Shown here piece after piece: positions 1 through 40,855 of a stretch of DNA of 40,855 bases. Where the stretch lies: positions 1 through 40,855 of the forward strand of contig CAISUK010000251.1 in the NCBI GenBank assembly GCA_903888645.1, given 5' to 3'. The notes beneath the pieces are model-generated. The model saw only the letters and a list, made by a program, of their open reading frames with translations, searched no databases and had not been told where the DNA came from. The stretch is from an uncultured Pseudomonadota bacterium. Lineage in GTDB: Bacteria; Pseudomonadota; Gammaproteobacteria; Burkholderiales; Rhodocyclaceae. A program made the position numbers and the translations under genes. The number at the start of each line of letters is the position of its first letter. The first letter of the stretch is position 1.

Positions 1-2
1 CC

Positions 3-482
3 ATTTTCTTCGGCGGCGGCACGCCGTCCATCCTCAACCTGCGGCAATGGGAGAAAATTCTGCAAGCGATGGAACGATTGAGTCTGCTCGGACAGGTCGA
101 AGTCGACCAGCAAAATATGTTTCCGCCGGGCCGTGCACCTCTCGTCGTCTGCAACCCGCCTTGGGTACCGGCGCGACCCAGTTCGCCGCTGGAGGCGGCA
201 ATCTTCGACCCTGACAGTAAAATGCTGCGCGCATTTCTCGACGGTCTGGCCGCTCATCTCGAGCCGCAGGGCGAAGGCTGGTTGATCCTTTCCGATCTGG
301 CCGAACACCTTGGCCTGCGCTCGCGTGCGGAATTGCTTGGCATGATCTCCACGGCCGGCTTGAAGGTGTTGGATAGGCTCGATATTCGTCCCTCCCACAG
401 CAAGGCGGGCGACAAGAGCGACTCGTTACATGCCGCGCGTGCGGCGGAAATCACCTCGCTGTGGCGACTCGGCGTCAATTGA
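3..482 (+). CDS. Class I SAM-dependent methyltransferase, C-terminal part (5' truncated)
   Basis: The frame is open from the window edge, so the true start is not visible. From about residue 24 the protein looks like the C-terminal half of a small-molecule or glutamine/adenine-type class I methyltransferase: the VVCNPPW motif (residues 48-54) is the NPPY/W substrate-amide motif, followed by a helical tail ending in EITSLWRL. The expected upstream SAM-binding GxGxG strand and acidic loop are absent. The first ~20 residues instead read IFFGGGTPS, which resembles the HemN/HemW radical-SAM coproporphyrinogen oxidase family. The join may be a deletion, a fusion or an assembly chimera. Methyl acceptor unknown. 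The stop lies 73 bp before rapZ. Confidence 0.6.
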   Translation: MFFGGGTPSILNLRQWEKILQAMERLSLLGQVEVDQQNMFPPGRAPLVVCNPPWVPARPSSPLEAAIFDPDSKMLRAFLDGLAAHLEPQGEGWLILSDLAEHLGLRSRAELLGMISTAGLKVLDRLDIRPSHSKAGDKSDSLHAARAAEITSLWRLGVN

Positions 483-498
483 ACGGTTGGTGTATCGC

Positions 499-528
499 CT
501 GACACCGGACTAACACCCGGCTGACACC
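499..528 (+). repeat. Three phased 8-mers upstream of rapZ
   Basis: CTGACACC (499-506), CTAACACC (510-517) and CTGACACC (521-528) start exactly 11 bp apart, about one helical turn. The 3' copy is also the second arm of a 7-bp inverted repeat with TTGGTGT at 487-493. The spacing suggests binding sites on one face of the DNA, but no regulator can be named. Confidence 0.5.
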
Positions 529-549
529 AAGAGCGGTAACCGCTATCCT
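521..549 (+). promoter_or_regulatory. Candidate sigma-70 promoter of rapZ
   Basis: CTGACA (521-526), a 17-bp spacer, then TATCCT (544-549). The predicted transcription start falls at or next to the rapZ ATG at 556, and no Shine-Dalgarno sequence precedes that ATG, so a leaderless or nearly leaderless mRNA is possible. A perfect inverted repeat AGCGGT-A-ACCGCT (532-544) lies in the spacer and could be an operator. Confidence 0.35.
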
Positions 550-555
550 AGGCGC

Positions 556-1398
556 ATGCGCATCATCCTGATCAGCGGCCTGTCCGGTTCCGGTAAATCG
601 ATTGCCCTCAATGTGCTCGAGGACGCCGGCTATTTTTGCGTTGATAACCTGCCCGTGGCGCTGCTGCTGCGCCTCGTCGAGTCGCTTGCCGGCAGCGGCC
701 ATGACCGCGTTGCCGTGGCTATCGACATGCGCGGCGGCGCTGGCATCGCCGAGTTGCCGCGGCATCTGGAGGAATTGCGCCAGGAGCCAATCGATCTGCG
801 CTTCATTTTTCTCGATGCCCGCGACGAAGTGCTGATTCAGCGCTTTTCCGAGACGCGTCGGCGCCATCCGCTGGCCGACGCCGAGACCACGCTGGAAGAG
901 GCCATTGCCCGCGAGCGCGAAGCGCTGGACGCGCTGACCGGTCTGGGCCAGCGCATCGATACCAGTTATTTGCGGCCCAATGCGCTACGCACTTTCGTCA
1001 AGGATTTTGCCGCGCCCGACGAGCGCCAGGGACTGACCCTTCTGTTTCAATCGTTCGGTTTCAAGCACGGCCTGCCGCTCGATGCTGACATGGTTTTCGA
1101 CGTGCGTTGTCTGCCCAATCCACATTACGATCCACTGCTGCGTCCACTGACCGGGCGCGACGAGCCCGTGGTCCGCTTTCTTGAGGCAAATGCCGATGTC
1201 GCGCGTATGGCGGAAGACATCCGTCGATTCGTCGCCGACTGGCTGCCGGCTTTTGTCAGCGACAATCGTTCGTACCTGACGGTAGCCATCGGCTGCACCG
1301 GCGGCCAGCATCGCTCGGTTTATCTGGCGGAGTGGCTGGCGGCACGTTTTCGCGACCAGGCGCGGGTGCTGGTGCGACATCGCAACCTCGCCGAATGA
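556..1398 (+). CDS. rapZ: RNase adapter protein RapZ (nucleotide-binding, YvcJ family)
   Basis: This 280-aa protein has the family's full length. The N-terminal P-loop GLSGSGKS is at residues 8-15, followed by the typical VDNLP segment. The C-terminal half carries the conserved [16 protein letters not shown] region near residue 237, which belongs to the RNA- and metabolite-binding domain. In enterobacteria RapZ binds small RNAs and delivers GlmZ to RNase E, tuning glucosamine-6-phosphate synthase. In betaproteobacteria the gene usually sits near hprK/ptsN; those are not visible here. The ATG at 556 is chosen because the protein begins directly at the P-loop strand, as in homologues. The 3' end overlaps the next start by 4 bp (ATGA). 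Confidence 0.95.
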
Positions 1399-1781
1399 AG
1401 CGGCTGAAGCCGTGGCTGGCGCTGCTCCATCCCGGCGATTGGCTTGTGCTGCTGGGCGGATTGGCGGTTTGTGCTGTTTCCTTTCCGCTGGCCTGGCAGG
1501 GCGGTCCCCCGGAGCGGGCGGTGATACGCCGCGACGGCGCGTTGTTTGCCGAACTGCCGTTGACCCAGCCACGCCAACTCAAGGTCGACGGCGCCATGGG
1601 TGTCACGGTGATCGAGATCCAGCCCGGCCGTGCCCGAGTGCTTAGCGATCCGGGGCCGCGCCAGTATTGCGTGCGGCAAGGCTGGCTGACCCTGCCGAAT
1701 GCCATTGCCATTTGCGCGCCGAATCATGTCAGTCTCGCATTGAGCGGCGGAAACAAGAGCCATGACACCCTCGCCTACTGA
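1395..1781 (+). CDS. NusG domain II-containing protein
   Basis: A 128-aa protein whose ATG overlaps the rapZ stop. A hydrophobic segment at residues 14-30 ([17 protein letters not shown]) is probably an N-terminal membrane anchor. The rest is a beta-rich domain with the pattern [29 protein letters not shown]; the Cys with the following GWL and the late ICAPN are typical of the NusG_II family (PF07009). Such proteins often sit next to Gx transporter, FMN-binding or ApbE genes, and a Gx transporter follows here with a 20-bp overlap. Exact role unknown, possibly an extracytoplasmic partner of the transporter. An upstream in-frame ATG at 1332 lies inside rapZ and is unlikely to be used. Confidence 0.75.
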
Positions 1782-2313
1782 GTTCATCGAGATTCATCCG
1801 ACCGGCGACGACCGCCGCATCGCCCGCTATGCCGCCGCGGCGATCGCGCTGACCCTGGCCGAGGCGGCGATTCCCTCGCCCTTGCCGGGCGTCAAACCGG
1901 GACTGGCGAATATCATCGTGCTGATCGTGCTGGCCCGGCATGGCTGGCGCGAAGCGGTTTGGGTCAGCCTGTTGCGGGTGTTCGCCGGCAGCCTGTTGTT
2001 CGGTGGATTTCTCGCGCCGGGATTTTTCCTGAGCCTGGCCGGGGCAGTGTGCAGCCTCGCCGTTCTGGGCCTGGCGACGCACTTGCCGACGCGCCTGTTC
2101 GGCCCGGTCAGCCAAAGCGTGCTGGCCGCCTTTGCCCACATCGCCGGTCAGCTTCTGCTGGCGCGCGCCTGGCTGGTACCGCACAATGGTGTCTTTTACT
2201 TGGTGCCGATTTTTGCCGCGACGGCGCTGTTTTTTGGCCTGATCAACGGACTGGTCGCGGCGCGCATGCTGGCCACCGATGGACAATTTGCAATGGAAGC
2301 AAAACCCTCATGA
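1762..2313 (+). CDS. Gx transporter family membrane protein (Hpre_diP_synt_I family)
   Basis: A 183-aa, strongly hydrophobic protein with about five membrane segments (around residues 23-37, 50-64, 66-96, 100-120 and 140-170). The motif IPSPLPGVKPGLANIIVLIVL, with its conserved PGxKxGLAN loop, identifies the Gx family, once annotated as heptaprenyl diphosphate synthase component I and now regarded as an S-component-like transporter. The substrate is unknown. It overlaps both neighbours: the NusG_II gene by 20 bp and ubiX by 4 bp (ATGA), so the group from rapZ to the Lon-domain gene is probably one transcription unit. The position before ubiX may be just operon packing. Confidence 0.85.
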   Translation: MTPSPTEFIEIHPTGDDRRIARYAAAAIALTLAEAAIPSPLPGVKPGLANIIVLIVLARHGWREAVWVSLLRVFAGSLLFGGFLAPGFFLSLAGAVCSLAVLGLATHLPTRLFGPVSQSVLAAFAHIAGQLLLARAWLVPHNGVFYLVPIFAATALFFGLINGLVAARMLATDGQFAMEAKPS

Positions 2314-2924
2314 ACAAGACCATCGCTGTCGCCTTTACCGGTGCGTCGGGCATGCCTTATGGCATACGCCTTGTCGAATGCCTTCTCGGTGGCGGCGTGC
2401 GCGTGCAACTGCTCTGCTCGCCAGCAGCGCAGGTAGTGGCGCAGCAGGAAATGAGCCTCAAATTATCGTCGCGCCCCGCCGATCTGGAGTCCGACTTATC
2501 AGCACGATTCAATGCGCCACCCGGCTTGCTGCGCGCCTATGGCATGCAGGAATGGTTTGCCCCGCTGGCCTCCGGTTCGAGCCCGCCCGATGCCTATGTC
2601 ATCTGCCCATGCACCATGGGCACACTCGCCAAAATAGCGGCGGGCATGGCCGACGACCTCATCAGTCGCGCCGCCGACGTGGTCTTGAAGGAAGGCCGCA
2701 AACTCATCCTGGTGCCGCGCGAAACACCATTTTCAGTCATTCATCTGGAGAACATGCTGCGCCTGGCGCGTGCCGGAGCGGTCATTATGCCGCCTAATCC
2801 GGGCTTCTATCATCACCCGGCGGTGGTGGCCGACCTGGTCGATTTCGTCGTGGCGCGAATTCTCGATCAGCTGGGCGTACCGCACGCCCTGGTGCCGCGC
2901 TGGGGCGAGGATGGCGAATCGTGA
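2310..2924 (+). CDS. ubiX: Flavin prenyltransferase UbiX
   Basis: A 204-aa protein of normal family length. It begins with the FMN-binding strand-loop VAFTGASGMPYG, followed by the conserved CPCTMGTLAKIAAG loop (residues 92-105) and LVPRETPFSVIHLENML, which holds the catalytic and prenyl-phosphate-binding Arg/Glu of the family. UbiX joins dimethylallyl phosphate to FMN to make the prenylated flavin needed by the decarboxylase UbiD in ubiquinone synthesis. The start is the ATG overlapping the Gx transporter stop. No ubiD is visible in this window. Confidence 0.95.
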   Translation: MNKTIAVAFTGASGMPYGIRLVECLLGGGVRVQLLCSPAAQVVAQQEMSLKLSSRPADLESDLSARFNAPPGLLRAYGMQEWFAPLASGSSPPDAYVICPCTMGTLAKIAAGMADDLISRAADVVLKEGRKLILVPRETPFSVIHLENMLRLARAGAVIMPPNPGFYHHPAVVADLVDFVVARILDQLGVPHALVPRWGEDGES

Positions 2925-3529
2925 GTGCGCATCTGGATATCCCATTGTTTCCGCTGAATACGGTGCTGTTTCCCGGCGGCAGCCTGCCGCTGCGCATCTT
3001 CGAGCAGCGCTACATGGACATGGCCAAGGTCTGCATCAAGGACAACCTGCCATTCGGCGTCTGCCTGATCGGGCAAGGCGCCGAAGTGAACGCGCCCGGT
3101 CAAGCACCGGCGCAGCCAAATGGGTTCGGCACGCTGGCGCGGATCGGCGATTGGGACATGCCGCAATTTGGCGTACTCAACGTTGCTACGCGTGGCGAGG
3201 AACGCTTTCGCATCATCGCTACGCAGCGAGAAAAATCCGGTTTGTTGCGCGGCGAAGTCGACCTGATCGGCATGCCGGCGATCCAGCCTATTGCTGGCGA
3301 CTACGGGCGCCTGGTGGCGCTGCTACGCGTCATCATCGCCGACATGGCGGATTCCGCGCCGCCCGAACCGCATCGCTTTGACGATGCCGGCTGGGTGGGC
3401 TACCGCTACTGCGAAGTGCTGCCGATTTCCAATGCGGCGCGGCAGAAGCTGCTCGAGCTTGACGATGACATCAGCCGCCTGGAAATCATCTTTCGTTTTC
3501 TCGAGCAGAAGAACTTACTCGCCGGCTGA
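2921..3529 (+). CDS. Lon substrate-binding (LON N) domain protein
   Basis: A 202-aa protein that starts with GTG overlapping the ubiX stop. The opening IPLFPLNTVLFPGGSLPLRIFEQRYMDM is the hallmark of the PF02190 domain found at the N-terminus of Lon protease. No AAA+ or peptidase domain follows, so this is the stand-alone form, whose function is not settled; substrate recognition or an adaptor role is usually assumed. The C-terminal ~70 residues are helical and end in FLEQKNLLAG. The last 15 bp overlap the 3' end of mutY on the opposite strand. Confidence 0.88.
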   Translation: MSAHLDIPLFPLNTVLFPGGSLPLRIFEQRYMDMAKVCIKDNLPFGVCLIGQGAEVNAPGQAPAQPNGFGTLARIGDWDMPQFGVLNVATRGEERFRIIATQREKSGLLRGEVDLIGMPAIQPIAGDYGRLVALLRVIIADMADSAPPEPHRFDDAGWVGYRYCEVLPISNAARQKLLELDDDISRLEIIFRFLEQKNLLAG

Positions 3530-4564
3530 AAGACATTTTTCGAGCAGGCGTCGAATCGGCGCAGGTAGCGCCGCCCCGCCGATAGCGGAGCGCTCCAGCC
3601 GCACCAGCGCTGTCTCGCGCACCTGCGGCAGTGGAACAACTCGTGCCAGACGCGGTTGCATCAGTAGGCGGAAATGCGTGAAGGCATGGTTGGCGGGCGG
3701 TAGCGCAACGAAAGCACCGGCCTGGTAGCCAAGCCGGGCGGCGAGCTCGGTCTCGGTCATGCCAGCGGGAAGTTCCGGCAAGGACAGCAGGCCACCCCAG
3801 ATACCGCTCGGCGGGCGGCGCTCCAGCAAAACGCCACTGCCATCGAGAAAAACTAGCATGGTCACCGTGCGTTCCGGAACAGCTTTGCGCGGGCGCGCCG
3901 CCGGCAATTCGGCGACACGGTTATAGCGTCTGGCGACGCACAGTTCCGCCACCGGACAGGCGCTGCAGCGCGGCGTGCCGCGCGTGCAGATGGTGGCGCC
4001 GAGATCCATCTGCGCCTGGATGTAGGTGTCGACGTTACGCGCCGGCAACTGCACTTCAGCGAGTTGCCACAATGCTTTTTCTACGGTAGCCGAACCAGGA
4101 AATCCGGCGATGCCGAAACAGCGACAGAGCACGCGCTTGACGTTGCCGTCGAGGATGGGGACACGGGCACCAAAGCAGAATGCGGCGATGGCGTTGGCCG
4201 TGGAACGACCGATACCGGGCAGCGTGGCGATGATTTGCGGATCGCTAGGAAACACCCCGGCGTGTTCGGTCATGACGGTCCGCGCACAGCGATGCAGATT
4301 GCGCGCCCGAGCGTAGTAACCGAGACCACTCCACAGCGCCATCACATCTTCTACCGGCGCTGCGGCGAGGCTCGTCAATGTCGGAAATCGGTCGAGAAAA
4401 CGCGCGTAATACGGTATGACGGCGGCGACCTGGGTCTGCTGCAGCATGATCTCCGACAGCCAGACAAGATACGGATCGCGTGTTTTCTGCCAAGGTAGAT
4501 CATGACGACCGTGCCGCTCTTGCCAAGCGATCAGTTGTCTGGAAAATTGGGCAAATTGAGGCAT
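3515..4564 (-). CDS. mutY: A/G-specific adenine glycosylase MutY
   Basis: A 349-aa base-excision repair enzyme that removes adenine mispaired with 8-oxoguanine. Visible elements are LSEIMLQQTQV with the catalytic Glu at residue 38, the helix-hairpin-helix LPGIGRSTANAI (115-126), the catalytic Asp in ILDGNVKRVL (Asp139), and the 4Fe-4S cluster cysteines C193-x6-C200-x2-C203-x5-C209. A C-terminal NUDIX-like 8-oxoG recognition domain follows, with ERRPPSGIWGGLLSLPE. All key residues are present. The 3' end overlaps the Lon-domain gene by 15 bp in convergent orientation. Confidence 0.97.
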   Translation of the reverse strand: MPQFAQFSRQLIAWQERHGRHDLPWQKTRDPYLVWLSEIMLQQTQVAAVIPYYARFLDRFPTLTSLAAAPVEDVMALWSGLGYYARARNLHRCARTVMTEHAGVFPSDPQIIATLPGIGRSTANAIAAFCFGARVPILDGNVKRVLCRCFGIAGFPGSATVEKALWQLAEVQLPARNVDTYIQAQMDLGATICTRGTPRCSACPVAELCVARRYNRVAELPAARPRKAVPERTVTMLVFLDGSGVLLERRPPSGIWGGLLSLPELPAGMTETELAARLGYQAGAFVALPPANHAFTHFRLLMQPRLARVVPLPQVRETALVRLERSAIGGAALPAPIRRLLEKCLSAGE

Positions 4565-4628
4565 GGGCGGCTTGAGTGTTACATCCAGGATTCGTCAGAA
4601 CCGGATCTGGAAAGGCTTCGGAATGGGC

Positions 4629-4748
4629 CAGCGGCATACCTTCGTACAGTTCCAGATCGATCCCCTCGGGCGGAACGCCAGTGTAAGCGAGCACGGCCGA
4701 CAACAGCTCGAAAACATCGGGCCGGCTGAACTATCGCACAGCGACAAC
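4629..4748 (-). pseudogene. Decayed EAL-domain (c-di-GMP phosphodiesterase) remnant
   Basis: The gap upstream of mutY holds about 40 codons on the minus strand reading VAVR-stop-FSRPDVFELLSAVLAYTG, then VPPEGIDLELYEG. This matches the EAL-domain stretch typified by VRQFxxPDxxxxVxxxLxxTGLPPxxLELExTE. An amber TAG (4731-4733) stands where the family has Gln (CAG), and Y replaces the usual T in ELTE. Nothing EAL-like is recognisable on either side. It is best read as a short degraded fragment, not a gene. The match is from memory of the family and could be coincidental. Confidence 0.4.
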
Positions 4749-4841
4749 CCCCCCATGTTCGATATGGTATCGGTGTTGTCAGCCACCAGGAGTCCGCCCA
4801 GGATGGGCTCAGGCTCTGCCAGCTAAACTGCTGACAACTTT

Positions 4842-4861
4842 GCCCTGCCTGACATCAGGGC
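4842..4861. terminator. Short hairpin after the small membrane protein gene
   Basis: GCCCTG (4842-4847) and CAGGGC (4856-4861) form a perfect 6-bp stem with an 8-nt loop just downstream of the minus-strand gene ending at 4872. There is no U-tract, so it is a weak terminator candidate at best. Confidence 0.3.
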
Positions 4862-4871
4862 GTGAGGATGG

Positions 4872-5117
4872 CTATTCCTGCTGGCCCTGCCTCAAGGCGA
4901 GATAGTCAATCGCTGCCCCAGCAAGCAACCCGGCGAACGACAGGACAATGGCAGCATTGCCATAGAAGCTATCCTTGAATTCGCTGCCGCCAAGCGCCCA
5001 CGCTACAAGAACGCAGGTGATCGTCAGTCCGCACAGTGCCATCAGTGAAGAACCAGAAAAGAAGAGTGCGTCGCTCTTCGCCAGTTGGAACTCATTTGCG
5101 TCCATTGTCTTGGTCAT
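4872..5117 (-). CDS. Small two-helix membrane protein, unknown function
   Basis: An 81-aa protein with two clear hydrophobic segments, roughly residues 22-42 (SSLMALCGLTITCVLVAWAL) and 54-74 (AAIVLSFAGLLAGAAIDYLAL), with a charged N-terminus and a polar tail. A strong Shine-Dalgarno GAGGAGA lies a few bases upstream; the ATG at 5117 fits the spacing better than the GTG directly before it. No family recognised. It is divergent from the riboswitch-protease unit and shares a ~200-bp AT-rich intergenic region with it. Confidence 0.6.
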   Translation of the reverse strand: MTKTMDANEFQLAKSDALFFSGSSLMALCGLTITCVLVAWALGGSEFKDSFYGNAAIVLSFAGLLAGAAIDYLALRQGQQE

Positions 5118-5283
5118 CACGGTCTCCTCTTGGGTTATTTTGCGAAAAGTACCCAGAACCTCTTTTTAGTCCATTTTTTCAATAAGGGAAATTTTCTGTG
5201 CACGACGACTGACTGCCCGCTTACATTCCTTTTTCCCTATCCATTCGCTAATACCCTCTTCGCAAAAGTAGGGAAAATACCCA

Positions 5284-5313
5284 TTGTCGGGTTTCTTCAT
5301 CTTGATTTACGAT
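5284..5313 (+). promoter_or_regulatory. Candidate sigma-70 promoter for the riboswitch-protease transcript
   Basis: TTGTCG (5284-5289), an 18-bp spacer and TACGAT (5308-5313) put a transcription start near 5320, a few bases before the first base of the riboswitch P1 stem. Its placement supports the call more than its modest match to consensus. Confidence 0.4.
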
Positions 5314-5322
5314 GGCTTCAGA

Positions 5323-5401
5323 TTTGGCAAACCCGTCGAAAGTCGGGGGCGCAAAGCTGCGGGGCTAAGGAGCAAAACTCTAAGCCAGCCGGGCTGCCGA
5401 A
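5323..5401 (+). ncRNA. Cyclic-di-GMP-I (GEMM-I) riboswitch aptamer
   Basis: The stretch has the whole GEMM-I layout in order. P1 is TTTGGCA (5323-5329) with TGCCGAA (5395-5401). The conserved GGCAAACC follows, then a stem closed by a GAAA tetraloop (CCCGTCGAAAGTCGGG), the near-invariant CGCAAAGC (5350-5357), a P3 stem with CTAAG receptor-like segments, and the closing AGCCGGGCTGCC. The base corresponding to G20 of the Vc2 aptamer appears to be G, which favours c-di-GMP over the cGAMP-type variants. The base before CGCAAAGC is G (5349), where the family normally has A (A47 in Vc2). It lies about 70 nt upstream of a surface-protease start codon. Confidence 0.88.
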
Positions 5402-5420
5402 ACGTCGCAATGACGTTTCG
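5398..5420 (+). promoter_or_regulatory. Hairpin competing with riboswitch P1 (expression platform)
   Basis: CGAAACGTC (5398-5406) pairs perfectly with GACGTTTCG (5412-5420) around a 5-nt loop. The first four bases (5398-5401) are also the 3' end of P1, so the full stem and full P1 cannot coexist. No U-run follows, so control is more likely through mRNA access, Rho or a further refolding than by intrinsic termination. Confidence 0.55.
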
Positions 5421-5472
5421 TCACCGACCACCAAGCTTCGCATCCCGACTCCGGCAGATACTGGAGGTCGCG

Positions 5473-7764
5473 ATGTTGAAGTTTTCCACAAAAGTTTCCC
5501 TGGCTGCCCTGGCGGTATCGTCGGCCTTGACCAGCCTGAGCGCCGCGGCTGCCGCACCCGTGCTGGCCCCTTGGCTGGTGCAGATGGGCGAGACATCTAC
5601 GATCCTTTCTGCTGCAAATTGGGGGCGCGGCCAGTTGCTCGGCGTCATCGACAGCGGCATCGTCGCCAGCAATCCCGTGTTTGCGCCCGGGCAAGTTTCC
5701 GCCGCGCTGAGTTCCTGCGCCGCTGCCTCGTTCAATTGTTCCAGTGGGGTGACTGACGACAATGGTCACGGTACCGCAGTCGCCTCCATCGCCGCGGCCA
5801 ACCGTGTGACTACCGGGACGTACAGCTATTCAGGCTATACGGTGGCCGCCAACAGCTACATCGGCGTGGCGCCCAACGCCAACATCATCGCCGGAAAAGT
5901 CCTCAACGCCAGTGGTTCCGGCTACAACACCGACGTCTCCAACGGCATCAACAAAGCAGTGGCGACCGGTGTCAGCGTGATCAATCTGTCGCTCACCTAT
6001 ATGGCCACGCCGGACATCGTCGCGGCGGTCAACAACGCTGCCGCCAAGGGTGTGTTCATTGTCTGGGCCGGTGGTAACGACGGTAAGGCGTTGCTGGCCA
6101 ACGCCAATACCAATGGGCTGACGAAGGTCGCCATCAACCACCTGATTTTCGCCGGTGCTCTCGATACCACAGCTGCCAAGGCGGCGTCGTTCAGCAGCAA
6201 CGCCGGCACCGGCCTCCTGCTCGATGCAGGCGGCGGCAAGACATCCTATGCGTCACGCTGGATTTCAGCACCCGGGGTCAATATTCTGGCGCCGGGGATC
6301 AGCTACGGCCCGAACGCAATGGCGCTTTGGTCGGGCACGTCGATGTCAGCGCCGCTCATCAGCGGTTCCTTGATCCTGCTTGAGTCTGCCTGGCCGATCC
6401 TCAAGACTAATGGCACTGCCGCCAACCTATTGCTGGCTTCGGCGACCGATCTAGGCGCCACCGGTGTCGATTCCATCTACGGCACGGGGAAGGTCAATCT
6501 GACCACCGCCTTCAAACCTTATGGCGCGTTGTCCGTAACCCAAGCCAATGGCAAGAGCACGCCGATCACGAGCCTCAGCGGCGCGATGATCAGCAGTGGC
6601 GCCTTGGGTAGCCTAGCCGCGGTCAAGGCAAAACTCGCCAGCTATACCGCGCTCGATACCTATTCGCGCAACTTCACGGTGAACCTCTCCGGCCTGATTC
6701 TGACCAAGCCGACCGCGGCGAGCGTCAATCCGCTGCCCTCCAATGTCAACTCCGGAGTCGTCGTCATGAAATTGCATGACGGTAGTGAATTGTCCAGTTG
6801 GCAAGCGCCCCGTACCTATATGACTGACCGCCTTGGCGTATTCGGCAACAGCGATGGCAATGCGTCCAAAGCGCCGCTCTACATGGCACTGACCAATCGG
6901 GACGGAAACACGATGGCCATGGGCTATGGCATGTCCAGCCAGCTCTCCCTAACCAAGGCCCTCTATGCGGATAGCAATTTTTCATCGATGGCCAGCGAAC
7001 TCGGTACGTCGAATCTTTCCGGCCTGGCACAAGGCGGCTTCCATTTGGCCTACGGCATGAAGATCGCCGACGACACACGCCTTGCCGTAGCAATGCACTG
7101 GACCCCGGCGAGCAGCTACGGCAGCAACCCAAGCTGGGATCAAGCGAGTATTTCATCCGATGCGACCAACCTGACCTTGGGTTTGACAACCAAGTTGAGC
7201 GATGCGTTGACAGGTGGTGTTTCTGTAGGCCAGCTACATGAAGGTTGTGGCGTCCTGGGTGCCAATTACGATGCGAACTCGCCGCTGAGTCTGGGCGCCA
7301 ACCGGAGTACCAGTCTTGGTCTTTCCCTCGGCTACGCTCTCAATGCGAATACCAGCTTGCTTGCCGAAGTGGGATTTGCGGTCACCGGCGGAAGCCAGGG
7401 CAACAGCCTGCTCGCCGGCACCACCAGCATCCAGTCGCGCTCTTATGGCGTGTCTGTGCTGTCGAAGCACCTCATGAACACTGACGACCAATTGGCGATA
7501 TCGCTCAAGCAACCGCTCCGCGTTGTTTCGGGTAGCGTCGGCATCGTTATGCCGAGCATCGACGCAGCCGGCGTCGCCAACTACTCGACCGAGATGGTCA
7601 GCCTGGTGCCGACCGGCAGGGAAGTGGATTTCAAGATGACTTATCACGCCCCACTCAAGAAGAACCAGTCCCTGAGCCTGCAATTCGCCGCGCGAAAAGA
7701 CACGATGAATATAGCCGGCAATCATGATGCAAGCGTCGGGGCAATCTGGACAACACGTTTTTGA
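5473..7764 (+). CDS. Secreted S8 (subtilisin-like) serine protease with autotransporter-like C-terminus
   Basis: A 763-aa protein. The ATG at 5473 is chosen because CTGGAGG lies 6-12 bp upstream and a classic signal peptide follows (MLKFSTKV..., cleavage near residue 28 after AAAA). The catalytic triad is Asp60 (GVIDSG), His99 (NGHGTAVA) and Ser290 (SGTSMSAP), with the oxyanion Asn202 (AGGNDG). Residues ~330-530 look like a linker or passenger. From ~530 to the end the sequence alternates Gly/Ser/aromatic strands and ends in TTRF with a terminal Phe, as in outer-membrane beta-barrels, so a type V autotransporter-type surface protease is inferred. It is the only gene downstream of the c-di-GMP riboswitch, which suggests a role in the attached/motile switch, for example cleaving a surface protein. 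Substrate unknown. Confidence 0.85.
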   Translation: MLKFSTKVSLAALAVSSALTSLSAAAAAPVLAPWLVQMGETSTILSAANWGRGQLLGVIDSGIVASNPVFAPGQVSAALSSCAAASFNCSSGVTDDNGHGTAVASIAAANRVTTGTYSYSGYTVAANSYIGVAPNANIIAGKVLNASGSGYNTDVSNGINKAVATGVSVINLSLTYMATPDIVAAVNNAAAKGVFIVWAGGNDGKALLANANTNGLTKVAINHLIFAGALDTTAAKAASFSSNAGTGLLLDAGGGKTSYASRWISAPGVNILAPGISYGPNAMALWSGTSMSAPLISGSLILLESAWPILKTNGTAANLLLASATDLGATGVDSIYGTGKVNLTTAFKPYGALSVTQANGKSTPITSLSGAMISSGALGSLAAVKAKLASYTALDTYSRNFTVNLSGLILTKPTAASVNPLPSNVNSGVVVMKLHDGSELSSWQAPRTYMTDRLGVFGNSDGNASKAPLYMALTNRDGNTMAMGYGMSSQLSLTKALYADSNFSSMASELGTSNLSGLAQGGFHLAYGMKIADDTRLAVAMHWTPASSYGSNPSWDQASISSDATNLTLGLTTKLSDALTGGVSVGQLHEGCGVLGANYDANSPLSLGANRSTSLGLSLGYALNANTSLLAEVGFAVTGGSQGNSLLAGTTSIQSRSYGVSVLSKHLMNTDDQLAISLKQPLRVVSGSVGIVMPSIDAAGVANYSTEMVSLVPTGREVDFKMTYHAPLKKNQSLSLQFAARKDTMNIAGNHDASVGAIWTTRF

Positions 7765-7778
7765 CAGCTTGAAGGATT

Positions 7779-7808
7779 GCTGACCCGTGGCTTGGCTGCC
7801 GGGTCAGC
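7779..7808. terminator. Hairpin between convergent protease and purT genes
   Basis: GCTGACCCG (7779-7787) pairs perfectly with CGGGTCAGC (7800-7808), a 9-bp stem with a 12-nt loop. It overlaps the purT stop codon and lies 15 bp after the protease stop, so it could serve both strands. There is no marked U-tract. Confidence 0.5.
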
Positions 7809-9003
7809 CCTTCACCGGTCGCACCAGACTGGCGGCTAGCTTGGCACGGGAGCGCGCTTCATCGGTGCTGTCGGCGTTGGCGACGGCGACGCCCATGCGG
7901 CGCTTGACGAAGCTTTCCGGCTTGCCGAACAGGCGCAGATCGGATTCGGGTACAGCCAGGGCTTCGGCGACACCTTCAAAGGCAATGCCTTTCTCCGCCA
8001 GCCCGCCGTAGATGACCGCCGACGCACCTGGTCGCCGCAACGCCACATCGACCGGCAGCCCCAGGATGGCGCGGGCATGCAATTCGAATTCCGACAGCCG
8101 TTGCGTGCATAGCGTGACCAATCCCGTGTCATGGGGGCGCGGACTCACCTCGGAAAACCAGACCATGTCGCCCTTGATGAACAACTCGACGCCGAAGATG
8201 CCTCGACCGCCCAGATTGCCGGTGATGGCCTTGGCGATTTGCCGGGACTTCTCCAGCGCCATCGCCGTCATCGCCATCGGCTGCCAGGATTCGACATAAT
8301 CGCCATTGATCTGGACGTGTCCGATCGGTTCGCAGAAATAGGTTTCGACCGCGCCGCCGGGACCGATGGCGCGCACCGTCAATTGGGTAATCTCGTAATC
8401 GAAGTCGATGAATCCCTCAACGATGACGCGACCCAGACCGACACGACCGCCGCTGGCGGCGTAATCCCAGGCCTTCTGCACATCGGCGGGTTTCTTCACC
8501 AGTGACTGACCCTTGCCCGAAGATGACATGACCGGTTTCACGACGCAGGGATAACCGATGCCAGCGTCGATGGCGGTCTGGAGCTCGGCCAGCGAGTCGG
8601 CAAACTGGTAGGGCGAAGTCGGCAAGCCGAGTTCTTCCGCAGCAAGGCGACGGATGCCTTCGCGGTTCATCGTCAGCCGCGTGGCACGCGCCACGGGGAT
8701 GACTTCGGCAAGCCCTTCGCGTTCAATTTCGACCAGCATGTCGGTAGCGATGGCCTCGATTTCCGGCACCACCAGATGCGGCTTTTCCAGTTCGATCAAG
8801 GCGCGCAGTGCGCCGCCATCGGTCATGGTGACCACGTGGCTACGGTGCGCCACCTGCATGCCAGGCGCATCGGCATAGCGATCGACCGCGATAACTTCGC
8901 AACCTAGTCGCTGCAAGGCGATGATCACTTCCTTGCCGAGTTCGCCGCTGCCGAGCAACATGACGCGGGTCGCCGATGGCGACAGAGGGGTACCGATTTT
9001 CAT
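7804..9003 (-). CDS. purT: Formate-dependent phosphoribosylglycinamide formyltransferase (GAR transformylase 2)
   Basis: A 399-aa ATP-grasp enzyme of normal length that makes formyl-GAR from GAR, formate and ATP in purine synthesis. The N-terminal Rossmann-like domain begins with [19 protein letters not shown] (residues 15-33) and [18 protein letters not shown]. The ATP-grasp loop is at [12 protein letters not shown] (about 156-167), and metal/ATP residues occur in GIFGVELFI and [11 protein letters not shown]. The family signature segments appear intact. It stands alone, convergent with the protease and divergent from the copper operon. Confidence 0.96.
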
Positions 9004-9070
9004 GATGACCTCGCTGAGCGCTAAATCGTGATTTTAGCCGAGGCGGATAGCGATTCAGTATCGAAGCGAC

Positions 9071-9087
9071 GCAGCGGCCCCCGCTGC
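9071..9087. repeat. GC-rich inverted repeat in the purT/copper divergent region
   Basis: GCAGCGG (9071-9077), CCC, then CCGCTGC (9081-9087): a perfect 7-bp palindrome immediately upstream of the candidate -35 of the copper operon, where an operator would be expected. It does not resemble the usual CueR or CusR site. Confidence 0.35.
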
Positions 9088-9093
9088 TGAAGC

Positions 9094-9122
9094 TTTTCAG
9101 GAGATGAATTCCCGCCTACAAT
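9094..9122 (+). promoter_or_regulatory. Candidate promoter of the copper-efflux operon
   Basis: TTTTCA (9094-9099), a 17-bp spacer, TACAAT (9117-9122). The implied transcription start is within a few bases of the ATG at 9132, and no Shine-Dalgarno is present between them. Confidence 0.4.
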
Positions 9123-9131
9123 AAGTCCGTC

Positions 9132-9521
9132 ATGTCGCTACTGTTCAAGAAATCCTTCCTGCTGCTGTTTGTCATACTGCTGCCGCTGCAGGGCGTTGCC
9201 GCGCCGTTCATGGCACTGGCACATTCTGGCGAAACGCTTCCGACCCACGAGCAAATGATGGGTAGCAGAGAGTCAACTGCAGCTATGCCTCACTGCCACA
9301 ACCAGCCGACGGCAGCGGATGGCACTGCTGCGCACCAGGACCACGCCAAGCTGAATTGCCACGAGAACAGTCCGTGTTGCCATATCGCTGCCTTGCCGGC
9401 GACGGTTGCTGTCATCGATGCTGCCCGCGCTGGAGGGCAGGTGATCCCTTCCATCCGCCAGGCATACGCCGACTTTCTTCCTGAGCAGCCGCAACGGCCG
9501 CCCAGACTCGCGCCGCTCTGA
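9132..9521 (+). CDS. Secreted Cys/His-rich protein heading the copper operon
   Basis: A 129-aa protein with an N-terminal signal peptide (KKSFLLLFVILLPLQGVAAP, cleavage near residue 23-24). The mature part is rich in potential metal ligands: HEQMMG, MPHCHNQ, HQDHAKLNCHENSPCCHIA. The last ~35 residues are Pro/Arg-rich. It resembles the small DUF2946-like proteins often found at the front of Cu/Ag efflux operons, but a family assignment is not secure. A periplasmic copper-binding role is inferred from composition and from the cusF-cusA neighbours. The start is fixed by the signal peptide. Confidence 0.65.
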   Translation: MSLLFKKSFLLLFVILLPLQGVAAPFMALAHSGETLPTHEQMMGSRESTAAMPHCHNQPTAADGTAAHQDHAKLNCHENSPCCHIAALPATVAVIDAARAGGQVIPSIRQAYADFLPEQPQRPPRLAPL

Positions 9522-9523
9522 TT

Positions 9524-9540
9524 CCGCGCCGCCGGCGCGG
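9524..9540 (+). repeat. Hairpin between the Cys/His-rich gene and cusF
   Basis: CCGCGCC (9524-9530), GCC, GGCGCGG (9534-9540): a 7-bp stem 2 bp after the stop codon. Without a U-run it may be an mRNA-stabilising or attenuating structure. The remaining ~150 bp to cusF show no gene; a Shine-Dalgarno AGGAAGGA stands before the cusF ATG. Confidence 0.4.
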
Positions 9541-9692
9541 ACGGCGGAGTTGATTCGTCACCCATCGTTCCGAGGCCCGTCAAGGGCATCGACCCGGCGC
9601 ATCCTCTTAAGCTCGTAACGGCTCCCTGCCACTGACAAGCCATTGTCATTTCCGGGGCGCGAACTGCAATTGCGCATCAGGAAGGAAAAGTC

Positions 9693-10031
9693 ATGTTCAA
9701 GCGTTCAGTCATGCTCGCCGTGGTTCTCGCCGGCGTGTCTTTGTCGTTCACTGCCAGCGCCGCCGAAAGCGTCGTGACGAATAAGCCCGTAGCACCCGCA
9801 GCAGATATACAGGGCAAGGGTATCGTCAAAAAGATCGACAGCGCAGCCGGTAACGTCAACATCGCCCATGAGGCTATCGCCGCCCTGCAATGGCCAGCGA
9901 TGACAATGGATTTCAAGGTGAGTGACCGAAAACTGCTTGCCAATCTCCAGGCTGGCCAGAGCATCGTCTTCGTGTTGGGCAAGGATCCGGTGGTTGGTTA
10001 CGTCATCACTCGCATCGAGCCGGTGAAATGA
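9693..10031 (+). CDS. cusF: Periplasmic Cu(I)/Ag(I) metallochaperone CusF
   Basis: A 112-aa protein with a signal peptide (MFKRSVMLAVVLAGVSLSFTASA) and one CusF beta-barrel domain (PF11604). The metal-binding residues are spaced exactly as in E. coli CusF: His, Trp at +8, Met at +11 and Met at +13, in HEAIAALQWPAMTM. In the family the Trp makes a cation-pi contact with Cu(I)/Ag(I). It hands metal to CusB for export. Its stop overlaps the cusC start by 4 bp (ATGA). Confidence 0.92.
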   Translation: MFKRSVMLAVVLAGVSLSFTASAAESVVTNKPVAPAADIQGKGIVKKIDSAAGNVNIAHEAIAALQWPAMTMDFKVSDRKLLANLQAGQSIVFVLGKDPVVGYVITRIEPVK

Positions 10032-11317
10032 AGACCGCGACGCTGGGGAGCCGCTGCCGCGCCGGCGCTCTCGCGATATTGCTCATGTCCACCGCTATCA
10101 CGGCCATGGCGGAGATTGAAACGCCACCCGGCGCCACGGCGGAAAGTCTGCTCGACTATGCCCGACAGCATAATCCCGACTATGCGGCGATGCGTTTCGA
10201 CGCAACAGCCGCCGGCGAGCGTATCGGGCCGGCCGGCGCGCTGCCCGATCCGACCTTGCGTACCGAGTTGCAGAACATCAGCAACAGCGGCAGCGATGCC
10301 GGGCCGAATCTGTTGCCGGGGCGCATCGGCAGCACCAAGTACACGCTGATACAGCCGCTGCCCTGGTGGGGCAAGCGCGATCTGCGCCGCGAGGTCGCCG
10401 AGTCTGAGGCCAGCCAGGTCGGCGCCCGCGCCGAGGTGACGTGGGCTGACATTGCCTTGCGCATCAAGGCCGCCCACGCCCAGCATTACCAACTGACTCG
10501 CAACGAGCAGCTGGCGCAGGAAATCCTTGATCTGCTGACCGGCATCGAACGGATCGCGCAGACGCGTTACGGCGCCGGCCTGGTCCCGCAACAGGATGTA
10601 CTGAGGGCGCAGATCGAAGTCACGGCGCTGCGTAGTGACCTGATCATGCTCGAGACCGACCACCATCACCTGCAGGCGCGCATTAACACGCTGCTGCGCC
10701 GACCGATCAATGCATCCCTGATGCCGCCGCTGCGCTTGCGACCCTTGCCGCCGCCGGAAAGGCTCGATTTCGCAGCGTTGGAGCAGCGCTTGGAAGCGAA
10801 GAATCCGCAACTTTTCGCCGCCGGGGCCGGCATCGCCGCCGCGGAAAAGAACCGCGATCTGACCTACCGCGACCGCTATCCGGATTTTTCCCTCGGTATT
10901 GCACCCATCCAGCGCGGCAGCCGCATCGATGAATGGGAACTGATGCTTGAACTGAATATTCCGCTGCAGCAGGGATCGCGCCGCTCCCGCGAACGTGAAG
11001 CCGAAGCGCTGCTGGATGCGGCTCGCGCGCGTCGGGAAGCAGCGCAAACGCAACTGCTCGGTGAGTTGAGCGAGAGCCTCACCGGCATCGAAGCAGCGCT
11101 GCGCCTGCGCGACTTGGCCCAAGGACGGATGCTGCCCCAAGCGGAAATCAGTTATCGGGCGGCGCTTTCCGCCTATGAAAACGGTCGTGGCGATTTCACC
11201 ACACTGCTCGAAGCGCATCGGCAGATTCAGAAAGCCCGGCTCGACGCGGTGAAAGCGGAGACCGATGCGCAAGTGCGCCTTGCCGAAATCGAAAGGCTGC
11301 TCGGAGAAGACCTATGA
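10028..11317 (+). CDS. cusC: TolC-family outer-membrane efflux protein CusC-like
   Basis: A 429-aa protein with a signal peptide (cleavage near residue 29, AMA-EIETPP). Two OEP repeats follow, with the long-helix heptads of TolC channels; typical segments are YTLIQPLPWWGKRDLRREVAES and LELNIPLQQGSRRSREREAEALL. No lipobox is visible, unlike E. coli CusC. It overlaps cusF upstream and cusB downstream by 4 bp each. It is the outer-membrane duct of the tripartite Cu(I)/Ag(I) pump; the specificity is assigned from the operon. Confidence 0.9.
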   Translation: MKTATLGSRCRAGALAILLMSTAITAMAEIETPPGATAESLLDYARQHNPDYAAMRFDATAAGERIGPAGALPDPTLRTELQNISNSGSDAGPNLLPGRIGSTKYTLIQPLPWWGKRDLRREVAESEASQVGARAEVTWADIALRIKAAHAQHYQLTRNEQLAQEILDLLTGIERIAQTRYGAGLVPQQDVLRAQIEVTALRSDLIMLETDHHHLQARINTLLRRPINASLMPPLRLRPLPPPERLDFAALEQRLEAKNPQLFAAGAGIAAAEKNRDLTYRDRYPDFSLGIAPIQRGSRIDEWELMLELNIPLQQGSRRSREREAEALLDAARARREAAQTQLLGELSESLTGIEAALRLRDLAQGRMLPQAEISYRAALSAYENGRGDFTTLLEAHRQIQKARLDAVKAETDAQVRLAEIERLLGEDL

Positions 11318-12666
11318 ACACGACAACACGCTCTACCCTGCTTGCCATGGCGATTGCCGCGGCGCTTGGCGGTGGCTACTGGCTGGGCCGGGGACAAAAT
11401 CCCGGCGGTACCGAAGTCGCCAAAACCGAGGTTGCCAAGACAGCTTCTGCGCCAAGCGAACCCGCGGTCAAAACCGAACCCCGGATCCTCTATTACCGGA
11501 ATCCGATGGGTTTGCCGGATACTTCGCCGACGCCCAAAAAAGATTCCATGGGCATGGACTATATTCCGGTCTTCGCCGAAACCGGCATACCCGCAGCAGC
11601 AGTCCCAGGCGAAGTCAGCATTTCGCCGGTCAAGATTCAGAAGCTCGGCGTCAAGACTGAACCCGCTGCATTGGCGAGTGTCGACCGCGTGATTCGAGCC
11701 GTCGGCCGAATAGATGTTGACGAGCGGAGGACCTTTACCGTAGCGCCAAAGTTCGAGGGCTGGATCGAGCGCCTGCACGTCAATGCCACCGGCCAGCCGG
11801 TCGCCAAGGGACAGCCGCTGCTCGATGTTTACAGTCCCGAGCTGGTTTCGGCACAGCGCGAATATGCCATCGCCACTTCCGGTGTCGACACCTTGAAAAA
11901 TGCCGGCGGTGAAGCCCAGGCTGGCATGAAGCAGTTGTCCGAATCGAGCCTGACCCGGCTGAAGAATTGGGACATTTCCGACGAGCAAATCGCCAAGCTG
12001 CGCCAAGGCGGCGAATCACACCGAACCTTGACGCTGCGCTCGCCGGCGAATGGCATCGTCATGGAAAAGAAAGCGGTCCAGGGCATGCGCTTCATGCCCG
12101 GCGATGCGCTTTTCCAGATTGCCGATTTAGGATCGGTTTGGGTCGTCGCGGATATTTTCGAGCAGGACCTGGGGCAAGTCCGTGTCGGCCAGATAGCCGC
12201 CGTGAAAATCGACGCCTGGCCGGAGAAGGCTTTTTCAGCCCGCGTCGCGTACATCTATCCGACCGTCAATGCGCAGACGCGAACCACCTCGATCCGCCTG
12301 GAACTGGCCAATCCCAATGGCCTGCTGAAACCGGCGATGTTCGCCAGCATAGAACTGGCGGCAGACAAAGCGGGCAACGCCAGCCAAAGCAAGGTTGTCA
12401 CCGTGCCGACCTCGGCAGTGATTTTCGGCGGCACCCGAAATATCGTTCTCGTGCAACTCGGCGAAGGCCGTTTCGCGCCGCGCGAGATCAAGCTCGGTCG
12501 TCAGGGCGATAACCATGTGGAGGTTCTCAGCGGCATCGCCGAAGGCGAGCAGGTGGTGGTTTCCGCCAACTTTCTGATCGATTCGGAAAGCAACCTCAAG
12601 GCGGCCATCGCCGGTTTCGGCGAGGCCAAGCCGCAGCAGCCGGGCTCAGGGACCAAGGAAAGATAA
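11314..12666 (+). CDS. cusB: Efflux RND periplasmic adaptor CusB-like
   Basis: A 450-aa membrane-fusion protein. An N-terminal signal/anchor (STLLAMAIAAALGGGYWLG) is followed by a heavy-metal-binding domain around residues 58-86: YYRNPMGLPDTS, then KKDSMGMDYIPVF. The Met cluster is typical of CusB metal capture. Next come the barrel-sandwich (lipoyl-like) halves around GWIERLHVNATGQPVAKGQPL and LRSPANGIVMEKKAVQGM, and a beta-barrel with the membrane-proximal domain. It connects CusA to CusC and receives metal from CusF. Confidence 0.93.
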   Translation: MNTTTRSTLLAMAIAAALGGGYWLGRGQNPGGTEVAKTEVAKTASAPSEPAVKTEPRILYYRNPMGLPDTSPTPKKDSMGMDYIPVFAETGIPAAAVPGEVSISPVKIQKLGVKTEPAALASVDRVIRAVGRIDVDERRTFTVAPKFEGWIERLHVNATGQPVAKGQPLLDVYSPELVSAQREYAIATSGVDTLKNAGGEAQAGMKQLSESSLTRLKNWDISDEQIAKLRQGGESHRTLTLRSPANGIVMEKKAVQGMRFMPGDALFQIADLGSVWVVADIFEQDLGQVRVGQIAAVKIDAWPEKAFSARVAYIYPTVNAQTRTTSIRLELANPNGLLKPAMFASIELAADKAGNASQSKVVTVPTSAVIFGGTRNIVLVQLGEGRFAPREIKLGRQGDNHVEVLSGIAEGEQVVVSANFLIDSESNLKAAIAGFGEAKPQQPGSGTKER

Positions 12667-12670
12667 GGCC

Positions 12671-15600
12671 ATGCTCAAGCGCATCATCGAATGGTCGGCG
12701 AAGAATGCCTTCCTGGTTCTCCTTGCCACCTTGTTCATCGCCGCCGCCGGCGTCTGGGCGCTGCTCAAAACGCCACTCGACGCGCTGCCCGATCTCTCCG
12801 ACGTGCAGGTCATCCTCTACACGGAATCCCCCGGTCAGGCACCGCAAGTGGTCGAGGATCAGATCACCTATCCGCTGACGACGGCCATGCTGGCAGTGCC
12901 GAAAGCGCGCGTGGTGCGCGGCTTCTCGTTCTTCGGCGCTTCCTTTGTCTACATTATTTTCGAGGATGGTACCGACATTTACTGGGCCCGCTCGCGTGTC
13001 CTCGAATATCTCAATTTCGCCGCTGCGCGGCTGCCGCGCGGCGTGACGCCGACGCTCGGGCCGGATGCCACTGGCGTCGGCTGGGTGTACCAGTACGTCG
13101 TGCTCGGCGTCGACCGGACGCTTGCGGAATTGCGCACGCTGCAGGATTGGTATCTGCGCTACCAGCTGACCAAGGCGCCCGGCGTTGCCGAGGTCGCCTC
13201 CATGGGCGGCTTCGTCCAGCAATACCAAGTGGTGGTCGACCCGCGCCGCTTGCAGTCTTATGGCATTCCGTTGAACCGCGTGACGCAAGTGATCCGCGAC
13301 TCGAATCGCGACGTCGGCGGCCGCGTCGTCGAAATGGCCGAGACCGAATACATGGTGCGCGGCAAGGGCTACCTGCGCGGCAAGGCCGACCTCGAACAAC
13401 TGGTGATCAAGAGCGAGCGCGGTGTGCCGGTATTGCTGCGCGACATCGCCCGGATCGAAATCGGACCCGACGAGCGGCGCGGCGTCACCGAACTGAATGG
13501 CGAGGGCGAAGTGGTTTCCGGCATCGCCATGGCCCGCTACGGCCAGAACGCGCTGGAGGTGATCGACAACATCAAAACCAAGATCAATGAGGTCGCCGGC
13601 GGCCTGCCTAGTGGCGTCAGCATCGCTGCCGTTTATGACCGCTCCGAACTGATCCACCGCGCCATTGCCAACCTCAATCGCACGCTGCTCGAGGAAAGCG
13701 TCATCGTCGCTCTGGTCTGCATCGTCTTCCTGATGCACGTACGCAGCGCCTTGGTTGCGATTGTCATGCTCCCAGTCGGCATCCTGATGGCATTTCTGGC
13801 CATGCATGCGCTCGGCATCAACGCCAACATCATGAGCCTGGGCGGCATCGCCATCGCCATCGGCGCGATGGTCGATGCCGCCATCGTCATGATAGAGAAC
13901 ACCCACAAACATCTGGAGCGGATGCCGCCCGGCGGCTCGCGGAGCGCAGCGATCATTGCCGCTTGCCAGGAAGTCGGGCCGGCGCTGTTCTTCTCGCTGC
14001 TGATCATCACCGTCTCGTTTCTGCCGGTATTCACACTGGAAGCTCAGGAAGGTCGGCTGTTTTCGCCGCTCGCCTTCACCAAGACTTTTTCGATGGCTGC
14101 CGCCGCGCTGCTTTCGGTGACACTGGTGCCGGTGCTGATGCAATTATTCGTGCGCGGGCGGATCATGTCGGAGCAGCAGAACCCCTTGAACCGCCTGCTG
14201 ATCCGCATCTACCGGCCAGTGATCGCCAATGTCATGCGACACAAGAAAGCCACCATCGCCGCAGCCTTTGTCATGCTAATGCTGAGCCTCATTCCGGCGG
14301 CGCGGCTGGGCAGCGAATTCATGCCGACGTTGAACGAAGGTACTTTGTTCTATATGCCGACGGCGTTGCCGGGCATGTCCATCACCAAGGCGGCGGAACT
14401 GCTGCAGACGCAGAACCGCATCATCAAGGGCTTCCCGGAAGTTGCCTCGGTGTGGGGCAAGGCCGGCCGTGCCGCCACCGCCACCGATCCGGCGCCGACG
14501 GAAATGTTCGAGACCGTGATCAACCTCAAGCCGGAATCGGAGTGGCGTCCCGGCTTGACCATCGACGGCCTGATCACCGAACTGGACAAGGCGCTGCAAT
14601 TCCCCGGCGTCGCCAACGCCTGGACGATGCCGATCAAGGCGCGCATCGACATGCTGTCCACCGGCATCCGCACGCCGATCGGCATCAAGGTCTTCGGCAA
14701 GGATCTGGAGGGCATGGAACAACTCGCCCGACAAATCGAAGCGGTGGTAAAAACCGTGCCGGGCACCACCAGCGCTTATGCCGAACGCATTACGGGCGGC
14801 TATTACCTGAACATCGAACCGGATCGCGCCATGCTGGCCCGCTACGGGCTTGGCGTCGGCGAATTGCAGGACGTCATCGCCACTGCACTGGGCGGCGAAA
14901 CCGTGACGACCACGGTCGAAGGCCGCGAGCGCTTCGGCGTGGCGGTGCGCTATCCGCGCGAGCTACGCGCCGATCCGCAGATGATCGCCAGCCAGGTGCT
15001 GGTACCGATCAACGGCGAAATGTCAGGCCAGACGGCGATGGTACCGCTCGGTCAATTGGCCAAAGTCGAAGTGGCACGCGGCGCACCGTCGATTCGCACC
15101 GAAAACGCGCTGCTCTCGGCATACATCTACGTCGACATTCGCGGCCGCGACATCGGCGGCTACGTCGCCGAGGCGCAAAAAGCGGTGCGCGAACAGGTCA
15201 AGTTTCCTCCCGGTTATTACGCCACCTGGAGCGGCCAGTTCGAGTACATGGAACGCGCTTACGCCAAGATGAAGATCGTCGTGCCGCTGACCCTGGCGAT
15301 CATCTTCGTGCTGCTCTATCTCAATTTCCGCCGCCTCGCCGAGACCGTCATCGTCATGCTTTCGGTCCCGTTCGCGCTGGTTGGCGGCATCTGGCTGATG
15401 TGGGCGCTCGACTACAACCTGAGCGTCGCCGTCGCCGTCGGCTTCATCGCCCTGGCCGGGGTGGCGGCGGAAACCGGCGTGGTGATGCTGATCTACCTCG
15501 ACCACGCGCTGAACGAGCGCAAGGCCAGTCGCGCAGCCGCTGGCGAGGCGCTGCAGGCTAGCGATCTCCATGATGCGGTGATGGAAGGCGCAGTCGAACG

Positions 15601-15820
15601 GGTACGGCCGAAGATGATGACCGTGGTCGCCATCATGGCCGGCCTGCTGCCGATCATGTGGAGCCACGGCAGCGGTGCCGAGGTAATGAGCCGCATCGCC
15701 GCGCCGATGATCGGCGGGATGGTTTCGTCCACGATCCTGACGCTGGTGGTGATCCCGGCACTCTATGCGCTGGTCAAGGAGCGGGCCCTTGCGGCGGTGC
15801 CGGTAGAGTCGTCCCTATGA
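12671..15820 (+). CDS. cusA: Cu(I)/Ag(I) efflux RND transporter CusA (HME family)
   Basis: A 1049-aa inner-membrane pump with the standard RND architecture: TM1 near residues 14-33, a first large periplasmic loop, TM2-6 (about 340-500), a second loop, and TM8-12 (about 870-1030). Features of the heavy-metal RND subfamily are [15 protein letters not shown] after TM1, [26 protein letters not shown] in TM4 with the proton-relay Asp, and the second-loop [26 protein letters not shown] containing Met ligands. It begins 4 bp after cusB. No cusRS regulators are visible in the window. Large open frames on the opposite strand are shadows of this gene. Confidence 0.95.
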   Translation: [1049 protein letters not shown]

Positions 15821-16000
15821 CTTAAGGTATCCGCCAACGTATGACCATATATTTCGCACAAGAAGTAACAGGAAACCTTGCCACTTTTTAACTTAGATCA
15901 GTAAAGGTCAGATTTAAAGTACCCACGATGCGGGAAATGGAGTTATCCTGCGCACGAAATATTTGGTCGGGCAATCACGACAGTCTGAGGGGAGGGAAAT

Positions 16001-17395
16001 ATGTTTGCTACATCATTAGCGATACGCCGTCGAATTCTCGGCACCGGGGCACTGGTGGCCGGTATTTTCGGCTTCATCGCGACGCTGCTACCAATCGATT
16101 CGATTGCCTTGCCGCTATTTGCGAGACAGACCGGCCAGAACTGCGTGTCCTGTCATGCCGGCGGCCAGTTCCCCGAACTGACGCCTTACGGGCGCAAATT
16201 CAAGCTGACCGGCTACACCATGGGCGAACGCGCCACAGTACCTCTTGCTTTAATGGGTGTTGTTTCTTCGACACGGATCGACAACACTTCGACCGGGGTC
16301 GCAAGTACCGATTTCCCCAGCAACGGCAAGCTTGAATTCACCACGATGAGTGTCCTTTGCTGCGGCAAGATCACCGACAACCTCGGTGTCTTCGCGCAAT
16401 GGACCTACGACGTCTACGATCACCAGAATGATCAAAACCGCTGGGTCGCTTTGCCGCACATCGACCAGTTCGACATGCGCTACGCCGATCGCTTCATCGA
16501 TGCCAACCGGGACCTGATCTTCGGCGTGTCTTTGAATAACAATCCGACCGTCAGCGACGTCTGGAATACGCACAACAACGCCTTCACACCGGTGCCAACC
16601 TATGTACCGGCAGCCAACTCTGTTGCGACTTATGCTGGCGCCGTTCCAATGGATGTAGCGGCACCATATCTGGAAGGAGAAGGCCAGATGGCCGGGGGAC
16701 TTACGGCTTATGCCTTCCTGAACAACAGCATTTACGCGGAAATCGGCTTTTACCGGAACGTCCGCGGCGCGCTGTCCTTCATGAATGCGTCCCACTATGA
16801 CGCCATCGGCTATCCGAGCAAGATGCAGGGTTCCAACCCCTATTGGCGGCTCGCCTACAACAAGGACTGGGGTGCCAATAGCGCCATGATTGGCCTGCAT
16901 GGCATGAATGCGGATGTGTACAGCGACCCCACCAATACCGGCAGTTCTATCGTGAAGTTCCGCGACGTCGGCATTGACGGTCAGTACCAGTACATCCTCG
17001 ATCCGCATGTCGTCACGGCGATGTTCAGCTATACACATGAAAAGCAGAGCTATCCGACTGACCAGCTTGGAATCCTGGCCGACAATGCGTCCAACAAACT
17101 CGACTATCTGCGGTTGAAGGGCACCTATGTTTACCAGGCCAAGTATGGGGCTGCATTGGCCTACACCAGCGCCAAGGGCAGCAATGATCCAACCCTGTGG
17201 GGCAGCGTTAGCGGCGTAACCGATTCCCGCTTGTGGGCGCCGGAAGTTTTCTGGATGCCGGTCCAGTATGTTCGCGTCGGTCTCCAGTATTACAAGTGGA
17301 CCCAATTCAATGGGGCCAAGACCAACTACGACGGGAATGGCCGCAACGCCAGCGACAACAACTCGCTCTTCTTCTACGTCTGGGGCGCCTACTAA
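16001..17395 (+). CDS. Cyc2-like fused monoheme cytochrome c-outer membrane porin
   Basis: A 464-aa protein with a strong Shine-Dalgarno (GAGGGA) before the ATG and a signal peptide ending about residue 36. Directly after it comes ALPLFARQTGQNCVSCH (residues 36-52), which fits the A-x-P-x-FARQTG-x-x-C-x-x-CH signature of Cyc2-type cytochrome-porins: one c-heme (C48, C51, H52). FPELTPYGRKFKLTGYT follows. The remaining ~390 residues look like alternating amphipathic strands with aromatic girdles, ending in FFYVWGAY with a C-terminal aromatic residue, consistent with a beta-barrel. In Fe(II)-oxidising bacteria such proteins pass electrons across the outer membrane; other family members have no proven role. 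The following diheme cytochrome supports an electron conduit. Substrate unproven. Confidence 0.75.
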   Translation: MFATSLAIRRRILGTGALVAGIFGFIATLLPIDSIALPLFARQTGQNCVSCHAGGQFPELTPYGRKFKLTGYTMGERATVPLALMGVVSSTRIDNTSTGVASTDFPSNGKLEFTTMSVLCCGKITDNLGVFAQWTYDVYDHQNDQNRWVALPHIDQFDMRYADRFIDANRDLIFGVSLNNNPTVSDVWNTHNNAFTPVPTYVPAANSVATYAGAVPMDVAAPYLEGEGQMAGGLTAYAFLNNSIYAEIGFYRNVRGALSFMNASHYDAIGYPSKMQGSNPYWRLAYNKDWGANSAMIGLHGMNADVYSDPTNTGSSIVKFRDVGIDGQYQYILDPHVVTAMFSYTHEKQSYPTDQLGILADNASNKLDYLRLKGTYVYQAKYGAALAYTSAKGSNDPTLWGSVSGVTDSRLWAPEVFWMPVQYVRVGLQYYKWTQFNGAKTNYDGNGRNASDNNSLFFYVWGAY

Positions 17396-17459
17396 CACTC
17401 GAACCGATTTGATGAACGACACAACTTCGTCATTCGCATTGCGAACTTTGGAGAGCACG

Positions 17460-18107
17460 ATGCAAAGAATTTCGGTAACTCTGGTGATGGCGCTGGCCGT
17501 TTTCGGCGCAGCATGTACCAACCTCGAGCGCTCGCGCGATCTCGCCAATCCGGCGATCCCGCCGGCGGTGACCGCCGTGCAAGTCTGTTCCAACTGTCAT
17601 GGTGTCGACGGTAATTCGGTTTCCCCGAACTTCCCGCGATTGGCCGGGCAGCAAGAAGCCTACATCGTCGCGCAGCTGGAAAACTTCCGCAGCCATAACC
17701 GTTCCGACCCGGCCGGTTACGAATACATGTGGGGCATCGCCCGCCACCTCACCGACGACCAGATCAAGGGTTTGGGTGAGTATTACAGCAAGCAGATTCC
17801 CAAACCGATTGGCCAGGTCGATGCCAAGCAGCTGGCGCTGGGCAAACAGATCTTCGAGCAGGGCGTACCAGACAAGGAGACCGCTCCTTGCATGGCTTGC
17901 CATGGTCCGGACGCAGCCGGCCTGGCGACCTTCCCGCGCCTGGCCTGGCAGCATCAGGATTACCTCCTGAAGCAACTGCACGTGTTTCAAGACACCGAAG
18001 GACGCCCCGGAACACCGATGAAGCAGATCACGCATTTGCTCACCCATCAGGAAATGGAGTCTGTCGCCGGTTACCTGCAGGCTTTCCCGATGTCGGTAGG
18101 AAAGTGA
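17460..18107 (+). CDS. Diheme c4-type cytochrome
   Basis: A 215-aa exported protein; the ATG at 17460 is preceded by TTGGAGAG. Two heme motifs, CSNCH (C43-H47) and CMACH (C144-H148), sit in two similar halves, each followed by an FPRLAxQ segment (NFPRLAGQQ and TFPRLAWQH), the internal duplication typical of cytochrome c4. Candidate distal Met ligands are in YMWGIARH and GTPMKQITH. Cys19 in VFGAAC is close to, but not a good match for, a lipobox, so membrane tethering is uncertain. Cytochromes c4 are periplasmic carriers, and a partner of the upstream cytochrome-porin is the natural inference. Confidence 0.85.
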   Translation: MQRISVTLVMALAVFGAACTNLERSRDLANPAIPPAVTAVQVCSNCHGVDGNSVSPNFPRLAGQQEAYIVAQLENFRSHNRSDPAGYEYMWGIARHLTDDQIKGLGEYYSKQIPKPIGQVDAKQLALGKQIFEQGVPDKETAPCMACHGPDAAGLATFPRLAWQHQDYLLKQLHVFQDTEGRPGTPMKQITHLLTHQEMESVAGYLQAFPMSVGK

Positions 18108-18197
18108 ACTTCGATGTCCAAGAACAGCATGCCCGTTCATGACAATTCAGTAGCCACGTCGGCACAGAAGTCGCTGGCGGGCGCAATGGAGGCTCCA

Positions 18198-18767
18198 ATG
18201 AAAAGATTGTTCGCCGTTTTAGCAATGTCCTCTGCCTTGATCGTGCCGGCCCATGCCGCGCTCGAGAAGTACACGATGGATGCCGAATATACCGTTCCGC
18301 AATTCGAGGTCGCCCATCTGGGTTTCAGCACCCAGCACGGCCGCTTCAACAAGACCAGCGGCAAGGTCACGCTCGATCTGGCCGCCAAGCTTGGCAGCGT
18401 CGATTTCATCATCGATACCCGTTCGCTCGACATGGGCTCGGCGGCATGGTCCAGCCATCTTTCCGACGAAGGATTGTTCAACGTCAAGAAATATCCGAGC
18501 ATGAATTTCAAATCGGATCGGCTGATCTTCGATGGCAGCAAAGTTGTCGCCGCAGAAGGCCATTTCACCATGCTCGGCGTCACCAAGCCGCTCAAGGTGA
18601 ATGTTGTCGGCTTCCAGTGCGCGACCAATCCGCTCAACAAGAAATCGATGTGCGCCGGCGACATTTCGGCCACCATCAAACGCTCGGAATTCGGTTTGAC
18701 CAAATACATCCCCGCGGTCAGCGACGAGATCAAGATCAGCGTGCCGGTCGAAGCCTACAAAGACTGA
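18198..18767 (+). CDS. YceI family periplasmic lipocalin-like protein
   Basis: A 189-aa protein when started at the ATG at 18198, which has GGAGG upstream and a good signal peptide (MKRLFAVLAMSSALIVPAHA); an in-frame ATG at 18114 would add 28 polar residues before it and is less likely. The mature domain is the YceI beta-barrel: YTMDAEYTVPQFEVAHLGFSTQHGRF, then VDFIIDTRSLDMG, FTMLGVTKPL and KRSEFGLTKYIPAVSDEIKI. YceI proteins bind amphiphiles such as polyisoprenoid quinones. With two cytochromes upstream, a link to quinones or electron transfer is plausible but not shown. Confidence 0.9.
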   Translation: MKRLFAVLAMSSALIVPAHAALEKYTMDAEYTVPQFEVAHLGFSTQHGRFNKTSGKVTLDLAAKLGSVDFIIDTRSLDMGSAAWSSHLSDEGLFNVKKYPSMNFKSDRLIFDGSKVVAAEGHFTMLGVTKPLKVNVVGFQCATNPLNKKSMCAGDISATIKRSEFGLTKYIPAVSDEIKISVPVEAYKD

Positions 18768-18789
18768 GATTATTTTCAGCGGATTTTGA

Positions 18790-18817
18790 AAAGGGGTTGC
18801 AGCAATGCAACCCCTTT
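18790..18817 (+). terminator. Terminator-like hairpin after yceI
   Basis: AAAGGGGTTGC (18790-18800) pairs perfectly with GCAACCCCTTT (18807-18817), an 11-bp stem with a 6-nt loop, 22 bp after the stop. The 3' arm ends in TTT and is followed by GCTATTTC, so the U-tract is poor but the stem is strong. It closes the cytochrome-YceI unit. Confidence 0.7.
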
Positions 18818-18862
18818 GCTATTTCTGCGGTCTGACTCGACTTCAAACTTGACCATGACGCC

Positions 18863-19942
18863 ATGATGCAAGCCAGACTAATGACCTTCTTCCTGACGAT
18901 ATGCTTGGCCGTCAGCTTTGCTTCGCCTGCTCTAGCCGGCAACCCTGGCAGCCTAGCTTGCTACCACGCGGCCGACCAGGTTGACTGTTTCCTCGGCAAG
19001 GCCAGCACAACTTTCGAGCGGGTCAAGGACACCGCGGGACGGGCCGACGCAGCGGCAGAATTGCTCTACACGCTGGCGGTGCTCGGTGCTGAAAATGACC
19101 GACTGCTGCAGCAGGCCATGACTCTGGCAAGCCAGCCGCCGCTTGCGCCATACCGTGAAATGGCATTGTTGTATGCCATCGACCTCTATCATTTTTCACT
19201 TGAGTCGCCGCTTGCAACAGCATCTTATGCCGCCGCCACGGCGCGCTTCGCAGCACTGGAAAGCTCGCTGCAAGGGCACGATCTTCTCGATCTCTACATC
19301 GGCGCCTGCTCGATGGTTGGCTGGGAAGACGACTTTCTCGGACGCTGGGGCGATTTCCTGCCAGACAATTGCAATGAGGAGAAACTGTTGGCGCTGAACC
19401 TGGAGAGCGACTACGACCGTGCCTGGCTGCTGGCCATGATGCCAGTCGCAGCAACGGTTGCCGGCGATCGCGACAGCTACGTGCGCAATGCTGGAATCGC
19501 ATTGTCATGGCTGGAGCAGGCAAGAAAACAAGCTGCACGATCGAGAAATCTCGACCAGCGGAATTCTATCGACAGCATGGGTGCCGTGATGCAATCGCTG
19601 AACGCCACGTCGCTTGATATTTTCGACCAGCCCGATAGTGCCAGCGAGGCGATCAACCAAGCGCTACGCTACGTGCACAACCTAGAACAGCATGGCGGCA
19701 TCTCCGGCAAGACAACGCCATTGCGGCGAACCCTTGCCGAAGCGCTGTACAAGGCTGGGCGCGACAGGGAAGCCAAGACACTCATGAAACAAATGCTCGC
19801 GCGCATCGACAAGGATCCGCAAGGGAAGCGGGTTCCGTTGGCAGAACAGGTCGCCATACTGGCCCTGGCCGCCAATCTTGCCGACTTTGTCGAGAGCGGC
19901 GGTGCCAACGCCGCGCCTGCCGCCGAAACGCAGAACCTGTGA
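18863..19942 (+). CDS. Predicted periplasmic helical protein, unknown function
   Basis: A 359-aa protein with an N-terminal signal peptide (TFFLTICLAVSFASPALAG, cleavage near residue 26). The mature part is almost all alpha-helical with Ala-rich helices, and looks TPR-like: for example LAEALYKAGRDREAKTLMKQML near residue 290, and a repeating pattern of paired helices. Four Cys (LACYHAADQVDCF, GACSMVG, DNCNEE) may form disulfides. It ends in a low-complexity Ala/Glu tail. No family recognised. It follows the hairpin at 18790 and is likely transcribed separately, ahead of gluQ. Confidence 0.65.
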   Translation: MMQARLMTFFLTICLAVSFASPALAGNPGSLACYHAADQVDCFLGKASTTFERVKDTAGRADAAAELLYTLAVLGAENDRLLQQAMTLASQPPLAPYREMALLYAIDLYHFSLESPLATASYAAATARFAALESSLQGHDLLDLYIGACSMVGWEDDFLGRWGDFLPDNCNEEKLLALNLESDYDRAWLLAMMPVAATVAGDRDSYVRNAGIALSWLEQARKQAARSRNLDQRNSIDSMGAVMQSLNATSLDIFDQPDSASEAINQALRYVHNLEQHGGISGKTTPLRRTLAEALYKAGRDREAKTLMKQMLARIDKDPQGKRVPLAEQVAILALAANLADFVESGGANAAPAAETQNL

Positions 19943-19981
19943 ATTACTGCGACAGTCGGATTGCTAAATTTGCTCGTTCCG

Positions 19982-20959
19982 ATGAAAACCCAGCACTATT
20001 GCGGAAGGTTTGCCCCCAGTCCGACCGGTCCATTGCATTTCGGCTCGCTCGTTGCGGCTTTGGGCAGTTGCCTCGATGCCAGAGCCGCTGGGGGACGATG
20101 GCTGTTGCGCATCGAGGATATCGACCTGACGCGCTGCCCGTCACAAAATGCCTATGAAATAATTCGGGTCTTGTCTGCCTTCGGTTTCGAATGGGATGGC
20201 GAACCACTTTGGCAGAGTTGTCGTAGCGATGCCTATCGCGCTGCGTTCGATAAATTGCTCGCCGCCGATGCCGTTTTTCCCTGCGCCTGCAGTCGCCGCG
20301 AGGTCGCCGATTCGGTAACGACATCAGCATCCGCAGCGGCTCCTCAATTTGTGTCGGCGGCGGACGGCGCTCCGGTGTATCCCGGCACTTGCCGAAAAGG
20401 ACTGCCGGCAGGGCGAACAGCGCGTTCCTGGCGCCTGCGCGTCGGCGATGCGTTTGTTGGCTTCTCCGACCGTCTGCAGGGCAGAGTCGAACAGCATATC
20501 GGCCGAGAGGTGGGGGACTTTGTTCTGCTGCGCGCCGACGGCTATTTCGCTTACCAGCTGGCAGTGGTCGTCGATGATGCAGAACAGGGCATCACCGACG
20601 TCGTCCGCGGCGCTGACCTGCTCGACTCGACAGCGCGGCAAATATTGTTGCAGCAGCATTTGGCTGTGCCGCAGCCGCGCTATGCGCACCTGCCGATCGC
20701 CGTCACCAGGACTGGTGAAAAACTCTCGAAACAAACCGGGGCAAACGCGCTTGAAATCGCCCAGGCGGTGCCGACACTATTCGCCGCGTTGGAATTTCTC
20801 GGCCAATCGCCAGCACCGGAACTGGCACGCGCCTCAGTTGGTGCGGTATGGAAGTGGGCACGGGAAAACTGGCGGATCGACGCCGTGGCGCGGGTTCGTG
20901 CGCTGCAAGCGCCCGGCGAATCGAGCAGCCAGGAAAGCGCTGTTGGAGGGCGCCGCTGA
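19982..20959 (+). CDS. gluQ: Glutamyl-queuosine tRNA(Asp) synthetase (GluQRS)
   Basis: A 325-aa truncated GluRS paralogue that glutamylates queuosine at position 34 of tRNA(Asp). It has the class I HIGH-type motif APSPTGPLHFGS (residues 12-23), RIEDIDLTRC with the adenylate-binding Asp, and KMSKS-like GEKLSKQTG near residue 240. Zinc-binding Cys residues are in FPCACSRRE and PGTCRKG. The anticodon-binding domain of true GluRS is missing, as expected. The ATG at 19982 is preferred over a TTG 21 bp upstream. Convergent with clsB. Confidence 0.95.
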   Translation: MKTQHYCGRFAPSPTGPLHFGSLVAALGSCLDARAAGGRWLLRIEDIDLTRCPSQNAYEIIRVLSAFGFEWDGEPLWQSCRSDAYRAAFDKLLAADAVFPCACSRREVADSVTTSASAAAPQFVSAADGAPVYPGTCRKGLPAGRTARSWRLRVGDAFVGFSDRLQGRVEQHIGREVGDFVLLRADGYFAYQLAVVVDDAEQGITDVVRGADLLDSTARQILLQQHLAVPQPRYAHLPIAVTRTGEKLSKQTGANALEIAQAVPTLFAALEFLGQSPAPELARASVGAVWKWARENWRIDAVARVRALQAPGESSSQESAVGGRR

Positions 20960-21019
20960 CCATCGATATCGGCACATATTGCGCTCTCCTTGCCGACCAG
21001 AATTTGCCGCACACTTTCG

Positions 21020-22180
21020 TCACTGCCGGCGTCCGTATCCGGCGAGCCCGATCATCAGCCGCACCAAGCCATAGGCCGTCCAGTTCAGGCCGCGCATGAA
21101 CGAGGACTTTCGTTTCCATTGGTCGCGTTTCACCGCCACGGCGCCGCTGTCCATAGCGTTCTGCAGACTGCTTCGCAAGGCTGCGGCGAAGTTGGCGTCG
21201 CGCACCACCACATTGGCTTCTCGGGCCATCAGCAAGCTGAACGGGTCGATGTTGCTTGATCCGACAGTTGCCCAGCGGCCATCGATGACGGCGACCTTGG
21301 CGTGTAGAAAGCTGCGGTGGTACTCGAACAATTCAATGCCCGAATCGAGTAGCACGCCGTACAGTGCCCGAGCCGCATAATGCAATAGTAGGTACTCGAC
21401 CCGGCCTTGCAGCAGCACAACCACGCGAACGCCGCGGCCAGCTGCCTGCATCAAGGCGTGCCGAAAGCGCAAGCCAGGAAGGAAATAGGCGGTAGCGAGA
21501 ACGATCTCATGGCTGGCAGCGGCGATGGCTTCCAGATAACTATCCTCAATATCGCGGCGATGGCGCAGATTGTCGCGGGTGACGAAGGCGGCTGTCATGT
21601 CGCCGCAGGGCGCTATCGAAGGCAGCTGCAAAGGCGATTCGCCAAAACGGTGGCGAAAACTGGCCCAGCGCACCAAGCCCCAGAGTTCATGGACCGACTT
21701 GTGGATGGCTTCGAGCAGGGGTCCTTCGACGCAAACGGCATAATCGTAGCGCGGCGGTACTTGGCCCGGCGTATTTTTGTCGTCGATCACGTTGATGCCA
21801 CCAACAAAGGCAATGCGTCCGTCGATCACCGACAGTTTGCGATGCAACCGGCGCAGGCGGTGGCGGCGTAGGCGAAATGTCGACAAATCCGGCCGGTATA
21901 CCAGCACTTCAACACCCGCCTCAGCCAATGACGCACCGAACACCTTCATGAAATCCCGCGAGCCGAATCCGTCAACCAGCAGCCGGACGCCGACGCCGCG
22001 GCGGGCGGCACGTGCCAAAGCATTCGCGATAGCCAGGCCCGTGGGATCGTTGGCAAAGATGTAGGTTTCGAGATGGACTTCGGTAGCGGCAGCGTCGATC
22101 GCTGCAATCAGCGCCGGAAAATATTCGGTCCCGGTCTCCAGCAGCGTGATGCGATTGCCCTGTTGAAAATCGATTCTCAC
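21020..22180 (-). CDS. clsB: Cardiolipin synthase B-type phospholipase D family protein
   Basis: A 386-aa protein starting with GTG that overlaps the stop of the upstream YbhP-like gene (GTGA). Two HKD motifs are present: HRKLSVIDGRIAFVGG (near residue 115) and HAKVAVIDGRWATVGSSNID (near 295). The lack of N-terminal membrane helices and the pairing with a YbhP-like gene match E. coli ybhP-clsB. ClsB makes cardiolipin from phosphatidylglycerol and phosphatidylethanolamine. The C-terminus ends in a short hydrophobic stretch (GLVRLMIGLAGYG). Confidence 0.88.
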   Translation of the reverse strand: MRIDFQQGNRITLLETGTEYFPALIAAIDAAATEVHLETYIFANDPTGLAIANALARAARRGVGVRLLVDGFGSRDFMKVFGASLAEAGVEVLVYRPDLSTFRLRRHRLRRLHRKLSVIDGRIAFVGGINVIDDKNTPGQVPPRYDYAVCVEGPLLEAIHKSVHELWGLVRWASFRHRFGESPLQLPSIAPCGDMTAAFVTRDNLRHRRDIEDSYLEAIAAASHEIVLATAYFLPGLRFRHALMQAAGRGVRVVVLLQGRVEYLLLHYAARALYGVLLDSGIELFEYHRSFLHAKVAVIDGRWATVGSSNIDPFSLLMAREANVVVRDANFAAALRSSLQNAMDSGAVAVKRDQWKRKSSFMRGLNWTAYGLVRLMIGLAGYGRRQ

Positions 22181-22965
22181 GTGACGTTGGTGGTGCTGTC
22201 GATGCCGACGAGCTGCGCCGACAAAGCCGCATGATCGGAGATTTTCGACCACGGCCAACCGTGATGCACCTCGCTGCGCTCGACCCGGAAGCCGCGGACG
22301 TAGATGCGGTCGAGGCGAAACAGGGGCAGCCCGCTAGGGAAGCTGCGCGGCGGCCCGCCACCGCTGATTCCACCGAATACTTCGGTCAGATCGAGCCGCT
22401 CCGCCAGGAGATTGTGGGCACGATTGCGCCAGTCGTTAAAGTCACCGGCGATGATCAGCGGCGCGTCTCCGGGAACGATTTCCTCAAGCCGGTCAGCGAG
22501 GGAGGCCATCTGCCGGCGTCGCGAGCGACCAAACAATGACAGGTGCACACAGACGCAATGCAAAGGCGCCGTGAGCTGCGGCACTTCCAGTGCGCAATGC
22601 AGCAAACCGCGTCGCTCAAAGCGCAAATGGGTCACGTCCTGATTGTGCGCATCCATGATGGGGAAGCGCGACAGGATGGCGTTGCCATGATGGCCATGGT
22701 CATAGGCCACGTTGCGCCCGTAGGCGGTGTTGTCCCAAACGTTCTCGGCGAGAAATTCGTGTTGCGGCGCGTCGGGCCAATCCTCATGCTGCTCGGCGTG
22801 CACCAGATGCATGCCTTGCACTTCCTGCAGAAAGACGACATCAGAATCCAGTTGGCGCAATCCTTCGCGCAACTCGTGGATCACCATCCGGCGATTAAAC
22901 TGGGAAAAGCCCTTGTGGATGTTGTAGGTCGTGACCCGGACGGTCGCCGAGTCCGCTGTATTCAT
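22177..22965 (-). CDS. Endonuclease/exonuclease/phosphatase family protein, YbhP-like
   Basis: A 262-aa protein of the EEP fold. Signature blocks are TTYNIHKGFS (residues 12-21), FLQEVQG with the metal-binding Glu, HLSLFGRSRRRQ, IIAGDFNDW (the Asp-Asn pair) and SDHAALSA with the catalytic Asp-His. Family members include phosphodiesterases and phosphatases acting on nucleic acids or phospholipids; the fixed pairing with clsB suggests a lipid-related role, which is unproven. It starts 13 bp after nadA and overlaps clsB by 4 bp, so nadA-ybhP-clsB is probably one transcript. Confidence 0.85.
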   Translation of the reverse strand: MNTADSATVRVTTYNIHKGFSQFNRRMVIHELREGLRQLDSDVVFLQEVQGMHLVHAEQHEDWPDAPQHEFLAENVWDNTAYGRNVAYDHGHHGNAILSRFPIMDAHNQDVTHLRFERRGLLHCALEVPQLTAPLHCVCVHLSLFGRSRRRQMASLADRLEEIVPGDAPLIIAGDFNDWRNRAHNLLAERLDLTEVFGGISGGGPPRSFPSGLPLFRLDRIYVRGFRVERSEVHHGWPWSKISDHAALSAQLVGIDSTTNVT

Positions 22966-22978
22966 CGCCGCTGGCCGC

Positions 22979-24076
22979 TCAGGAGACGCTAAGCATGCGC
23001 TCCAGCGCTATCCTGGCCAGCGCCGCTTCATGGGCTGGCACGCTGATTCGATTGACGACATTGCCCGCGGCGAGATTCTCCAGGCACCAGGCCAGATGCT
23101 GCGGGTCGATCCGTTGCATGGTCGAGCACATGCACACTGTCGGCGACATGAATTGCACGGTCTTGCCTTCCGCCTTCACGTCACGGGCAAGGCGATCGAC
23201 CATGTTGAGTTCGGTACCGACCAGCCAACGGGTATTCGGCGCACCTTCCTTGACCGTGCGCAGGATGTACTCGGTCGAACCGACAAAATCGGACTGGCGA
23301 CATACCTCGAAACTGCATTCAGGATGGGAAATGACCAAGCCATCCGGATGCTGGTTGCGGAAACGCAGGATGTGCGCCGGCTGAAACATCTGGTGTACAG
23401 CGCAGTGTCCCTTCCAAAGGAGAATTTTCGCGTGGAGTATCTGCTCGGGGCGCAGGCCGCCCAATTCCAGATCCGGATCCCATACCAGCATGTCTTCGAG
23501 CGGAATGCCTTTCTTGTGACCGCTCCACCGCCCAAGGTGCTGATCGGGAAAGAACAACACTTTTTCTCGCCGGCTCAACGCCCAATCGAGAATCTTCGAC
23601 GCATTGCTGGAGGTGCAGACAATGCCACCATGCTCGCCGCAAAAAGCCTTGAGGTCAGCCGCGGAGTTGATGTAGGTGACCGGCGTGATGGCCTGCTCCA
23701 GGTCGAGAACCTCGGCGAGTTCGCGCCAGCAGCGTTCGACCTTGGCGAGGCTGGCCATGTCGGCCATCGAACAACCGGCGGCGAGGTCAGGCAGGATGGC
23801 TATCTGCTCAGGCTTGGACATGATGTCGGCCACTTCCGCCATGAAGTGAACGCCGCAGAAGATGATGAATGCGGCATCAGTCTGTGCAGCCAACCGCGAC
23901 AGTTGGAGCGAATCGCCGGTGAGGTCGGCATGCTGATAGACATCGGCACGCTGGTAGTGATGGCCGAGTATGACGGCGCGCTTGCCCAATTGACTGCGCG
24001 CAGCACCGATGCGCTCCTGGGCGTCGGTATCGGCGAGGGAATTGAATCGGTCGAAGCTGATGGTGGCGACTTGCAT
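22979..24076 (-). CDS. nadA: Quinolinate synthase NadA
   Basis: A 365-aa 4Fe-4S enzyme that condenses iminoaspartate with dihydroxyacetone phosphate to give quinolinate in NAD synthesis. Three tandem NadA repeats are visible. Conserved pieces are ILGHHYQRADVYQHAD (residues 36-51), GDSLQLSR, FCGVHFMAEVADIM (first cluster Cys), SHPECSFEVC (second) and MSPTVCMCSTM (third). The C-terminus is NRISVPAHEAALARIALERML. The length matches the betaproteobacterial form. Confidence 0.97.
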   Translation of the reverse strand: MQVATISFDRFNSLADTDAQERIGAARSQLGKRAVILGHHYQRADVYQHADLTGDSLQLSRLAAQTDAAFIIFCGVHFMAEVADIMSKPEQIAILPDLAAGCSMADMASLAKVERCWRELAEVLDLEQAITPVTYINSAADLKAFCGEHGGIVCTSSNASKILDWALSRREKVLFFPDQHLGRWSGHKKGIPLEDMLVWDPDLELGGLRPEQILHAKILLWKGHCAVHQMFQPAHILRFRNQHPDGLVISHPECSFEVCRQSDFVGSTEYILRTVKEGAPNTRWLVGTELNMVDRLARDVKAEGKTVQFMSPTVCMCSTMQRIDPQHLAWCLENLAAGNVVNRISVPAHEAALARIALERMLSVS

Positions 24077-24125
24077 GGCAAATTCCGCTAACGAAAACGG
24101 GGCAAATCAGGAACAGTGCCGGGGT

Positions 24126-24578
24126 TCAGCTTTGCGTCCAGGGCAAGCCGTGATATCGCCAACCGCCGACGAGGTTACGCCGTCCGCCGGCGTCCTTGTC
24201 GCCCTCGAAACCCTCAAGCACGTTGTAGCAATCGACAAAGCCGGCCTCGCTGGCAGCCTTGGCGGCCGAGTTCGAGCGGATGCCGCTGCGACAGATGAAC
24301 ATCAGCAAGGATTCGTGATTCACGGAATGGCGGAGCAGTTCGAGAAACTGCGGATTTGGCTTGTTGCCCGGATAGCTCTGCCACTCGATTTCAATAGCCT
24401 GCGGGATGCGTCCGACCCAGTCCAGTTCGGCGCGGGTGCGCACGTCGACGAGTTTGGCGCCAGGCGCCAACTGCCATATTTCATGCGCTTCCTTGGGCGT
24501 CAGCGCGCCCTCATAAGCAAGCTTCAAATCGTGTGCGCGGTGCTGCGCAAGTTGCAGAATTTCAGTTAGGCGGCCCAT
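24126..24578 (-). CDS. Rhodanese-like domain protein
   Basis: A 150-aa single-domain protein. A short helical N-terminus precedes LTPKEAHEIWQLAPGAKLVDVRTRAELDWVGRIPQA, which is the rhodanese CH2-A box. The active-site loop is FICRSGIRSNSAA with the catalytic Cys, and the CH2-B box is GFVDCYNVLEGFEG. The sequence ends GGWRYHGLPWTQS, as in the betaproteobacterial PspE/GlpE-like group. It probably transfers sulfane sulfur; the acceptor is unknown. The internal ATG at 24578 is chosen because a start at 24650 would overlap the divergent CDF gene; the RBS is weak in either case. Confidence 0.82.
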   Translation of the reverse strand: MGRLTEILQLAQHRAHDLKLAYEGALTPKEAHEIWQLAPGAKLVDVRTRAELDWVGRIPQAIEIEWQSYPGNKPNPQFLELLRHSVNHESLLMFICRSGIRSNSAAKAASEAGFVDCYNVLEGFEGDKDAGGRRNLVGGWRYHGLPWTQS

Positions 24579-24642
24579 GATGTACGGTGCAAGTTGAGTG
24601 ATCGGTGGCTGATACAATGCCGATTCTTCGAGAGTATAGGCC

Positions 24643-25836
24643 ATGTCCACGCAACACTCGCACTCTCACTCTTCGCGCAGCACCGTCGAGCCCGGCGATC
24701 CCCAACGCTATAAAGAGGCGCAGAAGGTCACCTGGGTCAGTGTTGCCGTCAACATTTTGCTCAGTGTTGCGCAGATCGGCATCGGCCTGCTGACCCACGC
24801 ACAAAGCCTGGTCGCGGACGGCTTTCATTCGCTTTCCGATTTGCTCGCCGATGTCTTGGTGTTGTTTGCCAACTTTCATAGCCGTGATCCAGCTGACGAG
24901 CGTCATCCATACGGCCACCAGCGAATTGAAACGGCCGCTTCTCTGGCGCTGGGTTTGCTTCTGGCCGGCACCGGTGCGGCCATCCTTTGGTCGGCAGGCA
25001 CCCGCCTGCAGCATCTCGACGAATTACCGGCGGTCTCTCAACTCGCCCTGTGGACAGCCTGCGCTTCGCTGCTGGCGAAGGAAGGGCTGTTTCGCTACAT
25101 GTTGTTCGTGGCCGAACGGCTACGCTCGCCCATGTTGGTCGCCAACGCCTGGCACTCCCGCTCCGATGCAGCGTCTTCTCTGGTCGTGGCGGTAGGCATC
25201 GGCTGCAGCCTGCTCGGCTATCGATTCCTTGATCCGGTGGCGGCCATCATTGTCGGTTTCATGATCGCCCACATGGGTGTGAAGTTCACCTACGAGGCGA
25301 TGCAGGAACTCATCGACACGGGAATCCCTCAAGAAGAACTCGACCGCATTCGCGCCACGCTGGGCCAGACACCGGGTGTCGTCGATCTGCACGATTTGCG
25401 CACCCGCCGCATGGCACACAAGATCTTGATTGACGCGCACATCCAGGTCGACGGGCGCATCAGTGTGTCCGAGGGACATCGCATCGCCGAGCATGCCCGG
25501 GCCAGAACGCTGCGTGAGAACCCAGAGGTGCTGGATGTGCTGGTCCATGTCGATCCGGAAGATGATCTGGAACCCGGCCTACGCGGGGCCCACCTGCCCG
25601 ACCGGGACGCCCTGTCAGATCATCTCCGAACGTTGCTCGGCGACGACGTGCCGCAGTTCGAGCGCATGGTTTTGCATTACCTTGGCAACACCGTCGAAGC
25701 GGAAATATTCCTCGCACCGGACGCCGGCTCCGACACAACCCGACTAGCGACAATCCAGACGCGGTTGGCGGAGCGCGTGCCAGAGGATCCCTATTTCCGT
25801 CAAATCAGTGTTAATTGTCGGATTTCACCAAAATAG
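24643..25836 (+). CDS. Cation diffusion facilitator (CDF) metal transporter
   Basis: A 397-aa inner-membrane antiporter. A His-rich N-terminus (QHSHSHSS) precedes six membrane helices between about residues 30 and 215. The transport-site motifs are VADGFHSLSD in TM2 and AWHSRSDAASS in TM5, with the family loop HPYGHQRIETAASLALG. The cytosolic domain (about 215-300) has DLRTRRMAHKILIDAHIQVD and VLVHVDPEDD. There is also an extra C-terminal extension of ~85 residues, longer than FieF. The ion could be Fe, Zn, Mn or Co/Ni; sequence alone does not say. Divergent from the rhodanese gene. Confidence 0.9.
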   Translation: MSTQHSHSHSSRSTVEPGDPQRYKEAQKVTWVSVAVNILLSVAQIGIGLLTHAQSLVADGFHSLSDLLADVLVLFANFHSRDPADERHPYGHQRIETAASLALGLLLAGTGAAILWSAGTRLQHLDELPAVSQLALWTACASLLAKEGLFRYMLFVAERLRSPMLVANAWHSRSDAASSLVVAVGIGCSLLGYRFLDPVAAIIVGFMIAHMGVKFTYEAMQELIDTGIPQEELDRIRATLGQTPGVVDLHDLRTRRMAHKILIDAHIQVDGRISVSEGHRIAEHARARTLRENPEVLDVLVHVDPEDDLEPGLRGAHLPDRDALSDHLRTLLGDDVPQFERMVLHYLGNTVEAEIFLAPDAGSDTTRLATIQTRLAERVPEDPYFRQISVNCRISPK

Positions 25837-25847
25837 TGCATAGCTGT

Positions 25848-25878
25848 CAGGTTTTGCATCAACTTGGTGCAAAACCTG
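25848..25878. promoter_or_regulatory. NtrC enhancer-like palindrome upstream of glnA
   Basis: CAGGTTTTGCA (25848-25858) and TGCAAAACCTG (25868-25878) form an 11-bp perfect inverted repeat. The core TGCATCAACTTGGTGCA closely matches the NtrC consensus TGCACCA-N3-TGGTGCA. It is centred roughly 80 bp upstream of a sigma-54 promoter, the normal enhancer distance. It could also fold as a hairpin behind the CDF gene. Confidence 0.72.
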
Positions 25879-25934
25879 ATCGAATGGAGCGAAGGATCGG
25901 GCTGTGGCACAATGATATTGTTTCTTCCGTTCAT

Positions 25935-25949
25935 TGGCACAAAACCTGC
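25935..25949 (+). promoter_or_regulatory. Sigma-54 (RpoN) promoter of glnA
   Basis: TGGCACAAAACCTGC has GG and GC at the exact -24/-12 spacing of the consensus TGGCACG-N4-TTGC, with two mismatches. The predicted start is near 25961, leaving a ~78-nt leader before the glnA ATG with GGAG just upstream. Confidence 0.75.
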
Positions 25950-26038
25950 TTGAATGACTCCAGAATTTTGCTGCACCATCGCCGGACCCTACGCAGACCC
26001 GTGCCTGCCTTCACATTAACCGTTAGGAGAGCTACCCC

Positions 26039-27448
26039 ATGTCGCCTCAAGAAGTTCTGCAACTGATCAAGGACAAGGAAGTCAAGTTTGTCGACTTCCG
26101 TTTTACCGATACCCGCGGCAAGGAACAGCACGTCGGTGTCCCCGCCAAGGTGGTCGGTGCCGACAAGTTCGAAGACGGCCACGCTTTTGACGGCTCCTCG
26201 ATCGCCGGCTGGAAAGGCATCCAGGCCTCCGACATGTTGCTGATGCCGGATCCGGCGACGGCCTACATCGATCCGTTCATGGACGAGACCACGCTGATCC
26301 TGACCTGCGACGTGGTCGAACCGTCCGACGGCAAGGGCTACGATCGCGATCCGCGCTCCTTGGCCAAGCGTGGCGAAGCCTATCTCAAAAGCAGCGGCAT
26401 CGGCGATACCGCCTTCTTCGGTCCCGAGCCCGAGTTCTTCATTTTCGACTCGGTCGAATGGTCGGTCGACATGTCCGGCTCCTACAGCAAGGTGTTCTCC
26501 GAAGAAGCTGCCTGGGCGTCTGCAGAGAAATTCGATGGCGGCAACACCGGCCACCGCCCTACCGTCAAGGGCGGCTACTTCCCGGTTCCGCCGGTCGACA
26601 GCCTCAACGACATCCGCGCCCAGATGTGTCTGGCGCTGGAAGCCTGTGGCGTCGAAGTCGAAGTTCATCACCATGAAGTTGCCACCGCCGGACAGTGCGA
26701 AATCGGCACGATGTTTGGGCCACTGGTGCGCCGCGCCGATCAGACCCAGGTGTTGAAATACATCGTTCACAACGTTGCCCACAGCTATGGCAAGACGGCG
26801 ACCTTCATGCCCAAGCCCATCGTCGGCGACAACGGTTCCGGCATGCACGTTCACCAGTCAATCTGGAAGGACGGCAAGAACCTCTTTGCCGGCAACGGCT
26901 ACGCAGGGTTGTCTGAAACGGCGCTCTATTACATCGGCGGCATCATCAAGCATGCCCGTGCGCTGAACGCCATCACCAACCCGGGTACCAACTCCTACAA
27001 GCGCCTGGTCCCCGGCTTCGAAGCCCCGGTCAAGCTGGCTTACTCGGCCCGTAATCGTTCGGCATCGATCCGTATTCCGTTCGTCACCTCCGACAAGGCG
27101 CGCCGTATCGAAGTGCGTTTCCCGGATCCGACCTGCAACCCGTATCTGGGTTTTACCGCGATGATGATGGCCGGTCTCGATGGCATTCAGAACAAGATTC
27201 ACCCCGGCGATCCCGCCGACAAGAATCTGTACGACTTGCCGCCGGAAGAAGATGCGAAGATCCCGACCGTCTGTTCGTCGCTTGACCAGGCGCTCGGCTA
27301 TCTCGACAAGGATCGCGAGTTTCTGACGCGCGGCGGTGTCTTCTCCAACGAGATGATCGACGCCTACATCGAGCTGAAGATGGAGGAAGTCACGCGCTTC
27401 CGCATGACCACGCACCCGGTCGAATACGACATGTATTACAGCCTGTAA
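26039..27448 (+). CDS. glnA: Glutamine synthetase type I
   Basis: A 469-aa GS-I subunit (the enzyme is a dodecamer) that makes glutamine from glutamate, ammonia and ATP. Visible signatures are [12 protein letters not shown] (residues ~50-61), [11 protein letters not shown] with metal-binding Glu residues, the ATP-binding [33 protein letters not shown] and [10 protein letters not shown]. The adenylylation site Tyr is in NLYDLPPEE near residue 398, so GlnE/GlnB control is expected. Transcription is likely from the sigma-54/NtrC elements at 25848-25949, and the ntrBC genes follow one gene downstream. Confidence 0.98.
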
Positions 27449-27458
27449 GATCGTCGCT

Positions 27459-27488
27459 GCCGAAGACCCGTAAGCGCGGGTCTTCGGC
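27459..27488 (+). terminator. First hairpin after glnA
   Basis: GCCGAAGACCCG (27459-27470) pairs perfectly with CGGGTCTTCGGC (27477-27488), a 12-bp stem with a 6-nt loop, 10 bp after the stop. No U-tract follows; it may protect the 3' end or attenuate. Confidence 0.6.
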
Positions 27489-27510
27489 GGTTGATCCGGG
27501 TTATTCAATG

Positions 27511-27533
27511 GACGGGCAGTGCCCGTCTTTTTT
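27511..27533 (+). terminator. Rho-independent terminator after glnA
   Basis: GACGGGC (27511-27517), AGT loop, GCCCGTC (27521-27527), then six T (27528-27533): a canonical intrinsic terminator, the second of two tandem hairpins separating glnA from the genes below. Confidence 0.88.
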
Positions 27534-27586
27534 CGTCTACCGGGCGCGTATGCTATTGTCCAAGAATCCTTTTTGAGTTCGACGCC

Positions 27587-28060
27587 ATGACTATGCGACT
27601 GACGACTCCGCTTCTTGCCTTGCTACTCTCGGTGGCAGGTACCGCGAATGCCGATACCTTGTACAAATGCACTGACGACTCAGGCGTCGTGCTCTATACC
27701 AACCAGAAAGGGACCGGCAAGAACTGCACCGTGTTGTCCAACGATCAGGCGATCTCGAGCGTACCGGGATCCCGTGGCGCAACACGGAATGCGTCACCCA
27801 GCGACTTCCCCAAAGTGAATGGCGAGACCCAGAAAAACCGCGATGGCGATCGCCGCAAGATCCTCGAGCAGGAATTGGCTACGGAGCTGCAAAATCTTGA
27901 CAAGGCAAGGAAGGATCTGGCCGAACAGGAGTCGATCCGCAACGGCAACGAACAGAACTATCAACGGGTACTCGATCGGCTGCAACCTTTCAAGGATGCC
28001 GTCGCCTTGCACGAGCGCAATATCGACGCGCTTCGCCGCGAACTGGGTAATCTGAAATAG
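27587..28060 (+). CDS. DUF4124 domain-containing secreted protein
   Basis: A 157-aa protein with a signal peptide (MRLTTPLLALLLSVAGTANA). The DUF4124 core follows: DTLYKCTDDSGVVLYTNQKGTGKNCTVLS, with the paired Cys. A charged coiled-coil region runs from about residue 85 to 157 (LEQELATELQNLDKARKDLAEQE...). The function of the family is unknown. Genes like this are often found between glnA and ntrB in betaproteobacteria. The ATG at 27587 is chosen for the signal peptide; the RBS is weak, and TATGCT about 35 bp upstream may be a -10. Confidence 0.82.
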   Translation: MTMRLTTPLLALLLSVAGTANADTLYKCTDDSGVVLYTNQKGTGKNCTVLSNDQAISSVPGSRGATRNASPSDFPKVNGETQKNRDGDRRKILEQELATELQNLDKARKDLAEQESIRNGNEQNYQRVLDRLQPFKDAVALHERNIDALRRELGNLK

Positions 28061-28109
28061 CATCGACTGCGCCAGGGTTTCGCGCACGGTTTTTGCTGAA
28101 CTCATCAGC

Positions 28110-29210
28110 ATGACCCTGCCCGACCGCAACCTCGCCGTAACCGCCTTCGCTGGTCTCGACCTACTCTCCTCGGCAGTGGTCCTGCTTGATGCAAATTGGC
28201 TGGTACGCCACGTCAACCCAGCGGCAGAAAACCTGTTCGAGATCAGCCAGCGGCTCCTGCTCGGCAAGACGTTGCAGGCGATCATCGGCGACATTACCGA
28301 ACTGACGGCGGCGATCGATAGTGCACTGAAGAACAACTGGAGCTACACCAGCCACAATATCAGCGTGCCGCACGGCGGCACCGAGCCATTGCGAGTCGAC
28401 TGCACCGTAACTGCGGTGGAATCGAATGGCATGCGCGTGTTGCTGGAGTTTCGACCGATCGACCAGCAGCTCAGAACCATCCGCGAAGAGCGCTTGCGCG
28501 AGCAACAGCAAGCCAGCCGCGAGCTGATCCGCAACCTGGCGCACGAAATCAAGAATCCCTTGGGTGGCATTCGTGGCTCGGCACAGCTTCTGGAGCGCGA
28601 GCTGCGGACATTGGCGAATGCGCCGCAGCTGAAAGAATATACCCAAGTCATCATCAATGAGGCCGACCGTCTGCAGGATCTGATGCACCGCCTGCTGTCG
28701 TCGCACCGCATGATGCAACCGGCACTGGCCAGTATTCATGAAATCCTGGAAAGGGTGCGGCGCCTCATTCATGCCGAATATATCGATGTGCGTGTACGAC
28801 GCGACTATGACTTGTCCTTGCCCGACCTCACCGGCGATCGCGAGCAACTGATTCAGGCAATCCTCAACGTCGCCCGCAATGCCGCTCAGGCCATGAAGGG
28901 GAAAGGCGAAATCATCTTCCGCACGCGCGCCCGACGGCAGGTCACCCTGGCCAAGAAGCGCCACCGCCTGGCTCTTGAACTGCAAATCATCGACGACGGC
29001 CCCGGCATACCGGAAGAGATCCGCGACAAGATTTTCTACCCACTGGTGTCGACACGCGAGGGCGGTAGCGGCCTTGGCCTGACCTTGGCGCAAAGCTTCG
29101 TCCATCAGCATCAGGGCACCATCGAGGTCGACAGCCGGGCAGGTCAAACCTGCTTCACGATCCTGTTGCCGCTGCCCGAAGAAGCAAAAATGAGAGAGGA
29201 TCAGCAATGA
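28110..29210 (+). CDS. glnL: Nitrogen regulation sensor kinase NtrB (GlnL)
   Basis: A 366-aa cytosolic histidine kinase. The N-terminal PAS domain is at about residues 12-110 (VVLLDANWLVRHVNPAAENLF). The HisKA box is NLAHEIKNPLGGIRGSAQLLE with the phospho-accepting His near residue 145. The HATPase has the N box QAILNVARNAAQAM, G1 DDGPGIPEEI and G2 REGGSGLGLTLAQ. No membrane segments. NtrB phosphorylates NtrC under nitrogen limitation, and PII (GlnB) switches it to phosphatase. It overlaps ntrC by 4 bp (ATGA). Confidence 0.95.
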   Translation: MTLPDRNLAVTAFAGLDLLSSAVVLLDANWLVRHVNPAAENLFEISQRLLLGKTLQAIIGDITELTAAIDSALKNNWSYTSHNISVPHGGTEPLRVDCTVTAVESNGMRVLLEFRPIDQQLRTIREERLREQQQASRELIRNLAHEIKNPLGGIRGSAQLLERELRTLANAPQLKEYTQVIINEADRLQDLMHRLLSSHRMMQPALASIHEILERVRRLIHAEYIDVRVRRDYDLSLPDLTGDREQLIQAILNVARNAAQAMKGKGEIIFRTRARRQVTLAKKRHRLALELQIIDDGPGIPEEIRDKIFYPLVSTREGGSGLGLTLAQSFVHQHQGTIEVDSRAGQTCFTILLPLPEEAKMREDQQ

Positions 29211-30619
29211 ACCCTGTTTGGATCATCGACGACGACCGTTCGATACGCTGGGTATTGGAAAAAGCGCTGGCGCGCGAGAACATTTCATTCCGCAGTTTCG
29301 GCACCGCCGACGAGGCCATCGCCGCCCTAAGCTCGGGGGAGCAACCGCTGGTGCTGCTGTCGGACATTCGCATGCCCGGTCAGAGCGGCCTCGATCTGCT
29401 CCGTCACGTCAAGGCCAAGATCCCCGGATTGCCGGTGATCATCATGACCGCATATTCCGATCTCGATTCCGCCGTTGCGGCTTTCCAGGGCGGCGCCTTC
29501 GAGTATTTGCCCAAGCCTTTCGACGTGGATCAGGCCGTGGATCTGGTTCAACGCGCCATCGAACAGAGCGAGCACCAGAATGGTGCGGTAGAAACCTCGA
29601 GCATCACGCCGGAGATTCTCGGCAAGGCCGCAGCCATGCAGGAAGTATTTCGCGCCATCGGCCGGCTCTCGCAATCGCATGCGACCGTGTTGATCAACGG
29701 CGAATCCGGCACCGGCAAGGAACTCGTCGCCCGCGCCTTGCACCGGCACAGCCCGCGTCGCGATGCACCCTTTATCGCCATCAATACCGCGGCCATTCCC
29801 CGTGACCTGCTCGAGTCGGAACTGTTCGGCCATGAGCGCGGCGCCTTTACCGGCGCCAACACGCAGCGCCGCGGTCGCTTCGAACAAGCCGAAGAAGGCA
29901 CCTTGTTCCTTGACGAAATCGGTGACATGCCATCTGAATTGCAGACACGGTTGCTGCGGGTCCTTTCCGACGGAAACTTTTACCGGGTCGGCGGCCACCA
30001 GCCGGTCAAGGCCAACGTCCGCGTCATCGCTGCCACGCATCAGAATCTTGAGGAGCGAGTCCGTCTTGGCCTGTTCCGCGAAGATCTCTTTCATCGCCTC
30101 AATGTGATTCGCTTGCGCCTGCCCAGTTTGCGCGAACGGCGCGACGATATACCGCTGCTGGCCCGGCACTTCCTGGCCAAGAGCGCGCAAGATCTCGGCG
30201 TCGAAGCCAAACGGCTCTCCGACTCGGCCCTCAAGACATTGCAGACGCTGGATTTTCCAGGCAATGTCAGACAGCTTGAGAACCTCTGCCATTGGCTGAC
30301 CGTCATGGCTCCCGGGCAAAACGTCGAGGCTGCCGATCTGCCTCCGGAACTGCGCGAGCAGCCAGGTCGCGACCAGCCGGCGAACTGGCTGGAAGCGCTG
30401 GGCGGGGAAACCGACCGATTGATCGCAAGTCATCCTGGCCAGGTTTTCGAAGAACTGACTCGGGCCTTTGAAAGCGTGCTGATTCGCCGCGCACTGGTGG
30501 CCACCGGCGGCCGCCGCATAGAAGCAGCGCATCTGCTCGGCATTGGCCGCAATACCATCACCCGCAAGATTCAGGAACTCCGCTTGGGCGAAGCGAAAGA
30601 GGCCCAAGATCAGGGATAA
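29207..30619 (+). CDS. glnG: Nitrogen regulation response regulator NtrC (GlnG)
   Basis: A 470-aa sigma-54 activator. The receiver domain (1-120) has the phospho-acceptor Asp in LLSDIRMPGQSGLD and the acidic pair IDDDRS. The AAA+ domain (about 140-380) has Walker A GESGTGKE, the sigma-54 contact loop GAFTGA in ERGAFTGANTQRRG, and Walker B TLFLDEIGDMP. The C-terminal Fis-type HTH is RRIEAAHLLGIGRNTITRKIQEL. All motifs needed for activation are present. The likely local target is glnA through the palindrome at 25848. Confidence 0.96.
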   Translation: MNPVWIIDDDRSIRWVLEKALARENISFRSFGTADEAIAALSSGEQPLVLLSDIRMPGQSGLDLLRHVKAKIPGLPVIIMTAYSDLDSAVAAFQGGAFEYLPKPFDVDQAVDLVQRAIEQSEHQNGAVETSSITPEILGKAAAMQEVFRAIGRLSQSHATVLINGESGTGKELVARALHRHSPRRDAPFIAINTAAIPRDLLESELFGHERGAFTGANTQRRGRFEQAEEGTLFLDEIGDMPSELQTRLLRVLSDGNFYRVGGHQPVKANVRVIAATHQNLEERVRLGLFREDLFHRLNVIRLRLPSLRERRDDIPLLARHFLAKSAQDLGVEAKRLSDSALKTLQTLDFPGNVRQLENLCHWLTVMAPGQNVEAADLPPELREQPGRDQPANWLEALGGETDRLIASHPGQVFEELTRAFESVLIRRALVATGGRRIEAAHLLGIGRNTITRKIQELRLGEAKEAQDQG

Positions 30620-30648
30620 TCGATCCGACCATAAAACCGGGCCGGACC

Positions 30649-31452
30649 TTGGCAGTTCATCACATCGATACTCCGTTCGATCTCGTCGGGCTGAGGCGCA
30701 GCCTCGATAGCCACACCTGCCGATTCGATGTCGTGGCCTTGGCTGAATGCGCTTCGACCAATGTGCAGCTGCTGGAGATGGCTGAAGCAGGCGCGCCTTC
30801 GGGCACGGTTCTGGTTGCCGAGCGACAGACTGCCGGACGCGGACGACGCGGCCGAATATGGCATTCCAGCACCGGCGACAGCCTGACTTTTTCGCTATTC
30901 TGGCGATTTCCGGAAGATAGCCGGGCGCCAAGCGCACTATCATTGGTGGTCGGCCTGGCCATTGCGCAGGCGCTGGAAAATCTTGGCGCTGGCGGCATCG
31001 CCTTGAAATGGCCCAATGACCTGCTCCATGAAAACAGAAAATTGGCGGGCATTCTCATTGAATTGCTCCCCGGCGCACCGCGCGCCGCCGTCATCGGCAT
31101 TGGCATCAACCTGAGCGTGCCGGCAACCTTGCCCGAAGCGTTGAGTGAGCATGTCATTGGCCTGGACAGCCTGCTCGGCGTCATGTCGGCGCGTGAAGCC
31201 ATACTTGGCGCGTTGCTGGCGGAACTGGCGAATACCTTCGATATTTATTCAGACCAAGGATTCGCCGCGTTGCGCGGCGCCTGGCAGCGTCGCCACTACT
31301 TCACGGGTCGGACGGTACGTCTGCTCTTCGATCACGCGCCTGATGTCTACGGCATTTGCGCCGGGGTGGACGAAGACGGCGCATTGCTGCTCGATATCGA
31401 AGGCATTTGCCAGCGCTTCATCGGCGGTGAAATCAGTCTGAGGCCAGCATGA
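30649..31452 (+). CDS. birA: Biotin-[acetyl-CoA-carboxylase] ligase (BirA, no HTH domain)
   Basis: A 267-aa enzyme that activates biotin as biotinyl-AMP and attaches it to the carboxyl-carrier protein. It has ECASTNVQLLEMAEAG, the biotin/adenylate loop ERQTAGRGRRGRIWHSS (about residues 61-77), LKWPNDLLHENRKLAGILIE with the catalytic Lys, and an SH3-like C-terminal domain ending IEGICQRFIGGEISLR. No N-terminal winged helix is present, so it should not repress the biotin operon. The start is a TTG; no better start keeps the first strand of the domain. It overlaps coaX by 4 bp. Confidence 0.9.
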   Translation: MAVHHIDTPFDLVGLRRSLDSHTCRFDVVALAECASTNVQLLEMAEAGAPSGTVLVAERQTAGRGRRGRIWHSSTGDSLTFSLFWRFPEDSRAPSALSLVVGLAIAQALENLGAGGIALKWPNDLLHENRKLAGILIELLPGAPRAAVIGIGINLSVPATLPEALSEHVIGLDSLLGVMSAREAILGALLAELANTFDIYSDQGFAALRGAWQRRHYFTGRTVRLLFDHAPDVYGICAGVDEDGALLLDIEGICQRFIGGEISLRPA

Positions 31453-32168
31453 TCTTATGTATCGACAGTGGCAATACGCGCGTCAAGCTCGCGCTTGGCG
31501 ACGCGCGCGGCTGGCAGCACCTTTGCGCGTTGCCGAAGGACTGTTTCGCGCAAGACTTGGCGGAAACGCTCGCCGACTGGCCGCGACCACAGCGTGCAAT
31601 AGGCTGCAATGTCGCCGGAGCCACGGTGGCGGCAGGCATCGAGGCCATCCTCGCCAAACTGGATATTCCTCTGGCGTGGCTGCGCGGCACTGCCACGTTG
31701 GCCGGCGTGAGCAACGGCTACGATTGCCCGGACCAGCTTGGCGCCGACCGCTGGGCGGCGCTGATCGGCGCCCATCATTTGCATGCCGGGGCCAGCCTGG
31801 TCGTTAGTGCCGGCACCGCCACGACCATCGACACAATCGACGCCAATGGCGTTTTTCAGGGCGGCTTGATCCTGCCCGGCCTGACCTTGATGCGGACCTC
31901 GCTCGCCAACGCCGCTGCGCAGCTGCCCGAGGCAAGTGGCAGTTATACCGCGCTGCCGCGCAATACCGACGATGCCATCGCCAGCGGCGCCATCGAAGCG
32001 ACGGTGGGCGCCATCGAGCGGATGTTCAAGCCGATTGCCGCTGAGCCAGGCGCTTCTTGCCTGCTGACCGGCGGCGCCGCCAGTGAACTTGTGCAACATC
32101 TGCGCATACCGCTGCAGCACCTCGGCGATCTGGTGCTGCGCGGTCTGATGCGGGTCGCCTGCGACTGA
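31449..32168 (+). CDS. coaX: Type III pantothenate kinase CoaX
   Basis: A 239-aa ASKHA-fold kinase for the first step of CoA synthesis. It opens with the phosphate-1 motif ILCIDSGNTRVKLAL. The pantothenate and K+ site is in DQLGADRWAALIGAHH, with phosphate-2 SAGTATTIDTI near residue 118 and the adenosine motif LLTGGAA near 199. The ATG overlaps the birA stop (ATGA). In many betaproteobacteria birA-coaX is followed directly by a SPOR-domain gene; here that gene is ~7 kb further on, at 39263. Confidence 0.95.
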   Translation: MILCIDSGNTRVKLALGDARGWQHLCALPKDCFAQDLAETLADWPRPQRAIGCNVAGATVAAGIEAILAKLDIPLAWLRGTATLAGVSNGYDCPDQLGADRWAALIGAHHLHAGASLVVSAGTATTIDTIDANGVFQGGLILPGLTLMRTSLANAAAQLPEASGSYTALPRNTDDAIASGAIEATVGAIERMFKPIAAEPGASCLLTGGAASELVQHLRIPLQHLGDLVLRGLMRVACD

Positions 32169-32249
32169 ATCCGAAAAGCCTCGGAGACCGGCTCAGCTTG
32201 CCGGAAACACAAGCGTCCAACGCAAAGTGATTGTCGGTAGAGAATCGCA

Positions 32250-34382
32250 CTACACGCTGTCACTCGGGTTTTTCGAGCACAATTGCCCACCCGCTCGTTT
32301 GAGGCGAAACTTGGCTTTTGAAACGACTTGATTCCGCCAATCCTCATCCTTATCGGTGTCGGCACCGTTCTCGGATTCGATATCCCGCACTCCGCCCAGC
32401 AGCAGGGAAAAGCTGCCGATTCGCTTTTTCATGATCTGTACTACGCGATGGTCGCGCGTACCGCCAAACGCTGGGTACGCAACGAGAATCGGCTTACCGG
32501 TCACAGCCGCCCAGTTATTCAGCCGTCGCAACCTTCCATTGCGCTGCACTATGCGCATCGGGCTCGGGCCAAGCTCGTAGTGGATTAGGTGACGACAGTA
32601 ACGGTGCAGATCGATGCCTTCCGAGAGACGGTCGGTCGCGATCAGAACATCTGGTCCGAAAGGACTGTTGAAAATCGAGATCGCGGTATCTGGCTGTTGG
32701 TTATGGAGAAATAGTGCCTGCTCCAAGAGATTGTCGGTCGGCTTACGTTCGCAAATTCCCAGTACGCGCGAGGCGCTATTTCCGCTGGGTAGCCGTTCAA
32801 GATCTTCGCCGGGATCAAGCAAAATCCTGCTGCTCGAAGGGGACCCGATCAGCTTTTCGTAAAGCCGTTGCGCCGCCGCGGCGATTGTCTCAGGTCCATT
32901 GCCATGGCGCGGCCTAACCCGGTCCAGGGCATGGACAAGGTTCTTGGGCGCTTTTGCCGTCAGAGTTACCCACGCCCAAGTCTTGGTGCGGATCTGTTCG
33001 GAACAAAGCCAAGCAATGAAATTTATTCGCAAGCGAGCTTCGTTGCGAATCGGCTCCTTCACCGTGCCGATTTTCCGGATCAATTGTTCCCACGCTACTT
33101 GCCAGTCAGCCGCATCAGGCCCAACCTTTGACTGCGCCTCCGGCAATACAGAAGCGAGGTGCGCAGTCAGTTCCCGAGCGGTCGCATGATGGTGGCAAAA
33201 CAGGACAACCTTCTCGCCTTGCTCGACGACGCATCGGACTGCCTCACCAACGGCCACCATCTTGGTGTGGGCTCGGCCCTTGCCACGAAGCCGCCCGATT
33301 ACGCGAAGCTGGTGATCGACCACTGCCCGGGCAGGCTCAGGAAGCGTTTGCACTTCACTACGCAATTGCCCACGGACATCGTCGAAATGGCCCCAGCCAA
33401 CATGGAAGCGCGGGTCATTGGTGGCTCTTACCGCGTCCGCATTGTGATCCTTCGCTACACGCAAGGCGCGGTCGAAGCGCAGCATTAGCTCGATTTCCAT
33501 AGCGCTGGCCGACGGCACCGGGATGCACCAATCAGCGACGCTACCGAAAGCCGCGCGCTCGTTCGGCAAATCTTCGACGCCGTGACGGATGACAAACGCA
33601 CCGAGCGCGGCTGTGGCCGCCTCGGCTGTTTCGGCCAAGCGCTCGGCTACACCGTCAAGGTTCCGCGTCGTGCTGCCCGAATAGAGATTGTCCAGGGCGT
33701 TACTGAATTTCTTGACAGGAGCCGACGCGGATTGTCCGTCAATCATGGCCAGCATACGGGTTAGCTCCAACAGGTCGATGCTAAAGGGCGTGGCGGTCAG
33801 AATCAGCACCCGTCCAAAGTTTTTGCGGTTCTTGTGCAGATTTTGCGCAAAAACGCTACCTTCTCCCTTGGCACGATGCGCTTCATCGACGATCAGCAGA
33901 TCGCAGTCGAGCACCGAGTCAGTTGCGGCGTAGGAATGCTTAGCCACCTGGATCGTGCCGGCTGTAAGGCGGCGGACGCGGCCGGCCTTGACGCGGCGCG
34001 CGTCTGCTTCGAGTCGCGGAGCGCATTTGCGCAGTAATGGCACATGCGCACGTATTTCTTCCACCCAGCGCCGCGCCATCACATCGTTGGGCGCCAGGAT
34101 ACGCACGCGCTTGCCCGCGCAGGCCACAACCCAGGCCACCAGCGCCGCCACCGTGGTCTTGCCCAAACCCACATCGTCGGCCAACAGGATGCCATGCCTC
34201 GCCTCGATTCCATGGCTGCCGTTGAGTCGAGCCAGGATGTCACGCGCCGTCAGGAACTGCCGCCGCGTGCTCGCCAGTGCGAGATTGCCGCCACTATCCG
34301 AACTGGCCGCGACGTAGCGATCCGGCGCATTGAGAAACTGCCATTGATTGGCGTGCAGCCCGAGCGTTTCGACGGCAGTCAC
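32250..34382 (-). CDS. SNF2-like superfamily 2 helicase of a three-gene candidate defence operon
   Basis: A 710-aa protein starting at GTG in a 4-bp overlap with the Tdp1-like gene. Motif I is LLADDVGLGKTTVA (residues ~67-80), the SNF2-type D-x-GLGKT. Motif II is VDEAH (165-169) and motif III is LTATPF (195-200). The second RecA domain has VVLFCHHHATARELTAHL and, near the C-terminus, LIATDRLSEGIDLHRYCRHLIHYELG and a variant motif VI, QRNGRLRRLN. The middle (about 210-390) is a helical insertion. The C-terminal tail is charged. It most likely translocates on or remodels nucleic acid together with its two partners. No integrase or transposase is nearby. Confidence 0.82.
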   Translation of the reverse strand: MTAVETLGLHANQWQFLNAPDRYVAASSDSGGNLALASTRRQFLTARDILARLNGSHGIEARHGILLADDVGLGKTTVAALVAWVVACAGKRVRILAPNDVMARRWVEEIRAHVPLLRKCAPRLEADARRVKAGRVRRLTAGTIQVAKHSYAATDSVLDCDLLIVDEAHRAKGEGSVFAQNLHKNRKNFGRVLILTATPFSIDLLELTRMLAMIDGQSASAPVKKFSNALDNLYSGSTTRNLDGVAERLAETAEAATAALGAFVIRHGVEDLPNERAAFGSVADWCIPVPSASAMEIELMLRFDRALRVAKDHNADAVRATNDPRFHVGWGHFDDVRGQLRSEVQTLPEPARAVVDHQLRVIGRLRGKGRAHTKMVAVGEAVRCVVEQGEKVVLFCHHHATARELTAHLASVLPEAQSKVGPDAADWQVAWEQLIRKIGTVKEPIRNEARLRINFIAWLCSEQIRTKTWAWVTLTAKAPKNLVHALDRVRPRHGNGPETIAAAAQRLYEKLIGSPSSSRILLDPGEDLERLPSGNSASRVLGICERKPTDNLLEQALFLHNQQPDTAISIFNSPFGPDVLIATDRLSEGIDLHRYCRHLIHYELGPSPMRIVQRNGRLRRLNNWAAVTGKPILVAYPAFGGTRDHRVVQIMKKRIGSFSLLLGGVRDIESENGADTDKDEDWRNQVVSKAKFRLKRAGGQLCSKNPSDSV

Positions 34383-36349
34383 GCGTCCTCCGAAAAAAAC
34401 TTGAGCCGGATTGCGAGTTCCTCGGCCGCGAGTGTGGCACCGAGCGCGTTCACCTGTTTGGGGGCGCCTTCACGCTCGGCTTGTCGCTTGAATGCCTCAA
34501 TCAGCAATTCACCGTCGCGGCGCACTGCTTGTCGCTCGAACGCGCGCAACTCGCCCATCGCCGCGATGCGCATACGCGCCACCCAGTTGTCGACAACCTG
34601 CAAATGCTGGCGCGCCAGCACGAATGCGGCCACCGCATAGCTGTCGGGTTGACGATGTCGCCCTTCCCCGTTACCCGTTACAACTTTCCGTTCGTTTACG
34701 CTTTCCGCGTCCGAGTCCAAGTCATCCGCCGCCCGCCCACCATATGCTTCGAATAGAAGCTCATCCCGCATTGTCTGAACGGTATCCGGATCGACTCCGT
34801 CCGGGATAGAGGTTTCTCTTTCCCGTGACGGCCGGTCGTCGAAGATTGGAACGTTGAGCGTTTCCTTCCCACAGGCGAGCAGCACCGACATGGGCTGGCG
34901 GCCGGCATCTGTCCAAGGCAAGCGCATACGATAGAGGCTGCTTTCGGCATCGGGGCGCGGCCATTTGTCGATTGGCACATCAATGCCTCTACAGCAAATT
35001 TTGCCGCTCAATACTGCGCCGTTTGCGCACCGACAGGCTAACTCGACAACCTTGCCGTTCCACTTCGCGGTAGCCCACAGGATCATCGCCGTGAAGCGGT
35101 TCTGCTCCTCCACTGTGGTTGCGATTTCGCTCGTATCGACGAACGGTTCGAGTCGATCGAAAGGCCATTCCGCAAGGTCGACGCACACGCCGAGCTCGAA
35201 GTTGTCGATATCAAGCCCGCCGTTCGCTCGTGCGCGCCCCCAAGCCGCCACGCTGAAGTTGGCCGAAGTGAGCAACAGTCGGCGGGCGTTGCCGCGCCTC
35301 AAGAGATAAAGCTTGGCATGGTTCCAGCGCGGATCGGTCGACCGATGTTTCGCATGAAAATGATCGGTGTTGCGCTCATCGCCCAAGACATGGCGCAGGT
35401 TCAGCACGGTGGCCTTGGCATTGGTCAGCGTTCGCAAGCTTGCTTCCGGCAGCAGCCAAGAACGTGCCCACGGATGCTTCCAGTCGATCCAAATCAATTG
35501 CAGCCGGCGTGGCACACTTTCGAGGTTGGCACACCAGTGCTGCAGCGACTCCGAGTTCCATGTACCGACGTAGGGGCTTAGAATCGAGGCGCCAACGTTA
35601 CCCCGTCCCGGCGGGGCAATCCCGCGCAGGCCAGCCGCACCCCATGGTGTGCGGCGCAAGTCACTTGCTGAATGCTTGCCCGGCACGCTGGCAAGGAATG
35701 TCGCATTAGCTGGAGCTTCCGCGCGACCCAAGAGATCGAGGTATGCATCGAGGTTTGCCTCGTTACCCGTCGATGCCGCCAACGCACGAAGGAATTCTGG
35801 CAGCACGCCCCAGCCGGCGAGACGCGTCTTGCTAGGTTGGGGATATAGATCGAGACAAACTCGCCATGCTGCCTGGATTTGGCCCTTGAACGCCGATCGT
35901 GTCAGATTGGCGGACGACACCACGATTTCCAGGCGTTCGCTGACCTCGCCGTCTGCCGCTCCCCAGTACAGCAACCACAGTTTTGAGTGCTGCACAGCCT
36001 TGCTCTGACAGCCCACGGTCAGACGGCGAATCGAATGCCATATCCACTGATAAGCTAAGCTTTCCAGACTCTGCTCATCGCGAACGGTCGACGACACCAC
36101 CGTCACCTGCCCATGCATCTGCTTGAGACGGGCGTCGAGTTCGAGCCAGAAATACTGCACTTCCCTGCCATCTCCCTGTGGCTCATGTTCGAGCTTCAGC
36201 AGCATGGGCAGCAAGTGTTCGACCAGCATCCGCTCGTCGGAATGCTCATAGCTTGTCAATAGCGCCGCCTTGAGCCTGGCGCCCGAAGGCGCGTCGGAAT
36301 TTAGCAGGGATTCCCAGCCCAATTCTCCCTTACTCGCGCCCTTACTCAT
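34379..36349 (-). CDS. Tdp1-like (tyrosyl-DNA phosphodiesterase family, PLD superfamily) protein
   Basis: A 656-aa protein. The ATG at 36349 has GAGG upstream and overlaps the preceding stop (ATGAGTAA). Two PLD-type half-sites lack the usual Asp and have the H-x-K...N form of Tdp1: HSKLWLLYW with VVSSANLT (H121, K123, N148), and HAKLYLLRRG with LLTSANFS (H344, K346, N364). After the second, SVAAWGRARANGG and NFELGVCVD closely follow the eukaryotic Tdp1 pattern SKAAWGxxxxNG...YELGVL. A C-terminal ~200-residue extension is acidic and then helical. Tdp1 cleaves 3'-phosphotyrosyl and other 3' DNA adducts; a DNA-end-processing or nuclease role is inferred here. It is the middle gene of a tightly packed operon with a helicase. 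Confidence 0.75.
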   Translation of the reverse strand: MSKGASKGELGWESLLNSDAPSGARLKAALLTSYEHSDERMLVEHLLPMLLKLEHEPQGDGREVQYFWLELDARLKQMHGQVTVVSSTVRDEQSLESLAYQWIWHSIRRLTVGCQSKAVQHSKLWLLYWGAADGEVSERLEIVVSSANLTRSAFKGQIQAAWRVCLDLYPQPSKTRLAGWGVLPEFLRALAASTGNEANLDAYLDLLGRAEAPANATFLASVPGKHSASDLRRTPWGAAGLRGIAPPGRGNVGASILSPYVGTWNSESLQHWCANLESVPRRLQLIWIDWKHPWARSWLLPEASLRTLTNAKATVLNLRHVLGDERNTDHFHAKHRSTDPRWNHAKLYLLRRGNARRLLLTSANFSVAAWGRARANGGLDIDNFELGVCVDLAEWPFDRLEPFVDTSEIATTVEEQNRFTAMILWATAKWNGKVVELACRCANGAVLSGKICCRGIDVPIDKWPRPDAESSLYRMRLPWTDAGRQPMSVLLACGKETLNVPIFDDRPSRERETSIPDGVDPDTVQTMRDELLFEAYGGRAADDLDSDAESVNERKVVTGNGEGRHRQPDSYAVAAFVLARQHLQVVDNWVARMRIAAMGELRAFERQAVRRDGELLIEAFKRQAEREGAPKQVNALGATLAAEELAIRLKFFSEDA

Positions 36350-37748
36350 TGTCATCCTCGTCCGCGCCCGCTTCTTCGTCGTCGGCACGCGCGTCGTCGA
36401 GCAGGGCGCGGGGCATTCTGCCGACGACTCCGCACTGAACGGCAAGTCGACAGAGCGACCAAAGGCGAAAACCGTAGCGCGAAGAATTACGACTACCTTG
36501 TAGCGAGCGCGCTTCGACGCGACCGTCGAGCAAGCTAAACCAGCGCAGTCCGCCTCCGCAAATCTGATGATGTTCGATCAAGGCGCCCAGGCATTTCACC
36601 GGCGCGGGATCGCGCATGGCGCCGGCAAGGCGGCTCGCGCTGCCCACATGCCGAATATCGGGTGAATCGGTTTTCTCCCAAGCCTGCGCGGCATCGAATA
36701 ATTCGCGGCACACAGGTTTCACCCTCGGATGCCGAGCAATATCGGCAAGCGCAACATCCGGACTGCCTCCCAAAACCTTTGCGACAAGATCCATCGCCTC
36801 CATGCCCGCATCCGCCAAGCGCGAAAAGCGCGGCAATGCGGCGATGACTGGGTCGTCGGCAAACACGTCCGCCAAGTACTCACAGATCCCGATGTGGGTA
36901 GGTGCCTTCGCCGTAACCAGCGCTCTCGCCACCGCCTTTCGTCTAGCTCCGCGTGGGTCTTCGCCAAACACAAGCGGCACGAGCAAGGATGCCTCGGGTA
37001 GTTTGGCGAACTCGTTACGCGGGCGGGGTAATGTCTTGCCATCGGCTTGACGACCGCCCTCGCTGAAGTTTGGCCATTGCTTCAGCCACCATTGGTCTTC
37101 TTTGCTTCGCGCGCGCTTGGCAGAAACCGAGAGATCGATGTCGCCGTTATCTTGCAAGCGCCAGGCAGGGCGTGCTTCCTTGAGAAAGCTGTCGAGCCAT
37201 TGCGCCAAGTGCTGCGCCGCCGGGCCTAGTGTCCAGCCGTCGCCGAGCAACGTCATGCCTGGCCACTTACGGAACGCGAGTCGGTATCCACCATACATTC
37301 CCGTTTGCCGATAAGCGCGGAACTGGGCATCGCTCATGCCAAACCGGTTGGGTTTCATTCCGTGGTCGATGTACCAAGGCCTGACTCGACGTATGCCGTT
37401 AAGCGAGCGCCTTGACCAATCATCAGGAACCAACGCGACGGTTCTCGCAACCCACATTAGTTCGAGCGGACGCAACCAGTCATAGCGGCGGCGCTGGTCG
37501 ATCCGCGTCTCGAGCGAGCGGCCGCCACTGGCATCAAAGGCTTCTTGCGAACGCGCCAAGCACCAGGCGAGAATCGTTACCCAGCGCCCGTCGCGTATCC
37601 GGTTGCTCAGGTCGGGAGCAACGGCCTCGGCGAACTGGTCGGTAAGCGCTCGCAGACCGAGCGCATCACCACGCCTAACGACAACGGGATCCCACGGCGC
37701 CGTGAAGAGCAACCGGGGAAGGCGGCCGACATCGATTTCGATAGGCAT
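36342..37748 (-). CDS. Unrecognised first gene of the helicase/Tdp1-like operon
   Basis: A 468-aa protein if started at the ATG at 37748 (MPIEIDVGRLPRLLF); an ATG at 37781 would add 11 residues, but it overlaps the likely -10 TATTAT, and neither start has a good RBS. The sequence is rich in Trp and Arg. An N-terminal part, APWDPVVVRRGDALGLRALTDQFAEAVAPDLSNRIRDGRWVTILAWCL, is faintly reminiscent of DUF6361-type proteins. A middle part, FRAYRQTGMYGGYR, is followed by many helices. The tail is very acidic (DDARADDEEAGADEDDNE). I cannot assign a fold or activity. Its stop overlaps the Tdp1-like start by 8 bp, so the two are translated together. Confidence 0.7.
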   Translation of the reverse strand: MPIEIDVGRLPRLLFTAPWDPVVVRRGDALGLRALTDQFAEAVAPDLSNRIRDGRWVTILAWCLARSQEAFDASGGRSLETRIDQRRRYDWLRPLELMWVARTVALVPDDWSRRSLNGIRRVRPWYIDHGMKPNRFGMSDAQFRAYRQTGMYGGYRLAFRKWPGMTLLGDGWTLGPAAQHLAQWLDSFLKEARPAWRLQDNGDIDLSVSAKRARSKEDQWWLKQWPNFSEGGRQADGKTLPRPRNEFAKLPEASLLVPLVFGEDPRGARRKAVARALVTAKAPTHIGICEYLADVFADDPVIAALPRFSRLADAGMEAMDLVAKVLGGSPDVALADIARHPRVKPVCRELFDAAQAWEKTDSPDIRHVGSASRLAGAMRDPAPVKCLGALIEHHQICGGGLRWFSLLDGRVEARSLQGSRNSSRYGFRLWSLCRLAVQCGVVGRMPRALLDDARADDEEAGADEDDNE

Positions 37749-37830
37749 GGTGGTTAGCAATGCACCAGAATATCCATCCATAATAGACGATTCGAATAAA
37801 ATGCAACTGGCACGCCAAAGCCACTTCACC

Positions 37831-37847
37831 CCGCAAACCCTTTGCGG
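37831..37847. repeat. Inverted repeat in the divergent region before trpB2
   Basis: CCGCAAA (37831-37837), CCC, TTTGCGG (37841-37847): a perfect 7-bp palindrome between the minus-strand candidate defence operon and the + strand trpB2 gene. It may be an operator or a 5'-leader hairpin of trpB2. On the minus strand TATTAT near 37780 is a plausible -10 for the operon. Confidence 0.4.
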
Positions 37848-37885
37848 TACCTTATCGACTTTTCATCAACGGCCCTGCACTCAAA

Positions 37886-39256
<1,371 letters not shown>

Positions 39257-39262
39257 CAATCC

Positions 39263-40015
39263 ATGTCGATTGCTCGTACATTGGTTTTTCTCCTCGCCTT
39301 TGGGAACCTGGTTTTTTTCGCCTGGACACGCGAATACGCCGGGGCGCCGGGCGACAGCCACGAACCTGATCGCCTGGCCGCGCAGGTTGCCCCGGAGAAG
39401 ATTCGCATCATCGCCGCCAATAAGCGCGACGCTGATGCAAATGCGCCAACCCCGGCGTCGGTGTCTGCGCCGGCAGCAGATGTGAGCGCCCAAACAACGC
39501 CAACAAGCGGCCAGACCGAAGCAAAAGTTGCCGCAGCCACTGCGTCCACTCCCGCTGCCGAAGTCTGTCGCGAAGTTGGCGAACTGCCGCTCGACGCGGC
39601 CGAAAAATTGAAAGCAGTGATTTCGGCGAATGCTGCGGGGGTATCTGTAACGCTCCGGCCGCAGACCGAGGTCCAGAGTTATTGGCTGCGCATACCACCG
39701 CTGCGCGATCGCGCCGAAGCCGAGAAGAAGGCTGCGGAGATCAAGAAACTGGGCGCGTCGGATTTCTATGTGGTGCAGGACGAGGGACCAAACCTGAACG
39801 CAATTTCACTCGGCCTGTTCCGCAGCGAACAAGCTGCAGCCGAGCTGCGCAGCCGTCTGGCAAAAAAAGGAGTACGCACCATGGAAATTCAGTCTCGGGA
39901 AAAAGTCGAAAAAGCTACGCTTGAGCTTCGCGGTAGCGAGGACCTGCTCAACAAGCCTGTCGCTGATCTGCTGACCAAAGCCGGCGCTCGAGCCACTGAG
40001 TGCAAGGCGCGATAA
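39263..40015 (+). CDS. SPOR domain-containing membrane-anchored protein
   Basis: A 250-aa protein with an uncleaved N-terminal signal anchor (ARTLVFLLAFGNLVFFAW, residues 4-21) and an Ala/Pro/Thr-rich periplasmic linker (about 55-100). A SPOR-like domain follows at about residues 135-205: QSYWLRIPPLRDRAEAEKKAAEIKKLG, DFYVV, and LNAISLGLFRSEQAAAELRSRLAKKGV. SPOR domains bind denuded septal glycan strands, so a cell-division or envelope role is likely. Genes of this type usually follow coaX in related genomes; here it is separated from coaX by the helicase operon and trpB2. Confidence 0.85.
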   Translation: MSIARTLVFLLAFGNLVFFAWTREYAGAPGDSHEPDRLAAQVAPEKIRIIAANKRDADANAPTPASVSAPAADVSAQTTPTSGQTEAKVAAATASTPAAEVCREVGELPLDAAEKLKAVISANAAGVSVTLRPQTEVQSYWLRIPPLRDRAEAEKKAAEIKKLGASDFYVVQDEGPNLNAISLGLFRSEQAAAELRSRLAKKGVRTMEIQSREKVEKATLELRGSEDLLNKPVADLLTKAGARATECKAR

Positions 40016-40020
40016 CGCCG

Positions 40021-40647
40021 GTGACGAAGCCTTTAATTGTTGGTTTGACCGGCGGCATCGGCAGCGGAAAAAGTACCGCAGCCAAGATCTTCGCGGATCT
40101 TGGCGCAGCGATTGTCGACGTCGACCAGATCGGTCATGAATTGACTACGCCCGATGGCGCCGCCATGGCGGAAATTCGCGCGGCTTTCGGCGCGGACTCC
40201 GTGGACGGAAAAGGCGCGCTGGACCGCGCGGCGATGCGTCGCCTGGTCTTTGCCAACCCAGCTGCCCGGCAACAGCTCGAGGCCATCCTCCACCCGGCGA
40301 TGCGCCGCGAAGCGGAAAAGCGCTGCAGTGCCGCCGGAACCGCTCCTTACATCGTTCTGGTGGTACCGCTGCTAATCGAATCGGCCGACTACCGCCAACG
40401 CTGCGACCGTGTCGCCGTCATCGACAGCAGCGAAGCAAATCAAATCGCCCGAGTCACCACCCGCCCGGGCATGGCCGAAGAGGATGTCAAGCGCATCATG
40501 GCAGTACAGGCGGGCCGCAGCGAACGGCTGGCGGCGGCCGACGATATCATTCAAAACGACGCTGATCATGATGCACTGCGTGCCCAGGTCGAGTCGCTGC
40601 ATCGCAAATACCTGACGCTGAAAAGCATAAAACATTCTTCCTGTTGA
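40021..40647 (+). CDS. coaE: Dephospho-CoA kinase CoaE
   Basis: A 208-aa P-loop kinase that phosphorylates dephospho-CoA at the 3'-hydroxyl, the last step of CoA synthesis. It has Walker [13 protein letters not shown] (residues 8-19), [11 protein letters not shown], the lid segment, and [30 protein letters not shown]. The GTG at 40021 is preferred because the protein then begins right at the P-loop strand; an in-frame GTG at 40000 would overlap the SPOR gene. It stands before zapD, the conserved coaE-zapD order. Confidence 0.94.
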
Positions 40648-40700
40648 GATTTGCCGGCGAATCGTTCAGAATTGCCCGACTCTTATTCCATGGCCAGCGT

Positions 40701-40855
40701 GTGATCACCTACGAATATCCGCTGAACGAGCGCATTCGCACATTGCTGCGACTTGAAGACCTGTTCGACAAAGCCGTCTATTTTGCGGCAGCGGAAGGCC
40801 CGGAAGAGCATCACGTGGCACTCGTGACGATTTTCGAAATGCTCGAAGTAGCCGG
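40701..40855 (+). CDS. zapD: Cell division protein ZapD, N-terminal part (cut by window end)
   Basis: The frame from the GTG at 40701 runs to the window end (51 codons): [20 protein letters not shown], then [20 protein letters not shown] and [11 protein letters not shown]. This is the conserved N-terminus of ZapD (DUF1342), a cytosolic protein that cross-links FtsZ protofilaments. The nearby ATG at 40689 is in another frame and meets a stop after four codons. The position after coaE agrees with the call. Confidence 0.9.

Follow-up and report, generated by a model that had tools for sequence, protein, structure and literature searches.

A layout of a first protein (A), a PLD nuclease (B) and an SNF2 helicase (C) is already described for Azaca (ZacABC) and for the PADLOC candidate PDC-M27. 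Azaca is traced to Millman 2022, as cited in PMC10952713, which itself gives a PLD domain for both Mokosh and Azaca. We found no description of the mechanism of this defence class in the sections considered of PMC10952713, PMC12278908, PMC12458937 and PMC12839542. Literature searches found no relevant paper under ZacABC, ZacA/ZacB/ZacC or DUF6361, and nothing joining tyrosyl-DNA phosphodiesterase, anti-phage and helicase. Here, we compare with these systems a cassette from the window, the whole stretch of 40,855 nucleotides of Rhodocyclaceae DNA that was analysed.

Operon layout and conservation

The minus strand of the window carries three tightly linked genes with A at the front, and ORF analysis confirmed the open reading frames at 32250-34382, 34379-36349 and 36342-37748 that an earlier note had described as three long genes joined by 8-bp and 4-bp start-stop overlaps.

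36342..37748, minus strand: gene A (468 aa), first gene of the operon; ATG start, frame open back to 37829
34379..36349, minus strand: gene B (656 aa); start at the ATG within the A/B overlap, open frame back to 36445
32250..34382, minus strand: gene C (710 aa); GTG start
36342..36349, minus strand: A/B stop-start overlap of 8 bp, ATGAGTAA; same length in L002
34379..34382, minus strand: B/C stop-start overlap of 4 bp, GTGA; same length in L002

A Planctomycetota MAG (L002) carries the same A-B-C cassette at 53-59% amino acid identity, with the 8-bp and 4-bp overlaps preserved. This shows that the three genes travel together, in keeping with the self-contained helicase/Tdp1-like/unknown operon that the note had proposed. 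Agreement between the window and L002 at codon positions 1/2/3 was 66/70/43% in gene A, 72/76/44% in gene B (first 171 codons only) and 68/75/36% in gene C, and the lowest agreement at position 3 in all three genes indicates selection on the protein. The window branch is known from two complete copies, which span two phyla, and one remnant, and was not found in plasmid, phage or viral-contig collections.

Insertion site

The cassette sits between coaX and trpB, both housekeeping genes.

32169..37885, no strand: cassette-holding stretch between coaX and trpB; the coaX-trpB gap is about 80-160 bp in three relatives

The order birA-coaX-trpB-SPOR-coaE is contiguous in three relatives of the same family and is interrupted here by the cassette, which indicates that the cassette was acquired. 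The insert contains no integrase or transposase, neither a tRNA nor a target duplication was seen at it, and the direct repeats flanking it look like chance. No defence genes were found among the ten flanking proteins scanned, nor were DUF1998, methylase or 7-deazaguanine genes, and the window copy stands alone amid housekeeping genes. A defence-island location, which the earlier note had put forward as a point to check, is therefore not seen for the window copy, but related A-B-C operons elsewhere do adjoin BREX, WYL, nuclease-helicase and recombinase genes.

Gene B encodes a Tdp1-type protein

Tdp1 is a tyrosyl-DNA phosphodiesterase that in human cells frees DNA from stuck proteins. Gene B encodes a Tdp1-type phosphodiesterase of the PLD superfamily as judged by the Pfam family Tyr-DNA_phospho (PF06087; 2.8e-18, 66.5 bits against a curated cut-off of 22), and its closest PDB match is Tdp1 (1jy1, E 0.0046), with both halves aligned. 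Two HxK-N motifs, H121-K123-N148 and H344-K346-N364, lie in the following blocks, whose coordinates are derived from the 36349 start.

35873..35989, minus strand: catalytic block 1 of B, with H121, K123, N148 and Q159
35195..35320, minus strand: catalytic block 2 of B, with H344, K346, N364 and E385 (SANFSVAAWG...FELGV)

Both H-K-N sets, together with the Gln (Q159) and the Glu (E385), match what we take to be the full set of Tdp1 catalytic positions, and the double H-x-K assignment of the earlier note is borne out. Such residues would be compatible with the processing of topoisomerase-blocked DNA that the note had suggested. Unlike Tdp1, the window protein is operon-bound with a helicase and has some 250 extra C-terminal residues past the second motif. 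Its best PADLOC profile is ZacB (9.8e-9, 32.6 bits, with the profile covered in part, compared with 555 bits for a true ZacB); PADLOC gave no M27 match at E<=1 and no Mokosh match. The best profile outside PADLOC is DrmC, at 26.6 bits against an NCBIfam cut-off of 133.

A DNA-repair module rather than a defence system is one way to read such a protein, with C remodelling protein-DNA complexes and B acting as a bacterial Tdp1 that would free 3' DNA ends from covalent tyrosine enzymes or other adducts. B is nearer Tdp1 than the tested ZacB, since PF06087 gives no match for the ZacB of L004, and it carries the SAN..AAWG..ELGV block as well as a Gln where Tdp1 has one; the location amid housekeeping genes is also in favour. 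However, the distribution is very patchy, with the cassette absent at the site in relatives and the PF06087 family present in 1 of 299 Pseudomonadota genomes, the sole carrier being the window's own genome, whereas vertical retention would be expected of a repair gene. The layout is moreover that of defence operons, and we regard a repair role as credible but unlikely.

Gene C encodes an SNF2-family helicase

Gene C encodes an SNF2-family helicase/translocase (Pfam SNF2-rel_dom PF00176, 3.3e-15; PF00271, 1.2e-6), as the earlier note had recognised, with intact Walker A, DEAH, TATP and QRNGRLRR motifs, three of which lie as follows.

34155..34187, minus strand: Walker A of C, LLADDVGLGKT
33876..33896, minus strand: DEAH motif of C, LIVDEAH
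32523..32549, minus strand: motif VI of C, VQRNGRLRR

The top PADLOC profile for C is ZacC (1.4e-23), with M27C second (9.1e-21), and M27C, DrmD and DpdE nearly equal ZacC as PADLOC matches. Outside PADLOC, the best profile is DpdE (89.5 bits against an NCBIfam cut-off of 500), and DrmD scored 86.7 bits against a cut-off of 610. As ZacC, M27C, DrmD and DpdE score alike, C does not discriminate among systems. No Mokosh profile appeared among the best 25 of 37 PADLOC matches to C.

The N-terminal stretch of gene A

Gene A was described in the earlier note as an unrecognised acidic-tailed protein. The acidic C-terminal tail is present, and A gave zero matches at E<=1 in PADLOC, Pfam and NCBIfam, which include ZacA/DUF6361 and M27A; likewise, searching 299 genomes for DUF6361 failed to recover gene A in the window's own genome. 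The protein is nevertheless not wholly unrecognisable, as its N-terminal ~60 residues include a ZacA-type (DUF6361) stretch at about residues 25-65. With a profile built without the window A family, the N-termini of that family took ranks 1-3 of 8,793 (best member 3e-12), whereas window A alone reached rank 3 of 8,793 with an E of 0.11. With a ZacA-only profile, the remnant L014f_A scored 0.0023, and the A of L002 scored 0.94 and ranked under a decoy; the 14 matches listed did not include window A. Sequence profiles thus point to a domain shared by the A N-terminus and ZacA, which is significant via the remnant relative and weak for window A itself.

Leave-one-family-out profiles also recovered ZacA at ranks 1-3. 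The long A proteins reached only ranks 2-4, with one shuffled decoy above them, and the A2 group, the L015 A and M27A were each not recovered by profiles omitting them. This suggests that the A-B-C class may not have a single A family, and we do not claim homology of every A-position protein. Lower E-values in other N-terminal profile runs arose from training sets that mixed A groups. Comparing a thin profile of A with those of ZacA, the L015 A and the L014 A2 gave no significant result, nor did comparing ZacA with the L015 A. AlphaFold2 models of the A position from 3-row alignments were too poor for a fold search, with mean pLDDT values of 33.8 (A5, window A) and 42.1 (A3, ZacA).

Relationship to known defence systems

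The A/PLD/SNF2 layout is also present in the Azaca loci L003-L005, PDC-M27 (L061), L014, L015 and plasmid loci, so the layout is not undescribed, contrary to the candidate status that the earlier note had given the system, and the PADLOC comparison that the note had called for places ZacC and ZacB nearest while giving nothing for A. The note's exclusion of DISARM and Mokosh is upheld, for Mokosh as far as the profiles were compared. DISARM and Dpd resemble the cassette in that C is related to DrmD and DpdE and the PLD protein B is weakly DrmC-like, but these scores all fall below the NCBIfam cut-offs and the flanking proteins scanned include neither a DUF1998 partner nor 7-deazaguanine genes. 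Mokosh likewise combines a helicase with a PLD domain, but its profiles are missing from the matches to B and from the best matches to C given above. PDC-M27 shares the three-part layout and supplies the second-best profile for C, whereas B and A have no M27 match and kinship of A with M27A was not recovered by profiles.

Azaca is like the cassette in order and parts, having a small first protein, a two-HxK PLD protein and an SF2 helicase in one operon. A bona fide divergent Azaca, in which A, B and C would be ZacA, ZacB and ZacC orthologues missed by current profiles, would fit this order, the ZacC and ZacB profiles and the ZacA-type N-terminus. We nonetheless consider it quite unlikely, given that neither ZacA nor DUF6361 matches A at E<=1, that B belongs to the Tdp1 type and that the helicase, at 710 aa, is shorter than the ZacC profile of about 1,000. 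B and C also form a separate long branch outside the sampled Azaca sequences in small trees (12 C and 14 B sequences, with long branches and no outgroup). In the B tree, the ZacB of L005 clusters with the L016 B, apart from other ZacB, indicating that ZacB itself is not cleanly resolved there.

On balance, the cassette is probably a horizontally acquired, Azaca-like three-gene system directed against invading DNA. This reading draws on the ZacC and ZacB profiles, the shared layout and the ZacA-type N-terminus; on the clean insertion, the selection on protein and the recurrence of the cassette with its overlaps in the Planctomycetota MAG; and on the BREX, WYL, nuclease-helicase and recombinase neighbours of other such operons. 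Against it are the lack of a defence neighbour at the window copy, the E of 0.11 for window A alone, the A groups that leave-one-family-out profiles did not recover, the few copies with none in the plasmid, phage or viral-contig collections, and the fact that DpdE and DrmC are the best profiles outside PADLOC, albeit far below cut-off. A-B-C is probably an uncommon branch within a type of anti-virus defence that is already known. In such a system, A would recognise the target or assemble the complex, C would load onto double-stranded DNA and pump along it, and B, carried along, would hydrolyse DNA phosphodiesters via a covalent phosphohistidine, serving as a nuclease or clearing blocked 3' ends.

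A more speculative version, which we hold to be rather unlikely, is that a bacterial Tdp1 has been harnessed for immunity. The SNF2 motor would patrol DNA and stall at an invader's covalent protein-DNA adducts, namely the 3'-phosphotyrosyl intermediates that tyrosine recombinases or type IB topoisomerases form. The Tdp1-type subunit would hydrolyse the adduct or the strand next to it, which would keep the invader from completing integration or replication. What the system senses would then be blocked DNA ends, not a sequence or a base modification. If B does act on protein-blocked 3' ends, this would suggest a trigger for the A/PLD/SNF2 defence class.

Under the Azaca-like reading, an operon that had gone unrecognised joins a wider A/PLD/SNF2 set that includes Azaca and PDC-M27. 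The reading also draws attention to a conserved stretch at the N-terminus of the uncharacterised ZacA-type protein and provides a Tdp1-type enzyme that is bacterial and operon-bound. We consider it very unlikely that the cassette is cargo of mobile elements with an anti-plasmid or transfer-related role, as opposed to anti-phage defence: the cassette was acquired, 4 of 7 plasmids with A2-type relatives are predicted conjugative and one A-B pair (L057) lies, by eye, near capsid-like and recombinase-like genes, but the window insert has no integrase or transposase and its branch was not found in the plasmid, phage and viral collections. A match in G777 (3.1e-4, two stops) was rejected once its region was read, and weak matches were seen in L012 and L013 (about 0.005) and in L033.

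Gene content and the Tdp1-type enzyme

The window spans one entire contig (C251) of genome G000, an assembly of 727 contigs with a completeness of 85.55%. The three-gene minus-strand operon described in the earlier note was recovered with its open reading frames, its helicase motifs and a Tyr-DNA_phospho match in B, and consecutive genes overlap by 8 bp (A/B) and 4 bp (B/C).

37748–36342, minus strand, gene A, 468 aa
36349–34379, minus strand, gene B, 656 aa
34382–32250, minus strand, gene C, 710 aa

C contains Walker A, DEAH, TATP and QRNGRLRR motifs and matches the Pfam profiles SNF2-rel_dom (3.3e-15) and Helicase_C (1.2e-6). At 66.5 bits (2.8e-18), the match of B to Tyr-DNA_phospho clears the cut-off of 22, and all B proteins examined carry two similarly spaced HxK-N motifs. 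Window-family B proteins additionally possess a Gln 11 residues past the first Asn and an AAWG...FELGV block after the second Asn, both of which a phmmer alignment (E 0.0046) places on Tdp1, at positions that have a catalytic role in Tdp1. The Gln is found in B of the window and of L002, a locus in a Planctomycetota MAG; of the 12 further B proteins examined, five carry Asp at that place, three Glu and two Leu, and the rest Val or Asn. PF06087 was detected in one of 299 Pseudomonadota genomes, namely G000, in 3/236 genomes of the phylum of L002, where the two beyond L002 are the weaker-scoring A-B pairs L057 and L058, and in none of 14 control genomes. The unusual part of the system is this predicted bacterial Tdp1-type enzyme, B.

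Relatives and insertion site

A pattern scan for A in a collection of one genome for each of 84,980 species, a method that picks up close relatives only, returned one relative, L002. Co-occurrence of the three genes, the check proposed earlier, held there: A, B and C lie together in the order of the window, again with 8-bp and 4-bp overlaps. Identity to the window is 53% for A, 59% for C and about 54–57% for the pieces of B, which a frameshift breaks up in that assembly, and agreement at codon position 3 is far below that at positions 1 and 2. To judge by the sequences, the cassette is a real, selected unit. Direct repeats of 300 bp (99% identical; 7348–7647 and 13526–13825) flank the L002 cassette. 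They correspond to the 3' terminus of a gene of the GH57 kind and would be either the scar of an insertion or an artefact of the assembly. A third relative, a 74-aa A remnant (36% identity across its length), sits in locus L014 directly upstream of another, complete A-B-C operon. No match to A, B or C of the window branch was obtained in 72,556 plasmids or 50,697 phage records (C at E ≤ 1e-10 in both) or in viral contigs. In the window's class, the A profile at E ≤ 0.01 matched 4 of 369 genomes, namely G000, the one with the remnant and two with weak scores. In the phylum of L002, 2 of 246 matched (the L002 genome and one match later rejected).

The cassette is flanked on one side by glnA, genes for a histidine kinase and a sigma-54 regulator, birA and coaX, and on the other by trpB (named from sequence alone), a SPOR protein and coaE. 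CoaX is present in 25 of the 26 genomes of the relatives set, G000 included. Among 14 coaX neighbourhoods compared with 1.5-kb flanks, the window being one, trpB adjoins coaX in 3 of the 13 others, SPOR adjoins coaX with trpB absent between them in another count of 3/13, and A, B or C occurs in the flanks of none of the 13. The three trpB-bearing relatives have the full birA-coaX-trpB-SPOR-coaE order with coaX-trpB gaps of about 80, 120 and 160 bp, compared with 5.7 kb in the window. In our reading of this gene order, the A-B-C cassette is acquired.

Relation to Azaca

A had been called unrecognised, and indeed neither PADLOC nor Pfam nor NCBIfam gave it a match at E ≤ 1, but a stretch near its N-terminus (window GDALGLRALTDQFAEAVAPDLSNRIRDGRWVTILAWCL; ZacA RDELGMGSVRDFISDQLFPGTSTIQTRLRYMLFVPWIL) is probably shared with ZacA. 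Leave-one-family-out profiles were scored against decoys in 8,793 sequences. A profile of 16 A-position proteins that left out the window family placed that family at ranks 1–3 (remnant 3e-12, L002 4.2e-4, window 0.11; best decoy 0.48). With ZacA left out, three of three ZacA proteins were recovered at ranks 1–3 (6.2e-6 to 0.032); the long A proteins, when left out, ranked 2–4 with one shuffle above them, and profiles omitting the A2, L015 or M27 groups did not recover the omitted group. With a ZacA-only profile, the remnant and the three long A proteins took the first four places among 5,648 sequences (2.5e-5 to 0.0023), window A not being one of them. The leave-out ranks and the ZacA-only result support a predicted N-terminal domain common to the window family and ZacA, for these groups and that domain alone and mainly via the remnant.

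In PADLOC, C scored best with ZacC (1.4e-23) and B with ZacB (9.8e-9), whereas the top NCBIfam profiles, DpdE of Dpd for C and DrmC of DISARM for B, each scored far under cut-off. A passage of PMC12278908 gives ZacC as the Azaca helicase, and one of PMC10952713 assigns a PLD domain to Azaca. Searching 249 genomes with ZacB at 1e-3 yielded some match in 37, three of which span most of the profile. These three, the Azaca loci L003–L005, encode DUF6361 ZacA, ZacB and a helicase, ordered as in the window, and in the PADLOC candidate PDC-M27 (1/200 genomes) an A-position protein is likewise followed by PLD and then SNF2. The window branch split off at 100% support in the trees of C (12 sequences) and B (14), neither of which fixes its sister group. 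Because window A fell outside the ZacA profile, the cassette is not filed as Azaca; it is a variant within the known A / PLD / SNF2 kind. The earlier interpretation as a candidate undescribed system was half right: the operon stands, but its layout is common to Azaca and PDC-M27.

Proposed mechanism

The sequences show that the genes are coupled in layout, that their active-site motifs are intact, that the three were transferred together and that the insertion is acquired. We infer that A would aim or assemble, C would translocate along double-stranded DNA and B would hydrolyse DNA phosphodiesters via phosphohistidine, either as a nuclease or on blocked 3' ends. Candidate triggers are foreign DNA, ends and adducts. 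Since its parts and order match those of Azaca, an Azaca-like mechanism is our best guess. A defence function would follow from its class and the neighbours of other members, rather than from the window locus. The fusion of A and B in one open frame of 1004 aa in L025 (8974–11988), a plasmid record, suggests that the two proteins may work together.

Neighbourhoods of other operons

The window layout also occurs in L014, L015 and seven plasmid records (L019–L025), in one of which (L024) the PLD frame is interrupted by a transposase-like ORF; in L016, L057 and L058, A and B occur together, but no helicase of the C kind adjoins them. In the five plasmid records with gene tables, the annotated genes around the operon include BREX pglZ and brxL (1/5), PD-(D/E)XK together with UvrD (3/5), WYL regulators (4/5), ADP-ribosylglycohydrolases (2/5) and recombinases or integrases (3/5). 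The PD-(D/E)XK nuclease and UvrD helicase genes are immediately upstream of A-B-C, with start-stop overlaps or nearly so, on alphaproteobacterial plasmids (L020, L021 and L022, at positions of about 3.2–14.7 kb), a possible five-gene island. ADP-ribosylglycohydrolase and WYL regulator genes adjoin A-B-C in L021 and L022 (annotated) and in the PDC-M27 example L061 (by eye).

In L057 (3980–7965 and 8621–14001), the A-B pair may be carried on a phage-like element, because a capsid/prohead-protease-like and a serine-recombinase-like gene adjoin it (by eye). Another defence system may lie beside A-B-C in L015, where the region 9501–15998 encodes an Hsp70/actin-like protein that weakly matches PDC-M61B (5.1e-6), an SNF2 helicase of 1033 aa and one more protein that resembles helicases. 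Similar RecB/Cas4-like nuclease-like proteins were seen by eye near A-B genes or restriction loci in L014 (8103–8843), L050 (6129–7619) and L058 (12032–13543).
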